Shown here piece after piece: positions 1 to 64,000 of a DNA stretch of 64,000 bases (position 1 is the first letter of the stretch; every line of letters begins with the position of its first letter). The position numbers and the translations under genes were made by a program. Origin of the DNA: Maribacter orientalis (GTDB taxonomy: Bacteria > Bacteroidota > Bacteroidia > Flavobacteriales > Flavobacteriaceae); the NCBI RefSeq assembly GCF_900109345.1, contig NZ_FNZN01000002.1, forward strand, positions 62,001-126,000, read 5' to 3'. The notes beneath the pieces are model-generated. The model saw only the letters and a program-made list of their open reading frames with translations. It did no database searches and was not told the origin of the DNA.

Positions 1-41
1 GCTTTTTTGACATTCTTCTTTGAGTCTTGACTTTTTGCCAT
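1..41 (-). CDS. N-terminus of a lysine-rich small protein (partial)
   Basis: Reading the minus strand from an ATG at 39-41 gives M-A-K-S-Q-D-S-K-K-N-V-K-K before the window edge. A lysine-rich start of this type is common among small basic hypothetical proteins of flavobacteria, but only 13 codons are visible and no function can be given. The next plus-strand sequence is AT-rich and could hold its promoter. Confidence 0.4.
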   Translation of the reverse strand, partial: MAKSQDSKKNVKK

Positions 42-675
42 AGTATTATTTATTAATAGTTTAATTATTTTTTCGCGTATTTACTATCAATCTTTTAATT
101 TTAATTTATTCTAAGATTTTCAAAATTTCATAACCACCTAACCTTATTGAAAAACATCAATTCCATTATAAAAGAATAAATTTGTAACTCTAAATTCTGT
201 TCATTGGTACCCAGAAGACATACCTCAAAATCATACTTATTTGTTCAATTTAGAGTTAAAGTACAAACTATTTAATTGGCACTTTAAATTAAACGCTATT
301 AACTGAAAGAACAGAAACATCTATTTTTATTTTATGGGCATTTATTGCGGATTATTATACTAACCAAGAAACACTAAAATAGTTGGAGTATTACAAATTT
401 TCACCCCTACCCCTAAAAAATACTAACACTCTTATCGAATACTGACGAAAAAAATCAGAAACATCTTAAGCTATTTAGACGAAAAAAGTTTTACAAATAA
501 CCCTATCATTATCTTTCCATTCAAGAAAGGAGAGTCATTTGAAGAATGTGCTTTTACGCTCTAGTCAAATTTCAAATACTAAACGTTAAGTAAAGATGCA
601 ACACTCATAACTGCTGAAACTATCTAAATTGGTGGTGTCAAGCTTTAGGAGGCTAAAACAAAAATATTACATAAG
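42..675. other. Long gap with no supported gene
   Basis: This AT-rich stretch has no reading frame with a start, reasonable length and recognisable product. Short open stretches around 300-390 and 470-565 read as protein-like (for example the run ending F-E-E-C-A-F-T-L-stop near 565) but are interrupted by stops. They could be remnants of a decayed gene; I cannot identify a parent family. Confidence 0.4.
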
Positions 676-680
676 TATTG

Positions 681-717
681 AAAAAAGCGTTATTGTAAAT
701 TACACTAACGCTTTTTT
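681..717 (-). terminator. Hairpin terminator of the LacI-family gene
   Basis: Perfect 12-bp arms 681-692 (AAAAAAGCGTTA) and 706-717 (TAACGCTTTTTT) enclose a 13-nt loop. On the minus strand the hairpin ends in a U-run and overlaps the stop codon of the regulator gene (716-718), which fits an intrinsic terminator. The A/T flanks would also let it work on plus-strand transcripts. Confidence 0.75.
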
Positions 718-1732
718 ATTCAGAAGAACTTCTAATAATCAATTCTGAATCTAAAATTATTTTATTCAAAGATTGAACAACAATATCCTTTTCTATATAG
801 CCTAAAAAAGTTTCCGCAGCCAATCTACCAATTTGCTCACTATGTTGACTAACACTGGTAATGGAAGGTGTAACCAGTGAAGTGAACGGTTCATTACCAA
901 AACCTACCAATTTAATATCCTCCGGTACCTTTATATTTTTTTCCTTCAAAACTTGAAGTGCTCCTAAAGCAGCATAATCACTTGCTACATAAACAGCATC
1001 AGGTCTATTTTCCAATGCCAATAATTTTTCCATCTGGCGCCTACCATCTTCTAAAGTCAGACTACTTTCAATCAATAATTCATCATCATGTGGCAAGTCG
1101 TGCTTTTTTATCGCATCAACATAACCGCGTATCCTGTTATTAAAAATTCGTGTTCTTCTATATCCACCAATATGTGCAATACGTTTACATCCTTTAGACA
1201 CTAAATGTTCAATAATCATATGGCTGCTATCATAGTCATTAATACCTACATAATCGACATTTAAATTGTTCTCTCCCCTATCAAAAAGAATTAAAGGAAT
1301 TCCATTGGATTTTATTTTTTCATAATATGATAAATCGACCGTTTCATTGGCCATTGAAGCTATGATACCATCTACTTGTGTATATAACAGCGTATCAATA
1401 TTTTTACACTCCTTTTCAAAAGACTCATTAGATTGGGTAATAATAATATTATACCCAGCTTTGTTAAGTACCTCTTCCATATTTTCAACTACAGAAGAAA
1501 AAAAACTGCTATTAGTTCTAGGTACTATTACGCCCACCAAATTACTTTTCCCTTTTCTAAGCGCACTTGCCAAATGATTAGGCTGATAGTTCAATTCCTT
1601 GGCCACTTGCTTAACCGCTTTTTTTGTTTTTACGCTTATGCGCGTGTCATCGTTCAAAGCTTTGGAAACCGCTGCGGTAGAAATACTTAAAACATTGGCT
1701 ATGTCTTTTAAAGTTGTTCTTTTTATATTCAA
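716..1732 (-). CDS. LacI-family transcriptional regulator, likely of 2-keto-3-deoxygluconate metabolism
   Basis: A 338-residue protein of usual LacI length. Residues 6-60 hold the helix-turn-helix and hinge (TTLKDIANVLSISTAAVSKAL, then N-Y-Q-P-N-H-L-A); about 62-335 is the periplasmic-binding-protein-like effector domain. The start appears to be TTG at 1730-1732, since no ATG lies upstream in frame and the HTH begins six residues in. The gene is divergent from kdgK, and two identical 20-bp palindromic sites lie between them. One of these overlaps its own -7 box, so autoregulation is likely. The ligand is inferred from the neighbours: probably KDG, KDPG or another uronate intermediate. The LacI assignment is firm; the effector is inference. 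Confidence 0.93.
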   Translation of the reverse strand: MNIKRTTLKDIANVLSISTAAVSKALNDDTRISVKTKKAVKQVAKELNYQPNHLASALRKGKSNLVGVIVPRTNSSFFSSVVENMEEVLNKAGYNIIITQSNESFEKECKNIDTLLYTQVDGIIASMANETVDLSYYEKIKSNGIPLILFDRGENNLNVDYVGINDYDSSHMIIEHLVSKGCKRIAHIGGYRRTRIFNNRIRGYVDAIKKHDLPHDDELLIESSLTLEDGRRQMEKLLALENRPDAVYVASDYAALGALQVLKEKNIKVPEDIKLVGFGNEPFTSLVTPSITSVSQHSEQIGRLAAETFLGYIEKDIVVQSLNKIILDSELIIRSSSE

Positions 1733-1747
1733 CTTCTTTATATATAT

Positions 1748-1767
1748 TTGTTTAATCGATTAACCAA
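1748..1767 (-). promoter_or_regulatory. LacI-type operator, regulator-proximal copy
   Basis: A 20-bp site whose core is the 12-bp palindrome TTAATCGATTAA (1752-1763). Its reverse complement is identical over all 20 bp to the site at 1827-1846. It overlaps the 3' edge of the regulator's -7 box (1765-1772) and the predicted transcription start, so binding would repress the regulator gene itself. Confidence 0.82.
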
Positions 1768-1795
1768 AAGTAAGGCTTTAATTCCCGTAATCAAA
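1765..1795 (-). promoter_or_regulatory. Promoter of the LacI-family gene
   Basis: Read on the minus strand: TTTG (1792-1795), exactly 19 bp, then TACTTTTG (1765-1772). This matches the known Bacteroidota sigma-ABfr consensus (TTTG, 19-21 bp, TAnnTTTG) at every specified base. The predicted start near 1758 lies inside the operator copy at 1748-1767. Confidence 0.75.
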
Positions 1796-1826
1796 AAATG
1801 TCTTTTTTGGTTATTTTTTATGATAA

Positions 1827-1846
1827 TTGGTTAATCGATTAAACAA
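1827..1846 (+). promoter_or_regulatory. LacI-type operator, kdgK-proximal copy
   Basis: Sequence TTGGTTAATCGATTAAACAA, the exact 20-bp inverted copy of the site at 1748-1767; centres are 79 bp apart. It lies 36 bp before the kdgK start. A near-consensus -7 box (TACATTTC, 1858-1865) follows, so the site would cover the -33 region of the kdgK promoter. Role inferred from position and palindrome. Confidence 0.8.
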
Positions 1847-1881
1847 CAATATTTTATTACATTTCAAACTTAATAGTCAAC

Positions 1882-2928
1882 ATGAAAAAAGTAGTAACAT
1901 TCGGTGAAATTATGCTTCGTTTAGCACCACAAGGATTTTTAAGATTTTCACAAGCCAATAGTTTTGATGTAGTTTACGGAGGAGGAGAATCTAACGTAGC
2001 TGTTTCTTTAGCTAATTATGGTGTGCCTGTCGATTTTGTAACACGTTTGCCAAAAAATGATATTGGTGAATGTGCCATGATGGAAATGCGTAAAAGAGGA
2101 GTTGGAGTAGATAAGATAGTTTACGGTGGTGATCGTTTAGGAATTTATTTCTTGGAGACCGGAGCGGTATCTAGAGGTAGTAAAGTAGTTTACGACAGAG
2201 CACATTCTGCAATTGCAGAAATAAAATCTGGAATGATCGATTGGGATGCTGTTTTTGAAGGTGTAGAATGGTTTCATTGGACAGGTATTACTCCTGCTAT
2301 TTCTCAAGGAGCTGCAGATGTTTGTTTAGAAGCTGTAAAAGCGGCTAGCGCAATAGGAATTACAGTTTCTACAGATTTAAATTATAGAGCTAAACTTTGG
2401 ACGTATTGTGATGATGCGCATAGAGAAAAAGTAATGTCCGATTTAACTTCGTATTGCGATATTATTTTAGGAAATGAAGAAGATGCAGAAAAGCATTTTG
2501 GAATTCATCCTGAAGGTTTAGATGTGCATAAACATGGGCACGATGTTAAAGCAGAGGCTTTCTTATCGGTTTGTAAGCAAATGATGGAAAAATTCCCTAG
2601 AGCAAAAAAGGTGATTACAACCTTAAGAGGTTCCATTTCTGCATCACACAACACATGGGCAGGTGTACTTTGGGACGGTTCTAAAATGTATGAAACCCGT
2701 CAATACCAAATTACGGATATTGTTGACCGTGTTGGTGGTGGAGATTCGTTTATGGGAGGTTTGATCTACGGATTATTGAAATATCCTGAAGATGATCAAA
2801 ATGCACTTGACTTTGCTGTAGCTGCATCATGTTTAAAACATACAATTAAGGGAGATGCCAACTTGGTTACTGTAGACGAAGTCAACAAGCTTATGGGTGG
2901 CGATGCCTCTGGTAGAGTTGCTAGATAA
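1882..2928 (+). CDS. kdgK: 2-keto-3-deoxygluconate kinase (PfkB family)
   Basis: A 348-residue ribokinase/PfkB-family sugar kinase. The N-terminal substrate-side motif GGGESNVAVSLANYG lies near residues 33-47, and the C-terminal signature DRVGGGDSFMGG carries the anion hole and catalytic base Asp288. In the family this enzyme phosphorylates KDG to KDPG in the cytoplasm, using ATP. The assignment to KDG rather than another sugar rests on the downstream KDPG aldolase (118 bp away) and the shared regulatory setting. The N-terminal sequence (TFGEIMLRLAPQGFLRFSQA) is like flavobacterial KDG kinases. Probably repressed by the divergent LacI protein through the site at 1827-1846. Confidence 0.9.
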   Translation: MKKVVTFGEIMLRLAPQGFLRFSQANSFDVVYGGGESNVAVSLANYGVPVDFVTRLPKNDIGECAMMEMRKRGVGVDKIVYGGDRLGIYFLETGAVSRGSKVVYDRAHSAIAEIKSGMIDWDAVFEGVEWFHWTGITPAISQGAADVCLEAVKAASAIGITVSTDLNYRAKLWTYCDDAHREKVMSDLTSYCDIILGNEEDAEKHFGIHPEGLDVHKHGHDVKAEAFLSVCKQMMEKFPRAKKVITTLRGSISASHNTWAGVLWDGSKMYETRQYQITDIVDRVGGGDSFMGGLIYGLLKYPEDDQNALDFAVAASCLKHTIKGDANLVTVDEVNKLMGGDASGRVAR

Positions 2929-3045
2929 TACTGCGGGAATCTTCTGTAGACCTTCTAATACTAAAACCAATGTCTAAAAAATAAAATGATAATCCAGAAA
3001 ATTCCATTTCAATAAAACTTTATTAGAGAAATAAAAAAACATAAA

Positions 3046-3714
3046 ATGGCACAATATTCAAGAATAGAAGTAGCAAGAGTCATGAAGGAGTCTGGTATGG
3101 TTCCTTTATTCTATCACCCAGATATCGAACTAGGCAAAAAGATTTTGCAAGCCTGTTATAATGGTGGTGCACGATTAATGGAATTTACCGCACGTGGCGA
3201 TTTCGCTTTTGAAGTATTTACCGAATTGAACAAATACGCAATAAAAAACCTACCTGGTATGATTATGGGCGTAGGTTCTATTACCGATGCTGCAGCGGCT
3301 TCCTACTATATGCAAATAGGGGCTAACTTTATCGTAACGCCATCATTAAGAGAAGATATTGCAATTGTTTGTAACCGAAGAAAAGTTTTATGGTCACCTG
3401 GCTGTGGCTCATTAACCGAAATCAACAAAGCTGAGGAAATGGGCTGCGAAATCGTAAAATTATTCCCTGGTGACCTTTACGGCCCTGGTTTCGTGAAAGC
3501 GATTAAAGGCCCGCAACCTTGGACTAGCGTTATGCCTACAGGTGGTGTAAGTACAGACGAAGCCAACCTAAAAGCTTGGTTCGATGCGGGCGTTACATGT
3601 GTTGGCATGGGCTCGAAACTTATTAGTAAAGAAATTTTAGCTAATAAAGATTACGCTGGTTTAGAAGCCTTAGTAAAAGAAACCTTGGCTAAAATAAAGG
3701 GATTACGAGGTTAA
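3046..3714 (+). CDS. eda: KDPG / 4-hydroxy-2-oxoglutarate aldolase
   Basis: A 222-residue class I aldolase of the Eda family. The Schiff-base lysine is Lys138 in the motif IVKLFPGD, with the catalytic Glu46 in MEFTARG and the phosphate-binding GGVS near residue 167. It cleaves KDPG to pyruvate and glyceraldehyde-3-phosphate, the step after kdgK. Together they form the lower end of uronate degradation, as used for alginate, pectin or ulvan sugars in marine flavobacteria. The upstream isomerases and lyases are not in the window. A strong hairpin at 3786-3830 ends the unit. Confidence 0.93.
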   Translation: MAQYSRIEVARVMKESGMVPLFYHPDIELGKKILQACYNGGARLMEFTARGDFAFEVFTELNKYAIKNLPGMIMGVGSITDAAAASYYMQIGANFIVTPSLREDIAIVCNRRKVLWSPGCGSLTEINKAEEMGCEIVKLFPGDLYGPGFVKAIKGPQPWTSVMPTGGVSTDEANLKAWFDAGVTCVGMGSKLISKEILANKDYAGLEALVKETLAKIKGLRG

Positions 3715-3785
3715 TTAAGTTTTTAGGGGCCTAACTATGAAATAGTTCCCTTGCTCCTACAGTTATCTTAAACTTTCATTACATC

Positions 3786-3830
3786 AATCACCTTATAAAA
3801 TTATATCATTTATAATTTTATAAGGTGATT
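3786..3830. terminator. Perfect 20-bp stem hairpin after eda
   Basis: Arms 3786-3805 and 3811-3830 are exact reverse complements over 20 bp with a 5-nt loop (TCATT). The downstream sequence (TCAGTTTT) has only a weak T-run. It most likely terminates or protects the 3' end of kdgK-eda; the next gene starts 85 bp later. Confidence 0.65.
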
Positions 3831-3914
3831 TCAGTTTTACCAAAGCCCAAATTTATTTGACTAGACTACCACAAACTAAAAATTTTATAGAAAATTTGTT
3901 GTTACTTTAGAGGA

Positions 3915-5579
3915 ATGAAATACACAAAAGTTTCATTACTTTTTCAAACCATATTATTCAGTTTTTTCGCAATTTCATTGCCTTTAGTATCAATAGCACA
4001 AACACCTATTGATAGCTCTTATTATTATTATGGAGCAATTAATAATCCGGTACATCCAAACGATTTACCATCTGGAATTAATTTCTATATCCAAAAAAAA
4101 ATAACTGATTTAAACTCAAAAGATACACTAAGTGCTATCAGTGATTTAAGACTTTTAGCTATAGGAGAATTTAAAATCGGCAATAATTTCAACAGTGAAA
4201 ACCATATTGTCGAAGCCTTAAATCTTATTCAATCTATGTCTTCAAAAGACACATTGATCGATGCTAAAGTTGGGCTATACAATCAATTAGGCCGAATTTA
4301 TAGAGCATCGAATAATCCATCTGAAGCTATTAAATCTTACGACAATGCATTACAAATAGCCCGTAAATTTAATGACAGTGTTATTTTACTCAATAACAAA
4401 GCGAACATCTATAAAGATCAATTGGATTATGAAAATGCACTTGATATTTATAACTTAATATACCAAAAACAAGTATACTCAAATGATAAATTTCAAATAG
4501 CACTGGTTTTAGATAATCTTGGGTTTGTGCAATCAAAACTTAATTTACCCAGTGCACTACAAAACATACTAAAAGCATTAAAATTTAGGGAGGAAACCAA
4601 TAATTTGGTTGGTCTTTACTCTAGCAATAAGCATTTAGCAGAATATTATCTGGATAGAAAAGACACTGCAAAGGCGCTTATATATGCAGAAAAAGTACTG
4701 TCATTGGCAAATAAAATAAATAGCAGCTCTTTAAAACTAGAAGGTATTTCTCTTTTTATGAGCATGAATAAGAACCCTCTAATTCATGAATATAAAAGAT
4801 TGACAGATAGCATTTCTAACACAAAACAGATTGCTGAAAATAAAAACGCATTTTTAAAATATAATATAGCTGAAGAACAGAAAAAAACCCAAGCCAGTCA
4901 ATTGCTACAAGAAGTTGAATTCCGAAAACGGCTTGTTTACCAATTTCTAGTATTATTTGTATTAATGATTCTTATTGGTTCCTATTTTATATATAGAAAT
5001 AAATATCGTAAAGCAAGAATTGAAGAAATCTATAAAACCGAAACTAGAATTTCTAAAAAAGTACATGATGAAGTAGCGAATGATATGTACAAAGTTATGA
5101 CCTCACTTGAAAATAATGTTGGAATAGACAGCAAGGTTATTGATGAAATGGAAAAAATCTATGCTAAAACCAGAGATATTTCAAGAGAAAATAGTGCTAT
5201 TGACTTTCATCAAGATTTTGGCATCCAATTAAATGATTTGTTATTTGGTTATAAAAACAATACGGTAACTGTAGTCACTCGTAATCTGTCAAAAATAAAT
5301 TGGGAGGGTGTACCAGAACTTAACAAAACAGCTATTTATAGGGTCTTACAAGAGCTAATGACCAATATGCGCAAGCATAGCAATGCTACCTCAGCAGCCT
5401 TAGTATTCCATAAAAATGGATCAAAAATTCAAATAGATTATCGTGACAATGGAATTGGATGCGACCTTTTCAAAAAAAATGGACTCCAACATACGGAATC
5501 CCGTATCACATCTTTAAATGGAACTATTATTTTTGAATCTAAGCTAGGTCATGGCTTTAAAGCATCTATAATTATTTAA
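3915..5579 (+). CDS. TPR-containing sensor histidine kinase
   Basis: A 554-residue membrane kinase of the flavobacterial TPR type. It has an N-terminal signal sequence (about 1-29, ending S-I-A-Q), an extracytoplasmic region with tetratricopeptide-like helical repeats (about 60-330) and one transmembrane helix at about 339-360. A dimerisation/phosphoacceptor helix carries His384 in KVHDEVANDM, followed by a HATPase_c domain with the N-box near residue 480 (ELMTNMRKH) and G1 box near 509 (DYRDNGIGC). The H-box resembles the NarX/DesK class (HisKA_3) rather than classical HisKA. The partner response regulator follows 3 bp downstream. AGGA sits just before the ATG. The signal sensed is unknown. 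Confidence 0.9.
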   Translation: MKYTKVSLLFQTILFSFFAISLPLVSIAQTPIDSSYYYYGAINNPVHPNDLPSGINFYIQKKITDLNSKDTLSAISDLRLLAIGEFKIGNNFNSENHIVEALNLIQSMSSKDTLIDAKVGLYNQLGRIYRASNNPSEAIKSYDNALQIARKFNDSVILLNNKANIYKDQLDYENALDIYNLIYQKQVYSNDKFQIALVLDNLGFVQSKLNLPSALQNILKALKFREETNNLVGLYSSNKHLAEYYLDRKDTAKALIYAEKVLSLANKINSSSLKLEGISLFMSMNKNPLIHEYKRLTDSISNTKQIAENKNAFLKYNIAEEQKKTQASQLLQEVEFRKRLVYQFLVLFVLMILIGSYFIYRNKYRKARIEEIYKTETRISKKVHDEVANDMYKVMTSLENNVGIDSKVIDEMEKIYAKTRDISRENSAIDFHQDFGIQLNDLLFGYKNNTVTVVTRNLSKINWEGVPELNKTAIYRVLQELMTNMRKHSNATSAALVFHKNGSKIQIDYRDNGIGCDLFKKNGLQHTESRITSLNGTIIFESKLGHGFKASIII

Positions 5580-5582
5580 GAC

Positions 5583-6248
5583 ATGTTCAAAAAAGTTTTA
5601 ATTGCTGAAGATATGGAAGACATCAATAAAGGTGTTCATACTCTATTGAAAGAATTGGGCATTTTACATATTGAACAAGTGCAATATTGTGACGATGCAT
5701 ATTTAAAAATTAAAAGAGCAGGTTTAGATAATGATCCTTTTGAAATGATCATTACAGACTTATCTTTTAAAGCTGACCATCGCTCACAAACATACCCAAC
5801 CGGCCAAGCATTAGCAGAAAAACTTAATGCGGAATTTCCTGAATTAAAGGTTATTGTTTATTCCGTTGAGGATAGACTCCAAGCTGTGAGAACTCTTTTC
5901 AATCAGCACCATATTGATGCTTATGTTTGTAAGAGTAGGTCTGGCCTTAAGAATTTAACTAAAGCCATAACCGAAGTTGTAAATGGCAATACCTTTTTAT
6001 CACCAGAAGTTTCAAATGCATTTCACAGTACTAATGAATTAGAGATAGATGATTATGATATTTCGCTCTTAGAAAACTTAAGTAAAGGATTGTCGCAAGA
6101 AGAAATTAGTGCGCTTTATAAAAAAGTAAATATTTCGCCTGCCAGTTTAAGCTCTATTGAAAAACGGCTCAATAAATTACGTATTCAATTCAATGCTAAT
6201 AATGCCATACACCTTGTGGCTATTGTTAAGGATTTAGGCCTTATTTAA
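5583..6248 (+). CDS. Response regulator, receiver plus HTH domain
   Basis: A 221-residue response regulator. The receiver spans about 1-125 with acidic pocket Glu9/Asp10, phosphoacceptor Asp59 (MIITDLSF) and a conserved lysine in Y-V-C-K-S. The C-terminal 60 residues (SLLENLSKGLSQEEISALYKK onward) look like a divergent LuxR/NarL-type HTH rather than a textbook one. It begins 3 bp after the histidine kinase gene, so the two are cotranscribed and are almost certainly cognate partners. The palindrome 25 bp downstream (6273-6288) is a possible binding site. Confidence 0.87.
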   Translation: MFKKVLIAEDMEDINKGVHTLLKELGILHIEQVQYCDDAYLKIKRAGLDNDPFEMIITDLSFKADHRSQTYPTGQALAEKLNAEFPELKVIVYSVEDRLQAVRTLFNQHHIDAYVCKSRSGLKNLTKAITEVVNGNTFLSPEVSNAFHSTNELEIDDYDISLLENLSKGLSQEEISALYKKVNISPASLSSIEKRLNKLRIQFNANNAIHLVAIVKDLGLI

Positions 6249-6272
6249 AATTAACTTTAAATTTTACAGTGG

Positions 6273-6288
6273 TTACGGAAATCCGTAA
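6273..6288. promoter_or_regulatory. Small inverted repeat after the response regulator
   Basis: TTACGG, AAAT, CCGTAA: a 6-4-6 inverted repeat located 25 bp after the response-regulator stop and 261 bp before the MEMO-like gene. It could be a binding site for the adjacent regulator; there is no direct evidence. Confidence 0.35.
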
Positions 6289-6373
6289 TGTCTTTTCACA
6301 TAATGCCCTTAGGTTTGGATAATGAAAAATATGGGTATAAACACTAACCTCTAAGTACAGCTTATATTTCTTT

Positions 6374-6433
6374 GGCCAGCCTACTGGAAAGGTATTTCGG
6401 GGGAACTACCGATTTGGTAGGTTTGGCCTTTTT
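6374..6433 (+). terminator. Terminator-like structured element with two alternative pairings
   Basis: GGCCA (6374-6378) and CCTAC (6380-6384) can pair with GTAGG (6417-6421) and TGGCC (6424-6428), followed by a T-run (6429-6433), giving a terminator. An inner hairpin CTACC (6406-6410)/GGTAG (6416-6420) uses the same 3' bases and would exclude the CCTAC/GTAGG part. The layout resembles an attenuator but may simply be a branched terminator of the two-component operon. Confidence 0.5.
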
Positions 6434-6548
6434 ACTATAAATCTGCCTAAAGCGAAAGATTCATTTATTCAAATACCTTAAAACAATTCCTAGGATTACT
6501 AATTAAGTGACAAACATTACATTTGGAAACTAAATAAATTAAACTGTC

Positions 6549-7616
6549 ATGAAGTATTTTATTATTTTATTATCCATTTCGCTTTTTGCCATAAGCTGTA
6601 AACAAAATCTTAAAAATGATATTTTCTTAAAACAAAGCAAGATTCGAGAAGCTAAAAATTATGCCCAGCATGATTGGCAAATGGATTCAATTTACAAAAG
6701 GCTAGACATAAATGACACTCCTAATAATTTAAAATGGAAAACCGCTATTACGCCTCATGACAACTATCGATTTACTGACCAACTTTATTATGAATCTTTA
6801 AGAGGCATCAATGCTCCAAATATTATACTTATAGGAGTGGCACATAGAGCCCGTAATTACGACCTACAGGATAAGCTCATTTTTGGAACATTCACAGAAT
6901 GGGAATCACCATATGGCGGCATAAATGTATCTCCTTTAAATAATGAAATTATTTCTCGGTTACCTAAAGATAACTTTATAGTACATGATAGCATGCAAGA
7001 AATTGAACACTCACTCGAAGCAATCATACCATGGTTACACAAAAAAAACAGAGAAGCTGAAATTGTTCCAATTCTTGTACCATATATAAATTACACAACC
7101 ATAGATTCTTTAAGCCATAATCTTGCTAAAGTAGTGCATACTATATGTGCAGAAAAAAACTGGGAATATGGAAAGGATGTGGCTATAGTCATTTCAAATG
7201 ATGCCGTTCATTATGGGGACCTAGAATGGGGAGATAGCAAGAATATGGCTCCTATGGGCACTGATTCTCTTGGTACTCAAAAGGCAGTTGCTATGGACCT
7301 AAAAATTATAAATGACTGTTTATCAGGACCTATAACAAATGAAAAAATTAAAAAATTTACCGAGTATACGGTTCAAAAAGATAACTATAAGGAATATGAA
7401 TGGGTATGGTGTGGTAGGTATTCTGTTCCTTTTGGTTTATCCTTTGCAAACAATCTGAATATATTAGAAAATCAAGAAAACCTTCAAGGCTCCTTTTTAG
7501 GATACCAAACCAGTATTGACCATCCCCTCATCGAAGTTGAAGATTTAGGTATGGAAGTAACCGCACTCTCAACCAATAGGCACTGGGTTGCTTATACAAG
7601 TATTATTTACCAATAA
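6549..7616 (+). CDS. MEMO-like (AmmeMemoRadiSam B family) lipoprotein
   Basis: A 355-residue protein with a lipoprotein signal peptide (lipobox F-A-I-S-C, Cys17). The body matches the MEMO family: TPHDNYRF with His70, IGVAHRARN with His99, EHSLEAIIPWL near 153-163, ISNDAVHYG with His221, and VWCGRYSVPFG with Cys288. His70, His99 and Cys288 align with the metal/active-site triad known for MEMO1. Most bacterial homologs are cytoplasmic and sit beside AMMECR1 and radical-SAM genes; neither is here, and this copy is predicted to be membrane-anchored outside the cytoplasm. It faces a convergent gene across a palindromic terminator. The substrate is unknown. Confidence 0.82.
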   Translation: MKYFIILLSISLFAISCKQNLKNDIFLKQSKIREAKNYAQHDWQMDSIYKRLDINDTPNNLKWKTAITPHDNYRFTDQLYYESLRGINAPNIILIGVAHRARNYDLQDKLIFGTFTEWESPYGGINVSPLNNEIISRLPKDNFIVHDSMQEIEHSLEAIIPWLHKKNREAEIVPILVPYINYTTIDSLSHNLAKVVHTICAEKNWEYGKDVAIVISNDAVHYGDLEWGDSKNMAPMGTDSLGTQKAVAMDLKIINDCLSGPITNEKIKKFTEYTVQKDNYKEYEWVWCGRYSVPFGLSFANNLNILENQENLQGSFLGYQTSIDHPLIEVEDLGMEVTALSTNRHWVAYTSIIYQ

Positions 7617-7635
7617 AATTTATTGGTAAATAATA
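7601..7635. terminator. Bidirectional palindromic terminator
   Basis: Arms 7601-7617 and 7619-7635 are perfect 17-bp reverse complements around a single A. The 5' arm contains the stop codon of the MEMO-like gene, and the convergent BNR-protein gene ends 44 bp beyond. AT-rich arms supply U-runs in both directions. Confidence 0.6.
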
Positions 7636-7679
7636 CTGTTTACTTATAAAGACCCAAATCTTAAAAATAAATTTGAAAA

Positions 7680-10600
7680 TTAAAATTTCCGGTTAGGAGT
7701 GTAAGGAGCCCCTATTTCCTCTAAATTTGACTCAAATACTTCAAAATTCATGAGATAATTTCGCATTTCTGATTGAAATTTATCAAAATCATTTGTAGCA
7801 ATATCAATATTCGTTTTTTGAGTTTCCGTAGGCGATTGGGTGGTCTCCCAATGTGAATAGCTTACTTGACCCACTCTAGACCGAATAGAAGGTATAGTTG
7901 CCTCATCTTTTGATTGCTTAACACTATCTCCATTCAATTTTGTCATTAGCTCACTTAATTCTAAACTCAACTTTTCTAATTCTTCAAATAAACTTGCAGT
8001 TGCTTTTGGTGTATTTACCAATGCAGCTTTCATGTAGCGAAGACGCTCACTAACCTCACCCAATTTTTGACCTGCATTTGATACTTGCCTAGAAAGTTCG
8101 GCAGTCTTTTTTTGGAAGGAAGAAATTGACTTATAATCTGTTTCTGTTTTTTTAACTGGTTTTACAAGGAAGTTTTCTGAAGCTCCTTGCGCTTTTAAAT
8201 CCCCATTAAATAAAACATATAGTTGCACACTATACCGGCCAGGCATGGCCAATGGACCTTGAGCTTCGCCCGCCCATGGTGGTCTAAAATCTGGCACTGT
8301 CAAATCAATAGGATCCGGTGGCGAAAATCGTAGATCCCAATTTACTCTATGGATTCCTTTTTCAGAACTACCTTCAATCCATCTTACTGGTTGGTTATTT
8401 TCATCACTAACTAATAGTAATACACGTGGCTCATTCTCTTTGGCCTCCTCTCCGAGTTGTTTCCATCCTGGAAAAGGGATACTTAAATTATTCTTTTTCA
8501 AGGAATTTTCATTCTCCTTGCGTGAAACTTTTAAGGTCTTAGGCACATCTGCTAAATAATACGTAAACAATGCTCCAAACGGAGGATTCTCCGTTGCAAA
8601 ACTCGTACTACCTAATGTAGGCATTCCTTTGGCCTGCATAGGCGTATTAGGAATATACCACCATGCGTCTCTCACAGAAAACAACGTATTCTTCTTTGCA
8701 TTAAGCGAAGTCGCCATTTCTCTTAAAGGAGAATAATCATCTAAAATATAAAACCCTCTTCCAAATGAGGCAGCTACTAAATCATTATCTCGTGGATGTA
8801 GTTCAAGATCACGAAAAGGAATAGTTGGCACTCCTGATTTTAGTTGAATCCAATTATCACCTTTATTGATTGAAAAATAAATCCCAAATTCTGTACCTAT
8901 AAACAGTAAGTTGGCATTGATAGGGTCTTGTTTGATAACCCAAACAATTGTTTCGTTTGGAAGATCTCCCACTATTGATTTCCATGACCTACCTCTATCT
9001 GAACTCATGAAAAGATATGGTTTGAAATCACCAAACTTATGCGCATCTGCACTAATAAAAACAGTGCTCGCTTCATGATTTGACGGTTCTATATCATTTA
9101 TAAAAGAAAGCGCCGGTACTTTAGGAAGCGCAGCGCTTTTTCTCCAATTATCACCACCATCTTCGCTAATATTCACTAATCCATCATCAGAACCAACATA
9201 TAATAAGCCCTTAACTATTGGTGACTCAGAAATTGAGGTTAGCGTTGCATATTTTGACATGGCACTATTATCGTACAAAGCATCAACACTCCAAACTTTA
9301 CCCATCATCTCCAACTCATACCGATTGCGATTCGTAGTTAAGTCAGGGCTTAACGATTTCCAAGAATTACCTTGATCATCACTACGCCAAAGTCTTTGAG
9401 AACCATAGTAAAGCCTTTTGTTATTGTGCGGGCTAATTAATAACGGACTGTCCCAATTCCATCTTTCTGCCATTTCGCCTATACCTGGTTGGGGTTGTAT
9501 ATCCATCCCTTCTTCTGTTAAACGATCATAACGAACAAGATTACCCTCTTGAATTTCCATATAAACCGTATTAGGATCTTCAGGGTCAAAGGCATTATCA
9601 TAACCATCAGCACCCAATGGAACATACCAATCACTATTTCTAACTCCCTCAGTATTCATTGTTCTCGAAGGACCGATTAAGGAACCCAAATCTTGTGCCC
9701 CTCCAACAATATTGTAAAATGGCTCAGAATTATCTAAATCAAGTTTATAAAACTGTGCAATAGGTAAATTAGGAAAATGACGCCAAGTACTACCTTCATC
9801 GAAAGTTTCGTATAATCCGCCATCCGAACCTGCTAATAAATGTTTGCCATTTTCAGGGTCAATCCATAGTGCATGGTTATCACTATGCTTTTCTCGGCCT
9901 GTACCCAATACTTTAAAATTTTCACCTCCGTCCCGTGATACTCGAATAAAAACATCCATTTGATAAATCAAATCTGGATTGGTCGGTGAAACTTCGATCT
10001 CTTGATAATAATGAGGGCCTGTTCCACCAGAAATATATTCGTTCTGATGTTCCCAACTTTCTCCCTTATTTATAGATTTATAAAATCCTTTTTCAGAATT
10101 CTCGGCTTCAATAGTCGCATAAACAATATCAGAATTAGCAGGAGTAACCGCTAACCCAATCTTACCCATTTCGCCTTTAGGTAAACCTGTACTCTTTTTA
10201 GACCATGTTTCACCATTATCTGATGATTTATAAATTCCTGATTTAGGCCCACCAGAAAGTAGTGCCCAAACATGTCTTCTTCTTTGATATGCAGCGGCAT
10301 AAACTATATCGGGATTAGAAGGATCAAATTCAATATCGGTAACTCCTGTGTTCTCATCAATTTCTAGTACCAGATTCCACGTTTTACCACCATCAATTGT
10401 TTTATATAAACCACGATCTCCGCCTGCAGACCATAATGGACCCTCTGCGGCAACAAACACCACATCGCTATTTCTTGGGTCAACTAAAATTTTACCTATA
10501 TGCTGTGATTTAAAAAGCCCCATACGATTCCAACTTGTACCACCATCGTTACTCTTATACACACCATCTCCCCAACCGACATGCCTTCCACTCACATTTT

Positions 10601-10949
10601 CACCAGTACCTACCCAAACCACTTGTGAGTTATTAGGGTCAATAGTAACCGATCCAATAGAATATGAGGTCTGGCTATCAAAAACAGGTTTCCAAGATAT
10701 ACCATTATTATTGGTTTTCCACAAACCCCCAGAACCAACTGCTACATACCAATTACTTGGATCCTGTTCGCTTACCGCTATATCGGCAATTCTACCACCC
10801 ATTACCGCTGGCCCAATTGAGCGTATTTTTAAACCCTTAGCCGCTTCAGTTATAGTAGCAATATCTATTGTTTGAGATTTGACAGATGAGGAAACTGAAA
10901 TAATAAGAAAAATCAAGAGAAAGCCAAAAGAATGATTATTATCTGACAT
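7680..10949 (-). CDS. Exported BNR/Asp-box (VPS10-type) repeat protein
   Basis: A 1089-residue protein with a signal peptide (about 1-25, ending V-K-S-Q). The region from about 30 to 740 contains roughly ten Asp-box motifs of the form S-x-D-x-G-x-x-W (for example SNDGGTSWNR, TIDGGKTWNL, SSDNGETWSK, SEDGGDNWRK, SSDRGRSWKS), as in VPS10/sortilin-like beta-propellers. The tail (about 860-1089) has an Ig-like stretch followed by a helical, coiled-coil-like segment. The family is often annotated as glycosyl hydrolase, but I see no catalytic residues that prove activity. A paralog with the same order lies at 41986-45108. Transcribed alone, toward the MEMO-like gene. Confidence 0.87.
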   Translation of the reverse strand: MSDNNHSFGFLLIFLIISVSSSVKSQTIDIATITEAAKGLKIRSIGPAVMGGRIADIAVSEQDPSNWYVAVGSGGLWKTNNNGISWKPVFDSQTSYSIGSVTIDPNNSQVVWVGTGENVSGRHVGWGDGVYKSNDGGTSWNRMGLFKSQHIGKILVDPRNSDVVFVAAEGPLWSAGGDRGLYKTIDGGKTWNLVLEIDENTGVTDIEFDPSNPDIVYAAAYQRRRHVWALLSGGPKSGIYKSSDNGETWSKKSTGLPKGEMGKIGLAVTPANSDIVYATIEAENSEKGFYKSINKGESWEHQNEYISGGTGPHYYQEIEVSPTNPDLIYQMDVFIRVSRDGGENFKVLGTGREKHSDNHALWIDPENGKHLLAGSDGGLYETFDEGSTWRHFPNLPIAQFYKLDLDNSEPFYNIVGGAQDLGSLIGPSRTMNTEGVRNSDWYVPLGADGYDNAFDPEDPNTVYMEIQEGNLVRYDRLTEEGMDIQPQPGIGEMAERWNWDSPLLISPHNNKRLYYGSQRLWRSDDQGNSWKSLSPDLTTNRNRYELEMMGKVWSVDALYDNSAMSKYATLTSISESPIVKGLLYVGSDDGLVNISEDGGDNWRKSAALPKVPALSFINDIEPSNHEASTVFISADAHKFGDFKPYLFMSSDRGRSWKSIVGDLPNETIVWVIKQDPINANLLFIGTEFGIYFSINKGDNWIQLKSGVPTIPFRDLELHPRDNDLVAASFGRGFYILDDYSPLREMATSLNAKKNTLFSVRDAWWYIPNTPMQAKGMPTLGSTSFATENPPFGALFTYYLADVPKTLKVSRKENENSLKKNNLSIPFPGWKQLGEEAKENEPRVLLLVSDENNQPVRWIEGSSEKGIHRVNWDLRFSPPDPIDLTVPDFRPPWAGEAQGPLAMPGRYSVQLYVLFNGDLKAQGASENFLVKPVKKTETDYKSISSFQKKTAELSRQVSNAGQKLGEVSERLRYMKAALVNTPKATASLFEELEKLSLELSELMTKLNGDSVKQSKDEATIPSIRSRVGQVSYSHWETTQSPTETQKTNIDIATNDFDKFQSEMRNYLMNFEVFESNLEEIGAPYTPNRKF

Positions 10950-11238
10950 GAATTTTAATATTTAAATTATTGAAAGTACAAGGTTTGAAATCATTTAGTA
11001 AATTTCAACATCTCGAATAGTAAAAATAATTAACTACTCTGAAACAATTAAAAATATAAGCTTTTTTATAAATTTCCATTCCGCAGAAATCTATGATTTG
11101 AGCTTAAACCCAACATCTAAATTAAGAAAACGAATATTATTGCAGCTCCATTAATAAGTAACTTACAATCTATTTTGCGTTTTACCGTATTCGTACTTAC
11201 CTTGTTAGACTGACACATTTATTAAGCACCTATACCAA

Positions 11239-12717
11239 ATGATTACACTAATTGAAAGAGCCTCTTCGTTCAAGGATAGAGTTGCCATCAAAAGCGATGG
11301 TAAAAACTACACATACAATCAACTATTAGCGCAGTCAGAACATGTTTCTGCGCATCTATTGCAAGACAAAAAAGATTTAAACCTGGCTAGAATTGCTTTT
11401 TTAGTTCCTGCGAGCTTTTCTTACGCCGCAGTTCAATGGGGAATTTGGAGGGCGGGTGGTATTGCCGTTCCTCTTTGTGAAAAACATCCGTTACCCTCCA
11501 TTCAGTATGTACTGGAAGATACCGAAGCCACAACAGTAATTTATACCGAGGCTTTCGAGCAATTACTTTCGCCTCTATTCAAAAGTACTAACATCCGATT
11601 TCTCAAATATGCTACTATTACTCCCAAAATATGCGAATTACCAAAGATTACTATAGACCGTAGCGCGCTTATTCTTTATACAAGTGGTACTACTGGGTTT
11701 CCAAAAGGTGTTGTTACTACCCACGCCAATATTGAGGCACAAATTACGGCCTTAACGACTTCTTGGGAATGGAATAAAAATGACCACGTTCTAAATGTTT
11801 TACCACTTCACCACGTGCATGGCATAATAAATATGTTAAGCTGCGCCTTATGGAGCGGAGCCTGTTGCGAGTTCTTACCTAAATTTAGCCCGAAAGCCAT
11901 ATTTGATATTTTCCTGAAAGGTGAGGTGAATGTATTTATGGCCGTACCTACGATTTACTTTAAATTAATTACCTATTTCAATGAGCTTCCTCAAGAAGAA
12001 CAACAGGCTATCTCAAACTATCTTTTAAAATTTCGTCTTATGGTTTCTGGCTCGGCCGCACTGCCTGTCAGTGTTCTGAAGGAATGGAAAGAAATTAGTG
12101 GACATACTTTATTGGAACGCTATGGCATGACTGAAATGGGAATGGCCATTAGCAATCCATATAACGAAACACGTAGGCCCGGTCACATTGGTCAACCTCT
12201 ACACGGTGTCTCTATTAGGCTAGCCGATGAAAAAAATCAAATTGTTACAGCTGGTGAACCTGGAGAAATTCAAATTAAGGGACCTAATGTTTTTAAAGAG
12301 TACTGGGGAAAGCCAGAGGCTACTGAAGAAGCTTTTACTGTCGATGGTTGGTTTAAATCTGGTGATATAGCCATATTCGATGTCGATAGTTACCAAATCT
12401 TAGGTAGGAATTCAGTAGACATCATTAAATCTGGAGGCTATAAAATATCTGCATTAGAAATTGAAGAGGTACTTCGAACACATCCCCAAATTAAAGATTG
12501 TGGTGTAGTTGGCATTCCCGATTTGGAATGGGGAGAAATTATCGGGGCTAGCATCGTTATAAAGTCTGGTAAATTATTTGCTGAAGATTTAACATCGTGG
12601 ATTCAGGAAAAATTACCTGCATATAAAACACCTAAAAAGTATCTTTTCCAAGAAGATTTACCCAGAAACGTTATGGGAAAAGTAACTAAGAATGATATTA
12701 AAAAACTATTCATATAA
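11239..12717 (+). CDS. matB: Malonyl-CoA synthetase (acyl-AMP-forming)
   Basis: A 492-residue member of the ANL superfamily. It shows the P-loop ILYTSGTTGFPKGVV (about 146-160), the A5 motif RYGMTEMGM, the A7 motif GWFKSGDIA, the hinge GRNSVDIIKSGGYKIS and the C-terminal catalytic Lys481 in NVMGKVTKND. Family enzymes activate malonate or methylmalonate with ATP and CoA. The substrate call rests mainly on context: malonate transporter genes madL and madM follow 12 bp downstream in the same direction. The MatB family is usually near 500 residues. Alternative reading: another short-chain acyl-CoA synthetase. Confidence 0.85.
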   Translation: MITLIERASSFKDRVAIKSDGKNYTYNQLLAQSEHVSAHLLQDKKDLNLARIAFLVPASFSYAAVQWGIWRAGGIAVPLCEKHPLPSIQYVLEDTEATTVIYTEAFEQLLSPLFKSTNIRFLKYATITPKICELPKITIDRSALILYTSGTTGFPKGVVTTHANIEAQITALTTSWEWNKNDHVLNVLPLHHVHGIINMLSCALWSGACCEFLPKFSPKAIFDIFLKGEVNVFMAVPTIYFKLITYFNELPQEEQQAISNYLLKFRLMVSGSAALPVSVLKEWKEISGHTLLERYGMTEMGMAISNPYNETRRPGHIGQPLHGVSIRLADEKNQIVTAGEPGEIQIKGPNVFKEYWGKPEATEEAFTVDGWFKSGDIAIFDVDSYQILGRNSVDIIKSGGYKISALEIEEVLRTHPQIKDCGVVGIPDLEWGEIIGASIVIKSGKLFAEDLTSWIQEKLPAYKTPKKYLFQEDLPRNVMGKVTKNDIKKLFI

Positions 12718-12729
12718 ATAAACCAACCT

Positions 12730-13104
12730 ATGAAAATATACGGGGTAGCATTACTAGCCGCTTGTTTCTTACTAGGGAAATTTCTGGGAAATTTGCTAGG
12801 TAAACTCATCAACATCAATAACGATATTGGAGGCGTTGGCTTTGCAATGATCTTGTTAATGGCATCGAGTATTTATCTTAGAAAAAAAGGCTGGTTAATT
12901 CCTGAAACTGAAAAAGGTGTTTGGTTTTGGAGCGCCATGTACATACCCATAATTGTTGCTATGGCTGCGACACTTAACGTTAAAGCCGCAGTTTCAGGAG
13001 GTTTTGTTGCAGTTGTTGCCGGAATCGTCACCACCGTAATCTGTATGCTATTGGTTCCTTTTTTATCTAAAATAGGCCGAAACAATGAAATTCCAAAAAC
13101 ATAG
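12730..13104 (+). CDS. madL: Malonate transporter subunit MadL
   Basis: A 124-residue, very hydrophobic protein with about four membrane helices and the start M-K-I-Y-G-V-A-L-L-A-A-C-F-L-L-G, as in MadL-family proteins. MadL and MadM together form a sodium-coupled malonate uptake system first known from Malonomonas. The gene lies 12 bp after matB and 2 bp before madM, so the three form an operon. Typical full length for the family. Confidence 0.85.
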   Translation: MKIYGVALLAACFLLGKFLGNLLGKLININNDIGGVGFAMILLMASSIYLRKKGWLIPETEKGVWFWSAMYIPIIVAMAATLNVKAAVSGGFVAVVAGIVTTVICMLLVPFLSKIGRNNEIPKT

Positions 13105-13106
13105 GT

Positions 13107-13853
13107 ATGGATATCATTGAAAAGATTATTTCTAAGAACGGACTCGTATTCGCTTTTCTATTTGTAGGCATCGTGATGCTTATTTCTTTTTGGATTTCCA
13201 AAAAAATATTGAAAAATAAAATACCTGGGGTTGCCATTGCAATTCTAATAGGATTATCATTAGCATTTTTTGGCGATAAGAAGGGTATCGCAGATATCAC
13301 CATTTTTGCAGGTATGGCGATATTGGGTGGGTCTATGTTTAGAGATTTCGCCGTTGTTGCGACAGCAATGAGTGCCGATATTTCTAAAATAAAACAAGCC
13401 GGACTTGCAGGAATAATCTCGCTATTTATTGGAGTCACTGTAACCTTTTTTATTGGGGCTATAATTGCTTACTCTATGGGTTACACAGATGCGGTTAGTA
13501 TGGCAACAATTGCAGCAGGTGCTGGTACATATATTATAGGCCCTGTAACTGGTACTGCACTGGGTGCTAGTTCAGATGTCATTGCCATAAGTGTAGCTAC
13601 TGGAGTCGTAAAAACAATTTTTACCACAATAGCAACCCCATTGATCGCCAAACGAATTAAGCTAGACAATCCACATGCTGCCGTTGTGTTTGGTGGATTA
13701 ATAGGTACTACCAGTGGTGTAGTTGCAGGCTTGGCTGCTACAGATGAAAAGCTTGTTCCTTATGGAGCATTAACCGCAACATTCTATACAGGAATTGGTT
13801 GTTTATTATGTCCTTCCGTTTTTTATTTGATATTGAAATTTTTCGGTTTTTAA
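13107..13853 (+). CDS. madM: Malonate transporter subunit MadM
   Basis: A 248-residue integral membrane protein with about seven helices. Conserved small-residue segments (GAGTYIIGPVTGTALGASSDV and FGGLIGTTSGVVAGLAATDEKLVPYGALTATFYTG regions) are typical of MadM. It follows madL by 2 bp. With MatB it gives a minimal route: malonate enters the cell and becomes malonyl-CoA, available for fatty-acid synthesis or decarboxylation. The decarboxylase genes found beside mad genes in other bacteria are absent. The gene ends 30 bp from the convergent transglutaminase gene. Confidence 0.87.
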   Translation: MDIIEKIISKNGLVFAFLFVGIVMLISFWISKKILKNKIPGVAIAILIGLSLAFFGDKKGIADITIFAGMAILGGSMFRDFAVVATAMSADISKIKQAGLAGIISLFIGVTVTFFIGAIIAYSMGYTDAVSMATIAAGAGTYIIGPVTGTALGASSDVIAISVATGVVKTIFTTIATPLIAKRIKLDNPHAAVVFGGLIGTTSGVVAGLAATDEKLVPYGALTATFYTGIGCLLCPSVFYLILKFFGF

Positions 13854-13883
13854 TTTTTCTATACATCAATAATCGAAAATATT

Positions 13884-14774
13884 TTACTCGACCGCAGCAA
13901 TATCTACCGATACTTTCAACTTACTTTGGCCGCTTCCATACACCACACCTTTTAAGGGAGGCACATCATAATAATCCCTACCCCAACCAACCACAATGTG
14001 CTGATCTTTGGGTATCATGTTATTAGTGGGGTCAAAATCTACCCAGCCAAAACCTGGTATAAATATAGCAAACCATGCATGCGATGCATCTGCACCTACC
14101 AATTTTACCTTACCAGGAGGTGGCAGGGTTTCAATATAACCACTAATATATCGTGCAGGCAATCCAACAGAACGAATACAAGCAATGGCAATTTGCGCGA
14201 AATCTTGACAAACTCCCTTTTTTTCTTTCATAACTTCTTCTATGGGAGTCGAAATAGTAGAAAACTCCGAATCGAAATCGAAATCGGTATAAATTCGTTG
14301 CATTAATTCGTAAGCTGCATCAAAAATGGAACGGTTTCCTTTAAAAGACAATTCGGCATACTCACGTATATCCTTATCTGTGCGTCGTATGAATATTGAT
14401 TCAAGTATATACTGCTTTGCCTCAAGTACCTCTGGATCCATTCCCTGTAAAGCCAACAAAGCATTGTTCATCGTGATGTTTTTACATGTTGGACTTTTGA
14501 AAGATTCCTGGAATTTCGCATAGTCCCTTTTGATTTTACTTCTGGTAGTTACCTTCAGTATTTTATGTTCCGTTTGTATGGAAAAACGGGTGATGTAATT
14601 ACCAAAAAAGTCGATACGCTCAGATATTTCAGTGGGTTCTGGAGTAATCTGTATCGTATAATCTAAAAGCTCTTGTCCCTTCGATTCTCTTGGCCTAAGC
14701 GTAGCAATATTATGACAATAACTTACCGGGGCATTATATTCGTATTTGGTAATATGTGTTACATTAAATATCAT
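13884..14774 (-). CDS. Transglutaminase-like protein (third gene of the amidoligase-type operon)
   Basis: A 296-residue cytoplasmic protein (no signal peptide). Residues 1-80 are the beta-sandwich N-terminal domain usual in bacterial transglutaminase-like proteins. The papain-like core follows with catalytic triad Cys189 (KKGVCQDFA), His232 (DASHAWFA) and Asp248 (WVDFDPT). It starts 2 bp after the ATP-grasp/alpha-E gene. In this association such proteins are thought to act as peptidases or amide-bond exchangers on products of the partner ligases. The ligand is not known. The fold is certain; the reaction is inference. Confidence 0.9.
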   Translation of the reverse strand: MIFNVTHITKYEYNAPVSYCHNIATLRPRESKGQELLDYTIQITPEPTEISERIDFFGNYITRFSIQTEHKILKVTTRSKIKRDYAKFQESFKSPTCKNITMNNALLALQGMDPEVLEAKQYILESIFIRRTDKDIREYAELSFKGNRSIFDAAYELMQRIYTDFDFDSEFSTISTPIEEVMKEKKGVCQDFAQIAIACIRSVGLPARYISGYIETLPPPGKVKLVGADASHAWFAIFIPGFGWVDFDPTNNMIPKDQHIVVGWGRDYYDVPPLKGVVYGSGQSKLKVSVDIAAVE

Positions 14775-14776
14775 GC

Positions 14777-17338
14777 TTAAATAGGGAAAGACTGTGTAAA
14801 CAATTGGTTTTGCTTGTCTGTATGATTGAAATAGGTGTTTGATATAGATTGCGAAGTCTGATATAAAAGCTTAGAAAGAGCTTTCATTAAATTATCAAGT
14901 TCTTCTCTAGAAAAATCAGTTTCAGATTTTGTTTTGGCTAATTTTGATGATTCTGCTAACCTCAACTTTGAAAAGGCCTCGAATACAAATTTCTGATAAT
15001 TACTTAATTGATGGTCTTGTTTCGAATGTGGTAAACGAGATATATCTTTCTGCAATCGATTTATCATAAAAGTTAAAGAACGCGCATAGTCTAAATCTAA
15101 CACTACTAAATCAAGTACATGCTCCAACTCAATATGCGAACGATAACTATATCGATAAATATTTAAACTTTCGTGGCTTGTCAATAGATACTCTAACAAT
15201 TCATATTCTACCTGATCGTCGTATTTAATCGTTAGTAAGGCACGACATTTAGTAATGGTCAACGAACTTTGTTCTAATTGCAATCCTATAAAATAAAGCA
15301 ACAAACCTTGTTGCACCATAATACTCTCCTCAATCAGCCCCATAAAAGCAATTAAGCGGGTAATTAATTGATTCAAAACTTTTAAGATTCGATTAATAGA
15401 ATGATCCTCACTATCTACCAAAGAATTCCAAAGTTTCTGAATATTTTCAAAAACACGCCACATATCCGAAGACCAAAGATTACGAATAGAATAGTATGAA
15501 TTGCTGAACATACTTATGGTATGGGCTAAACTGCCCACTCTTTTTTTATCTAAGATAACCGATAACATTTCTTCATAAGGGTTATCCATCGCCAGTTTGC
15601 CATCCTTATCCTTCTCTATAAAACCTGGGTAGGTACCCGTCAATTGGGTAACAGCTTTGAAGAGTACTTTTAGCTTTTCAGAATCGGGTTTTTCATCCCT
15701 ATTCTGTACTATGGCCATTTGGCGCATAACCGTACGTAAAAAACGAGCGTTAACTAAAGTACGCCCAACATAACGCCCTGCCCAATACAAATTTTCTGCC
15801 GTGAGACTTGGCAAATCATTTAATCCTGATATTGCAACCGATGATTTCTGTTGCCATTGTCTAGTCTTGTCTTCTTTTGTGAAGGTCTCATCTAATATCC
15901 ATAAATCTTTACTTGTACCACCTCGCTGATTCGAAACCCTAACGGTTTCACTATCTGACGCTACCCTAACCAAACCACCGGGCATTACCGAATACTGGTC
16001 TTTTGAAGCAATACAAAATGCGCGGGCGACTACATTTCTAGGCTCTACGTTCCCATTGGTAAGATTCGGAGCGGTAGAAAAATTAATGTGCTCTTGAGCA
16101 ACAAAACGATACGGTCGTTCTAAAATTACTTTTTTAAGGGCTTCTATTTCTTTGAGAGTCATTAACTCTCCGAAATAGATACTTTCCCTATTTGTGCGAT
16201 CTATTCTTTTTACAACTAATTTCGATAAATTTTCTAATACGTAATTTTTCTCTTTTTCTTGTCCGCACCACCAAGAGGCTATTTGCGGTAATAACAACTC
16301 TTCTTTCAAGAAATATTTTGCAATCGTTGGCATAAAAGGAATTAACCCAGGATTTTCAATAACCCCACTTCCTACTGGATTGATGACCGTTACATTTTTT
16401 CTTCGCACCACATCTAATAATCCTGCGACTCCTAAATGTGAATCTTCACGTAATTCTAATGGATCTGTAAATGCATCATCGACCCTTCGTAATACTACAT
16501 CTATCTGTTTTAACCCTTGTAATGATTTCATCCAAAGAAAACCATCACGCACTACTAAATCATTGCCTTGTACTAATGGATATCCTAGAAATGAGGCCAT
16601 ATAGGCATGTTCAAAATACGTTTCATTATGTGATCCCGGAGTTAGAATTACGATATTCGGATTCTCTTTTTTACCTGGGGCCGCGCCAACAAGCATCTGA
16701 TTGAATTCTTGAAAAAAACCAGACAACCGTTTAACATGCATTTTCGCGAACATCTCAGGAAGAATTCTACTGCTTGTAGATCTATTCTCTAATGCATAAC
16801 CCATTCCTGATGGTGCTTCTGTACGATCATTAACTACCCACAAACGACCGTCGGTACCGCGACACAAATCTGCTGCATATATGGATAAAAACTTTTCTAG
16901 ATTAAGCTCCATTCCTGAGCATTGTCTTAAAAAACCACGATGCCCATAAATAACTTCATAGGGTACAATACCATCTTTAATCAGCTTTCGTTCGCCGTAA
17001 ACATCTTTTAAAACCAAATTAAGCAATTCGGCCCGTTGTTTTAAACCTGCCTCTACCCTATTCCACTCTTCTTGATGCAGAACAAAAGGAACCACATTCA
17101 AGCTCCAAGGCCTGTGCATTCCTTTTGGGTCATTGTATACGTTATAGGTAACGCCGTTCTCAGACAATAACCAATCAATATCTTTCTGGCGTGCCGTTAA
17201 TCCGTTCACCCCAAGTTTATCAAACCCCTTAAATAATTTGTCCCAATAAGGTTTTAACTCATCGTTCAATGAATACATTTCATCATTGCCCTGATGGGTT
17301 TTATAGCTATTTAACCAGCTAGTCTTCGTTGTTGGCAT
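14777..17338 (-). CDS. Circularly permuted ATP-grasp protein fused to an alpha-E domain
   Basis: An 853-residue protein from the ATG at 17336-17338; a TTG four codons upstream, directly abutting the preceding stop codon, is a possible alternative start. Residues about 60-480 match the circularly permuted ATP-grasp type 2 family (motifs DLCRGTDGRLWVVNDRTEAPSG and VINPVGSGVIENPGL). Residues about 505-830 match the mostly helical alpha-E domain, with S-M-F-S-N-S-Y-Y-S-I-R-N-L-W-S-S-D-M-W near its start. In many bacteria the two are separate neighbouring genes; here they are one polypeptide. Predicted to form amide bonds using ATP; substrate unknown. Confidence 0.9.
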   Translation of the reverse strand: MPTTKTSWLNSYKTHQGNDEMYSLNDELKPYWDKLFKGFDKLGVNGLTARQKDIDWLLSENGVTYNVYNDPKGMHRPWSLNVVPFVLHQEEWNRVEAGLKQRAELLNLVLKDVYGERKLIKDGIVPYEVIYGHRGFLRQCSGMELNLEKFLSIYAADLCRGTDGRLWVVNDRTEAPSGMGYALENRSTSSRILPEMFAKMHVKRLSGFFQEFNQMLVGAAPGKKENPNIVILTPGSHNETYFEHAYMASFLGYPLVQGNDLVVRDGFLWMKSLQGLKQIDVVLRRVDDAFTDPLELREDSHLGVAGLLDVVRRKNVTVINPVGSGVIENPGLIPFMPTIAKYFLKEELLLPQIASWWCGQEKEKNYVLENLSKLVVKRIDRTNRESIYFGELMTLKEIEALKKVILERPYRFVAQEHINFSTAPNLTNGNVEPRNVVARAFCIASKDQYSVMPGGLVRVASDSETVRVSNQRGGTSKDLWILDETFTKEDKTRQWQQKSSVAISGLNDLPSLTAENLYWAGRYVGRTLVNARFLRTVMRQMAIVQNRDEKPDSEKLKVLFKAVTQLTGTYPGFIEKDKDGKLAMDNPYEEMLSVILDKKRVGSLAHTISMFSNSYYSIRNLWSSDMWRVFENIQKLWNSLVDSEDHSINRILKVLNQLITRLIAFMGLIEESIMVQQGLLLYFIGLQLEQSSLTITKCRALLTIKYDDQVEYELLEYLLTSHESLNIYRYSYRSHIELEHVLDLVVLDLDYARSLTFMINRLQKDISRLPHSKQDHQLSNYQKFVFEAFSKLRLAESSKLAKTKSETDFSREELDNLMKALSKLLYQTSQSISNTYFNHTDKQNQLFTQSFPI

Positions 17339-17350
17339 TGCCTTTTTCAA

Positions 17351-20300
17351 TTACTTCTTACGTAAATCGGTTACATGTGGATACTCAGGATTGACTGGCA
17401 TCTCCTTATATACAAATGTATTTGAACCTGACTTAGGTTCAACCATTCTACCTGTAAAATTTGTTGTAGCGACCAATTCTTTCGGTGTTTCTTCATCTTG
17501 TGTTAAACCAATATCCCAAAACCTATTTATTCTTCGCGATTCGGCTTCAAGACTGTTTATAGGGTAATTATCATAGGAAAGCCCGCCAGGGTGTGCTACA
17601 AAATAAGTACAACCTCCAATAGATTTTTGATTCCAATCATCTACAATATCAAAAACCAAGGGCGTATCTACACCAATAGTTGGGTGTAATGCTGACCACG
17701 GATCCCAAGCTTTAAATCGTACACCTGCCACATACTCACCTTTTGTTCCCGTAGGACTAAGATCTACTTTTACGCCATTACACGTTAACGTATACCTTTC
17801 TACTGTGAAGTTATTAAGTTTCACCTGTATGCGTTCTAGAGAAGAATCGACATAACGCGACGTACCACGCCCCGTCATTTCTTCGCCCAGCACATTCCAA
17901 GGTTCGATGGCCATACGAAGTTCTAACTGCATTGCATTTATTTCTACCATGCCATACAATGGAAAACGGAATTCAAAGAACGGGTCGAACCAATCTAACT
18001 TAAATGGATAACCCGCATCGTTCAATTGTTCTACAATATCTTTTATATCCTCTTTTACATAATGCTCTAATAAAAATTTGTCATGAAGTTCAGAACCCCA
18101 ACGAACCAACTTATGCTTATAGGGCTTTTTCCAAAACCAAGAAACCAATGTACGCACCAACAACATTTGCATTAAACTCATTTGTGCGTGTGGTGGCATA
18201 TCAAATGCACGAAGTTCTAGTATGCCTAACCTACCTGAAGAAGAATCTGGCGAATATAATTTATCGATACAAAATTCTGCCCGATGAGTGTTTCCAGTAA
18301 TATCGGTCAATAAATGACGGAACAACCGATCAGTCAACCAAAATGGTACTTCTTTATCTTCGGGTATTTGCGAAAATGCAATCTCTAGCTCATATAAGTT
18401 TTCTAATCTAGTCTCATCAACTCGTGGTGCTTGACTCGTTGGCCCTATAAATGCCCCAGAAAATAAATAAGAAAGTCCAGGATGATGTTGCCAGAACGTC
18501 AATAAACTTCGCAACAACTGTGGATTTCGCAGTAACGGACTATCACCTGGCGTAACCCCACCTAAGGTAACGTGATTTCCTCCTCCTGTACCGGTATGCT
18601 TACCATCTAGCATAAATTTTTCAGTACCTAAACGTGCTTTTTTAGCCTCAGCATAAAGCGTCAATGTATTGTCTGTTAACTCTTGCCAGTTGTTTGCCGG
18701 ATGTACGTTTATCTCAATAACACCAGGATCAGGAGTTACTTTTAATACTTCTAATCGATTATCGCGTGGTGGCTCATACCCTTCTAAAATAATAGGCGTA
18801 TTTAATTTTTTAGCCGTTGCCTCTATACTCGCTACCAAATCCAAAAAGTCTTCTGCGCTATCTAAAGGCGGTAAATACAAGTATAACTTATCTTCTCTAA
18901 CCTCAGCACAAATTGCAGTACGAACAAAAGGCTGATTTTTATTTTTTCTTGTTTCTGTTTTCCTTCTGTTTCTTCGCTTTAAATCGACTCCGTATGCCGG
19001 TAAAGCAGGTCGTTTTTCAAAAAGTTCCGGCTCTGCTGTTGGCTCTGATGGAATTTCTGGATTTTTTGGCAAAGAGTCTAATGGTAATCGCAACCCTATT
19101 GATGAATTACCAGGTGTCAATAATAAATGCTTTCCTCTAAACTCCCACCGATTGGTAATCCATCTGCCGTTTTTTTTAATTAATGGGAATACATGACCTA
19201 CAGCCTTACCGATACCTTGCTCTAAAATATCACCTAATTTACGTCGTAAGTGGGTATCGTTCTTATTGTATTTTTTGGGATCTACATCAATGGGTAGTTT
19301 ACCTTCTTCCCATAAAAAGTAAAAAGCATCTTCGAAAGCAGGTATAACAGTTTCATTATCTGCTCCTAAAAATTTAGCTAATGTATTCAAGAATGCTTCG
19401 GTAATATTTACCGGCAATTTATAATTTTCAGCAAAAGAGGCCAGTAATTTTGGTTCTCTCCAAATTGGCTCTCCATCTTTACGCCAATGAATACCTATTA
19501 ACCAACGTGGTAAAGGTTCTCCAGGATACCATTTTCCTTGTGCATGATGTAAGACCCCGCCTTTACCGAACACATCCATTAAACTTAATGACAATTTACT
19601 TGCCAGTTTGCGTTTGTGCTCACCATCGGCCTCGGTATTCCACTCCCCAGACTCCATATCATCTACAGATACAAAAGTAGGTTCACCACCCATGGTTAGT
19701 CGAACATCATTCGCCTGTAATTCATCTTCAACCACAAAGCCCAAATCATAAATGGCTTTCCATTGCTCTTCTGTATAGGGTTTAGTTACACGTGGAGATT
19801 CAAAAATACGGGTTACAGAATTTTCAAATTCAAAGGTAGTTTCCGCAAAATCGCTAAATCCACTAACAGGTGCTGCACTTTCATAAGAAGGTGTACATGC
19901 CAAAGGAATATGACCTTCACCAGCTAATAGTCCAGATGTGGCATCTAAACCAATCCAACCCGCTCCTGGTAAATATACTTCTGCCCACGCATGTAAATCC
20001 GTAAAATCTTCTTCAGGACCCGATGGTCCATCCAATGATTTTTCGTCGGACTTCAATTGAACTAAATATCCAGAAACAAAACGTGCAGCCAAACCTAAAT
20101 GACGTAGCGTCTGTACCAACAACCAGGCATAATCTCTACACGAACCCAATTTACTACTTAAGGTTTCTTCACAAGTTTGCACTCCAGGATCCATACGCAA
20201 GGTATAGTTCAAATGATTATACAAATCGCTATTCAAACCAATTAAAAAGTCGATACTACGCTTAGGTGTCATATCTATTTTCGCCAACCAATCTTTTAGA

Positions 20301-20677
20301 AGCGGGCCACTTTCCACTTTTTCTAAATAGGGTAGTAATTCCTTTTTCAATTCTTCGGAATACGTAAAAGGAAATTCTTCTACAGCTTCTTCAACAAAGA
20401 AATCGAATGGATTAATTGTTTTTAAATCTGCAATAATTTCGACATCTACAGAAAGTTCAGTAGTCTTATCTGGGAATACGATACGTGCTAAATAATTACC
20501 AAACGGGTCTTGTTGCCAATTGAAAAAATGATTCTCTGGCTTAATCTTTATGGAGTACGATTCAATGGGTGTTCTACTATGTGGTGCAGGCCGTAATCTA
20601 AATATGTGTGGAGATAAGTTTATACTTCTATCGTATTTATATTTTGTCTTATGTTTAATTGCAACTTTTAATGCCAT
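17351..20677 (-). CDS. Transglutaminase plus DUF2126 protein (putative amidoligase)
   Basis: An 1108-residue cytoplasmic protein, first gene of the operon. Residues 1-85 are the transglutaminase-associated beta domain. The core has Cys180 (KLGSCRDYAW), His229 (DLHAWAEV) and Asp245 (IGLDATSG). From about 305 to the end is DUF2126, with the marked motif GKHTGTGGGNHVTLGG and F-I-G-P-T-S-Q-A-P-R. This resembles the glutamine-synthetase/GCS-like carboxylate-amine ligase fold and supports a second ligase activity. It abuts the next gene with almost no gap. The pairing of an amide-breaking and an amide-forming module in one chain points to peptide or amide metabolite processing. The substrate is not known. 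Confidence 0.9.
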   Translation of the reverse strand: MALKVAIKHKTKYKYDRSINLSPHIFRLRPAPHSRTPIESYSIKIKPENHFFNWQQDPFGNYLARIVFPDKTTELSVDVEIIADLKTINPFDFFVEEAVEEFPFTYSEELKKELLPYLEKVESGPLLKDWLAKIDMTPKRSIDFLIGLNSDLYNHLNYTLRMDPGVQTCEETLSSKLGSCRDYAWLLVQTLRHLGLAARFVSGYLVQLKSDEKSLDGPSGPEEDFTDLHAWAEVYLPGAGWIGLDATSGLLAGEGHIPLACTPSYESAAPVSGFSDFAETTFEFENSVTRIFESPRVTKPYTEEQWKAIYDLGFVVEDELQANDVRLTMGGEPTFVSVDDMESGEWNTEADGEHKRKLASKLSLSLMDVFGKGGVLHHAQGKWYPGEPLPRWLIGIHWRKDGEPIWREPKLLASFAENYKLPVNITEAFLNTLAKFLGADNETVIPAFEDAFYFLWEEGKLPIDVDPKKYNKNDTHLRRKLGDILEQGIGKAVGHVFPLIKKNGRWITNRWEFRGKHLLLTPGNSSIGLRLPLDSLPKNPEIPSEPTAEPELFEKRPALPAYGVDLKRRNRRKTETRKNKNQPFVRTAICAEVREDKLYLYLPPLDSAEDFLDLVASIEATAKKLNTPIILEGYEPPRDNRLEVLKVTPDPGVIEINVHPANNWQELTDNTLTLYAEAKKARLGTEKFMLDGKHTGTGGGNHVTLGGVTPGDSPLLRNPQLLRSLLTFWQHHPGLSYLFSGAFIGPTSQAPRVDETRLENLYELEIAFSQIPEDKEVPFWLTDRLFRHLLTDITGNTHRAEFCIDKLYSPDSSSGRLGILELRAFDMPPHAQMSLMQMLLVRTLVSWFWKKPYKHKLVRWGSELHDKFLLEHYVKEDIKDIVEQLNDAGYPFKLDWFDPFFEFRFPLYGMVEINAMQLELRMAIEPWNVLGEEMTGRGTSRYVDSSLERIQVKLNNFTVERYTLTCNGVKVDLSPTGTKGEYVAGVRFKAWDPWSALHPTIGVDTPLVFDIVDDWNQKSIGGCTYFVAHPGGLSYDNYPINSLEAESRRINRFWDIGLTQDEETPKELVATTNFTGRMVEPKSGSNTFVYKEMPVNPEYPHVTDLRKK

Positions 20678-20952
20678 AGGTTAGTCGTATTTCTGTCTTA
20701 CCTAATATAAGCACTAATAATTATAATTGCATGCGTAAATACGTTAATCGTCTTATTTTTATTCATAACAGAGCTGGAACGTTTTTTATTGCTAGATTGA
20801 TAATCCAGAAGTTGATTTTCCATTCTTTCTATGGATAAAGCACCTCTATTACAAGCATTGAAAACTTATTTTACCTGCTAATTTGCACATATGAAAAATT
20901 AAATCATTATTAATTTTCGTAAATTAAAGTTCAATTTCAAAACATCGACAAA

Positions 20953-21495
20953 ATGGAAAAGGCACTTAAAACCATGATTGATAATATGCCCGAAAAAACA
21001 GGCAAGTCTTTAAAGGAGTGGAAATCGGTTTTAAAATTAAAATCATTTGACAAGCATTCTGAAGCTGTCAATTTTCTCAAAAAAGAACATGGTGTAACCC
21101 ATGGTTTCGCCAATGCCATTGTCACTTTATCCAAAGAAGATAATAATACTCCTACAGACTTGGTTGACCAACAATACAAAGGGAAAGAAAACTTAAAACC
21201 AATTTATGAAGCCATTTTAAAAGTGGTGAAATCATTTGGCGATGATGTTACCATTACTCCTAAAAAAACCACTGTCAGTTTGATACGGAAAACACAATTC
21301 GCCCTTATTAAACCGGCTACCAAAACTAGAATTGACCTCGGACTCAAAATAAAGGATAAACCAACGACCAACCGACTCGGGTCATCTGGCCCTTTTGGTG
21401 CCATGTGTACCCATAGGGTTCAACTCACTGATGCAGCGCAAGTCGATAATGAATTAATTGAATGGCTTACTGAAGCTTACGAAAAAGCAACATAA
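20953..21495 (+). CDS. DUF4287 / DUF5655 protein
   Basis: A 180-residue soluble protein. Residues 1-65 (KALKTMIDNMPEKTGKSLKEW, then H-G-V-T-H-G-F-A-N-A-I-V) match DUF4287. Residues about 82-178 match DUF5655, with a run of basic and aromatic positions followed by L-T-D-A-A-Q-V-D-N-E-L. Such proteins are widespread in environmental bacteria, sometimes annotated as DUF4287 domain-containing; their role is not established. It lies alone between the amidoligase operon (divergent) and the CDF gene. Confidence 0.8.
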   Translation: MEKALKTMIDNMPEKTGKSLKEWKSVLKLKSFDKHSEAVNFLKKEHGVTHGFANAIVTLSKEDNNTPTDLVDQQYKGKENLKPIYEAILKVVKSFGDDVTITPKKTTVSLIRKTQFALIKPATKTRIDLGLKIKDKPTTNRLGSSGPFGAMCTHRVQLTDAAQVDNELIEWLTEAYEKAT

Positions 21496-21563
21496 TAGCT
21501 GTATATATTCTTTAAAGTTGATATTAAATGTTTATAAAAATATTCTGTGATTTCTGATACTAC

Positions 21564-21571
21564 TACCTTTG
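21564..21571 (+). promoter_or_regulatory. -7 promoter box of the CDF transporter gene
   Basis: TACCTTTG fits the Bacteroidota -7 consensus TAnnTTTG and lies 4 bp before the ATG at 21576, so the transcript would be nearly leaderless. No convincing -33 TTTG is seen 19-21 bp upstream, which lowers confidence. Confidence 0.45.
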
Positions 21572-21575
21572 CATT

Positions 21576-22448
21576 ATGAGTATTGAACAGACGGCAATTA
21601 AGACCACTTATTTCAGCATTATCGGTAACATATTTCTGGCCTTAATTAAAGGGTTTGCTGGTTTTTTCGGCAATTCATATGCACTTATAGCAGATGCAAT
21701 TGAGTCTACTACCGATATTTTTTCTTCCATTTTAGTGCTCTTGGGTTTCAAATACGCAGAACGCCCAGCAGATGAAAATCACCCGTACGGACATGGAAAA
21801 ATAGAACCAATTGTTACATTTTTAGTCGTAGCATTTTTGGTTATTTCCGCAACGGTTATTGCCTATGAAAGTATTGAGAATATTCAGACTCCACATAAGG
21901 TTCCAAAAGCATGGACATTAATCGTGCTAGGCTTAATAATTGTATGGAAAGAAATCTCATACCGCATCGTAATCAAAAAAAGTGAAGAAACGAATAGCAC
22001 TTCTTTAAAGGCAGATGCTTGGCACCATAGAAGCGATGCAATTACTTCTGTAATGGCTTTTATTGGCATTTCAATTGCCGTTATTTTTGGCAAAGGTTAT
22101 GAAACTGCAGATGATTGGGCGGCATTACTTGCATCGGGGTTTATTCTTTACAATAGTTATTTGATTTTAAGACCTGCGCTTGGTGAGATTATGGATGAAC
22201 AACGCTATGATGACCTTTTAGAAGAAATACGCTTAAAATCATTAGAAGTTCCTGGAGTCACAGGAACAGAAAAATGCTTTATTCGTAAAGCCGGAATGAA
22301 ATTTCATGTTGATTTGCACGCCATGGTAGATGGTAATATCTCAGTAACCAAAGGGCATGATATTGCCCACCTGTTACAAGATCATCTTAATAAGGAAATT
22401 CCTAACCTAGAACATGTGTTGATTCATATAGAACCTGATGATCTATAA
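21576..22448 (+). CDS. Cation diffusion facilitator (CDF) family metal exporter
   Basis: A 290-residue inner-membrane protein with six predicted helices and a C-terminal cytoplasmic ferredoxin-like domain (about 205-290). The transport site is visible as ESTTD (Glu43, Asp47) in helix II and HHRSD in helix V. H-P-Y-G-H-G-K after helix II is the usual family signature. CDF proteins exchange Zn, Fe, Mn or other divalent metals for protons. The ExxxD/HxxxD pair differs from the DxxxD/HxxxD of FieF, and the metal cannot be told from sequence alone. Single gene with its own -7 box. Confidence 0.93.
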   Translation: MSIEQTAIKTTYFSIIGNIFLALIKGFAGFFGNSYALIADAIESTTDIFSSILVLLGFKYAERPADENHPYGHGKIEPIVTFLVVAFLVISATVIAYESIENIQTPHKVPKAWTLIVLGLIIVWKEISYRIVIKKSEETNSTSLKADAWHHRSDAITSVMAFIGISIAVIFGKGYETADDWAALLASGFILYNSYLILRPALGEIMDEQRYDDLLEEIRLKSLEVPGVTGTEKCFIRKAGMKFHVDLHAMVDGNISVTKGHDIAHLLQDHLNKEIPNLEHVLIHIEPDDL

Positions 22449-22480
22449 TTGAAAGCAATATCTTCTTATGGAGTTAGAAA

Positions 22481-23368
22481 TTACAAATGAAGTAATGCCA
22501 AAGCATCTTCAGTCTTTCCTTGTTCCAACCATTTTTGGGCTAGCTTATGAATATCAACAGAATTTTTATCTGCCAAAATAGATTTCACCTCTGAATGTGC
22601 TGCAATCTTGCTAATAGCCTCTTTGGTGGGCAGCTCTTCTAAATTACCTAATCTACCTAAATTATTTCCTGTTAAAACAGTACTATTACGAACGGCTTCC
22701 GGTAGCATATCCACCCCGATTCCTTTTGTACGTATTGGTTTTGGAATTTCAAAAAGCGCATCACCATTGGCTCGGCAATACCAATTACCACCCATGCGTG
22801 CAACTAAATCCAATTTTGGAGTGTCCAGATTTCCATCGGCATCTAAATATGCTTTTTTTACATGAATTTGAACCACTTTAGCCAATACCAGGTTACCTGC
22901 TCCCGGTCCGTCACCTAATGCAATTACTTTATCGACAACACACTCAAAAGCAACAGGAGCCTCCCCCACTCTTGGTGGTTTCACTTTATCGCTAGGTACT
23001 TGTGTAAAGCCAGCTTTTACGAATTCATTTACGCCTTCATCATATTCGGTACTTGATAATGACATTTGCTCTACCATATCGTAATTGACGATATTGATGA
23101 CTGTTTCTTTTACTTCCAGTACATTTTCTAAGGTATGTTTGGTGGTATTATCACGACCTCTTCGCGAAGGAGAGAAAATCATGATTGGCGGATTTACACT
23201 AAATAGGTTAAAATAACTGAACGGACTCAAATTCACGTTTCCTTCCTTGTCAATGGTACTGGCAAAACATATGGGTCTTGGTGCAACTGCAGATAATAAA
23301 TAACCATGCAACTCTTGTTGCGAAATGGAAGTCGGGTCTATTGAATTTATTTCCTCGTTATTTGACAT
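22481..23368 (-). CDS. Flavin reductase-like (DIM6/NTAB family) protein
   Basis: A 295-residue FMN-binding split-barrel protein. The conserved core includes PRPICFASTIDKEGNVNLSPFSYFN (about 31-55) and P-P-I-M-I-F-S-P-S-R-R-G-R. The C-terminal 70 residues are an extra helical stretch not found in the roughly 200-residue short members. It is the last gene of the tyrosine-degradation cluster, 17 bp after fahA. Homologs often sit in this place in flavobacterial homogentisate clusters. Its reaction here is not known; an accessory oxidoreductase role is inferred. Confidence 0.87.
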   Translation of the reverse strand: MSNNEEINSIDPTSISQQELHGYLLSAVAPRPICFASTIDKEGNVNLSPFSYFNLFSVNPPIMIFSPSRRGRDNTTKHTLENVLEVKETVINIVNYDMVEQMSLSSTEYDEGVNEFVKAGFTQVPSDKVKPPRVGEAPVAFECVVDKVIALGDGPGAGNLVLAKVVQIHVKKAYLDADGNLDTPKLDLVARMGGNWYCRANGDALFEIPKPIRTKGIGVDMLPEAVRNSTVLTGNNLGRLGNLEELPTKEAISKIAAHSEVKSILADKNSVDIHKLAQKWLEQGKTEDALALLHL

Positions 23369-23385
23369 TGCTTTAGAATTCTAAG

Positions 23386-24648
23386 TTATTTACTTGGTAC
23401 TATGGTTCCAGATACTTCCCCAAAACCTACTCTCTTTCCATCTTTTTCTGCGAAACCTCGAATCGTAATCGAATCGTAATCTTCAATAAATGTACGGTCG
23501 CTACCATCCTTCAATTTAAACGGTTTTTTACCTCCCCATGAAATTTCCAATAAAGAACCATAAGAGCTTTCAACTTTACCTGAAATAGTACCAGATGCCA
23601 TTACATCACCCACATTTACATTGCACCCATTTACGGTATGATGCGCCAGTTGTTGCATCATATTCCAATACATATATTTGAAATTTGATTTGCTTATAAC
23701 AGTTTCATCTGAGGTTTGCGTAGACATACCTACTTCTAATTGAATGTCATAATTTTTCTTCCCTTTATATTTTAAATAGGATAATACCTCTGGTTGTTGC
23801 TCAGGACCTTGAACTTTAAAAGGTTCTAATGCCTCCAAAGTAACAATCCATGGCGACATGGAAGACGCAAAGTTTTTCCCTAAGAACGGACCTAAAGGAA
23901 CATATTCCCATTTTTGAATATCACGTGCAGACCAGTCATTGAACAACACTAAACCGAAGATATGTTCAGCGGCATTTTTGGTTGAAATACGCTCACCTAA
24001 TTCGGTGCTTTTGCCAACTATAAAACCCATTTCCAATTCAAAATCTAAATTTTTAGAGGGTTTGAACGAGGGCAATTCTTCAGTATTTGGTTTTACCTGA
24101 CCCATGGGTCTGTGAATATTGGTGCCACTGACCACAATTGAAGAAGCGCGACCATGATACCCTACCGGTATATGCCTCCAGTTCGGTAACAACGCATTTT
24201 CTGGATCACGGAACATCTTACCCACGTTGGTGGCATGCTCTATACTAGAATAGAAATCGGTATAATCACCCACATGCACCGGTAAATGCATAGTTGCATC
24301 TTTTTGAAACAGGAAAACTTCAGGATGATTTCTCAGCGGAGATTTCTCAGAAACCAACAAACCTTGTATATCTAAACGAACCTTATTGGTAATTTTCTTT
24401 CCTAAGGCAATGAAATCATTTAAGGTTTTCTGCCTGAAATATGCGGCACTTACCTCTAACAACCCTAAATCGGATATTGCCGCCAAATCTAAAATCTGGT
24501 CTCCAATAGCCATACCTGCCCTTGGCTCATCATTTTTTAACGAGAAGATACCAAACGGAAGGTTATAGATTGAAAAATCTGAATTTTCGGGTACGGAGAC
24601 CCATGTCTTTAATGTTGCCAAATGTTTACTTATTTCTGTTATAACCAA
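23386..24648 (-). CDS. fahA: Fumarylacetoacetase
   Basis: A 420-residue enzyme, the length of eukaryote-type FAH. Metal and active-site motifs are intact: DYTDFYSS, LDFELEMGFIVG and NDWSARDIQKWEYVPLGPFL, followed by G-K-N-F-A-S-S-M-S-P-W. It hydrolyses fumarylacetoacetate to fumarate and acetoacetate, the last step of tyrosine degradation. The start is a TTG at 24646-24648 that overlaps the end of hmgA by 10 bp; no ATG lies nearby, so translational coupling is likely. Some homologs begin closer to K-T-W-V-S-V-P-E-N-S. Confidence 0.94.
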   Translation of the reverse strand: MVITEISKHLATLKTWVSVPENSDFSIYNLPFGIFSLKNDEPRAGMAIGDQILDLAAISDLGLLEVSAAYFRQKTLNDFIALGKKITNKVRLDIQGLLVSEKSPLRNHPEVFLFQKDATMHLPVHVGDYTDFYSSIEHATNVGKMFRDPENALLPNWRHIPVGYHGRASSIVVSGTNIHRPMGQVKPNTEELPSFKPSKNLDFELEMGFIVGKSTELGERISTKNAAEHIFGLVLFNDWSARDIQKWEYVPLGPFLGKNFASSMSPWIVTLEALEPFKVQGPEQQPEVLSYLKYKGKKNYDIQLEVGMSTQTSDETVISKSNFKYMYWNMMQQLAHHTVNGCNVNVGDVMASGTISGKVESSYGSLLEISWGGKKPFKLKDGSDRTFIEDYDSITIRGFAEKDGKRVGFGEVSGTIVPSK

Positions 24649-25793
24649 GATTGGTAATAATCGCCGTCATCTAATTTTAGTGCATTTTCGGTCACCATTA
24701 ACGGTTTAAACGTATCTATCATTACCGCTAATTCTTCCGAACCTTTTTGACCTATACTCCGTTCTGCGGCACCAGGGTGCGGACCATGAGGTATACCCGC
24801 CGGATGTAATGATATATTACCTGGCTGTACGCCATTTCTACTCATAAAATCACCATCTACGTAATACAACATCTCATCAGAATCTATATTCGAGTGATTA
24901 TAAGGTGCCGGTATAGAAAGCCGATGATAATCATATAATCGTGGTACAAACGAACAGATTACAAAGGCATTCGTCTCGAATGTTTGATGAACTGGTGGCG
25001 GTTGATGAATTCTACCTGTGATAGGTTCAAAATTGTGAATGGAGAATCCGTATGGGAAATTATATCCATCCCAACCCACAACATCAAAAGGGTGACCAAT
25101 GTACACCATTTCATGCATGACACCTTGCTTCTTCACCTTCATTAAATGTTCATTGGTATCGATAAACGTTTCCAGATTTTGCGGTAATTTATAATCACGC
25201 TCACAAAAAGGGGAATGCTCCAATAACTGACCAAACCAATTGCGATAGCGTTTTGGTGTGTATATCGGCGAAAAGGATTCGGCATATAAAATACGATTGT
25301 CCTCTGTATTAAAATCAATCTGATAAATAGTCCCTCTAGGAATAATTAAATAGTCTCCATATTCAAAGGGAATCTGTCCAAAAATGGTTCGTAACGTACC
25401 TGTTCCTTTATGAATGAACAACATTTCATCGGCATCGGTATTTTTATAAAAATAATCTCGTAACGATTTTCTTGGCGCTGCAACTCCTATAATAATATCA
25501 CTGTTCACCAATAATGGTTCACGAGCCTCTAAGAAATCATCTTTTGCAGGGGCATTAAAACTCACCAATTTTAACGAACGAATATTCTTTTCCAAAGCAA
25601 TTTTTGGAGAAACATCGGTGCTCTTTAATATCTCCTTGACCATGGTAGGTCTATTGTGGTGATATAATAAAGAGGACATACCGTCAAAACCAATGGTACC
25701 GAACAATTGCTCAGAATATAATTCACCATTTGGTTTTCTAAACTGCGTATGCCGCTTAGGTGGCAATTCTCCTTGTTTATGATATATTGGCAT
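24639..25793 (-). CDS. hmgA: Homogentisate 1,2-dioxygenase
   Basis: A 384-residue cupin-fold dioxygenase, shorter than the roughly 430-residue proteobacterial enzymes but usual for Bacteroidota. Recognisable motifs are F-I-H-K-G-T-G-T-L-R-T-I-F-G in the cupin core, HPFDVVGWDGYNFPYGFSI and the late PHGPHPGAAERS, which supplies iron-site histidines. It opens the homogentisate ring to maleylacetoacetate using O2 and Fe(II). It overlaps fahA by 10 bp and is separated from hpd by 169 bp that hold a strong hairpin. Confidence 0.94.
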   Translation of the reverse strand: MPIYHKQGELPPKRHTQFRKPNGELYSEQLFGTIGFDGMSSLLYHHNRPTMVKEILKSTDVSPKIALEKNIRSLKLVSFNAPAKDDFLEAREPLLVNSDIIIGVAAPRKSLRDYFYKNTDADEMLFIHKGTGTLRTIFGQIPFEYGDYLIIPRGTIYQIDFNTEDNRILYAESFSPIYTPKRYRNWFGQLLEHSPFCERDYKLPQNLETFIDTNEHLMKVKKQGVMHEMVYIGHPFDVVGWDGYNFPYGFSIHNFEPITGRIHQPPPVHQTFETNAFVICSFVPRLYDYHRLSIPAPYNHSNIDSDEMLYYVDGDFMSRNGVQPGNISLHPAGIPHGPHPGAAERSIGQKGSEELAVMIDTFKPLMVTENALKLDDGDYYQSWL

Positions 25794-25868
25794 ATTCGTT
25801 AGTTTAATCGATAATCGAGATTAAATACTTCATGGCTTACCTCGAAATCTTAAAGTTATTTTCTAAGG

Positions 25869-25897
25869 AATACCTCGTGGCTTTGCCACGAGGTATT
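25869..25897. terminator. 13-bp perfect hairpin between hpd and hmgA
   Basis: Arms 25869-25881 (AATACCTCGTGGC) and 25885-25897 pair perfectly around TTT. It lies between two genes of the same pathway on the minus strand. A T-rich tract follows only on the plus side, so on the hpd-to-hmgA transcript it may act as a partial terminator or a processing/stability element rather than a full stop. Confidence 0.6.
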
Positions 25898-25962
25898 TTA
25901 TTAATCAATAAAGCTTCCTTTAAAAGTAATCTATTCTTAGATTTTCAAGAAATCTGTTGAAC

Positions 25963-27093
25963 TTATAAAGTTCCTCTCAATTCTTGCTCACGCTCAATAG
26001 CTTCGAACAACGCTTTGAAATTTCCTTTCCCAAAAGAAGTAGCTCCTTTTCTTTGAATAATCTCAAAAAACATGGTTGGTCTTGCCTGTACCGTCTTGGT
26101 GAAAATCTGCAATAAATAGCCTTCATCATCACGATCCACCAAAATACCTAGTTTTCTTAATGATTCTATATCCTCATCAATTTCACCAACTCTTTCGGTC
26201 AATACATCATAATACGTTGTTGGTATGGTAAGAAATTCTACTCCTCTACTTTTAAGATCTGAAACTGTTTTTACTATATCATCCGTTGCTACGGCAATAT
26301 GCTGTACCCCTTCACCTTCGTAGAATTCTAAGTACTCATCTACTTGAGATTTTTTCATTCCCGGGGCAGGTTCGTTTATAGGAAACTTAATACGACCGTT
26401 TCCATTACTCATTACCTTACTCATCAATGCCGTAAACTCTGTTGAAATATCTTTATCATCAAAGGACATAATCTGCTTAAAGCCCATTACATTGGCATAG
26501 AAATCTACCCAATAGTTCATTTGACCTTCATTCACATTACCTACCATATGATCTACAAATTTTAAACCTGTTGAAGTTGGCTGGTAATCACTTTCCCATT
26601 TTTGGTACCCTGGCAAAAATGTTCCGTTGTAGTTTTTACGCTCTACAAAAATATGCACAACCTCACCGTAAGAATAGATTCCCGAACGAACTACTTTACC
26701 GCTCTCATCTTCCTCTATAACTGGCTTCATGTAGCTTTTGGCCCCTCTTTTCATAGCCTCTTCATAAGCATAGGTAGCATCATCTACCCAAAGTGCAGTC
26801 ACTTTTACACCGTCACCATGCTTATCAATATGCCTACCTACATCCGTTCCACTTTTTAATGGAGATGTCAAAACCAAACGAATCTTGTCTTGTTCTACAA
26901 CATAAGATTCCAAATCTCTACTACCAGTCTCCAAACCCTTATAAGCTAGAGATTTAAAACCGAATGCAGTTTTGTAATAATGTGCCGCTTGTTTTGAATT
27001 ACTTACGTACAGTTCCAAATAATCTGTACCATTGATAGGCATAAAATCTTGTGCCTCTTTGTGTTTATTTTCTACTGCTGTTGATGTTGACAT
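25963..27093 (-). CDS. hpd: 4-hydroxyphenylpyruvate dioxygenase
   Basis: A 376-residue vicinal-oxygen-chelate enzyme with two VOC domains. The Fe(II) ligands are His182 (FVDHMVGNV), His265 (GVQHIAVAT) and Glu344 (MFFEIIQRKG). The C-terminal helix GNFKALFEAIEREQ that gates the active site is present. It converts 4-hydroxyphenylpyruvate to homogentisate. It is 64 bp after the aminotransferase that would supply its substrate and upstream of hmgA. Confidence 0.95.
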   Translation of the reverse strand: MSTSTAVENKHKEAQDFMPINGTDYLELYVSNSKQAAHYYKTAFGFKSLAYKGLETGSRDLESYVVEQDKIRLVLTSPLKSGTDVGRHIDKHGDGVKVTALWVDDATYAYEEAMKRGAKSYMKPVIEEDESGKVVRSGIYSYGEVVHIFVERKNYNGTFLPGYQKWESDYQPTSTGLKFVDHMVGNVNEGQMNYWVDFYANVMGFKQIMSFDDKDISTEFTALMSKVMSNGNGRIKFPINEPAPGMKKSQVDEYLEFYEGEGVQHIAVATDDIVKTVSDLKSRGVEFLTIPTTYYDVLTERVGEIDEDIESLRKLGILVDRDDEGYLLQIFTKTVQARPTMFFEIIQRKGATSFGKGNFKALFEAIEREQELRGTL

Positions 27094-27157
27094 ACTGTTG
27101 AGTTTTATATTTTTGTTTTACTTATTGTTGCTTCTGCAACATATATATTAAAAAAAG

Positions 27158-28264
27158 TTATGCTGTTGTTGTTTGGGTTTTCATTAATACTTCTAAAGCA
27201 GCTAATAGCGCTTTGTTCGCCTCTCTTACGCCGAATGAAATACGGACTTTACCTGGAGCACCAAAATTACCTACTGGGCGTACCATGATCCCTTTTTGTT
27301 CTAAAAAAGCGGTAAACTCCATGTCATTAATTGGTGGATCTATTAATACAAAATTACCCTGTGTTGGCCAGTATTTTATATGTAAAGCATGAAGTCCGTT
27401 CAAAACGAATTCTCGCTCTTCTTTTACCAAGGCTACCGTTTTATTTACAAAATCAACATCTTCTAAAGCCGCAATGGCACCTTCTAAAGCCAAAGAAGAA
27501 AGTAAGAATGGCTTACATATTTTTCTCATGTAATTACTGATTTCCAATGGAGCATAGCAATACCCTACACGCAGACCTGCCAAACCATACGTTTTTGAAA
27601 AACTGTTTATGGCAATTACATTTTTACCTTCTACGACAAAAGGAATTCCTGAAGTGTAATCTTCTGCTTCTGCAAAATGCCTATACACTTCATCTAATAC
27701 CAAAACTACGTGTTCAGGTAACTTCTCAATAAACTTCCGCAAGTCTGCCAAAGGAATATAATTTCCTGATGGATTATTTGGGGAGGCAAGAAAGACTAGC
27801 TTCGTTTTATCTGTAATAGCCTCAAGAATACCATCTAGGTTATAATTATAATCTTCGGTCATAGGCACATTGATCGCCTTTGCTCCCATCCATCGTGTAA
27901 AAGCAGTATACGGCAGAAAACAAGGCTGACTAACAATTACCTCATCATTTTCACTTAGGAAAGCCTTAGAAATCATATCAATAATTTCAGAACCACTATT
28001 AGCGGTTATAAAATTATCGGCACCCAACACCCCGTCAAAGTCTTTAACTAGTGCCTCTCTTAATCGTATATCGGTATTATCAGGATAGAAGCTTAAATCA
28101 TCTAACGTGTTTGCTAACGCCTGCTTCACTTTCGGTGAATACCCTAACGGATTTTCATTTGAAGAAAGTTTGTGTACTGTAACACCATCGGGCATTACAA
28201 TTTTTTTACCTCCACCTTTGTAAGTGCTGTCTTCTAAAATATAATTCTTAAAACCTAATTGCAT
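27158..28264 (-). CDS. Class I/II aminotransferase (HisC-like), likely the tyrosine transaminase
   Basis: A 368-residue PLP enzyme of fold type I. Lys224 in NSFSKTYGLAGLRVGY binds PLP, Asp191 (LVLDEVYRHF) contacts the pyridine nitrogen, and N-N-P-S-G is at 163-167. Sequence resembles histidinol-phosphate aminotransferases, but no his genes are near. It is the first gene of the tyrosine cluster, so transamination of tyrosine (or phenylalanine) to 4-hydroxyphenylpyruvate is the more likely job. It is divergent from the MarR regulator with an inverted repeat between the starts. Confidence 0.85.
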   Translation of the reverse strand: MQLGFKNYILEDSTYKGGGKKIVMPDGVTVHKLSSNENPLGYSPKVKQALANTLDDLSFYPDNTDIRLREALVKDFDGVLGADNFITANSGSEIIDMISKAFLSENDEVIVSQPCFLPYTAFTRWMGAKAINVPMTEDYNYNLDGILEAITDKTKLVFLASPNNPSGNYIPLADLRKFIEKLPEHVVLVLDEVYRHFAEAEDYTSGIPFVVEGKNVIAINSFSKTYGLAGLRVGYCYAPLEISNYMRKICKPFLLSSLALEGAIAALEDVDFVNKTVALVKEEREFVLNGLHALHIKYWPTQGNFVLIDPPINDMEFTAFLEQKGIMVRPVGNFGAPGKVRISFGVREANKALLAALEVLMKTQTTTA

Positions 28265-28312
28265 ATACCCAATTTTAGACCTTCTCGGCAGTAGTAAAAT
28301 TACAACTATTTT

Positions 28313-28342
28313 TTAATTTTGTTGCATTAACAACAAAATTAA
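28313..28342. promoter_or_regulatory. Candidate MarR operator
   Basis: Perfect 12-bp arms TTAATTTTGTTG (28313-28324) and CAACAAAATTAA (28331-28342) with a 6-bp spacer. The site sits between the divergent aminotransferase and MarR genes, 14 bp upstream of the MarR -7 box. MarR proteins commonly bind palindromes of this size in their own divergent promoter region. Confidence 0.7.
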
Positions 28343-28355
28343 CGATAAACTCCGT

Positions 28356-28363
28356 TACTTTTG
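28356..28363 (+). promoter_or_regulatory. -7 promoter box of the MarR gene
   Basis: TACTTTTG matches TAnnTTTG exactly, 20 bp before the ATG. No clear -33 element is visible at 19-21 bp; the inverted repeat occupies that region. Confidence 0.5.
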
Positions 28364-28383
28364 GGAGAATAAGCACGAAAATT

Positions 28384-28830
28384 ATGGACAGGACTGAGGG
28401 ATTCGGCGTTTACATTGACCGTACCCTAAAAAAAGTACAAAGTACTTTTTTACAGGTATTTGCAGAAAACAATATAGATTTAACTATTGAGCAATGGGTT
28501 ATTTTACAACGTGTACACTTAGAAGGTAAAGATGCCTCACAGGCAGATATTGCCAAATCAAATTTTAGAAATCGAGCAACAACATCTAGGGTTATAAGTG
28601 GTTTATGCAAAAAAGGTCTATTAAGAAAGTCCAGATTTAGAGATGACCAAAAACGCTTTAAATTGGTAATGACTGAAGAAGGCACTAATCTTATGAAAGA
28701 GGTTATGCCCTTTATTAAGGATTTAAGAAAGGCTAGCACCTTGGGTATCACCGAAGAAGAATTTGAAATATTCTATAAAGTCTTAGATCAATTATGGGAG
28801 AATTTCGACCAATATGATAGCAGGTCCTAG
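28384..28830 (+). CDS. MarR-family regulator, probably of the tyrosine cluster
   Basis: A 148-residue winged-helix protein with the MarR layout: dimer helices at both ends and the recognition helix and wing about residues 52-95 (Q-A-D-I-A-K-S-N-F-R-N-R-A-T-T-S-R-V-I, then R-D-D-Q-K-R-F). It is divergent from the tyrosine operon, with a 12-bp inverted repeat between them. By analogy with other MarR regulators of aromatic degradation it probably represses the operon until an aromatic acid binds. The ligand is inference. Confidence 0.88.
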   Translation: MDRTEGFGVYIDRTLKKVQSTFLQVFAENNIDLTIEQWVILQRVHLEGKDASQADIAKSNFRNRATTSRVISGLCKKGLLRKSRFRDDQKRFKLVMTEEGTNLMKEVMPFIKDLRKASTLGITEEEFEIFYKVLDQLWENFDQYDSRS

Positions 28831-28902
28831 CCGTATTTTAGCACATACACGAAATAATAAAATTTTTAATTGATTTTGGTTTTACCAGTCTATAAATTTC
28901 AC

Positions 28903-28910
28903 TAAGTTTG
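28903..28910 (+). promoter_or_regulatory. -7 promoter box of the tRNA-Arg gene
   Basis: TAAGTTTG matches TAnnTTTG; 19 bp upstream is TTTT (28880-28883), one base from the -33 consensus. The tRNA begins 25 bp after the box. Confidence 0.6.
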
Positions 28911-28935
28911 CACCCACATTTGAAAAAATGGTGTC

Positions 28936-29009
28936 GGTCGCATAGCTCAGCTGGATAGAGCATCTGCCTTCTAAGCAGACGGTCGGAGGTTCGAATCCTC
29001 CTGCGATCA
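28936..29009 (+). tRNA. tRNA-Arg (anticodon UCU)
   Basis: A 74-nt cloverleaf. The 7-bp acceptor stem GGTCGCA/TGCGATC has one G-U pair. The D-arm GCTC...GAGC, a five-pair anticodon stem TCTGC/GCAGA with loop CTTCTAA (anticodon TCT), and the T-arm GGAGG/CCTCC with TTCGAAT are all present. The discriminator is A; CCA is not encoded. It reads AGA and, with wobble, AGG. Confidence 0.97.
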
Positions 29010-29014
29010 CTTTA

Positions 29015-29037
29015 AAGCCCCTTCTAGGGGCTTTTTT
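29015..29037 (+). terminator. Terminator of the tRNA-Arg gene
   Basis: A 7-bp stem AAGCCCC/GGGGCTT with a 5-nt loop, followed by TTTT, begins 6 bp after the tRNA. Confidence 0.85.
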
Positions 29038-29154
29038 GTTTTAGGTTCTCACTTCCCCTCTATTTCTTAATTGCAACTTTAACTATAGGTAATCGGTAAA
29101 ACCTTGTAAAAATATCACCGTTAGGTAACTATATTTTCGTTTTAACAATTTTAC

Positions 29155-29162
29155 TAATTTTG
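29155..29162 (+). promoter_or_regulatory. -7 promoter box of the BLUF gene
   Basis: TAATTTTG fits TAnnTTTG and ends 25 bp before the chosen ATG. The -33 region is not clear. Confidence 0.45.
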
Positions 29163-29187
29163 TCGATTAGGAATAATTTGTTTGGAT

Positions 29188-29619
29188 ATGTACACCTTAA
29201 CTTATGAGTCTACTGCAACCAATACTGTGCAGGGCATAGAAATGGAAGAGCTTTTAGAAAAAGCTCGTTTTAACAATCAACGTGATGGTATAACAGGGTG
29301 TTTAATTTATTACAATGGAGGATTTGTTCAATTATTGGAAGGTGATAAAAAAAAGATTGAAGCACTTTATGTAAAGATCAAAGAAGATGATCGTCATAAA
29401 AATGTAACACTTTTCTCTGATGATGAAATTAGCAAACGGACGTTTCCTAACTGGGGCATGGCCTATTATCCAATTAACGAGAATCACGCCACCAAATATG
29501 AATTTGAACAATTTAGAAGAAATTTAAGTATGCTATCTGACTTGGTCGAACCTACTAGTTCTACTGCAAAACAATTTTGGAAGAAAATCAAAAATCTTAT
29601 TTCAGATCCACCGTTGTAA
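29188..29619 (+). CDS. BLUF-domain blue-light sensor, single domain
   Basis: A 143-residue protein from the ATG at 29188; a TTG two codons upstream (29182) with AGGA 9 bp before it is an alternative. Residues 1-95 are a complete BLUF domain. Tyr6, Asn30, Gln48, Trp89 and Met91 fall at exactly the spacings of the known flavin-switch residues Tyr21, Asn45, Gln63, Trp104 and Met106 of AppA. The 45-residue tail is helical and has no known output domain, so signalling must go through a partner. It is followed by a stand-alone receiver and a set of kinases and AraC regulators, the best candidate partners. Confidence 0.93.
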   Translation: MYTLTYESTATNTVQGIEMEELLEKARFNNQRDGITGCLIYYNGGFVQLLEGDKKKIEALYVKIKEDDRHKNVTLFSDDEISKRTFPNWGMAYYPINENHATKYEFEQFRRNLSMLSDLVEPTSSTAKQFWKKIKNLISDPPL

Positions 29620-29961
29620 GTTTCATCAACCTTAATTCTTGAATGAAATAAAATGTGTATCTCTTTAACAGCAGGTATTAATTTGTCTGCGACAATAAAA
29701 ATTGTCAGATTACTGAGTTAATCATATTCATTACTAACGTACATCCTTAAATAATAACAGACTCAATTTATAATTATAGGTAGGCTAACTATTTACATAG
29801 TGAATAAAAAATTAAATAGATTTAAATAATTAGGTTTTGAGTTAGATTTTTAGTGAATAGCATTACTGATTGAAACTCCTAATTTTTAATTTGCAGTTGT
29901 GTTTTACTATAACTTTTTTATGTATAACACCTAGTTTTTAAGTTTAATTGATTTATTTATA
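29620..29961. other. Gap between BLUF and receiver genes
   Basis: A 342-bp AT-rich stretch without a supported gene. It holds one perfect inverted repeat, GACAAT-AAAA-ATTGTC (29691-29706). The 16-bp size and position, 72 bp after BLUF, suit either a weak terminator or a binding site. The 240 bp before the receiver gene probably contain its promoter, but no full consensus was found. Confidence 0.4.
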
Positions 29962-30405
29962 ATGAACAAAGCTTTACTAAATGTCTATCTCGCAGACGAT
30001 GATAGTGATGACAGAACTTTTTTTTCTGATGCACTACGGGAGATACCAATACCATCTAAAATTTTCGAATTTAACAATGGTGTTGATTTAATGGCTGATT
30101 TACTTTCTGCAACTATCGAAAAACCAGATGTTATATTTTTAGATTTGAAAATGCCTATGTTGGACGGATTTGAATGTCTTTCTGACATTAGAGACCTTGC
30201 CAAATATGCTCATACACCAGTAATCATATATTCAACTTCTTATCATCCTAAAGAAATTGATAGATTAAAAGAAATGGGTGCTTCGCTATACTTACAAAAG
30301 CCATCATCATACAATCAACTTAAGACACTACTTCATAAATGTCTTCGTTATGTAAACAGTACTGAAGGAATAAAAGTAGAACCCGAATTTGTTATTTCTA
30401 TTTAA
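29962..30405 (+). CDS. Stand-alone response-regulator receiver (Rcp1-like)
   Basis: A 147-residue single receiver domain with no output domain. The acidic cluster is Asp12-Asp14, the phosphoacceptor is Asp61 (VIFLDLKMPM), and the conserved lysine lies in LYLQKPSS. This shape, with a long loop after the first helix, is that of receivers paired with PAS or phytochrome-type kinases. It is a paralog of the receiver at 34045-34485 (shared I-Y-S-T-S and K-P-S-S segments). It probably accepts phosphate from one of the two PAS kinases nearby. Ends before a terminator shared with the convergent AraC gene. Confidence 0.9.
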   Translation: MNKALLNVYLADDDSDDRTFFSDALREIPIPSKIFEFNNGVDLMADLLSATIEKPDVIFLDLKMPMLDGFECLSDIRDLAKYAHTPVIIYSTSYHPKEIDRLKEMGASLYLQKPSSYNQLKTLLHKCLRYVNSTEGIKVEPEFVISI

Positions 30406-30504
30406 ATGAATACCGTCGTTTACCAACCATCTTCTGCTATCGGTTATAGAAAACCACCAATTAGTTTTTTTTAATTCAAGTTTACTTGATTAAGGATGCC
30501 CCCC

Positions 30505-30526
30505 AATTTGCTTTTGCAAGCAAATT
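30505..30526. repeat. Small hairpin downstream of the receiver gene
   Basis: A 9-bp perfect stem AATTTGCTT/AAGCAAATT with a TTGC loop, 100 bp after the receiver stop. No T-run follows, so a role in termination is doubtful. Confidence 0.35.
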
Positions 30527-30651
30527 AACAACTTGGCCAAATTATCTAAAAAATACAATCCTTATCAGAAAGTATAGATTTTTATATATTCTGTTTACAA
30601 AAAGCACATTACAACTTTTATATCATCATAAAACAAACTTTTTAAAATAAG

Positions 30652-30675
30652 AAAAGCCAGCTATAGCTGGCTTTT
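30652..30675. terminator. Bidirectional terminator
   Basis: Perfect 10-bp stem AAAAGCCAGC/GCTGGCTTTT around TATA, with A- and T-runs on both sides. It lies 21 bp beyond the stop of the minus-strand AraC gene and also serves the plus-strand receiver. Confidence 0.85.
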
Positions 30676-30696
30676 TCTCTAACTTAATATTTGCAC

Positions 30697-31692
30697 TTAT
30701 GCAGAAAGTGATACTTTTCTAATGTTCATTAAATATGTTTTAGGAGTACACTTATATTTATTTCTAAAAATCTTTGAGAAATAGCTTCTACTTGTGAATC
30801 CTATAGAATAAACTATCTCAGAAATATTCATGTCCGACGTTTGAATTAATTCTTCTGCCAGAATAAGACGCTCATTTCTTATGAAGTTTGTTACCGTAGT
30901 ACCTTCCATAACTTTAAACCCTTCTTGTAGTTTTGTTGGCGAAAGGCCATATTCTTTACTTAAATCTGTAACGGTATATGGAAATTCGGGTTTTCTTTTA
31001 ATTGCATTTACAGCTTCCTCTATTCTTAAAAGCTCTTTTTTAGTTAACAACGTACTTACTTGACCTTCACTTTCAATATCTTGCTTACAGTGAAGAATCT
31101 CGAGAGCTAAAGTGAAATTAACAATACCTTCAATTAACAGTTTTCTAACCAATCCCTTTTGAGTAATAGCACGAATTTGTAATAACTGCTCCTTAATCTT
31201 CAGGTTAAAAGTTCCAATATGAGCACTATTATCTTCATTTAAGAACGATGTAAATAGTTGATCATACAATTCAGAACCATCATTATTTTTAACCGAGTGC
31301 TCACTATCTTGAGTCACCTTTATTACAGACAAGTTAGATTTTGTGCCCTTTCTTAATTTAATATTAATAATCTCATTTGAACCACCAACTACCACTGTTT
31401 GTAAGGCCTCTACTTTAGATATTTCTCCCCCTTTGGTAAAATTAAAATTACCTTCTAAACAATAAATAAAATACAAACTACGGTTCTCATCCAATTTCAA
31501 ATCAAAATTAAAATCTTCTACCAAGTCCAAATCATATTCAGAATAAGATATACCAGAATTTAAAGAAACTGTTTGAATTCTACCTGTTCCTTTTTCGTTA
31601 TCATATTGTAATATACGATCACCTTCAAAACTTGAAATACTTCCTCCTAAAATATTATTAAAGTAACTTAATTGATTATGAACTACTTGCAT
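30697..31692 (-). CDS. AraC-family transcriptional regulator
   Basis: A 331-residue protein. The C-terminal 100 residues carry two AraC helix-turn-helix motifs (about 233-325), including A-E-E-L-I-Q-T-S-D-M-N-I-S-E-I-V and the signature GFTSRSYFSKIFRNKYKCTPK. The N-terminal 200 residues look like a cupin-like sensing domain of no clear family. It is downstream of the 646-residue PAS kinase in the same direction, separated by 277 bp that contain two 9-bp direct repeats spaced 21 bp apart, a good autoregulatory site. The signal is unknown. Confidence 0.88.
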   Translation of the reverse strand: MQVVHNQLSYFNNILGGSISSFEGDRILQYDNEKGTGRIQTVSLNSGISYSEYDLDLVEDFNFDLKLDENRSLYFIYCLEGNFNFTKGGEISKVEALQTVVVGGSNEIINIKLRKGTKSNLSVIKVTQDSEHSVKNNDGSELYDQLFTSFLNEDNSAHIGTFNLKIKEQLLQIRAITQKGLVRKLLIEGIVNFTLALEILHCKQDIESEGQVSTLLTKKELLRIEEAVNAIKRKPEFPYTVTDLSKEYGLSPTKLQEGFKVMEGTTVTNFIRNERLILAEELIQTSDMNISEIVYSIGFTSRSYFSKIFRNKYKCTPKTYLMNIRKVSLSA

Positions 31693-31893
31693 GATATATT
31701 GTTTATAGTGTTATTGATTAAATTATGTTCTGAGCTTTTGATGCTCTCAACAAAACCAGTAGTACTTTGATGATTATTTGCCGACTGTCTGTAATTAGCT
31801 TTAGTTCTTACAGTACCAACTCTAGCGTATTGAAGATTTTTCATAAAGACCGATTGTTTGCTGTTACAAATATCACCTCTATGACGTGTTAAT

Positions 31894-31929
31894 GTGTTAC
31901 ACCATTTTTAAAAGGTGTTACACAATTTT
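31894..31929. promoter_or_regulatory. Paired GTGTTACAC sites upstream of the AraC gene
   Basis: GTGTTACAC occurs at 31894-31902 and 31915-31923, each followed by an ATTTT-like run. The starts are 21 bp apart, two turns of DNA, the arrangement AraC-family dimers prefer. Each copy is itself a near palindrome. They sit about 200 bp before the AraC start codon and 47-76 bp after the kinase gene. Confidence 0.55.
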
Positions 31930-31969
31930 AAGACTTAGCAAAAAATATAGCTTTAATCTATACCTTATC

Positions 31970-33910
31970 TTAAATTAATGTTGGCAAGTATACTGTAAAC
32001 TCGGCTCCTTTATTTAACTCGCCTTTTGCTTGTATTATTCCGTTATGCGATTGTACAATCTTTTTACAAATTGATAATCCTAGACCAGTACCTGAAAATT
32101 CAGTTTTACCATGTAGTCTTTGGAAAATTTCAAATATTTTCTCCTGGTACTTTTTCTCAAAGCCTATACCATTATCTATAAATTGTAATTTAACGTAACC
32201 CCCTCCGAAAGATAAAAGTTCAGGTGGTAATTCTTCATGGGATACAACTTTACTTTTTATTTGAATTTTAGATTTCGTTTCCTGATGTACGTATTTTAAA
32301 GAATTGCCTATAAGATTGGCGAATAATTGTTCGAGCTGAAATTGCACGCCATTTACAACCGGCAAAGCATCTGAAGTAATATCAGCATCCATAACGTCTA
32401 TTCGCTCACCTAAATCATCTAATACATTTGTTAGCACATCATTTAAATCTATTCTTTTCGGTTGCTCTTCAACCTCATCTACTTTTGAATAGGATAGTAG
32501 ATTATTAATAAGATTACGCATTCTATTAGAAGAAGATTTTACTTTCTCTAAATATCCTTGAGACCTTAAACTCATCGTGTCTTTTTCTTCTTCATTCAAG
32601 CGACTGACAAACATTTGAATTTTACGCAAAGGTTCTTGCAAGTCATGACTTGCAACACGATTAAAGGCTTCCAAATCTGAATTTGTTCTTTTTAATTCAG
32701 CATTTTTCGCTTGTAGTTTTGACTCTGCCTCTATTTGCTTGGTAACATCACGTATTACCCCAACCATATACCAATTTCCACCTTTTTGGTAACACTCCCC
32801 TATAGTATTCATATACTTCAAATCATTAGATTTGGTATATATGCGAAAAACCAAGTCAGTTTTAGCTTTACTAATTCGAGACTCATGAAAACTATTTTTT
32901 ACTTTTTCAATATCATTGGGGTGTACAAAAGCTAATAAACGGTCATATTTGCTATCGAGTTCCTTAGGCTCAAAGCCGAACATGTGATACAAATTTTCAG
33001 AATATTTGATTTCTTCCTTTCCTAAATTCCAGCGAAAACTTCCAATATTCGCCACATGTTCAGCCTCTAACAGCAATCTATTCTGTATAAATAATTGTTC
33101 TTTGTTTTTCTTTTCTTGGGTTATATCTTTTGAAAAAAGTATGATACCGTCATTCATCTTTACGGCCTTATTACTCAACCAGTATGGCTGTTTGTTAAAG
33201 AAAAATTCCTTAACGTAATCTTGATTATCTCCACTATAATAACATTTCTTTAATATCTCAAATACCCCATTTTCTAAGTTTTTAGGATAATACTCATAGA
33301 GCGTTTTACCAATAATATATTCTGGCTCTTCTTTGGTAATATCGTCTATTCGATTATTGATATAATCTATTCTAAAATCAGATATTACCTTATTATCATC
33401 AAATATTGGTTTTAAATAAGAGACTATACTATCATAACTATCTAAAACTCGGTAACTAAATAAATTAGAAATTTCAAGCTCATTTATTCTAGCTTTTAAA
33501 TCGCCCTCTGGCAAATTCGATTCTTTATCGACTACATAATACACCTTAGCTTCTGTAATGCTTAGTAATAATCCGGTATCATGACTTTCAATTTTAAAGT
33601 GCATGTTCAAATTCTTGTGACCGACCTTTTGAACAAAATTGAAAGCTTCCTGTTTTTTTGACTTTATTGCTGAATTTAAATGATTTAGTAACTCGCCAAA
33701 TTCGAAAAACTTGGGCAACTCTTTTATTATCTTATTCTGAATACTTTCTTTCGTATTTCCAAAAAGTGATTCAGCTTTTTTATTTGCATATGTAATTACA
33801 TAGTGATTAATGTCTTTCGAATTTTCAGCATTAGGACACACAAATACTAAAGCGTCATTAGAACCATCGACAATATTCTTAAAAAAACTATCTGATGTAA
33901 TTCTTGTCAT
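31970..33910 (-). CDS. PAS-domain sensor histidine kinase
   Basis: A 646-residue soluble kinase with no membrane helix. Three PAS-like regions lie at about 10-120, 150-270 and 285-395; the third has the PAS_3/PAC look (FGFEPKELDSKYDRLLAFVHP, V-I-R-D-V-T-K-Q). A linker coil leads to HisKA with His422 in ASHDLQEPLRKIQMF, and HATPase_c covers about 525-645 (FIDNGIGFEK, then HGKTEFSGTGLGLSICKKI). The end of the protein closely resembles the kinase at 35282-36946. No cofactor-binding residue is certain. It lies between two AraC genes with receivers close by. Confidence 0.92.
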   Translation of the reverse strand: MTRITSDSFFKNIVDGSNDALVFVCPNAENSKDINHYVITYANKKAESLFGNTKESIQNKIIKELPKFFEFGELLNHLNSAIKSKKQEAFNFVQKVGHKNLNMHFKIESHDTGLLLSITEAKVYYVVDKESNLPEGDLKARINELEISNLFSYRVLDSYDSIVSYLKPIFDDNKVISDFRIDYINNRIDDITKEEPEYIIGKTLYEYYPKNLENGVFEILKKCYYSGDNQDYVKEFFFNKQPYWLSNKAVKMNDGIILFSKDITQEKKNKEQLFIQNRLLLEAEHVANIGSFRWNLGKEEIKYSENLYHMFGFEPKELDSKYDRLLAFVHPNDIEKVKNSFHESRISKAKTDLVFRIYTKSNDLKYMNTIGECYQKGGNWYMVGVIRDVTKQIEAESKLQAKNAELKRTNSDLEAFNRVASHDLQEPLRKIQMFVSRLNEEEKDTMSLRSQGYLEKVKSSSNRMRNLINNLLSYSKVDEVEEQPKRIDLNDVLTNVLDDLGERIDVMDADITSDALPVVNGVQFQLEQLFANLIGNSLKYVHQETKSKIQIKSKVVSHEELPPELLSFGGGYVKLQFIDNGIGFEKKYQEKIFEIFQRLHGKTEFSGTGLGLSICKKIVQSHNGIIQAKGELNKGAEFTVYLPTLI

Positions 33911-33991
33911 AGGTATACCTGAAATTTAAACCTCAAAAATAGATTACTGCTAAATACGTGGTATTAATTCGAATTGACTAATGCTAAAACT

Positions 33992-34023
33992 AAAAAAGTT
34001 GCTCCTAACGAAACAACTTTTTT
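33992..34023 (-). terminator. Terminator of the stand-alone receiver gene
   Basis: Perfect 10-bp stem AAAAAAGTTG/CAACTTTTTT with a 12-nt loop, 21 bp beyond the receiver stop codon on the minus strand. Confidence 0.75.
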
Positions 34024-34044
34024 AATTCAGTCTAATATGAAAAA

Positions 34045-34485
34045 TTATATTTTCAATAAAAAATTCTCTTTTTTGAAATCATTTAAATGATATGCCCAAT
34101 TCATTTTGACCACTTGTTTCAATGATTTTTTCAATTCACTAAAGCTTGAAGGCTTTTTAATATAAATATTTGCACCTTTTTCAAAAGTTTCTTCAATATC
34201 TCTTTCTGCAGATGATGTTGAATATATGGCCACTAATAAATCTTTTAAATGGGGTGTACGACGAATTGCTTCTAAACACTCGAAACCATTCATAATAGGC
34301 ATGTTCAAATCTAGAAAAACCAAATCTGGCGGATTATCAGTTTCTTGAAGCAAATACTCCATACAGCTTTTACCATTCTCTAATTGACGTAATTCTGTAT
34401 TAAGCGCAATACCCTCTAATGCATCTGCAAAAAATTGCCTGTCATCTTCATCATCATCTACAAGAAGTATTTTTAATTTATTCAT
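34045..34485 (-). CDS. Stand-alone response-regulator receiver (Rcp1-like), second copy
   Basis: A 146-residue receiver counted from the ATG at 34483-34485; a TTG two codons upstream is possible. Acidic residues Asp10-Asp12, phosphoacceptor Asp59 (LVFLDLNMPIMNGFECL) and the lysine in YIKKPSS are present. It lies between the two PAS kinases on the same strand, 35 bp after an AraC-type gene. Similar to the receiver at 29962-30405 over its full length, a likely duplication. Probable phosphate acceptor of the neighbouring kinases. Confidence 0.9.
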   Translation of the reverse strand: MNKLKILLVDDDEDDRQFFADALEGIALNTELRQLENGKSCMEYLLQETDNPPDLVFLDLNMPIMNGFECLEAIRRTPHLKDLLVAIYSTSSAERDIEETFEKGANIYIKKPSSFSELKKSLKQVVKMNWAYHLNDFKKENFLLKI

Positions 34486-34520
34486 TTTCAAATTTCATAT
34501 TGGTTGAAGAATAGTTCTTC

Positions 34521-35054
34521 TTATTTTTTTCTAAACTTTAAGTATTGGGTTATTGTTAACCCAGTTACTTTTTTGAATTGATTAGATAAATGTGGAACGC
34601 TACTAAAACTTAAATCATGTGCTATTTGACCTAAGCTTGTGTTTTCTAGGAGTACTAATTCCTTCACCTTTTCTATTCGCACTAATATATAAAAATTCTC
34701 TATAGACGTATATGTCTTACTAGAAAATAGATTTGAAAGATATGGATAACTGAAACCCAATTGATTTGAGAGTAGTTCTGAAATTTTCACATTTCGAATA
34801 TCACCGTCATGCACCATTCTCTTTATATAAATCTTGATTTCCTCAACGATATCACGGTTCTCTTTCGTTTGAATTTTAACACCAAAATCATCAAGCTCAT
34901 TAGAGATTGATTTAAGCTTCTCTTCACTTAAATCATCTAAAAACTTAATGGTTCCGTCTTGCAAAATTTCAAAATCAACCCCGGCTGCGACCATTGTTCT
35001 ATGAAATAATTCATTAACCATCTTTTCAGAGTCATATATGAAACTATACTCCAT
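34521..35054 (-). CDS. Short AraC-family regulator with a cysteine-free N-terminal domain
   Basis: A 177-residue protein. The C-terminal 105 residues are an AraC DNA-binding domain (Y-P-Y-L-S-N-L-F-S-S-K-T, then SLGQIAHDLSFSSVPHLSNQFKK). The N-terminal 70 residues match in pattern the small ferredoxin-like domain that precedes AraC HTH domains in many Bacteroidota proteins and usually carries a CxxC metal-binding motif (DLSEEKLKSISNELDDFGVKI region). Here no cysteine is present, so metal binding is unlikely. The gene sits directly upstream of the second receiver (35 bp) and 227 bp downstream of the 554-residue kinase. Confidence 0.82.
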   Translation of the reverse strand: MEYSFIYDSEKMVNELFHRTMVAAGVDFEILQDGTIKFLDDLSEEKLKSISNELDDFGVKIQTKENRDIVEEIKIYIKRMVHDGDIRNVKISELLSNQLGFSYPYLSNLFSSKTYTSIENFYILVRIEKVKELVLLENTSLGQIAHDLSFSSVPHLSNQFKKVTGLTITQYLKFRKK

Positions 35055-35281
35055 TCATCACATTACAATTAATACGCTTCTTAAAAGTTTGTAAACTTAT
35101 TGTTTTCAAAAAACATCCAATAACAAAATACGGCAAATTATTACCACTTTTGAATCCAGCCTTAAAAAAATATACTTTTTCAATGTTTTCAAAAGCACAT
35201 TTCGTGCTATTGAAAAAAATAAAAAGTTCTTATAAATTCTAATCCATATAGTTTCCTTATAAAAAATTGAAAACAGTTTTT

Positions 35282-36946
35282 TTAAGATATGGCTAACTGA
35301 CTACTTGGAATAATGATTTGAAATACGGCACCGATATCAGGTTCACCATGTGCACTAATGAAACCATTGTGGTTCTGAACTATCTTCTTAACAATAGCCA
35401 AACCAATACCTGTGCCTATATATTCTTGCTTTGAATGTAACCTTTGAAAGACTTCAAAAATTTTCTCAGAGAATTGTTTATCGAACCCTATACCATTATC
35501 GGTTATTGTAATTTTAGCGTAGCTTATACCTGTTATTAAAAGCATATCATCACTATCTGAACCATCTATGGTCTCCCCTAAAATTCTAATGACAGGAGGT
35601 ACATCTAACTTAGAATATTTTACCGAATTCGATAAAAGGTTATAAATTAATTGACGAAACTGAAATGGGACTACCTCAAGCTTGCAGCTACTCAATACTT
35701 CGACTTTACCTTGTTTTTTAGCCAACTCTTCACCTAAATCATTTTTAACCTCATCAATAACCGTTTTTAAATCGATAAGTTCGAATGTCCTTTTTTCAGT
35801 ATCGGCTCGTGAATAAGCCAAGAGGTCATTAATCAACGATTGCATTCTATTTGCTGCAGATTGTATTTTCTCGAATTTCACCTTACCTGCTTTAGATAAA
35901 TTATCATACTCACGCTCCATCAATACTTCTGCGAACATTTGAATTTTCCTTAGCGGCTCTTGAAGGTCATGACTAGAAATATAGGCGAACGATTGAAGTT
36001 CTTTGTTCATTAGTTCTAGTTTTATATTGCTATCTGCAAGTTCTCTAGTACGAATATCAACTTCACTTCTTAAATGATTTGAGAAAGATTTTTGCTGTTC
36101 AATATTCATGGCAGTGCCAATAAAACCAATTAATTCATCTTCTAGTAAACGTGGAACGGCTAAAACTTTAAACCATTCAAAACCTTCTGTTGAGGCATTC
36201 TTAACTCGAAATTCCACATCAATTTCAGCTTTATTTTCTACAGCTTGAGCAAAACCAGCATATACTAAATGTATATCATCAGGGTGTACAACCTCTTTCC
36301 ATACTTGCCCTGTAAAATCAGAGAAGTGCTCTATGCCTATATATTTAAGTAGCTCCTTATTTGCATATTGAACATTTATTTCGGTATCGGTTATCCATAT
36401 CCAAACCGGTGACAGGTCGGCAATCTCACGAAAACGACGCTCACTTTCACGCAAATTATTAGCTGCCTTAAAGGCTTCAGTCGTATCAGTACATAGTGTT
36501 AATACACCTGCAACGTTACCTGATTCATCTTTAACTGGGCTATAACTAAAAGTCCAATAAATATCTTCGATTCTACCATTTCTATAAAAAGGAATGAGTT
36601 GATTTTCTCTCCAAATAGAATTTCCTTTGTCAGTAACTGATTTTAACAAAGGTGAAATATCATCCCAAATTTCTGGCCAAGCATCTTTACCGCTCATACC
36701 TAAAATCGACGGGTGTTTTCCATTTATTCCAAGACTTGGTCTATACGCATCATTATAAAAACATTTTAGTTTTTTACCCCAAAAAAGAAACATTGGAAAA
36801 GGGGAATTTAACATTATACTCATTGTTGTTCTAAGGGCTGGCGGCCAAGTTTCAGGCAATCCTATTAGCGTTTTCGACCAATCCTTATTACGCATCAATT
36901 CGCCCATTTCACCACCGTCTTCAAGAAAATAAAAGTTTTTATTCAT
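35282..36946 (-). CDS. PAS-domain sensor histidine kinase, second copy
   Basis: A 554-residue soluble kinase. A first PAS-like domain covers about 25-165 (PFPMFLFWGKKLKCFYNDAY, then a PAC-like V-L-T-L-C-T-D-T-T-E) and a second about 175-295 (PVWIWITDTEINVQYANKEL). A coil leads to HisKA with His326 in SSHDLQEPLRKIQMF and HATPase_c (about 430-548, ITDNGIGFDKQFSEKIFEVFQR). Its first PAS type resembles those upstream of phytochrome-like kinases. Transcribed toward the AraC/receiver pair, which are the probable partners. The stimulus is unknown; no flavin-binding Cys motif (GxNCRFLQ) was seen. Confidence 0.92.
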   Translation of the reverse strand: MNKNFYFLEDGGEMGELMRNKDWSKTLIGLPETWPPALRTTMSIMLNSPFPMFLFWGKKLKCFYNDAYRPSLGINGKHPSILGMSGKDAWPEIWDDISPLLKSVTDKGNSIWRENQLIPFYRNGRIEDIYWTFSYSPVKDESGNVAGVLTLCTDTTEAFKAANNLRESERRFREIADLSPVWIWITDTEINVQYANKELLKYIGIEHFSDFTGQVWKEVVHPDDIHLVYAGFAQAVENKAEIDVEFRVKNASTEGFEWFKVLAVPRLLEDELIGFIGTAMNIEQQKSFSNHLRSEVDIRTRELADSNIKLELMNKELQSFAYISSHDLQEPLRKIQMFAEVLMEREYDNLSKAGKVKFEKIQSAANRMQSLINDLLAYSRADTEKRTFELIDLKTVIDEVKNDLGEELAKKQGKVEVLSSCKLEVVPFQFRQLIYNLLSNSVKYSKLDVPPVIRILGETIDGSDSDDMLLITGISYAKITITDNGIGFDKQFSEKIFEVFQRLHSKQEYIGTGIGLAIVKKIVQNHNGFISAHGEPDIGAVFQIIIPSSQLAIS

Positions 36947-37362
36947 AATTGATATTAGATTGCTCTATCGTTAAAAGATTTCCAATGAAAATTGGATCAG
37001 CGCTCAGATAATACATACCTGTATTACAAGATTAATACAATTTTGTTTAACATATTTCAAATATAAATTACAAATAAAGCAATTCACAATTAAAAAATTA
37101 ACTCAAAAAAAACAAGGGATGCTTTGGTTCTTTATGGGTTAATAATACTTCTGTCAATTAAATACCTATCAAACACATTTTAACTTTCGACCTTTCCCTT
37201 TTTATTCTATAAACCTCGTATACGTATTCTTCCTTTTACACAACTAATATGAAAATCTTATAAGTATATACGAATAGATTATTTTCAAGTAACATCTAAA
37301 GAATATTGGTTCATTGATTCACTATTCTTATTTTGCATTCATATACCAATCACTATCTAAAA
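36947..37362. other. Divergent promoter region, no gene seen
   Basis: A 416-bp AT-rich stretch between the minus-strand kinase and the plus-strand DUF885-like gene. It must contain both promoters. A near-consensus -7 box (TATTTTG) lies about 30 bp before the DUF885-like ATG. No reading frame, repeat or RNA structure is convincing. Confidence 0.4.
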
Positions 37363-39009
37363 ATGACCAACTCCACCTTTCCGAAATCAGTTTTTTATTT
37401 GCTCATCTTGCTAGTAGCCAATTTTCCGAATTCTGCCATATCCCAAGACAAAGATTCGAATGAAGAGTTGGTGAAAATTTTTAAAGAATGGCGATTATTC
37501 GAAAAACCACCTTTGAGAGATGGTGCTCCTGATTACACTGAAACAACCTTTGTTAATAGAGACCCTCAATTCAAAACTATTCAGCAAAAACTTTATGCTA
37601 TTGACACCACAGGCTGGTCAATAGCAAACAAAGTAGATTGGCACATTGTCAATGCCGAAATGAATGGGTACGATTTTAACCAAAGAGTGCTTAAGCCTTG
37701 GGTGAGAGATCCTGCGTTTTATACTACCATATGGACAGACCGTAGTGATGTGCCAGCACATGAAGGTCCTGCGCACCACGCAATTATAGATGTATGGAAA
37801 TACACCTTTCCGCTCGACAAAGAAAATGGGGCAAAATTACTTGCCGCTTTAAAGGTAATTCCGGTTATTAACGACCAGGCTAAAATAAACTTAACGGGTA
37901 ATGCCAAAGACTTATGGGTTGCCGGTATTCGTGATATTGAAACTCAAAGTATAAACCTGGAAGACATGAAAAGTCTTTCAGGAATAGCAGAAAATAGAAA
38001 ATTAATATCCGCTATTGATGACGCTATAAAATCTACAAATAGCTTGGCCGATTGGCTTCGGGAAGAGGCTCGCTCCAAAAATGGTCCATCTGGTATTGGT
38101 AAAGAAAACTACACCTGGTATTTGCAAAATGTGCATTTAGTTCCTTTAACATGGGAAGATGAAGTCATGCTCTTGAAAAGAGAACTTACCAGAGCATGGT
38201 CTGCTTTAAAATTAGAAGAACATAGAAATCGAAACCTACCACCATTAAAAGATGCCAGTTCTCCTGAAGAATACGATACTAGGGCAAAAGCTTCCGCTAA
38301 AAGTCTTCTTACTTTTCTCGACAAAAATGAAATGGTTACGGTGAAAGATTATTTTGAACCTGCCCTTAATGAACATTTAGGCGCCTTTGTTCCTAAAGAG
38401 AAAAGAAACTTTTTTTGGATAACCGCTCATTACGATCAACGTCCATTATATTCCCATTTTTACCATTGGTTCGAATTAGCTAGAATGGACAATGAACCAA
38501 ATTCTAGAGAAATCAGAAAAGAAGCTTTACTATATAACATATTCGATTCTAGAAATGAAGGTACCGCAACAGCTGTTGAAGAAATGTTTATGGATGCCGG
38601 ATTGTATGATGACCAGCCGCGCTCTAGGGAAATCGTTTACATTATGATTGCACAACGTGCGGCAAGAGGTTTGGGTTCCTTATACGCGCAAGCCAACGAA
38701 ATGACCTCTGAAGAAGCTGGTAGTATTCATTCGAACTACACCCCGAGAGGATGGATGAAAACAGAAAAAGATCTATTACTTTTTGAGCAACATCTATATC
38801 TTAGACAACCAGGTTACGGCACTAGTTATATTACTGGAAAATATCTTTTAGAAAATACACTAGCAGAGTATGCGCGAATGAAAGAGTCAAAAAACGAGCC
38901 TTTCGAGATGCGTGCATTTTTTGACCAACTAAATGCTATGGGTAGCATTCCTATTTCCTTAGGCCGTTGGGAAATGACGGGAGTACGATCTTATCTTGGT
39001 CAGGAATAG
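37363..39009 (+). CDS. Secreted DUF885-like protein, possibly a non-canonical peptidase
   Basis: A 548-residue protein starting at the ATG at 37363 (a TTG ten codons upstream lacks support), with a signal peptide ending near S-A-I-S-Q. The C-terminal half follows the DUF885 pattern: [27 protein letters not shown] and a final L-G-R-W-E-M. The metal-site motif of active family members (HExxPGH) is replaced by [10 protein letters not shown], so ordinary metallopeptidase activity is doubtful. It is 25 bp before an APC amino-acid permease, which suggests a role with peptides or amino-acid conjugates. Confidence 0.75.
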
Positions 39010-39034
39010 CAACTAAATTGCAATTCAAATCATC

Positions 39035-40522
39035 ATGACCAAAATAATTTCTAAAAAACTAACACGTCAAATGGGGCTCTTGGCCCTTACCGCTACAGGA
39101 GTCTGCTCTATGTTAGGTGCTTCTATAAACGTTGTTCCTTTTATGATTCAGCGCAATGTACCCGGCATAGGGCCTTACGTTCTTCCCGCATTTGCCTTTG
39201 CCGCCATACCTGCATTATTTGCAGCATTGGCCTATGGTATTTTAGCATCTGCGATGCCACGAGCTGGCGGTAGTTATATTTACGCAAGTCGTGGCTTAAA
39301 TCCATATTTAGGCTTTGTTGCCAGCTTCTCTCAATGGTTTGGACTTTCTATTGTTATTGGTGTTATTGCCTATGTAACCGTACCTTTTATTCGCGACGTA
39401 ACCCTAAGTTTAGGTTGGGAAGAAATTTCGAATGGACTAGAAGTTGGATGGATAAGGGTTACTATTGCCTTATCACTTATTTGGACTTTTGTCGCTGTTA
39501 ACGTGCGTGGCGTTAAAAGCTATGAACGCATTTTACTCCCTATGATGTTTTTAATGTTCGCCTTAGGGGGAATTGTGATTGTAGCAGGTCTACTATATGA
39601 TTCTACCGATTTTTTAACCGGACTTCAAGAAAAAACGGGACGCACTTTCGAACCTATTACAAACATACATTTTGACTGGCGTATATTCCTATCGGCAGCC
39701 GCTTTGCTTTTCTCTAGCTTTATTGGTTTTGATTCTATTGCACAAGCAGGTGGCGAAGCTAAGAATCCGACAAAAACACTACCAAGGGCTATTCTTTTAG
39801 CTATTGTTGGTGTTGGTCTTTTCTACTTCTTATTCGCTTCGGCAGTCTATCATATTGTACCGTGGAGCTTTGTGGCCGAGGAAGCTATGGTAAAAGATAT
39901 TTCAGCACCTGGCCTTCTGAGTTACGTATTACCATCTGGATTGGGAATAGCCATTTTAGCAGGTGCCGCAATCGCATTGATCAATGATTTACCGGCCATG
40001 CTTCTATCGGTTTCAAGATTAATGTTCGCTTGGGCAAAAGATGGTATTTTTCCAAAATCTATTGCTAAGGTTCATCAAAAAAATAATACGCCACATATTG
40101 CACTTTTCGTTGCTGGGACAATGGCTAGCATAGGTGTTTTAGGATCGCATTATGCAGGCGATTTCTTTTTAGGCATCGATATTATGGTAACTTCTATGAT
40201 GGTTAACTTTCTGCTCATGTGCATCACCTTAGTAGCGATTACCAAAGTCAATCCTGCCTTGGCAAACCAAATTTCAGTTTTAAAAAACAGGACTTTACAA
40301 TTATGGATCGGGTGGCTTGGCATTTTTACACTCGCTGCCTTTTTAGGCATCCATACCTTTAAAGACTTAACCGCCCAAACCACAGCTTGGTATTTTCACT
40401 CTACTCCTATTTGGCTTATCGTAATGGGAATAGCAAGTATTATTTTCGGTGTTAATTGGAATAGACTGAAGAAAAAGAATGCCCAATTAAAAGAATTATT
40501 TTTAAAACTTCCTGAAGAATAA
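39035..40522 (+). CDS. APC-superfamily amino acid/amine permease
   Basis: A 495-residue inner-membrane protein with about twelve helices. The first helix shows the APC signature GLLALTATGVCSMLGASI, and SAMPRAGGSYIYASRGLNPYLG (about 70-91) is the conserved loop after helix II. It imports or exchanges an amino acid or amine; the substrate cannot be told. It sits between the DUF885-like gene (25 bp) and the AKR-RidA gene (3 bp), so the three are an operon. Confidence 0.88.
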   Translation: MTKIISKKLTRQMGLLALTATGVCSMLGASINVVPFMIQRNVPGIGPYVLPAFAFAAIPALFAALAYGILASAMPRAGGSYIYASRGLNPYLGFVASFSQWFGLSIVIGVIAYVTVPFIRDVTLSLGWEEISNGLEVGWIRVTIALSLIWTFVAVNVRGVKSYERILLPMMFLMFALGGIVIVAGLLYDSTDFLTGLQEKTGRTFEPITNIHFDWRIFLSAAALLFSSFIGFDSIAQAGGEAKNPTKTLPRAILLAIVGVGLFYFLFASAVYHIVPWSFVAEEAMVKDISAPGLLSYVLPSGLGIAILAGAAIALINDLPAMLLSVSRLMFAWAKDGIFPKSIAKVHQKNNTPHIALFVAGTMASIGVLGSHYAGDFFLGIDIMVTSMMVNFLLMCITLVAITKVNPALANQISVLKNRTLQLWIGWLGIFTLAAFLGIHTFKDLTAQTTAWYFHSTPIWLIVMGIASIIFGVNWNRLKKKNAQLKELFLKLPEE

Positions 40523-40525
40523 AAG

Positions 40526-41974
40526 ATGCATACAAAAATTCAACTGGCAAAAGACTTAGAGATTTCTAGAGTTGTAACAGGCTTATGGCAAATAGCCGAT
40601 ATGGAACGAAATGGTAACACTTTAGACCCGATAGCAACCGCTAAATTTATGGCGCCTTATTTAGATGCCGGACTCTCTTCTTTTGACATGGCAGATCATT
40701 ATGGATCTAGTGAAATAATTGCAGGAACTTTTAAAAATAGTCTTAACGATAAAGACCACGTACAGCTGTTTACAAAATGGGTGCCAAAACCAGGGAAAAT
40801 CACTAGAGAAGATGTCAGGGCGGCAGTTAATACAGCTCTAGATAGAATGCAACAACCATCGATTGATCTCTTGCAGTTTCACGCTTGGTATTACCCAGAT
40901 GCAAGCTGGTTAGACGGACTTTTTTATTTGAAGGAATTACAGGATGAAGGATTAATTAAGCACTTAGGGGTAACCAATTTCGATGCTGCACATTTGCGTA
41001 TTGCACTTGCTAGTGGAATTCCCATTGTAAGCAATCAAATTTGCCATTCTTTAATCGACCAACGTGCAAATGGAAATATGACCACTGTATGTCGTGAATA
41101 CAATGTAAAATTATTAACCTTCGGAACATTAGCAGGTGGCTTCCTAACCGATAAATGGTTGGGGAAAAATGAACCTACTGCCGAAGAATTGACCACTTGG
41201 TCACAAATGAAATACAAACGCTTTATAGATGCAGCAGGAGGTTGGACTCCCTACCAAAACCTATTGCAAACAGTAAAAAAGATTGCAGATAAGCATGATG
41301 TCTCTATAGCGAATATTGCCAGTAGATTCATTTTAGAAGGTGAAGTAGTCGCTTCGGTAATCGTTGGGGCCAGATTGGGAGAAAGTGAGCATATTGATGA
41401 TAATAGACGAATGCTCGACATTCAACTTGACACTGAAGACATCGACGCCATTAAACATGCCCAGCTTCAATTAAATATGATACCTGGGGATTGTGGAGAC
41501 GAATATAGAAAACCGCCATTTTTGACTGCCTCTGGCGATTTAAGCGACCATTTAGAAACCATACCAAAGGCTTTCACACCTGTCAAAACTGGAAAAAATA
41601 GAGAGCAGATTTTTAGTGGAACCGAATGGGAAGAGTTTGCAGGATATTGCAGAGCAGTAAAAATCGGAAATAGCATTCATGTTTCTGGCACTACCGCTAC
41701 CCATGGCAGTGAAATGATTGGCGGCAGCGATCCCGCAGCACAGGCCCATTTTATTATTGATAAAATTGAAGGTGTTATCACCTCATTCGGTGGCACACTG
41801 GCAGACGTAGTGCGTATCCGAATTTTTGTGAATCATCTCGCTGATTGGGAACTTGTGGCCCGAGCCCACGGCGAGCGATTTAAAGGCATTAATCCCGCAA
41901 ATACCTTAGTAGAAGCTAAATTGGTAGGCGATGGTTATTTGGTAGAAATAGAGGCCGATGCCATTTTACAATAG
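40526..41974 (+). CDS. Aldo/keto reductase fused to a RidA-like domain
   Basis: A 482-residue two-domain protein. Residues 1-320 are an aldo/keto reductase barrel with the catalytic tetrad Asp54 and Tyr59 (FDMADHYGSS), Lys84 (FTKWVPK) and His119 (LLQFHAWYY). Residues about 350-482 are a RidA/YjgF domain (GNSIHVSGTTATHG, DVVRIRIFVNHLADW, NPANTLVEAKL, VEIEADAI). In RidA itself an arginine (E. coli Arg105) binds the imine substrate's carboxylate; the matching position here is Asn in PANTLVEA, so classical enamine deamination is doubtful. The fusion couples a carbonyl reductase with an imine/enamine-handling domain, next to an amino-acid permease. Confidence 0.9.
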   Translation: MHTKIQLAKDLEISRVVTGLWQIADMERNGNTLDPIATAKFMAPYLDAGLSSFDMADHYGSSEIIAGTFKNSLNDKDHVQLFTKWVPKPGKITREDVRAAVNTALDRMQQPSIDLLQFHAWYYPDASWLDGLFYLKELQDEGLIKHLGVTNFDAAHLRIALASGIPIVSNQICHSLIDQRANGNMTTVCREYNVKLLTFGTLAGGFLTDKWLGKNEPTAEELTTWSQMKYKRFIDAAGGWTPYQNLLQTVKKIADKHDVSIANIASRFILEGEVVASVIVGARLGESEHIDDNRRMLDIQLDTEDIDAIKHAQLQLNMIPGDCGDEYRKPPFLTASGDLSDHLETIPKAFTPVKTGKNREQIFSGTEWEEFAGYCRAVKIGNSIHVSGTTATHGSEMIGGSDPAAQAHFIIDKIEGVITSFGGTLADVVRIRIFVNHLADWELVARAHGERFKGINPANTLVEAKLVGDGYLVEIEADAILQ

Positions 41975-41985
41975 TTGACCCTTAC

Positions 41986-44900
41986 TTATTTTTCTTCCCA
42001 ATTTAGGTTGCTACTTTTAATAGCGGTTTCAAATGACACCCATTCATTGGACACAAAACCAGTTACTGTTTTTGAAAATTCGGTAACTAGTGATTTTCCT
42101 TGTTCGAGTATTTCGGTATGTTGACTTGAAATCAAATTTGTTTGGGCAGCCGCTATACTAAGGGCTTCCCTAATTTTCGTATAAGGTGACGTTTCAAAAG
42201 ATTGCCATGCACCTACTTGCCTTTCTGGCTTTGGAGTTTGCCCTTTTGCCCGTAACGCAGTTAAAGACTGTTTCATTGCTTCAAGTTTCGGTATTAAGCC
42301 TTGGGCAGTTTTATTGTCAGCTTCATGTACTTGTTTTAGCAAGCTCGCTACCTTTTTATTTTTAGCATCGATATCGGATAAATGCTTTGACAATATTTCT
42401 ACCTGTCCATCAACTGATTTTCTATAACGATAAAGCTCCTCGTCTACTTTAGATTCTAATTGAAATCTAGGGTCTGGTATAACTTTAACGCTCGAAGTAT
42501 CGGTAAACGAACCATTTTTCAAAACAATACGATATTCTCCTGGCAAAACAGGAATATCTCTTGAAAAATCATCTTCCCAAGAACCAGACAATGAAGAAGA
42601 AGACTCATCTAACTTCCATATCAAGTAATTTAAACCTTTAGTTAATTCTTTAGCTTCTATCGTGTTTATCAGCCTATTTTGATTATCATAAATCATAGCA
42701 ATAGCCGTGGATTCTGCCTTAGGTTCATTAGCTATAAAAAATGGAATTTGGGTTTTCTGAAAAACCTTATTCTCACCTTCAAAAGTGGTGTGAAAACCTG
42801 TCCATATATTTCCTGGAGGATTAATAAATAATCCTTTTACCTGCACAGCATTATTCATCGGCAATGCGGTTAGTTCAGGCTTTAATCTATTTGCCGCAAT
42901 TTCCCTTAAGCTCAGCAAATCATCTAGTACCCATATCGCCCTTCCAAAAGTACCGACAACCAATGCAGATTCTGTTTCTTGAATTTTCAAATCCATCGTA
43001 GAAACCGAAGGAAAACCATTCTTAAACTGAGACCACGTAGTACCTTCATCAATACTAATCCATAATCCGTTCTCGGTACCTAAAAACACTAAATTGGGTT
43101 CTTTAGGATCTTGAATGATACTCAAGGCATACCCGTTAACCATAGATTTATCAGCAACCCTTTTCCATGTTTTCCCCAAATCATCGGTTTTAAAAACATA
43201 AGGTTCATAGTCTCCTTTTCTATAATTGTTTACCACCATCCATGCTGATTTTGGATCGTATTTAGATGCTTCTATTTGTACTACCCAACTTTCATCAGGC
43301 ATGCCTTTAACTTTGGTCGTAATATTTTTCCAACTTTTTCCCCCATCTATAGTGAGCTGAACTTGACCATCATCGGTACCCACCCATATTACATCTGCAT
43401 CTAGCGTACTTGGCGAAATGGTCAAAATAGAATTGTAACGTTCTGCACCGGATACATCTAGAGTGAGTCCGCCATAATCTGGTTTTTGATGTTCAGGATT
43501 GTTGGTGGTTAAATCGGGCGAAATTATCTTCCAAGAAGCGCCCTTATCATTGGTCACATGAACAAATTGTGACCCATAATAGGCTGAATTATCATCTATA
43601 GGATTTCTTGCAAAGGCTGCATTCCAATTGAAACGCAGCGCCGTTTTTAAATCTGGGGCTGGTGGTTTTATACTCACATAATAGCCTGTTATTTTATCAT
43701 AGCGATACAAATCGCCATTTTGTGAAGAGCCATAACCATATCTAGAATTATCTAAATCTGGGGAAATATCAAATCCATCGCCACCTACTAAATACTGCCA
43801 GTATAACGTTCGTATACCTCCTCTTTTCCAAGTATAGGCAGGTCCAGACCAATTGCCATTATCTTGCATACCGCCATATACATTATATGGGGTATCATTA
43901 TCTACACCCACATGATAAAATTGAGCAACAGGAATCGTCTCTGGAAAATACCAACTTTTACCATGGTCATAGGTAATTCCCAATCCGCCATCACCACCAA
44001 TAATAAAGTGTTTGGCATCTTTAGGATTCACCCAAAACGCATGAAAATCGGCATGAATACCTTTTGTTTCGTCGGCAGGTATCATGGGGATGGTATCAAA
44101 AGTAGCTCCCCCATCATAACTCACCGACAAGGGCTGGTAGATATTATAAACTCGATCTGCATCTTCTGAATCTACCGCTAGGTCTTGAAAATAAAAAGGT
44201 CTGTTATTAGCGAATTTAGGATTGTCATTAATCATTCTCCAATTCGCCCCACTATCATCGCTACGATAAATAGCGTTCTTTTTAGCTTCAATTTTAGCAT
44301 AAATTCTATCAGGTTCAGAGGGTGCAATTGCAAAGCCTATTCTACCTAAATTACCTGATGGCAAACCTTCTTTCTCTCCTAATTTTATCCAGTTTTCTCC
44401 GGCATCTTCAGAGACATATAATCCAGACCCTTCACCACCAGAAGTAAAATAGTAAGGTGTTCGTTTATGTTGGTAAAGAGCTACATACAATTTTTTATGA
44501 TTTGATGGGTGCATGACCATATCACCAATACCAGATGTATTATTAGAGTATAATATCTTTTTCCAATGCAAACCACCATCTATTGTTTTATAAAGACCAC
44601 GATGTTCATTGGCTGTAAAAGGGTCTCCCATCGCTCCTACATATATAATATTTGGGTCTGTGGGATCAATACTAATTCTATGTATGGTTTTGGTAGCTTC
44701 TAATCCCATATGCTTCCATGTTTTTCCACCATCGATACTTTTAAAAATACCCATCCCCAAATTCATAGAATTACGAGGATTACCTTCTCCTGTACCTACC
44801 CAAATAATATCAGGATTACTTTGCTGAATGGCAAGTGACCCAATGTTTTGTGTGGGCTGCTCATCAAAAATCGGTTTCCATGCAGACCCTCCATTTTCAG

Positions 44901-45108
44901 ATTTCCATACACCACCTGATGCCGCACCGACAAACATAATTTTCGGATTCTCCGTTACCACATCTATTGCAGTTATACGCCCACTCATATTTGCAGGACC
45001 TACATTACGAATGTTTAGATTTTTTAAAGTAGAAAAATCAATTTTTTGTGCGAATAAAACATTTGATATACAAAAAATGATGAGAAAGATAGGTATGCGG
45101 ATTTTCAT
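41986..45108 (-). CDS. Exported BNR/Asp-box (VPS10-type) repeat protein, second copy
   Basis: A 1040-residue protein with a signal peptide (about 1-20, ending L-F-A-Q). About ten Asp-boxes (SIDGGKTWKH, SEDAGENWIK, SDDSGANWRM, TYDHGKSWYF, TIDGGKSWKN, TDDLGKTWKR, SIDEGTTWSQ and others) define beta-propeller blades in residues 30-720. A shorter Ig-like and helical tail follows. The N-terminal pattern L-x-I-R-x-x-G-P-A-x-M-x-G-R-I is shared with the 1089-residue protein at 7680-10949. Function unknown; the family is secreted or cell-surface. Convergent with the AKR-RidA gene, ending 11 bp away. Confidence 0.87.
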   Translation of the reverse strand: MKIRIPIFLIIFCISNVLFAQKIDFSTLKNLNIRNVGPANMSGRITAIDVVTENPKIMFVGAASGGVWKSENGGSAWKPIFDEQPTQNIGSLAIQQSNPDIIWVGTGEGNPRNSMNLGMGIFKSIDGGKTWKHMGLEATKTIHRISIDPTDPNIIYVGAMGDPFTANEHRGLYKTIDGGLHWKKILYSNNTSGIGDMVMHPSNHKKLYVALYQHKRTPYYFTSGGEGSGLYVSEDAGENWIKLGEKEGLPSGNLGRIGFAIAPSEPDRIYAKIEAKKNAIYRSDDSGANWRMINDNPKFANNRPFYFQDLAVDSEDADRVYNIYQPLSVSYDGGATFDTIPMIPADETKGIHADFHAFWVNPKDAKHFIIGGDGGLGITYDHGKSWYFPETIPVAQFYHVGVDNDTPYNVYGGMQDNGNWSGPAYTWKRGGIRTLYWQYLVGGDGFDISPDLDNSRYGYGSSQNGDLYRYDKITGYYVSIKPPAPDLKTALRFNWNAAFARNPIDDNSAYYGSQFVHVTNDKGASWKIISPDLTTNNPEHQKPDYGGLTLDVSGAERYNSILTISPSTLDADVIWVGTDDGQVQLTIDGGKSWKNITTKVKGMPDESWVVQIEASKYDPKSAWMVVNNYRKGDYEPYVFKTDDLGKTWKRVADKSMVNGYALSIIQDPKEPNLVFLGTENGLWISIDEGTTWSQFKNGFPSVSTMDLKIQETESALVVGTFGRAIWVLDDLLSLREIAANRLKPELTALPMNNAVQVKGLFINPPGNIWTGFHTTFEGENKVFQKTQIPFFIANEPKAESTAIAMIYDNQNRLINTIEAKELTKGLNYLIWKLDESSSSLSGSWEDDFSRDIPVLPGEYRIVLKNGSFTDTSSVKVIPDPRFQLESKVDEELYRYRKSVDGQVEILSKHLSDIDAKNKKVASLLKQVHEADNKTAQGLIPKLEAMKQSLTALRAKGQTPKPERQVGAWQSFETSPYTKIREALSIAAAQTNLISSQHTEILEQGKSLVTEFSKTVTGFVSNEWVSFETAIKSSNLNWEEK

Positions 45109-45404
45109 GCTTAGATAGATATTTTTTTTTTAAAATAAAACACAGCCTCTAAAATAAGCCACATTCCTTTTTAAAATTGCATAAATCTTAAAAGACTTTT
45201 AAACCAGATACAGATATCAAAAAAACCAATTATCTCAATTAACTATCCCTAAATCAGAAAAAACGAAAAATTGAAAAATGATTGTTTTTATTAAAAAACA
45301 AATCAAAAACCCTTTAAAATAGACAAATAAATCACAAAACCGTCAATAAACTTGCATTTTAACTAAATTATGTTATGTTATAAAGACTAATCCAAAAAGT
45401 ATAT

Positions 45405-46265
45405 ATGCGACAACTAAAGATTACCAAACAAATAACTAACAGAGACTCCAAATCATTAGAAAAGTATTTTCAAGAAATAAGTAAAATTGATTTAATTACT
45501 GCAGATGAAGAGGTAGAACTGGCTAGAAGAATTCGTGAGGGTGATCAAAAGGCGCTAGATACGTTAGTAAGTGCTAATTTAAGATTTGTGGTATCTGCCG
45601 CTAAACAATATCAAAATAGAGGCTTACGACTTACCGATTTAATAAATGAAGGCAACTTAGGCTTGGTCAAGGCTGCCAAACGTTTTGATGAGACCAGGGG
45701 GTTTAAATTTATATCATATGCCGTTTGGTGGATTAGACAATCCATTCTGCAAGCGCTTTCTAATACATCACGGGTAATTCGTTTACCACAGAATAAAATC
45801 GCTACCAATACTAAGATATATCAGGTGTATTCAATTTTAGAACAAACCTACCAAAGGCCTCCAAGCCCTACAGAAATTGCCTCAGAACTTGACATTAGCG
45901 TTTCTAAAGTAAAAAGCTCTATTAAATCTTCGGTTAAACACATATCCTTAGATGCTCCTTTTAAAGAAGGTGAGTCTTCATCATTATATAATGTTATAGA
46001 ATCTAAGAAACTAAATAGTCCTGATAAGGAAATGATCGATGAATCTTTAGAGACCGATATCGATCAAGTGCTGAATAGAATTCCTGAAAGACAGAGTGAT
46101 GTTCTTCGACTTTACTTTGGTCTCGGCAATCAACAACCAATGAGCCTAGTTGAAATAGGAGAGCTGTTCGATGTTACTAGAGAACGCGTTCGTCAAATTA
46201 AAGACAAAGGTATTAGAGCACTGCGTCGTAAAGGCAATACAGAAATGCTACGGTCTTATTTATAA
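45405..46265 (+). CDS. RpoD-like sigma factor, divergent paralog
   Basis: A 286-residue sigma-70 protein without region 1.1, the size of the Bacteroidota primary sigma. Regions: 1.2 about 17-47, 2 about 53-122 (LRFVVSAAKQYQNRGLRLTDLINEG and YAVWWIRQSILQAL), 3 about 133-205 and 4 about 222-280 (RLYFGLGNQQPMSLVEIGELF, VTRERVRQIKDKG). Against the usual flavobacterial primary sigma, as I know it, regions 2.4/3 differ: NTSRVIRLPQNKIATNTK instead of a form with EQSRIVRLPLNKIGS, and region 4 ends in RALRRKGNTEML. The gene is therefore more likely a second, alternative RpoD-like factor. It lies alone ahead of the proline genes. Confidence 0.85.
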   Translation: MRQLKITKQITNRDSKSLEKYFQEISKIDLITADEEVELARRIREGDQKALDTLVSANLRFVVSAAKQYQNRGLRLTDLINEGNLGLVKAAKRFDETRGFKFISYAVWWIRQSILQALSNTSRVIRLPQNKIATNTKIYQVYSILEQTYQRPPSPTEIASELDISVSKVKSSIKSSVKHISLDAPFKEGESSSLYNVIESKKLNSPDKEMIDESLETDIDQVLNRIPERQSDVLRLYFGLGNQQPMSLVEIGELFDVTRERVRQIKDKGIRALRRKGNTEMLRSYL

Positions 46266-46326
46266 GACAACTTCAATACGATAAGCATTAATTACTGCTT
46301 ATAAATCAATTATTAACCCTACTAAC

Positions 46327-46400
46327 GATAGTATAACATAAGCTTAACACGTCTAATTAGGACGTGGTTAAACATATGTTATGTTGTACACTATACTATT
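46327..46400. repeat. Long imperfect inverted repeat after the sigma gene
   Basis: The two sides of a hairpin centred on CACGTC-TAATTAG-GACGTG (46348-46366) extend outward through TTAA/TTAA to ATAACATA/TATGTTAT and TAGT-/ACTA-type pairing, covering about 74 bp with small bulges. It could be a structured RNA, a strong terminator of the sigma gene or a small palindromic mobile remnant. A weaker hairpin, ATAAGCA/TGCTTAT, lies just before at 46281-46302. Confidence 0.5.
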
Positions 46401-46405
46401 ACACC

Positions 46406-46597
46406 ATGAAATTTATTTATGTTAAAAGACAAAGCAGTACCAAAGAATTATATAGAACAAGAACAAGTCTTAAAAACTTAAAGGTTACTTCGATCACAAA
46501 ATACTTTTTGGGTATACCTATTAAAAAGGTGCATACCTATAGGCAAATCTACTATGGCAGAAAAAACAATGCTATTGAAAAAATGCTATTTATTTAA
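46406..46597 (+). CDS. Possible small basic protein, 63 residues
   Basis: An open frame from an ATG at 46406 giving a 63-residue lysine/arginine/tyrosine-rich peptide. It has no known motif and begins just inside the end of a large inverted repeat. It ends 38 bp before proC. It could be a real small gene or chance; no family is recognised. Confidence 0.3.
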   Translation: MKFIYVKRQSSTKELYRTRTSLKNLKVTSITKYFLGIPIKKVHTYRQIYYGRKNNAIEKMLFI

Positions 46598-46635
46598 AAA
46601 CATAAAATAATACGATTAATACAAAATTTGAATTT

Positions 46636-47451
46636 ATGAAGATATTAGTAATAGGAGCTGGAAATATGGGATTGACCTATGCAGAAGGCATGTCGAAATC
46701 TAAATTATTGAAGAAAAGAAATATAATGGTTTTGGATACTTCCGAAGAGAAATTGGAAGAATTAAGGGAGAATCCACAATTTGATGCGTTCGATGATTTA
46801 AAAAAGTGTGCCCCACAGGCAGATATTATTTTCATTGCTGTTAAACCTTATCATGCAGAGAGTGTTTTTTTAAAATTAAATCCGCTGGTAAAACCTGGGC
46901 AGATTATAATTTCCATTATGGCGGGTGTTACTATGGAAACTATAAAAAATCTAACCGGACTTACTAAAATAGTTCGAGCCATGCCCAACTTACCGGCTTC
47001 AATTGGCAAAGGATTAACGTCTTTTGTTGCTTCTAATGATGTCACGAGAATTGAATTGTTGACCATTGAAAGTTTATTGGATACTACAGGGAAATCTGTT
47101 TTGGTGAGCGATGAAAATTTTATTGATGCCTCAACAGGTATTTCTGGAAGCGGACCTGCCTATGTTTTTTACTTTATGCAAAGTATGATGGAAGCTGCAC
47201 TGAAAATGGGCTTTACACCAAACGTATCAAAAATTTTAGTGGCACAAACCTTTACCGGTGCCATCGAACTTTTTAATCAGAATGAATTATCACCAAATTC
47301 TTGGATGGACAAAGTTGCCAGTAAAGGTGGTACTACCCGTGCGGCGTTAGATTCTATGGAAAATAATAATGTTGGAGAATTAATTAAAGAAGCGGCATTC
47401 GCAGCTTTTGAGCGTGCCGTTGAACTAGGTAAAGAAAAAGTACATGTATAA
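46636..47451 (+). CDS. proC: Pyrroline-5-carboxylate reductase
   Basis: A 271-residue NAD(P)H enzyme. The N-terminal Rossmann motif VIGAGNMG (residues 4-11), the mid motif V-R-A-M-P-N-L-P-A, and the C-terminal ProC signature GSGPAYVFYF with later A-S-K-G-G-T-T-R-A-A-L are all present. It performs the last step of proline synthesis from glutamate. It overlaps proB by 8 bp, so the proCBA genes are one transcript. Having all three proline genes in this order suggests a dedicated proline supply, possibly for osmotic stress. Confidence 0.96.
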   Translation: MKILVIGAGNMGLTYAEGMSKSKLLKKRNIMVLDTSEEKLEELRENPQFDAFDDLKKCAPQADIIFIAVKPYHAESVFLKLNPLVKPGQIIISIMAGVTMETIKNLTGLTKIVRAMPNLPASIGKGLTSFVASNDVTRIELLTIESLLDTTGKSVLVSDENFIDASTGISGSGPAYVFYFMQSMMEAALKMGFTPNVSKILVAQTFTGAIELFNQNELSPNSWMDKVASKGGTTRAALDSMENNNVGELIKEAAFAAFERAVELGKEKVHV

Positions 47452-48232
47452 ACAGAAAATTGTAGTTAAAGTAGGTACGAACGTAATGACCAATAAAGAC
47501 AACCGGATCGTAAGACCCGTGTTACGGAATTTGGTACAACAGATTGCTGAACTTTATGAACGAGATATTTTGACCGTACTTGTATCCTCTGGATCCGTAA
47601 TTGCAGGTAAAGAGGTTTTAGGTACATCAAGTATTGAGAATGACACACAGCGCAGACAGGTATATTCCGCCATTGGGCAACCTCGTATGATGCGTCATTA
47701 TTATAATATTTTTAATGATTATGGAATGAAATGTGCGCAGGTACTTCCTACTAAAAGAGATTTTACTCCTGGGGTACACAGAGAGAACATGATTAGTTGT
47801 GTTGAAGGTTTGTTGTCCGAAGGTGTTATTCCTATAGCCAACGAAGATGATGCCGTTTCGGTGACAATGAGTATGTTTTCTGACAATGATGAGTTGGCTA
47901 GTTTAATCGCGCAACTTATCGATGCTGACAAACTTATTATTCTAACGGATATCGACGGACTCTATACTGGGCACCCGAATGCAGAAAGTAGCGATCTTGT
48001 TCAGCATGTGAATCCTGAAGAAAATCTAGATAAATTTATAAAGGATAGCAATAAGAAAGCTGGCGAAGGCCGTGGCGGTATGGGTTCTAAATTAGATTAT
48101 GCGCAACAAGCAGCAGCTAATAACATACCTACCTACATAGCTAACGGTAAAAAAAATCGCACGCTTATTGATATTATAGACGGTAAAAATGTGGGCACAA
48201 AAGTGACCCTTGAAGAAAAAATAGAAGTATAA
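47444..48232 (+). CDS. proB: Glutamate 5-kinase without PUA domain
   Basis: A 262-residue amino-acid kinase. Motifs KVGTNVMT near the N-terminus, LVSSGSVIAGKE, ANEDDAVS and LTDIDGLYTGHPN support gamma-glutamyl kinase. The PUA domain that follows in the roughly 367-residue E. coli enzyme is absent, a form known in other bacteria. It starts inside proC and overlaps proA by one base (ATAATG). It makes gamma-glutamyl phosphate for ProA. Confidence 0.95.
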   Translation: MYKQKIVVKVGTNVMTNKDNRIVRPVLRNLVQQIAELYERDILTVLVSSGSVIAGKEVLGTSSIENDTQRRQVYSAIGQPRMMRHYYNIFNDYGMKCAQVLPTKRDFTPGVHRENMISCVEGLLSEGVIPIANEDDAVSVTMSMFSDNDELASLIAQLIDADKLIILTDIDGLYTGHPNAESSDLVQHVNPEENLDKFIKDSNKKAGEGRGGMGSKLDYAQQAAANNIPTYIANGKKNRTLIDIIDGKNVGTKVTLEEKIEV

Positions 48233-49428
48233 TGAAATTACTATCTACAGAAATAAAAAACAACGTATTACAATGCATGGAACGGATTCTTGATGAAAAT
48301 CGGAAAGCCATTCTTGATGCCAATAAAAAAGATTTAGATCTCTTTAATTTGGAGGATCAAGCCATGTACGACAGATTAATTGTTACCGACGCTAAAATTG
48401 ATGGAATGATCACATCTATCAAAGAAGTGAGGTCACAAGAAGATCCGGTAAGCAAAACCATTTCAACGAAATCTTTAGAAAACGGTTTAGAAATCAACAA
48501 TAGAACCGCACCCTTTGGCACCATCATGATTATTTATGAATCTAGGCCAGATGTAACTATTGAAGCTGCGGTTTTAGCATTTAAGGCGAATAACAAGATA
48601 TTTTTAAAGGGAGGCAAAGAAGCGTTGCACAGTAATACCATCCTTACTGAACTATGGCATCAGGCCTTGGAAGAAAACGGATTGTCAAAAAACTATATTC
48701 AACAATTAGTTTTGAACCGTGAGGAAACCCAAATGTTTTTGAAAAATCCACCAGAAAAATTAGATTTAATTGTGCCAAGAGGCGGTGAGCGCCTAATTAA
48801 CTTTGTTAAGCAAAATGCCACCGGCGCTGTGCTTGTAAGTGGACGTGGCAATAATTTTCTATATGTAGATGAAAATGCAGACTGGGAGAAAAGCGTAAAA
48901 GTTATTCTCAACGCAAAAACAGCTAAAATATCGGCTTGTAATGCGTTGGATAAAATCTTGATCAGTTCCAAAATTGAAAATTACACCGAAAAACTTAAAG
49001 ACCTCTATAAGCTGTTACAAGTGAACGGGGTAGAAACGTTAGTGGATAACGATGTCAACATTTTAATTGAAGGATCCAATCTCATTAAAGATGCATCCGT
49101 TTGGAAAGAAGAATTTCTTGCAATGAAATGTTGTTTGGGCGCTGTTGATTCTCTCGACGAGGCCATTGAAAAAATCAATATGAATTCCGGTGGCCATTCC
49201 GCAACCATCATGACCTCCAATAAAGAATCGGCCATGCAATTTATGGAAGAAGTGGATTGCGCTGCGGTATACCAAAATGCATCTACACGTTTTACCGATG
49301 GCGGACAAATGGGTGTTGGGGCAGAATTAGCTATTAGTACCGATAAGCTACACCATAGAGGTCCATTGGGTCTAAAGCAATTGGTTACCAATAAATATTA
49401 TGTATTTGGTGACGGTCAAATACGTTAA
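48232..49428 (+). CDS. proA: Gamma-glutamyl phosphate reductase
   Basis: A 398-residue aldehyde-dehydrogenase-family enzyme, slightly shorter than the usual 410-417. The catalytic Cys lies in KISACNALDKIL. Other motifs are T-I-M-I-I-Y-E-S-R-P-D-V-T, LIVPRGGERLINFV and a late Q-M-G-V-G-A-E-L-A-I-S-T. It reduces gamma-glutamyl phosphate to glutamate semialdehyde, which cyclises to the ProC substrate. The start codon shares one base with the proB stop. Confidence 0.96.
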   Translation: MKLLSTEIKNNVLQCMERILDENRKAILDANKKDLDLFNLEDQAMYDRLIVTDAKIDGMITSIKEVRSQEDPVSKTISTKSLENGLEINNRTAPFGTIMIIYESRPDVTIEAAVLAFKANNKIFLKGGKEALHSNTILTELWHQALEENGLSKNYIQQLVLNREETQMFLKNPPEKLDLIVPRGGERLINFVKQNATGAVLVSGRGNNFLYVDENADWEKSVKVILNAKTAKISACNALDKILISSKIENYTEKLKDLYKLLQVNGVETLVDNDVNILIEGSNLIKDASVWKEEFLAMKCCLGAVDSLDEAIEKINMNSGGHSATIMTSNKESAMQFMEEVDCAAVYQNASTRFTDGGQMGVGAELAISTDKLHHRGPLGLKQLVTNKYYVFGDGQIR

Positions 49429-49464
49429 TAAAATTTTCAGTTACATAAATCCAAATCAGAATTA

Positions 49465-50307
49465 ATGTTCGAAAAAATAGAAACCATTGAGGGTGCATTA
49501 GTATATCATGGAAATATACATAATCGCATTTATTTCTCTGAAGCAAACAAAGTTGATTTAGGTATATTTCTTCCTAAGATGAAGGACCTCGCAAAGAAGA
49601 AGAACTATGAAAAAATTCTAAGTAAAGCACCCGAAGAGTCGATGGATATCTTGACATCCAACGGTTATATAGTAGAAGCAAAAATTCCAGGTCTATATAA
49701 TGGCACTATAGATGGTTACTTTCTTGCAGACTTTATTAATAAAGAACGATATATTAACAACGAAAAGAATCTGAAAACAATTGCTACGGTCAAAACCATT
49801 GCAATTGCGGCAAATAAGCCCAATACCGATTCTCATTTCGAGTTGCCTGTAAATCTGACCATCAAAAAACTTACCTCAATCAATTTTGAGCAATTAGAAG
49901 AATTACACCAAAAGGCCTATAAGTATCATCCTAATCAAATAAAGGATATAGCCTACTTCTCAAGGCTGAAAGAATTGAATCATCAATTCTATGGCCTTTT
50001 TGAAAATGAAGAATTATTGGTTTCTGCCATCTTAGCCGTTCATGAAGATGAGGCAAATATGGAGATTGTAGATTTTGTTACCCATCCAGATTATCGCGGG
50101 CAAAACCTCTCTTATTTTCTCGTTCAAAATATAAAAGAAGAGATGAATAGTTTAGGATGCCAAACAGTTTACGCCATGGTAAGGGCAACTTCATATGGTT
50201 TAAATATTACCTATAGTAAACACGGTTTTATTTTAGCTGGTACTTTAACCAATAATTGCATGGTACGCGACACATTAGAAAGTATGAACGTTTGGTATCT
50301 CAAATAA
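49465..50307 (+). CDS. ablB: GNAT acetyltransferase, AblB-like (putative beta-lysine N-acetyltransferase)
   Basis: A 280-residue protein with an N-terminal region of about 150 residues and a GNAT fold at about 150-270 (acetyl-CoA loop V-T-H-P-D-Y-R-G-Q-N-L-S). The ending E-S-M-N-V-W-Y and the general plan, including a mid L-Y-N-G-T-I-D-G-Y-F-L, resemble AblB proteins that make the osmolyte N-epsilon-acetyl-beta-lysine. The usual partner lysine 2,3-aminomutase (ablA/kamA) is not in the window, so the substrate is uncertain. It follows proA by 36 bp, which places a possible osmolyte enzyme beside proline synthesis. GNAT is firm, AblB likely. Confidence 0.75.
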   Translation: MFEKIETIEGALVYHGNIHNRIYFSEANKVDLGIFLPKMKDLAKKKNYEKILSKAPEESMDILTSNGYIVEAKIPGLYNGTIDGYFLADFINKERYINNEKNLKTIATVKTIAIAANKPNTDSHFELPVNLTIKKLTSINFEQLEELHQKAYKYHPNQIKDIAYFSRLKELNHQFYGLFENEELLVSAILAVHEDEANMEIVDFVTHPDYRGQNLSYFLVQNIKEEMNSLGCQTVYAMVRATSYGLNITYSKHGFILAGTLTNNCMVRDTLESMNVWYLK

Positions 50308-50354
50308 CACATTGAGAATAAACACAGATTCTTAATAGTGGTAAATAAATACCC

Positions 50355-50402
50355 AAAAGAGCTCATTATGGATGTGATGAATCATCCGAAATGAGCTCTT
50401 TT
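50355..50402 (+). terminator. Terminator of the proCBA-GNAT operon
   Basis: Perfect 13-bp outer stem AAAAGAGCTCATT/AATGAGCTCTTTT with an inner GGATG/CATCC hairpin. It begins 48 bp after the acetyltransferase stop codon. Confidence 0.85.
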
Positions 50403-50407
50403 AATCT

Positions 50408-50428
50408 ATTGTCTCATTTTATGACAAT
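50408..50428. promoter_or_regulatory. Candidate operator upstream of the NrtR-like gene
   Basis: ATTGTC, nine bases, GACAAT, located 68 bp before the regulator start. A TTTG (50434-50437) and a degenerate -7 box follow 20 bp apart. Position suggests a binding site for the regulator or another factor. Confidence 0.4.
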
Positions 50429-50495
50429 AATTCTTTGATTAGATGATAAATTGTACTTAATTTGAAAACGTATTCAAATTTTATCAAATTAATCA

Positions 50496-51194
50496 ATGAA
50501 AGGTTTAGAAAACAAGAATTTCATACCCAACCTTTCCTTTGATTGTGTCATTTTTGGTTTTAACGGAAAGCTTCTTAAAATACTCATTTTAGAATACCAA
50601 AACACGGGGGTATATGCCCTACCTGGTGGTTTTATAGAAATTGACCAAAGTATAGATGATGCCGCAAAACAAGGAGTTAAGGAACGTACTGGTTTAGATA
50701 ATGTCTACTTGGACCAGTTCTATATTTTTGGTAATGTCGATCGGGCAGACCCAGGGCATATGAAACGTATTCTAACTGCAAACAATGATAATACCGAAGA
50801 GAATAGTTGGATGTTGGAGCGTTTTAATACCGTTGGCTACTACGCCCTTATAAATTACGAGGAAGTAACCCCTACACCAGATGAATACTCAGATAGTATA
50901 GGATGGTATGCAATAGATGAACTACCAAAATTAATGATGGATCATAATAATATTGTGGAAAAAGCCTTGCAGGTACTTCGTAGCAATCTTAGCGAAAAGC
51001 TTATTGGTATGAACCTACTGCCTTCAAAATTTACCATGAAACAATTACAAATGGTTTTCGAGGCGGTTCTAGACCAAAAATTAAGACGTACCACATTTCA
51101 AAGAAAAATGCTATCGCTAGACATTTTAGAACGGCACGAAAAACTTTTTCAAGGTAAGGCACATAAAGCCCCTTATCAATATAGCTTTAAATAA
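50496..51194 (+). CDS. NrtR-like regulator: degraded Nudix domain plus winged helix
   Basis: A 232-residue protein. Residues about 10-150 are a Nudix fold, but the catalytic box (G-x5-E-x7-R-E-U-x-E-E-x-G-U) reads G-F-I-E-I-D-Q-S-I-D-D-A-A-K-Q-G-V-K-E-R: Glu to Gln, Arg-Glu to Gln-Gly and the last Glu to Arg, so hydrolysis is lost. Residues about 160-230 are the winged-helix domain of NrtR-type proteins (K-F-T-M-K-Q-L-Q-M-V-F-E-A-V-L and T-T-F-Q-R-K-M). In Bacteroidota such proteins often control sugar use and bind a sugar or nucleotide-sugar ligand. It precedes the exported GH3 operon by 41 bp and probably regulates it. Confidence 0.88.
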   Translation: MKGLENKNFIPNLSFDCVIFGFNGKLLKILILEYQNTGVYALPGGFIEIDQSIDDAAKQGVKERTGLDNVYLDQFYIFGNVDRADPGHMKRILTANNDNTEENSWMLERFNTVGYYALINYEEVTPTPDEYSDSIGWYAIDELPKLMMDHNNIVEKALQVLRSNLSEKLIGMNLLPSKFTMKQLQMVFEAVLDQKLRRTTFQRKMLSLDILERHEKLFQGKAHKAPYQYSFK

Positions 51195-51235
51195 ACAGTA
51201 AAAACTTAATCATAACACTTAATAAAACAACAAAA

Positions 51236-52114
51236 ATGAAAAAATCAACACTTAACAACATTTTAAAATGTATCCTACTCGCCATATTCATGTGCGGTAC
51301 GATAACAACCTACGCACAAAAGAAATTTGGCGGACTAGCACTGTATACCGTTAGAGACGACATGGGTACCAATGCAAAAGCAACGTTACAAGCGGTCGCC
51401 GATGCCGGCTTCAAAAATATTGAGGCTGCTGGGTATGAAGATGGTAAATTTTATAATATGAGTCCCGTAGAGTTTAAAAAATTGCTAAAATCTTTGAAGC
51501 TTAAGCCAATTAGCACACACCAAGGTTCTGTTACCTTAGAGAATGCAGACCAGATGATGGCTGATGTAAAAGCTGCTGGCTTCAAATATTTCGTAATTCC
51601 TGTACCACCAATGGGCATGTTCGAGTTCAATAGAGAGAAAATGAGCATGGGCATGAACGGCACAATGGAAGATTTGGCCAAGATTTTAACTACACTAGGT
51701 GAAAAAGCCAATAAAGCAGGATTAAAATTATTATACCATAACCATGATTTTGAATTCAAAAAGAATGCCGATGGTATTGTACCAATCGATTACTTATTAG
51801 AGAACGTAGATTCTAAATTATTAAACTTTCAAATGGATTTATATTGGGTGACCAAGGCAGGAGCTAATCCTATTGCCTATTTCAACAAATACCCAGGACG
51901 TTTCAAAATCTGGCACGTAAAGGATATGGATGACCAAGGAAGATTTGCCCCTGTAGGTAAAGGTTCAATTAACTTTAAGAATATTTTGGACAACAAAAAA
52001 CTATCGGGTATGAAATATTACATGGTAGAACAAGACATGACTTTTGATGGATTAAAACCATTGGATGCTATTAAAATTAGCCATGACGGACTTAAAGAAA
52101 TAGGCTTCAAATAA
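51236..52114 (+). CDS. Exported sugar isomerase/epimerase (TIM barrel)
   Basis: A 292-residue protein with a signal peptide (about 1-28, ending T-T-Y-A-Q). The rest is a xylose-isomerase-like TIM barrel: A-D-A-G-F-K-N-I-E-A-A-G early, then Y-H-N-H-D-F-E-F (about 168-175), Q-M-D-L-Y-W-V and W-H-V-K-D-M-D, which carry metal-binding His, Glu and Asp. Exported members are common in Bacteroidota and some act on keto-sugars. First of four genes with short spacing (49, 15 and 8 bp). The substrate is unknown. Confidence 0.87.
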   Translation: MKKSTLNNILKCILLAIFMCGTITTYAQKKFGGLALYTVRDDMGTNAKATLQAVADAGFKNIEAAGYEDGKFYNMSPVEFKKLLKSLKLKPISTHQGSVTLENADQMMADVKAAGFKYFVIPVPPMGMFEFNREKMSMGMNGTMEDLAKILTTLGEKANKAGLKLLYHNHDFEFKKNADGIVPIDYLLENVDSKLLNFQMDLYWVTKAGANPIAYFNKYPGRFKIWHVKDMDDQGRFAPVGKGSINFKNILDNKKLSGMKYYMVEQDMTFDGLKPLDAIKISHDGLKEIGFK

Positions 52115-52163
52115 AATTTTCAAAAGCGCTTTTACTTTTCAATCGCGCAAAAATTCAATTAGG

Positions 52164-53537
52164 ATGAAAAGAAAAGATTTTATAAAGTCCTCGACCACTT
52201 TTGCAGCAGGTACTGTATTGTTTCCTATGATTTCTTGTAGAGATGAAAAGAAAACAATTGCTGAAGAAGTTACTGCCCAAGTAAGAAAAAATTGGGCAGG
52301 AAACTATACGTATACTGCTGAAAATCTTTTTGAACCCTCTACCGTTGAAGAAGTACAAGCATTGGTCAAGAAACTAGATTCTCAAAAGGCCTTAGGTTCT
52401 TGCCATTGTTTTAATAACATTGCCGATAGTCCTTTAAACCAGATTTCAACGAAAAACCTTAAAGGAATTATTGACTTAGATGAAAAGGCCATGACCGTGA
52501 CAGTAGGTGCCGGAGCTAAATATGGTGATTTTGCTACCGAACTTCACGATAAGGGCTATGCTTTACATAACCTTGCATCTTTACCACATATTTCAGTAGC
52601 AGGCGCTTGTGCAACTGCAACACATGGATCTGGGGTTACCAATGGTAATTTGGCCACTAAAGTTGTAGCCATTGAATTGGTTAATGGAAAAGGGGAAATA
52701 GTTCAAATTAGCAAAACGGATGATCATGAACTTCTCAATGCCTGTGTAGTTAGTTTGGGTGCCTTAGGTATCATTACAAAAATGACATTGGAGATTGAAA
52801 AAACCTTTGATGTTAGACAAGATGTGTTTCAAAACCTTCCCTTAGAATCTTTAAAAGACAATTTTAACGCTATACTATCTGGTGGATATAGTGTTAGTCT
52901 TTTTACCGATTGGCAAGACCAGAACATAAGTCAAGTTTGGGTAAAAAGAAGAATGGACCAAGAAATAAAAGATTTAGGTTCCGATTATTATGGTGCTACA
53001 GCAGCAACAAGAAATTTACACCCAATCACAGAACTATCTGCAGAGAATTGCACCGAACAAATGGGCGTACCCGGTCCATGGTACGATCGTTTACCACATT
53101 TTAAAATGGGCTTTACCCCAAGTAGTGGTAAAGAGTTACAATCTGAATTCTTTATTCCACGTGAAAAAGCACTAGATGCCATTCTAGCTTTAGAAAAAAT
53201 AGGAGAAAAGTTCAAGCCTCAATTAATGATTACCGAAATACGGACTATTGCAGCAGATGAGCTTTGGATGAGCCCCTGCTATCACCAAGATTGTGTAGCT
53301 ATACATTTTACTTGGGAACAAAACCCCAAGGAAGTCGGTGAATTAATAAAAATCATTGAAAAAGAACTTGAACCTTTTGTATATCGCCCACATTGGGGGA
53401 AAGTGTTTACTATAGCCCCAGCTAATTTACATTCTCGATACCCAAAGTATTCAGAATTTATTACGTTGGCAAAGCAGTTAGACCCTATGGGCAAATTCAA
53501 AAACGATTATCTAAATCAAAATATTTACAACTCTTAA
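52164..53537 (+). CDS. FAD-dependent alditol-oxidase-like protein, exported
   Basis: A 457-residue flavoprotein of the vanillyl-alcohol-oxidase/PCMH family. The N-terminus (MKRKDFIKSSTTFAAG, Cys25) looks like a Tat-like or lipoprotein signal. His81 in GSCHCFNNIAD matches the histidine that carries FAD covalently in alditol oxidase (GSRHSFNDIAD form). V-A-G-A-C-A-T-A-T-H-G-S-G contacts the FAD, and the end Y-P-K-Y-S-E-F, then D-P-M-G-K-F, is typical. Family members oxidise alditols or aldonolactones with O2 or another acceptor. Second of the operon; probably oxidises a sugar or alditol outside the cytoplasm. Confidence 0.85.
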   Translation: MKRKDFIKSSTTFAAGTVLFPMISCRDEKKTIAEEVTAQVRKNWAGNYTYTAENLFEPSTVEEVQALVKKLDSQKALGSCHCFNNIADSPLNQISTKNLKGIIDLDEKAMTVTVGAGAKYGDFATELHDKGYALHNLASLPHISVAGACATATHGSGVTNGNLATKVVAIELVNGKGEIVQISKTDDHELLNACVVSLGALGIITKMTLEIEKTFDVRQDVFQNLPLESLKDNFNAILSGGYSVSLFTDWQDQNISQVWVKRRMDQEIKDLGSDYYGATAATRNLHPITELSAENCTEQMGVPGPWYDRLPHFKMGFTPSSGKELQSEFFIPREKALDAILALEKIGEKFKPQLMITEIRTIAADELWMSPCYHQDCVAIHFTWEQNPKEVGELIKIIEKELEPFVYRPHWGKVFTIAPANLHSRYPKYSEFITLAKQLDPMGKFKNDYLNQNIYNS

Positions 53538-53552
53538 TTAACTTTCAACGAA

Positions 53553-55172
53553 ATGAAAATTTATTTTAAATTAATGACCGTGTTAGCCGTTACGCTATTG
53601 AGTTCGATAACTTCTGCTCAAGACGTGGTACTTACAGGATCACAAGTCCCAGCAACGGCAACTGAATTCGGCCAAGTTCGAGGCTACGTTCATAACGAAA
53701 TTACTACCTACAAAGGTATACCGTATGCACAGGCAAAACGGTTCGAAGCGGCAGTAAGTCCAACTAAATGGGAAGGTGTAAAAAGCACCACCATGTTCGG
53801 GCCTGTGGCACCATTGCTTACCCCAACTACATCTATTCAAGATGAATCTGAATTTGTATTTGACCACGACTGGGGATTCCCTAATGAAGATTGTCTTAGT
53901 TTGAATGTTTGGACCCCCGAAGCTTCTAACAACAAAATGAGACCCGTACTTTTCTGGATTCATGGTGGCGGATTTACGGCCGGATCAAGTCATGAACTTC
54001 CGTCTTACGATGGTGAAAACTTGGCAAAAAAAGGAGACGTTGTAGTCGTTTCTATCAACCATCGATTAAATGTTTTAGGCTTCCTTGATCTATCATCCTA
54101 TGGTGAAAAGTACCAACATTCTGCCAATAATAGTATTTTAGATATGGTAAAGGCCCTAGAATGGGTGAAGAACAATATTGCCAACTTTGGCGGTGACCCT
54201 AACAATGTAACCATCTTTGGTCAATCTGGTGGTGGCGCGAAGGTGAATACGCTTATGGCCATGCCAAAAGCAAAAGGGTTGTTCCATAAAGCCATTAACC
54301 AAAGTGGAGCATTTAGAAGTGCCATGTTGGAAAAAGAGGACACACAGGATATCGCAAAGGAGACCATAGCTATTTTAGGATTGGAAGGTTCTACTATTGA
54401 TAGTATCCAAAATATCCCTTTTGATGTTTTAGCTGATGCGAGCACCAAGGCATTAGGCAAAGTCGCAGAAAAAATGAAAGCGGCGGGGAAACCTGTAATT
54501 GGTTTTGGACTTAGTTGGGGTCCAAGTCGAGATGGGATTGACCTACCCTATCAGGTGAACAGTAAAGAAGCCTTGGCCTTATCAAAAGATATTCCGTTGA
54601 TGATCGGTACCGCAAAAAATGAATTTGCACCATTTGCCAATATGCGTTTTGTGGGTGCATCTGAAGAAGTCATCATGAAACATATTAAAGATACCTACAA
54701 AGACAATGCAGATGCCTATATCAAAGCGGCCAAAAAGGCATATCCAAATGATACAGATCCTAAAGACCTGTTAGATATCGACACTATGTTTAGACCTGGT
54801 GCCGTGGTTCAAGCAAATGAAAAGTCTGCAATAGAAGGTGGAGCTTCTGTATACATGTTCATATTCACATGGCAATCTCCCGTTTTTGACGGAAAATATA
54901 AAGCGCTTCACTGTATGGAACTACCTTTTGTATTCGATAATATCAATCTTGCAAATCAAATGACAGGTGGTGGTGAAGAAGCTCATGTACTAGCCGAAAA
55001 AATGAGCGGTGCATGGATCAATTTTGCAAAAACAGGAAATCCGAATTACAAGAACCTTCCCGAATGGCCTAAATACAATAGCAGCAATACGGCCACCATG
55101 CATTTTGATGTTACGTGTGAAGTTAAACCTCAGCTAGACAAAGAACTTTTTGAAATTGTTAGCGGTCAATAA
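53553..55172 (+). CDS. Exported type-B carboxylesterase
   Basis: A 539-residue alpha/beta hydrolase with a signal peptide (about 1-22, ending S-A-Q). The nucleophile is Ser225 in FGQSGGGAK, the oxyanion motif WIHGGGF precedes it, and N-E-D-C-L-S-L-N-V-W is the family signature. His in L-H-C-M-E-L-P-F-V-F fits the catalytic histidine. It hydrolyses carboxylic esters. The gene lies 15 bp after the flavo-oxidase and 8 bp before the GH3, so the ester is probably on the same natural glycoside or polysaccharide. Confidence 0.92.
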   Translation: MKIYFKLMTVLAVTLLSSITSAQDVVLTGSQVPATATEFGQVRGYVHNEITTYKGIPYAQAKRFEAAVSPTKWEGVKSTTMFGPVAPLLTPTTSIQDESEFVFDHDWGFPNEDCLSLNVWTPEASNNKMRPVLFWIHGGGFTAGSSHELPSYDGENLAKKGDVVVVSINHRLNVLGFLDLSSYGEKYQHSANNSILDMVKALEWVKNNIANFGGDPNNVTIFGQSGGGAKVNTLMAMPKAKGLFHKAINQSGAFRSAMLEKEDTQDIAKETIAILGLEGSTIDSIQNIPFDVLADASTKALGKVAEKMKAAGKPVIGFGLSWGPSRDGIDLPYQVNSKEALALSKDIPLMIGTAKNEFAPFANMRFVGASEEVIMKHIKDTYKDNADAYIKAAKKAYPNDTDPKDLLDIDTMFRPGAVVQANEKSAIEGGASVYMFIFTWQSPVFDGKYKALHCMELPFVFDNINLANQMTGGGEEAHVLAEKMSGAWINFAKTGNPNYKNLPEWPKYNSSNTATMHFDVTCEVKPQLDKELFEIVSGQ

Positions 55173-55180
55173 TATATAGC

Positions 55181-57478
55181 ATGATAAATAATAAAATAAA
55201 TATTAGTTTACTGACCGCCTTAATTTCAGGTGTTCTCTTAACTAGTTGTAGTGAAAAATATACTACAGAAGTTAAGGATGGCATCACCATTATTAGTAAC
55301 CAAGATGGAGCTACATTAGGGTATTCCGCTGAATCTGGTGTTACTATTTTAGCGCAAGATCGGTACGCTTTTAAAGATTTAAACAAGAACGGAACGCTTG
55401 ATAACTATGAAGATTGGCGTTTACCGGTAACCGAGAGAGCAAAAGATTTGGCAGGTAAAATGAGCCTTGAAGATATTGCAGGACTTATGCTGTACAGTTC
55501 GCACCAATCTATACCCGGCAGTAGCCGTGGTTTTGGTTCTTCTAATTATGGTGGTAAACCATTTTCAGAAAGCGGTGCCATAGCTAGTGATTTATCCGAC
55601 GAGCAAAAGAAATTTTTGACCGAAGATCATTTACGTCATGTGTTGATTACCTCTGTTGAAAGTCCGGTTACTGCCGCACAATGGAACAATAATGCACAAG
55701 CCTTTGCAGAAGGGTTGTACTTGGGTATACCTGTCAACACGAGTTCTGATCCTCGACATGGTAGTGACTCTTATGCGGAATTCAATGCTGGTGCGGGTGG
55801 TGCTATTTCTATGTGGCCAGGCACTTTGGGCATTGCCGCATCTTTTGATCCAGCGTTAATGAAACAATTTGGAGAAATTGGGTCTAAAGAATATAGGGCT
55901 TTAGGAATTGCAACTGCTCTTTCTCCACAAATTGATTTGGCCACAGAACCACGTTGGAGCCGTTTTGATGGCACTATGGGTGAAGACCCAAATTTGGCTA
56001 CTGATATGGCTCGTGCGTATGTAGACGGATTTCAGTCTACCGATGGTGGTGATTGGGGAATGCAAAGTGTAAATGCTATGGTAAAACATTGGCCTGGTGG
56101 CGGACCCGAAGAAGGGGGGCGCGATGGCCACTTTGGATATGGTGCTTATGCCGTATATCCTGGCAAGAATATTAAAGACCATATGCAACCATTTACAGAG
56201 GGTGCTTTTAAATTAAATGGCCCAACTAAAAAAGCAGCGGCCGTAATGCCCTACTATACTATTTCTGATGGTGAAGGAGAAAATGTAGCTAACGGATATA
56301 ACAAGTATTTAATTACCGATGTCTTACGGGGCAAGTATGGTTATGATGGTGTTCTTTGTACCGATTGGGGAATAACTCGCGATGTATCTGCAATTGATAA
56401 ATTCGAAGGTAAACCTTGGGGCGTAGAAACCATGAGCGAAGCTGAACGTCATTATAAGGCTATAGCTGCGGGTATGGACCAATTCGGTGGAAATAATGCT
56501 ATGGGTCCGGTTTTAGATGCTTATAAAATGGGTGTCGCAGAACATGGCGAAGAAGCGATCCGTGAACGTTTCGAAGCTTCAGCTGTTCGATTATTGACCA
56601 ATATTTTTAGAGTGGGACTTTTCGAAAATCCGTATTTAGATGTGTCTGAAACTGAAAAAATAGTAGGTAACAGTGAGTTTATGAAAGCTGGTTTCGATGC
56701 GCAATTGAAATCTATAGTAATGCTTAAGAATCAAAATAAAACCTTGCCAATTGCATCCAAAAAGAAAGTATATGTGCCACAACGCTATGTAGCACCAAGT
56801 ACAAACTGGTGGGGAATAACTACTCCTGAAAAAACAGTAGACGCTTTTAATATGGAAGTTGTTGCTAAATATTTTGATGTAGTTGAGACTCCTGAAGAAG
56901 CAGATTTCGCTCTTGTAGGTATCTATAGTCCAAACGGTGGCGTTGGTTATGACCGTGCCGATTTGGAAAAAGGAGGTAATGGGTATGTACCCATTAGTCT
57001 TCAATATAGTACATATACCGCAGATACGGCTCGTGAAGTAAGTTTAGCAGGTGGCAGCCCACTTGAAGATTTCACCAATAGAACCTATAAAGGTAAAACG
57101 GTGAATACTATCAATACGGCCGATATGCAATTGGTAAACGATACCAAAGCAAAAATGGGCGATAAGCCAGTAATTGTATCGGTAAAAGTAGGCAAGCCAA
57201 TGATTTTCTCTGAAATAGAAGGTAGTGCTGCGGCCATAGTGGTGCACATGGGCGTACAAGATCAAGCGTTAATGGAAATTATTACAGGAGCTAAAGAACC
57301 TTCTGCCCTACTACCATTTCAAATGCCAGCCGACATGCTGACCGTTGAAGCACAATTTGAAGATGTACCAAGAGACATGAAAGCATATACAGATGCCGAT
57401 GGCAACTCGTATGATTTTGCTTTTGGTTTAAACTGGAGCGGCGTTATAGACGACGCTAGAGTAAAAAATTACAAATAA
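55181..57478 (+). CDS. Glycoside hydrolase family 3 lipoprotein
   Basis: A 765-residue enzyme with a lipoprotein signal (lipobox L-L-T-S-C, Cys23). The family 3 N-terminal barrel and C-terminal domain are present; the nucleophile is Asp395 in VLCTDWGITRD, and K-H-W-P-G-G-G-P-E-E-G-G is the conserved loop before it. GH3 enzymes release terminal beta-glucose, xylose, GlcNAc or arabinose; the exact sugar is not clear. Last gene of the operon, ended by a terminator at 57499-57533. No susC/susD pair is near, unlike a standard PUL. Confidence 0.93.
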   Translation: MINNKINISLLTALISGVLLTSCSEKYTTEVKDGITIISNQDGATLGYSAESGVTILAQDRYAFKDLNKNGTLDNYEDWRLPVTERAKDLAGKMSLEDIAGLMLYSSHQSIPGSSRGFGSSNYGGKPFSESGAIASDLSDEQKKFLTEDHLRHVLITSVESPVTAAQWNNNAQAFAEGLYLGIPVNTSSDPRHGSDSYAEFNAGAGGAISMWPGTLGIAASFDPALMKQFGEIGSKEYRALGIATALSPQIDLATEPRWSRFDGTMGEDPNLATDMARAYVDGFQSTDGGDWGMQSVNAMVKHWPGGGPEEGGRDGHFGYGAYAVYPGKNIKDHMQPFTEGAFKLNGPTKKAAAVMPYYTISDGEGENVANGYNKYLITDVLRGKYGYDGVLCTDWGITRDVSAIDKFEGKPWGVETMSEAERHYKAIAAGMDQFGGNNAMGPVLDAYKMGVAEHGEEAIRERFEASAVRLLTNIFRVGLFENPYLDVSETEKIVGNSEFMKAGFDAQLKSIVMLKNQNKTLPIASKKKVYVPQRYVAPSTNWWGITTPEKTVDAFNMEVVAKYFDVVETPEEADFALVGIYSPNGGVGYDRADLEKGGNGYVPISLQYSTYTADTAREVSLAGGSPLEDFTNRTYKGKTVNTINTADMQLVNDTKAKMGDKPVIVSVKVGKPMIFSEIEGSAAAIVVHMGVQDQALMEIITGAKEPSALLPFQMPADMLTVEAQFEDVPRDMKAYTDADGNSYDFAFGLNWSGVIDDARVKNYK

Positions 57479-57498
57479 TAACTCAACTAGCTCAATTA

Positions 57499-57533
57499 AG
57501 CTCTGGGAGATTTTTTCTTCCAGGGCTTTTTTA
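57499..57533 (+). terminator. Terminator of the GH3 operon
   Basis: An 8-bp stem AGCTCTGG/CCAGGGCT with one T-G pair, a 13-nt loop and a T-run, 20 bp after the GH3 stop. Confidence 0.85.
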
Positions 57534-57690
57534 TTCCTGTACTCATAAAAATTAGCCACAACAACCTCATAAAATCAAAATAAACTCACAATTATATTAA
57601 ACCTTTTTGATATTTAAACATCTAATATTCTGTTACAAAAAATTAGATATTTTTGCCCTCGAAAAACAAAACCCTTTAAACAAATTAAAG

Positions 57691-58203
57691 ATGAGAATGA
57701 CCACCGGATTACGCATGAGAATTATTCACCGCTATTTAGGATTCTTCCTTGCAGGCATTATGGCAATGTATTCCATTAGCGGAATCATTATGATTTTTAG
57801 AAATACCGATTTTTTAAAGAGTGAAAAAATAATAGCACAACAACTGAAGCCCAATTTGGAGACTGGTGAACTTAGTGCAGCTTTACGGGTTAAAGGTGGC
57901 ATCAAACCTGAGAAAACCGAAGGGGACGTCGTTTATTTTGCACAGGGAGAGTACAATGCCAAGACCGGTATGGCTAGTGTTAAGAAAATGGAACTGCCCG
58001 TAATTTTGGATAAGATGGAGCATTTGCACAAAGCAACTACAGACAGTCCGGTATACTATCTAAATATTTTCTTCGGACTTTCATTATTGTTTTTTGTAAT
58101 ATCCTCATTTTGGATGTTCATGCCACAAACCTCTGTATTTAAAAAAGGTATCTATTTTACGTTGGGCGGAATAGTCTTGACTATTATACTGCTTTTCGTA
58201 TAA
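57691..58203 (+). CDS. Membrane protein of the PepSY-associated type
   Basis: A 170-residue protein counted from the ATG at 57691; upstream in-frame codons carry no good start. One helix at about 15-35 (YLGFFLAGIMAMYSISGIIMI), an exposed segment of about 80 residues, then two helices near the end (about 118-138 and 148-168). The first helix with R-I-I-H-R-Y-L-G-F resembles PepSY-associated transmembrane domains. Function unknown. Stands alone between two terminators. Confidence 0.6.
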   Translation: MRMTTGLRMRIIHRYLGFFLAGIMAMYSISGIIMIFRNTDFLKSEKIIAQQLKPNLETGELSAALRVKGGIKPEKTEGDVVYFAQGEYNAKTGMASVKKMELPVILDKMEHLHKATTDSPVYYLNIFFGLSLLFFVISSFWMFMPQTSVFKKGIYFTLGGIVLTIILLFV

Positions 58204-58227
58204 CTGTACACCTACAACTCATATAGT

Positions 58228-58265
58228 AAACACCTCCATTTAGGAAATCCTAAATGGAGGTGTTT
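58228..58265. terminator. 38-bp perfect palindrome after the PepSY-type gene
   Basis: Arms 58228-58245 and 58248-58265 pair over 18 bp around AA. The stem AAACACCTCCATTTAGGA ends in a T-run on the plus strand, so it is a strong terminator, 24 bp after the stop codon. Confidence 0.85.
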
Positions 58266-58308
58266 CATGTTTAAAGCACATATCAAGAAAAATGTACCCC
58301 AATTTTAG

Positions 58309-58373
58309 TATCTTGTAGTATATAAACCGAAGTACACTCCCCCTCCCGGTTTTAGCGTAAGTAATTTAAAACG
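58309..58373 (+). repeat. Dispersed ~65-bp repeat, copy A
   Basis: Shares AGTACACTCCCCCT (58331-58344), then T-T-T-A-G-C and ATTTAAAAC, with the copy at 63151-63222. The 5' half is more diverged. Located between the PepSY-type gene and the cupin gene. Confidence 0.6.
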
Positions 58374-58497
58374 AACTATATACACCTACCTAAACCCAAT
58401 TAAGCTTCAAATCGGTTGATTTAGGTATTGGTTCATATTTTTATTAGTTCTACCCAAATTGAACGAAATGCATATGAAAACTCTAAAACTTTAAATT

Positions 58498-58875
58498 ATG
58501 AAAATCAACAAAAAAAACATTCCAGTTACAATGGAAGCACCTGGCACAATAATGCGAGCAAAAGACAATTTTGGTGGAATGACTATTGGCTTTAACGAAC
58601 TGCCAAAAGGAACAGATTTTACACCCCTACTAAATGGACTCGAAAATGACAGTTGCCATTGCCCTCATTGGGGATATGTATTAAGTGGTAAACTACTCGT
58701 TACGTATACCGATGGTTCTGAAGAAATCTTGACAGAAGGTGATGTTTATTTTCTTCCAAAGGGGCATACTGCTATAGTGCAAGAAGACATAAAAATGATT
58801 GAATATAGTCCTTCTAAAGAATTTAGCGAAGTAATGGCCCACGTGGGTAAAAAAATGGCTGAATTAGGCGGATAA
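58498..58875 (+). CDS. Small cupin-domain protein
   Basis: A 125-residue single cupin. H-C-P-H-W-G-Y-V-L-S-G-K-L supplies histidines of the first metal motif, and G-D-V-Y-F-L-P-K-G-H is the second. Family members may be enzymes or sugar/metal sensors; no function can be given. The gene stands alone in the accessory region. Confidence 0.8.
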   Translation: MKINKKNIPVTMEAPGTIMRAKDNFGGMTIGFNELPKGTDFTPLLNGLENDSCHCPHWGYVLSGKLLVTYTDGSEEILTEGDVYFLPKGHTAIVQEDIKMIEYSPSKEFSEVMAHVGKKMAELGG

Positions 58876-59023
58876 AATGTAAACGATTATTGAAATTCTT
58901 TAGAGCGTAATCGAATAAGCGATAAGGCTAAAATAGGCCTCCCGACAAAACCTCTTGAAAACTATACAAAAGGCTGCATTTATTGATGACCATAGCATAT
59001 CTTCAATAGAATTAAAATAGACC

Positions 59024-59704
59024 ATGACTTTAGAATCTAATCAAATATCGGTTGTAATGCTCGGAGCAAGTGGGGCGGTTGGTATAGCAGCCTTAAAAAC
59101 TTTTTTGCAACTCAATAACATTGAGCAAATTACGTTGCTTGGCAGAAACCCTATTACAACAGTAAAAACCGATTGTGTTCATCAGTTCAAAATAGACGTT
59201 AGTGAACCTAGTTCGTACAAGAACTATGTTCATGGACACACAACTGCTATTTGTACCTTAGGTGTTGGTCAACCTTCAAAAATCAGTAAAGAAGAATTTA
59301 TAAAAATTGATAAAACTGCTGTGTTCGATTTTGCAACAGAATGCAAGAAAGCAGGAGTTAAACATTTCGAATTGCTAGCTTCTGTAGGCATAAACTCAAA
59401 GTCATCTTCCTTTTATCTGCGTACAAAAGGCGAATTGGTTGAAGCGCTAAAGGAATTACATTTTGACCGACTGAGCATTTTTCAACCTTCTATGATTTTA
59501 ACCCCCTCCAACCGTTACGGCATTGGGCAAGCCATTACCTTAAAAGTCTGGCCTTTACTAAAACCCATGCTTATTGGAGGTCTACGTAAATACAGAGGCA
59601 TACCTGTAAATGTTTTGGGGCAAGCCATGGCAAAAAATATCCTCCAAGAAGGCAAAGCTTACGAAGTATTGCAATGGAACGAGTTTTATGACATTAGCCA
59701 GTAG
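59024..59704 (+). CDS. NAD(P)-binding oxidoreductase (HTATIP2/atypical SDR type)
   Basis: A 226-residue Rossmann protein. The nucleotide motif is V-V-M-L-G-A-S-G-A-V-G (about residues 10-20), and Y-L-R-T-K-G-E-L with F-Q-P-S-M-I-L later matches atypical SDR proteins near HTATIP2. The Tyr and Lys of the active-site segment are present. The substrate is unknown. It lies 148 bp after the cupin gene. Confidence 0.8.
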   Translation: MTLESNQISVVMLGASGAVGIAALKTFLQLNNIEQITLLGRNPITTVKTDCVHQFKIDVSEPSSYKNYVHGHTTAICTLGVGQPSKISKEEFIKIDKTAVFDFATECKKAGVKHFELLASVGINSKSSSFYLRTKGELVEALKELHFDRLSIFQPSMILTPSNRYGIGQAITLKVWPLLKPMLIGGLRKYRGIPVNVLGQAMAKNILQEGKAYEVLQWNEFYDISQ

Positions 59705-59786
59705 CAAGTAGCCACTATTTGGCGATACGTTGAGAAAATGTACTCTGAATTAAGAAATAAAATAAATGCTAATTGGAATATATAAA

Positions 59787-60575
59787 ATGAGCAAAACTAA
59801 AAAGTTATCTTTCACGATTATACTAGTTGTATTTATTTTAACCAGTTCTTGCATACAGAAAAAGGAGAGTGAATGGATATCCATTTTTAACGGTAAAGAC
59901 CTAAATGGATGGTCGCCAAAATTCACGGGTGAAGCATATGGAAAAAACTTTCTGAATACTTTCCAAGCAAAAGACGGGAAGCTAATTGTCTCTTATGATG
60001 ACTACGCTAATTTTGATGACAATTTCGGCCATATTTTTTATAAAGAAAAGCTTTCACATTATAGGTTGCGGTTAGAATATCGATTTTTAGGGGAGTCGGT
60101 TCTTGGTTCGCCAGATTGGGCCTTTAAAAACAGTGGTATCAAATACCATTCTCCACACCCTTCTGAACTGCCAATAGACCAAAAATTGCTAGTTGCCGTT
60201 GAAGCCCAAATACTTGGGGGTAATGGTAAAACAGAACGCTTTACAGGCAATGTATGCACCGCAGGTACTCATATCGTAATGAATGACAGTTTAATTACAC
60301 AACATTGCACAAATTCAAGCTATCTGGCTATAAACGATAGTAGTTGGGTAAAGATGGAAATTGAAGTTCATGGCAGTGAAAAAATAATTCACAAAATCAA
60401 TGGTCAGGAAGTTCTGCAATACGCCAAACCCCAATATGATGACACTGATGAATTTGCTAGGGAACTCATGAAAAATGGTCACTCAAGAATTATGAGCGAA
60501 GGTTATATCGCACTTCAGGCAGAGGGTCATCCTATAGAATTCAAGAATATTGAGTTAATGAAACTCGATGAATAA
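59787..60575 (+). CDS. DUF1080 lipoprotein (3-keto-disaccharide hydrolase family)
   Basis: A 262-residue protein from the ATG at 59787 (an upstream ATG at 59766 would add seven residues before the signal peptide). Lipobox L-T-S-S-C. The fold is the DUF1080 beta-sandwich: W-I-S-I-F-N-G-K-D-L-N-G-W early, V-E-A-Q-I-L-G-G and E-G-Y-I-A-L-Q-A-E-G-H near the end. Some DUF1080 proteins cleave 3-keto-glycosides in the periplasm. Here it stands apart from the GH3 and sugar isomerase genes, but may act with them. Confidence 0.85.
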   Translation: MSKTKKLSFTIILVVFILTSSCIQKKESEWISIFNGKDLNGWSPKFTGEAYGKNFLNTFQAKDGKLIVSYDDYANFDDNFGHIFYKEKLSHYRLRLEYRFLGESVLGSPDWAFKNSGIKYHSPHPSELPIDQKLLVAVEAQILGGNGKTERFTGNVCTAGTHIVMNDSLITQHCTNSSYLAINDSSWVKMEIEVHGSEKIIHKINGQEVLQYAKPQYDDTDEFARELMKNGHSRIMSEGYIALQAEGHPIEFKNIELMKLDE

Positions 60576-61053
60576 TCGTTCAACTTTTCATACCTAATAC
60601 GTCTGAGATAGATACCAACGAACCTTTTCTAGTAACCTAGTACATTCCTGATTTTGTAGAAATACCAATAGCTAGTTGATAAAAAGCTTTTCTAAAAAGG
60701 CATTGTTATAGTGTATCTTTTGTGTGTCTAATATATCGTTTTGCACCACTATTGTATGGTGTTTAAATATCACGTTGAGCGCTGTCGAAAATCATAGGCA
60801 TTACCAATCCAAAAACAACATCACCATTTTCCCAACCAAAAAAATGCGCTTCTTTCATTTTCAAGTACCTAAGAAAACATACAACAAACTTCTGTATATT
60901 GCAGTAGACCACGCAAAGAACACTCCCCTAACACTTTAGCGTTATATTTAAATAAGCATACGTATTATGACATCTATGTTTAGATAGCAATAGGTATTCA
61001 TATACCCGTACGTTAAATGCTATTAGCCATAAAATACACCTAGCGCTATTAAA
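60576..61053. other. Long gap between the DUF1080 and PhyH genes
   Basis: A 478-bp stretch without a gene. It contains C-A-C-C-A/T-G-G-T-G pairing at 60744-60761, a GTTGAGCGCTGTCGAAA tract (60774-60790) resembling a short sequence often seen dispersed in flavobacterial genomes, and copy B of the local repeat (60888-60951). Confidence 0.45.
60888..60951 (+). repeat. Dispersed ~65-bp repeat, copy B
   Basis: CTTCTGTA, two variable bases, TTGCAGTAGA, then CA-GCAAAG and ACACTCCCC, and CACTTTAGC, in the same order as copy C at 63151-63222, with only a few mismatches and one or two gaps. Lies 103 bp before the PhyH-like gene. Confidence 0.7.
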
Positions 61054-62061
61054 ATGTCAAATCAAAGTGAAATAAAAATAACGGATTGCGGTAAGATTGG
61101 AATTTATTACCTAAAATTAATATGGAACTATTACGAAGAATTAAAAAAGAATCATAGAGAAATTAAAAAAATTGATTGGAAATATATGAATGGTGTTTTT
61201 AATGCCTTAGGACTCGGAACAGAGCCTACTATAAAATATCTGATGCAATCAAATAACTCCTTCGATCAATTCGAAAGTTGGATTTTAAAGAATGGTAGAA
61301 TATCAAAGCCTATTATTGAACAATTTAATGCTGTCGTTAGTAGTGAAAAAGAGAATCATTTTATACCTGAAGAAACAGTATTTAATCAATCAGAACTAGA
61401 ACAATGGCATCAAAATGGTTATATAATTTTAAAAAACGCTGTGCCTGAAATAGATTGTATAAAAACAGTCAACTTAATATACAATACCATTGAAGCTAAT
61501 AGTTCCGAACCTGATTCTTGGTATAAGCCTCATCCTCTTAAAAATGGGATTATGATACAATTGTTTAACTCCCCAATTTTAGAGAGTAATAGACTTTCTA
61601 AAAAAATTCAAATAGCATATCAGCAACTTTGGAATAGAAAAGATTTATTAGTAAGTATGGATAGAGTTAGTTTTAATCCACCAGAGACTAGGTCTTATAA
61701 ATTTCCTGGACCAAAATTACACTGGGATGTTAGTCTTAAAACACCAATTCCATTTGGCCTTCAGGGACTCTTGTATCTATCAGATACAGATGAGAACCAA
61801 GGTGCATTCACAGTGATTCCTGGTTTTCATAAAAACATTGAAAATTGGTTAGAAAATCTGAATGATGATGAAAACCCAAGAGATATTAATTTACTGAATG
61901 ATTATAAAAAGAAACACATTGCAGCAAAAGCGGGGGACTTTATCATTTGGAATCAATGTCTGCCCCACGGAAGTAGTCCAAACACATCTGACAAACCTAG
62001 GATTGTTCAATATATAAATTATCAACCTATTGATTTAGAATATCAAACGGAATGGATTTAA
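61054..62061 (+). CDS. Phytanoyl-CoA dioxygenase (PhyH) family protein
   Basis: A 335-residue protein. Residues about 125-325 are a double-stranded beta-helix dioxygenase with the iron facial triad His223-x-Asp225 (L-H-W-D-V) and His305 (LPHGSS), followed by K-P-R-I-V for 2-oxoglutarate. The first 120 residues are a lysine-rich helical stretch of no known family. Fe(II)/2-oxoglutarate-dependent hydroxylation is predicted; the substrate is unknown. AT-rich and flanked by repeats, so possibly acquired. Confidence 0.85.
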   Translation: MSNQSEIKITDCGKIGIYYLKLIWNYYEELKKNHREIKKIDWKYMNGVFNALGLGTEPTIKYLMQSNNSFDQFESWILKNGRISKPIIEQFNAVVSSEKENHFIPEETVFNQSELEQWHQNGYIILKNAVPEIDCIKTVNLIYNTIEANSSEPDSWYKPHPLKNGIMIQLFNSPILESNRLSKKIQIAYQQLWNRKDLLVSMDRVSFNPPETRSYKFPGPKLHWDVSLKTPIPFGLQGLLYLSDTDENQGAFTVIPGFHKNIENWLENLNDDENPRDINLLNDYKKKHIAAKAGDFIIWNQCLPHGSSPNTSDKPRIVQYINYQPIDLEYQTEWI

Positions 62062-62123
62062 AATTAGTTAAAGAAGAAAACATTATATATCAAAGTGTAT
62101 AAAACATAGCTAATAAGTGCTAG

Positions 62124-62297
62124 ATCGAAAGGGATGGGTTTATTTGTGAAGACCGCCAATTTTTAACTGATTTAGGTTTTGAATATTCCACATCATCTAT
62201 TTCAGATGAATTATTGTCAAAAAATGAGGAATTAATAAGTGGACTTGTTTACAAAAAAACATGGTTAGATATTGCGTTGAAAAATACAAAAGAATGA
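62124..62297 (+). pseudogene. C-terminal gene fragment without a start
   Basis: After a TAG at 62121 an open frame of 57 codons encodes a protein-like, acidic and aromatic sequence (F-L-T-D-L-G-F-E-Y near its start, L-V-Y-K-K-T-W-L-D-I-A-L-K near its end) that finishes at a TGA. There is no usable start codon, no overlap with the PhyH gene, and composition like real coding sequence. It looks like the remnant of a truncated gene; the parent family is not recognised. Confidence 0.5.
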
Positions 62298-62360
62298 AAA
62301 GGAAAAACTGAAAATTTAATTGACAACATAACAACGGAGATTAAAAAAAGTAAATAACAT

Positions 62361-62645
62361 ATGCAAAACAAAAGACCTATACGTATTGCGCTTATTACAT
62401 TGGTTATATTGCTAATACCATTCATAGCAATGCAATTTACCAATGAAGTACAATGGACAATAGCAGATTTTATAATCGCCGGAGGACTTTTATTCTTTGC
62501 TGGTTTGGCCATCGAAACGGTAACGAGAAGAATAAAGAACAAGACCTATAAGCTGGTTTTACTAGTCGCTATTTTTAGTGTCTTAATACTCATTTGGATA
62601 GAACTTGCGGTGGGAATATTCGGGACTCCATTTAGCGGTAATTAA
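62361..62645 (+). CDS. Small membrane protein, three helices
   Basis: A 94-residue hydrophobic protein with predicted helices at about 7-26, 32-54 and 63-86. The loop T-R-R-I-K-N-K-T-Y-K between helices 2 and 3 is positively charged. It resembles conserved hypothetical membrane proteins of flavobacteria; function unknown. Confidence 0.7.
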   Translation: MQNKRPIRIALITLVILLIPFIAMQFTNEVQWTIADFIIAGGLLFFAGLAIETVTRRIKNKTYKLVLLVAIFSVLILIWIELAVGIFGTPFSGN

Positions 62646-62675
62646 ATTGTATATAAAATCTTAACAAACTACCTC

Positions 62676-63041
62676 ATGAAATCAACAAGCCATCATGATG
62701 AGCGTATTGCAAAAATGATATTTGGATCAGTGTATCCACATTACGTGGCAAAAGTTGAGAAGAAAGGGAGAACCAAAGAAGAATTGAACCAAGTTATTGA
62801 GTGGTTGACAGGGTTTACTGAGAACAGGTTACAAAAGCTTATAGATGAAAAAGTAACTTTTGAAACGTTTTTTGAGCGTGCTGCATTACATTCAAATGCG
62901 CAATACATTACCGGTATTATTTGTGGCTATAGGGTTGAGGACATTGAAAACCCGTTAACCCAAAAAGTACGATACTTAGACAAGCTGGTAGATGAGTTAG
63001 CAAAGGGCCGTAAGATGGAAAAGATTTTACGCGTTTCGTAA
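62676..63041 (+). CDS. DUF2200-family protein
   Basis: A 121-residue soluble protein matching DUF2200: D-E-R-I-A-K-M-I-F-G-S-V-Y-P-H-Y, V-I-E-W-L-T-G-F and I-C-G-Y-R-V-E-D-I-E-N-P. The family is widespread, often in mobile or accessory regions; its function is not established. It begins 30 bp after the small membrane protein gene and may share its transcript. The 358 bp after it contain repeat copy C and no other gene. Confidence 0.85.
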   Translation: MKSTSHHDERIAKMIFGSVYPHYVAKVEKKGRTKEELNQVIEWLTGFTENRLQKLIDEKVTFETFFERAALHSNAQYITGIICGYRVEDIENPLTQKVRYLDKLVDELAKGRKMEKILRVS

Positions 63042-63150
63042 ATGGATCCTTCCTGCTGTATGTATGGCACAATTGAAATGCCCTCACCGTTTTTGTAATA
63101 AAAAGAAGATTTCGTTCGATTTTAGAACATCTGTAAGTCGCTGTACAATA

Positions 63151-63222
63151 ATCTTCTGTACCTTGCAGTAGAACAAGCAAAGTACACTCCCCCTACCACT
63201 TTAGCATAGCTAAATTTAAAAC
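63151..63222 (+). repeat. Dispersed ~65-bp repeat, copy C
   Basis: The most complete copy: TCTTCTGTA, CTTGCAGTAGAACAAGCAAA, GTACACTCCCCCTACCACTT, then TAGCATAGCTAAATTTAAAAC. Copies B and A align to it in the same orientation. Downstream a GTTGGCGGTAATTTAG tract (63291-63306) precedes the NTF2-like gene. Confidence 0.7.
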
Positions 63223-63399
63223 ACCCATATAAGAGCTATTACCTATACTCCATGCTATTGGTAACATAAGTACATATTACCGTATACAATTGTTGGCGGT
63301 AATTTAGTAACGACAATACAAATAAATAAGCATAAATTATTGTCAGTATAACAATACAAATTAGAGTATTAATTAATCATTCATTTAAACCATAAAATC

Positions 63400-63819
63400 A
63401 TGAAAGCTTTTAAAAACGCAACAACATTTTTCCACAATTGTGAATCTGCAAAAGGATGGGAAGCCTGTAAAGAGTTTGCCATAGAAAATGCTAAATTCAA
63501 TGCTCAAAGCGAGCCCATAACTGATGTTACAAAACTTGAGGATTATGTTAATTGGATGAAAGGGTTAGGGAGCATTACAATGCCTGGCTGTTCTTATAAA
63601 GTGCATTCTTCTGCTTATGATGAAACCACTAGTACTGCACTATTTTTTGCCACTTTTACAGGTACGCATTCTGGAGATGGAGGACCAATACCACCAAGCA
63701 ATAAAACTACAAACTCAGAATATGTATATGCTTTAAAAATGAACGATGATGATAAGGTAGAAAGTATGACTAAGATTTGGAATTCTTCGTGGGCATTACG
63801 AGAACTTGGTTGGATGTAA
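63400..63819 (+). CDS. NTF2/SnoaL-like protein
   Basis: A 139-residue protein of the NTF2-like cone fold: a helical N-terminal half (ATTFFHNCESAKGWEACKEF) and a curved sheet ending Y-V-Y-A-L-K-M-N-D-D-D-K-V and the final W-A-L-R-E-L-G-W. Such proteins bind or isomerise small molecules, or have other roles. Nothing narrows the substrate. It stands alone in the accessory region. Confidence 0.75.
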   Translation: MKAFKNATTFFHNCESAKGWEACKEFAIENAKFNAQSEPITDVTKLEDYVNWMKGLGSITMPGCSYKVHSSAYDETTSTALFFATFTGTHSGDGGPIPPSNKTTNSEYVYALKMNDDDKVESMTKIWNSSWALRELGWM

Positions 63820-63867
63820 AGTATTTAAAAATATATAGAATTTTTGAATCTTTAACATGTGTAAACT

Positions 63868-64000
63868 ATGTGCCTTAACAAACATTTAAAACAACCAAAA
63901 TCGAATAGGAAAACACATCTGAAAATAGTAGTTTCTCTTTTCTTAATTCTTTAGGTAACGAATCAAATTATTGCACAGCACGGCATAAAAGCCCATAAGG
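63868..64000 (+). pseudogene. 5' end of an exported-protein gene with an in-frame TAG in its signal peptide (partial)
   Basis: From the ATG at 63868 the frame reads a basic n-region (H-L-K-Q-P-K-S-N-R-K-T-H-L-K) and a hydrophobic core I-V-V-S-L-F-L-I-L, then TAG at 63952-63954, then V-T-N-Q-I-I-A-Q, a normal signal-peptidase site, and H-G-I-K-A-H-K to the window edge. The reading on both sides of the stop is plainly one signal peptide. The gene is probably inactivated, or the base is an error; the mature protein cannot be identified from 7 residues. Confidence 0.5.

Follow-up and report, generated by a model that had tools for sequence, protein, structure and literature searches.

Iyer et al. 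2009 are said to have predicted a bacterial peptide-tagging system comprising an ATP-grasp enzyme, a glutamine-synthetase-like ligase, an Alpha-E protein and an Ntn-hydrolase. The operon described here, which lies in a 64,000-nucleotide stretch of Maribacter orientalis DNA (the window, meaning the whole stretch analysed), fits that prediction, with circularly permuted (CP) ATP-grasp, Alpha-E and transglutaminase-like (TG) domains encoded together with a DUF2126 domain. It differs from the prediction, as given in the abstract of that work, in that the ATP-grasp and Alpha-E parts are fused and the ATP-grasp motifs are lost. It differs further in that a second, intact cluster is present elsewhere in the same genome and in that no Anbu was found in this genome, either with one Anbu protein (E up to 1) or with a four-row profile (E up to 0.001) that matched 15 of 198 genomes.

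The Anbu-associated part of the peptide-tagging proposal is described in the available portions of PMC5666114 and PMC6376114, and phosphate release from ATP is reported for the ATP-grasp protein of the Yersinia Anbu operon in the same portion of PMC6376114. Anbu operons of the Yersinia bercovieri and Hyphomicrobium type have the ATP-grasp, Alpha-E and transglutaminase families in common with the window operon, and an arrangement with ATP-grasp, Alpha-E, Anbu and TG genes in a row was found at locus L023. Unlike these, the window operon contains DUF2126 and a fused, divergent ATP-grasp–Alpha-E gene and lacks the Anbu Ntn-hydrolase gene by which an Anbu operon is recognized.

Another counterpart is the Burkholderia cenocepacia H111 cluster I35_5080-83, listed in the available text of PMC5491218 as DUF404/407, DUF403, transglutaminase-like and 'large protein containing transglutaminase-like domain'. 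In the record of another B. cenocepacia strain the same families are arranged correspondingly, DUF2126 and the fused gene among them (ATP-grasp, Alpha-E, TG, TG–DUF2126, fused ATP-grasp–Alpha-E, TG). By analogy with that strain, from which the fused gene is likewise known, the large H111 protein would be a TG–DUF2126 protein. B. cenocepacia belongs to another phylum, and the intact ATP-grasp/Alpha-E pair is adjacent there, whereas it is distant in this genome.

Gene organization

The three genes are encoded on the minus strand. The first, TG–DUF2126 (17351..20677, 1108 aa), matched Pfam PF09899, PF08379 and PF01841; it is followed by the fused ATP-grasp–Alpha-E gene (14777..17350, 857 aa from a TTG start, with an alternative in-frame ATG four codons later) and by a separate transglutaminase-like gene (13884..14774, 296 aa; Bact_transglu_N and Transglut_core). 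The gap between the first two genes is 0 bp with the TTG start or 12 bp with the ATG start, and the second gap is 2 bp, in agreement with an earlier note on this DNA, made from the letters alone, that had placed three genes 0–12 bp apart. That note had also put ATP-grasp and Alpha-E on one chain, and Pfam indeed located both CP_ATPgrasp_2 and Alpha-E on the 857 aa open reading frame.

The class is widespread, with at least 593 related stretches. In 38/81 loci, window included and in records from several phyla, the genes follow one another directly as TG–DUF2126, fused gene, TG; this bears out the co-occurrence of families stated in the earlier note, and chance is not a reasonable explanation for such an order. 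The operon belongs to a common type of bacterial gene set that had been predicted before and whose task would be to form or cleave amide bonds. A recurrent neighbour family of approximately 410 aa was observed at 8/81 loci; the two members run against Pfam matched nothing. NCBIfam gave no name for any of the three proteins, and PADLOC reported nothing, so that a defence role is without support. No signal peptide was seen by eye in the operon's proteins, as the earlier note had also stated; its conclusion that the substrate is cytoplasmic does not follow, since the observation places the enzymes and not the substrate.

Transglutaminase-like domains

The N-terminal transglutaminase-like part of TG–DUF2126 (19940..20662, minus strand; Pfam Bact_transglu_N and Transglut_core) carries the triad C180/H229/D245, and the separate transglutaminase carries C189/H232/D248, so both operon proteins have the Cys-His-Asp set of the transglutaminase-like superfamily (PF01841). 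In the rows whose match ran over 200 residues, window included, the three residues were kept in 89/89 DUF2126-fused and 64/64 separate transglutaminases. The earlier note had likewise described both triads as intact. A solved relative of the separate transglutaminase is 3isr (E 2e-14).

DUF2126 domain

The DUF2126 domain (17360..19849, minus strand), a predicted glutamine-synthetase-like ligase, matched PF09899 with 1250.6 bits against a cut-off of 27, over profile positions 2–826 of 826. The closest relative of the whole protein by identity, among the matches listed, was from Kriegella sp. EG-1 (84% over the best segment). The stretch GTGGGNHVTLGG, which had been pointed out before, was found in the protein, and its GTGGGNH part was invariant in the 81-row DUF2126 alignment, window included; in a smaller nine-row alignment one row had S instead of T. 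A large set of residues was invariant across the 81 rows.

A structure model of the domain (pLDDT 79, pTM 0.80) was compared with solved structures by Foldseek, the comparison with glutamine-synthetase folds having been proposed in the earlier note. All 50 of the matches listed fell in the glutamine-synthetase superfamily, 49 by title and the remaining one being 1tt4, which we take to be a member of that superfamily; E-values ran from 6.2e-3 to 0.32, none at or below 0.001, many of the 50 rows were chains of the same entries, and TM-scores were low. The model thus weakly suggests that DUF2126 folds like a glutamine synthetase. No signal came from profile comparison with glutamine synthetases (24 sequences and six short partial matches), possibly owing to the shallow sets, nor from comparison with the GspS family, ATP-grasp and Alpha-E alignments, where the sets were also shallow. 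In a profile search of solved structures with DUF2126, two lincosamide resistance proteins were the sole matches, both weak (E 0.066), and were set aside as chance or, at most, local likeness.

Fused ATP-grasp–Alpha-E protein

The CP ATP-grasp domain (15959..17089, minus strand; CP_ATPgrasp_2, residues 88–464) matched PF14403 with 502 bits, which places the protein in the family, and the fold was likewise recovered from a model of the fused protein (pLDDT 86.5, pTM 0.83). The best Foldseek match was 3n6x, a putative glutathionylspermidine synthase of Methylobacillus flagellatus (E 1.1e-33; phmmer E 1.5e-88), followed by eukaryotic (homo)glutathione synthetases (E 1.6e-11 and weaker); 2io7 and 2ioa of the glutathionylspermidine-synthetase family were also matched. 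Unlike 3n6x, the window protein lacks the LEDN and SGGYG motifs.

E-x-N is the metal motif of ATP-grasp enzymes and binds Mg. At the site where stand-alone paralogues have E-D-N, the window protein has N174-D175-R176 (16823..16831, minus strand); E was present in 1/58 fused proteins versus 44/44 stand-alone ones, and N in 0/58 versus 44/44. A weak profile alignment (4–5% probability) set the stand-alone motif against the E-x-N of the glutathionylspermidine-synthetase family. The glycine loop GGY-G, whose site spans K381 to E389 in the window protein (16184..16210, minus strand) and reads T-N-R-E there, was found in 0/58 fused versus 44/44 stand-alone proteins. The window protein therefore has neither the E-x-N nor the glycine-rich phosphate loop of a competent ATP-grasp enzyme. 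In trees of both domains, fused and stand-alone forms were split at one branch with 100% support.

The Alpha-E domain (14828..15814, minus strand; residues 513–841) matched PF04168 with 180.3 bits and is also divergent. Its R-E-N motif was present in 0/57 fused versus 44/47 stand-alone proteins, the first ER motif in 44/57 versus 47/47 (G-R in the window protein) and the second in 39/57 versus 45/47 (E-Q in the window protein). No solved relative of Alpha-E was found (best E 0.17).

Judged from these motif counts, the fused ATP-grasp is probably a conserved pseudo-ligase; no earlier report of a pseudo-ligase in the fused clade was found in the literature searched, a set without Iyer et al. 2009. 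The fused clade does keep other conserved residues (K409 in 50/58, D320 in 54/58, K536 and D537 in 58/58, D170 in 48/58), so altered catalysis is possible. On this account the domain would be a re-specialized, active ATP-grasp in which new metal or phosphate ligands (e.g. D175, R176, the conserved G-x-G-Y stretch and E332) confer a new ligase specificity. The conservation of fused-clade columns D185 (54/58), R186 (53/58), Q188 (50/58; E in the window), G194 (58/58) and E360 (52/58) speaks for it; with the glycine loop gone along with two residues of the metal motif, we consider it unlikely.

The motif loss also bears on the idea, held by the earlier note and in published form, that the operon makes or tags peptides with two ligases, ATP-grasp and DUF2126 each forming amides and the transglutaminases acting as peptidases. 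Family membership, gene neighbourhood and the conservation of both ligase families across several phyla are in keeping with it, as are the peptide-synthesis and tagging proposals in the portions of PMC5666114 and PMC6376114 available. The operon ATP-grasp, however, lacks the E-x-N and glycine loop kept by all 44 stand-alone paralogues examined, so of the two amide-forming modules the ATP-grasp one was not supported, and the two-ligase account appears doubtful.

Second cluster and co-occurrence

An intact ATP-grasp/Alpha-E/transglutaminase cluster, absent from the earlier note, was found elsewhere in the same genome (locus L010). Its stand-alone ATP-grasp keeps both E-x-N and GGY-G, and its transglutaminase is a third one beside the two in the operon. 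Both clusters are also present in the marine Flavobacteriaceae Leeuwenhoekiella parthenopeia and Algibacter lectus. Because the fused ATP-grasp appears to have lost catalytic residues, dependence on this intact copy is probable. In raw genome counts, uncorrected for relatedness, stand-alone Alpha-E was present in 9/9 DUF2126 genomes of a first set and 34/35 of a second, and the fused gene was present in 6/9 DUF2126 genomes versus 0/189 genomes without DUF2126. The fused gene and DUF2126 were unlinked in two genomes, 127 kb apart in G091 and on different contigs in G137, and one genome (G230, a MAG) had the fused form only. A long Alpha-E frame in G090 was considered as a fused gene without DUF2126 and rejected, as a six-frame search placed ATP-grasp in a separate gene in another frame.

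Nitrogen regulation

The available text of PMC5491218 reports the H111 cluster as NtrC/sigma-54 dependent. For Pseudomonas putida, the portion of PMC8050072 at hand gives a CP ATP-grasp transcript raised on nitrate (log2 3.99) and a 3.7-fold response of its promoter to nitrogen limitation; the promoter upstream of PP_2685, a proteasome beta subunit taken here as Anbu, was indifferent to nitrogen in the reporter assay, even though the PP_2685 transcript rose. According to the part of PMC5666114 available, expression of the Anbu operon was unchanged in several other conditions. Given the NtrC/sigma-54 dependence and the promoter response, nitrogen stress is, by analogy, the probable trigger of the system; for M. 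orientalis such control would be carried over from Pseudomonadota to Bacteroidota. A pattern scan found no sigma-54-like site just upstream of the operon, in the spacer that separates it from its neighbour (35 matches over the whole window versus 25.2 expected), and promoter and terminator scans gave results at chance level.

Nitrogen regulation of related clusters (same portions of PMC5491218 and PMC8050072) would also suit a mainly degradative system, in which amides or crosslinked peptides would be broken down by transglutaminase-like cysteine hydrolases to free their nitrogen, with the ligase-like parts serving to sense the substrate or prime it. Every transglutaminase counted has an intact triad, and two such proteins are encoded in the operon and one more in L010, which agrees with that account; the large invariant residue set of DUF2126 suggests a working enzyme instead, and we regard a mainly degradative role as very unlikely.

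Discussion

The explanation that we tentatively favour is that the operon is accessory to a widespread system that forms and cleaves amides and that is probably induced by nitrogen stress. DUF2126, as a glutamine-synthetase-like ligase, would be the operon's ATP-using enzyme. The fused ATP-grasp–Alpha-E protein would act as a conserved pseudo-ligase, not activating a substrate or partner but binding or positioning it. The working ATP-grasp ligase would be the L010 paralogue, a stand-alone protein whose cluster also contains an Alpha-E and a transglutaminase gene. The transglutaminase-like units may trim, hydrolyse or transfer the amide product via Cys-His-Asp chemistry. More speculatively, the pseudo-ATP-grasp with its divergent Alpha-E, found only with DUF2126 in the genomes examined, might be a non-catalytic adaptor between DUF2126 and the stand-alone ATP-grasp/Alpha-E ligase, a nitrogen-stress amide being made by two ligases in sequence.

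No report on the product of this system was found in the literature searched. Nitrogen starvation offers a concrete growth condition under which that product may be sought. The probable distinction between a dead and an intact ATP-grasp shows which proteins should be purified together, and the fused protein assayed alone would be likely to give a misleading negative.

Operon structure and flanking genes

ORF calling recovered the operon as three minus-strand frames at the positions proposed in the earlier note, and Pfam returned the domain families and the fusion of ATP-grasp to Alpha-E that it had read there: a protein of 1108 aa (17351–20677, minus; Bact_transglu_N, Transglut_core and DUF2126), one of 857 aa (14777–17350, minus; CP_ATPgrasp and Alpha-E) and one of 296 aa (13884–14774, minus; Bact_transglu_N and Transglut_core). 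The first-gene stop abuts a TTG start of the second gene, with an ATG start 12 bases further on, and 2 bases separate the second and third genes, in agreement with the 0–12 bp spacing claimed. The genome comprises 4.16 Mb in 26 contigs. Among the matches listed, the DUF2126 relative of highest identity (84%) came from Kriegella sp. EG-1. In the tree of fused and stand-alone rows the window's fused protein likewise grouped with Flavobacteriaceae, which points to a host in that family.

A divergent neighbour at 20953–21495 carries DUF4287 and DUF5655 domains (Pfam). At 11239–13853 an AMP-binding ligase lies next to the malonate transporter subunits MadL and MadM (Pfam, NCBIfam), likely a malonate uptake and activation cluster, and ORFs at 22481–27093 resembled, by eye, enzymes of the homogentisate and fumarylacetoacetate pathway.

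Paralogous clades and motif loss

ATP-grasp frames from 95 loci comprised 59 fused to Alpha-E and 50 stand-alone; rows with a match of more than 400 residues were compared (58 fused, 44 stand-alone), together with 57 fused and 47 stand-alone Alpha-E rows. Among the branches listed, every fused sequence lay beyond a single branch in both trees, with 100% SH-aLRT for ATP-grasp (102 rows; a fast tree in which some branches are long) and 100% bootstrap and SH-aLRT for Alpha-E (104 rows). A second cluster in the window's own genome (contig C16) consists of stand-alone ATP-grasp, Alpha-E and transglutaminase genes, and grouped with stand-alone copies of Lacinutrix and another Flavobacteriaceae, which there adjoin the operon.

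The stand-alone ATP-grasp clade had E-D-N at alignment columns 184–186 in 44/44 rows and GGY-G at columns 415–417 and 420 in 44/44; in the fused clade the E was found in 1/58, the N in 0/58 and GGY-G in 0/58. The E-x-N of both GspS and the human glutathione synthetase is a Mg ligand. Profile alignment to five proteins of the glutathionylspermidine-synthetase (GspS) family placed E-D-N and a conserved lysine on the E-x-N and lysine of that family, at a probability of just 4–5%. Alpha-E followed the same trend: R-E-N was present in 44/47 stand-alone versus 0/57 fused rows, and the two ER motifs, retained more often, in 47/47 and 45/47 versus 44/57 and 39/57, the window having G-R and E-Q at these positions. 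Given the loss of E-D-N, GGY-G and R-E-N in the fused clade, the fused gene probably encodes a pseudo-ligase, and the two amide-forming modules of the earlier note are revised accordingly. The rival reading is an altered but active enzyme; a candidate third metal residue, D170, was present in 48/58 fused rows.

Distribution and co-occurrence

A scan of GTDB contigs with an alignment of DUF2126 relatives gave at least 594 stretches, not necessarily distinct genes, 593 of them coding for a relative; record titles and lineages placed the matches listed in Bacteroidota, Pseudomonadota, Verrucomicrobiota, Planctomycetota, Campylobacterota, Nitrospirota, Thermodesulfobacteriota and Poribacteria. The window and the best 80 loci were compared. 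Transglutaminase was fused to DUF2126 in 81/81, the fused ATP-grasp–Alpha-E gene was present in 54/81, stand-alone ATP-grasp or Alpha-E in 46/81, both forms in 31/81 and Anbu, the Ntn-hydrolase of the Anbu operon, in 13/81. The fused gene directly followed DUF2126 on the same strand in 42/81, and the direct order DUF2126, fused gene, transglutaminase occurred in 38/81, bearing out the co-occurrence claimed for these families. Neither form was found in the locus DNA of 12/81; five of these 12 were in the whole-genome check, with Alpha-E in 5/5 genomes.

A family of about 410 aa recurred near DUF2126 in 8/81 loci (L040, L042, L047, L052, L058, L070, L085 and L099), and two members scanned had no Pfam match. 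DUF2126 also lies at 18498–20999 of NZ_CP116251.1 (hit H1), a 90.7 kb Enterobacter roggenkampii plasmid, one of 25 plasmid records with a match. The operon is also carried by a MAG record (L029) whose title, Helicobacter pylori PMSS1, may be misassigned.

Among 198 genomes of the phylum, the window's own included, 9 had DUF2126 and 78 Alpha-E, 69 of the latter without DUF2126. Stand-alone Alpha-E was present in 9/9 DUF2126 genomes (p = 1.7e-4) and the fused form as well in 6/9; the fused form was not seen in the 189 genomes without DUF2126, G151 having a partial match below cut-off (p = 1.1e-9 for the fused form; both tests are uncorrected and ignore relatedness). One candidate exception, G090, was rejected: its ATP-grasp is a gene of its own, overlapped by the 844 aa open frame with Alpha-E but read in a different frame, and a transglutaminase follows. 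In a second set, the 35 DUF2126 genomes behind 35 of the 80 loci, which may overlap the first, forms were assigned by open-frame length: 29/35 had both, 5/35 stand-alone only (including G219, with frames of 429, 707 and 467 aa, scored as not fused) and 1/35 fused only. The fused gene and DUF2126 were 127 kb apart in G091 and on separate contigs in G137.

Predicted folds

With an E cut-off of 10, the DUF2126 model (81 sequences; pLDDT 79, pTM 0.80) had 604 matches in Foldseek. The glutamine-synthetase fold suggested for comparison was weakly supported: the best 50 of the 604 all belonged to glutamine synthetases or their relatives, with several chains from a single entry, but none of the 604 reached E ≤0.001 and TM-scores were low. 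Among the 50 is 1tt4, a glutamine-synthetase relative. A circular permutation was reportedly claimed by Iyer and colleagues in 2009. The fused-protein model (pLDDT 86.5) matched 3n6x and eukaryotic-type glutathione synthetases.

Related clusters and nitrogen

PMC5666114 and PMC6376114, which cite Iyer et al., describe the Anbu operon: the Yersinia ATP-grasp released phosphate from ATP, no activity of Anbu was detected, and no complex was detected. PMC5666114 adds that expression stayed unchanged under several conditions and that Anbu was upregulated in P. putida under nitrogen limitation. In PMC8050072, log2 changes on nitrate were 4.44 for PP_2685 (proteasome beta subunit, taken here as Anbu) and 3.99 for PP_2688 (CP ATP-grasp), and in reporters the PP_2688 promoter rose 3.7-fold under nitrogen limitation while that of PP_2685 was unresponsive. 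PMC5491218 lists I35_5080-83 of B. cenocepacia H111 (DUF404/407, DUF403 and two transglutaminase-like proteins, one of them large) among shared NtrC and sigma-54 targets. The large protein is very likely a transglutaminase–DUF2126, since the record of another B. cenocepacia strain has the order ATP-grasp, Alpha-E, transglutaminase, transglutaminase–DUF2126, fused gene, transglutaminase. PMC3597751 ties these domains to urea metabolism in marine metagenomes.

Anbu had no match in the window's genome in searches with one protein and with a 4-row profile. The operon falls, as an ordinary case, within a class that is known and uncharacterised. The corrections that matter are the lack of Anbu, the probable pseudo-ligase, and an intact partner cluster at another place in the same genome.
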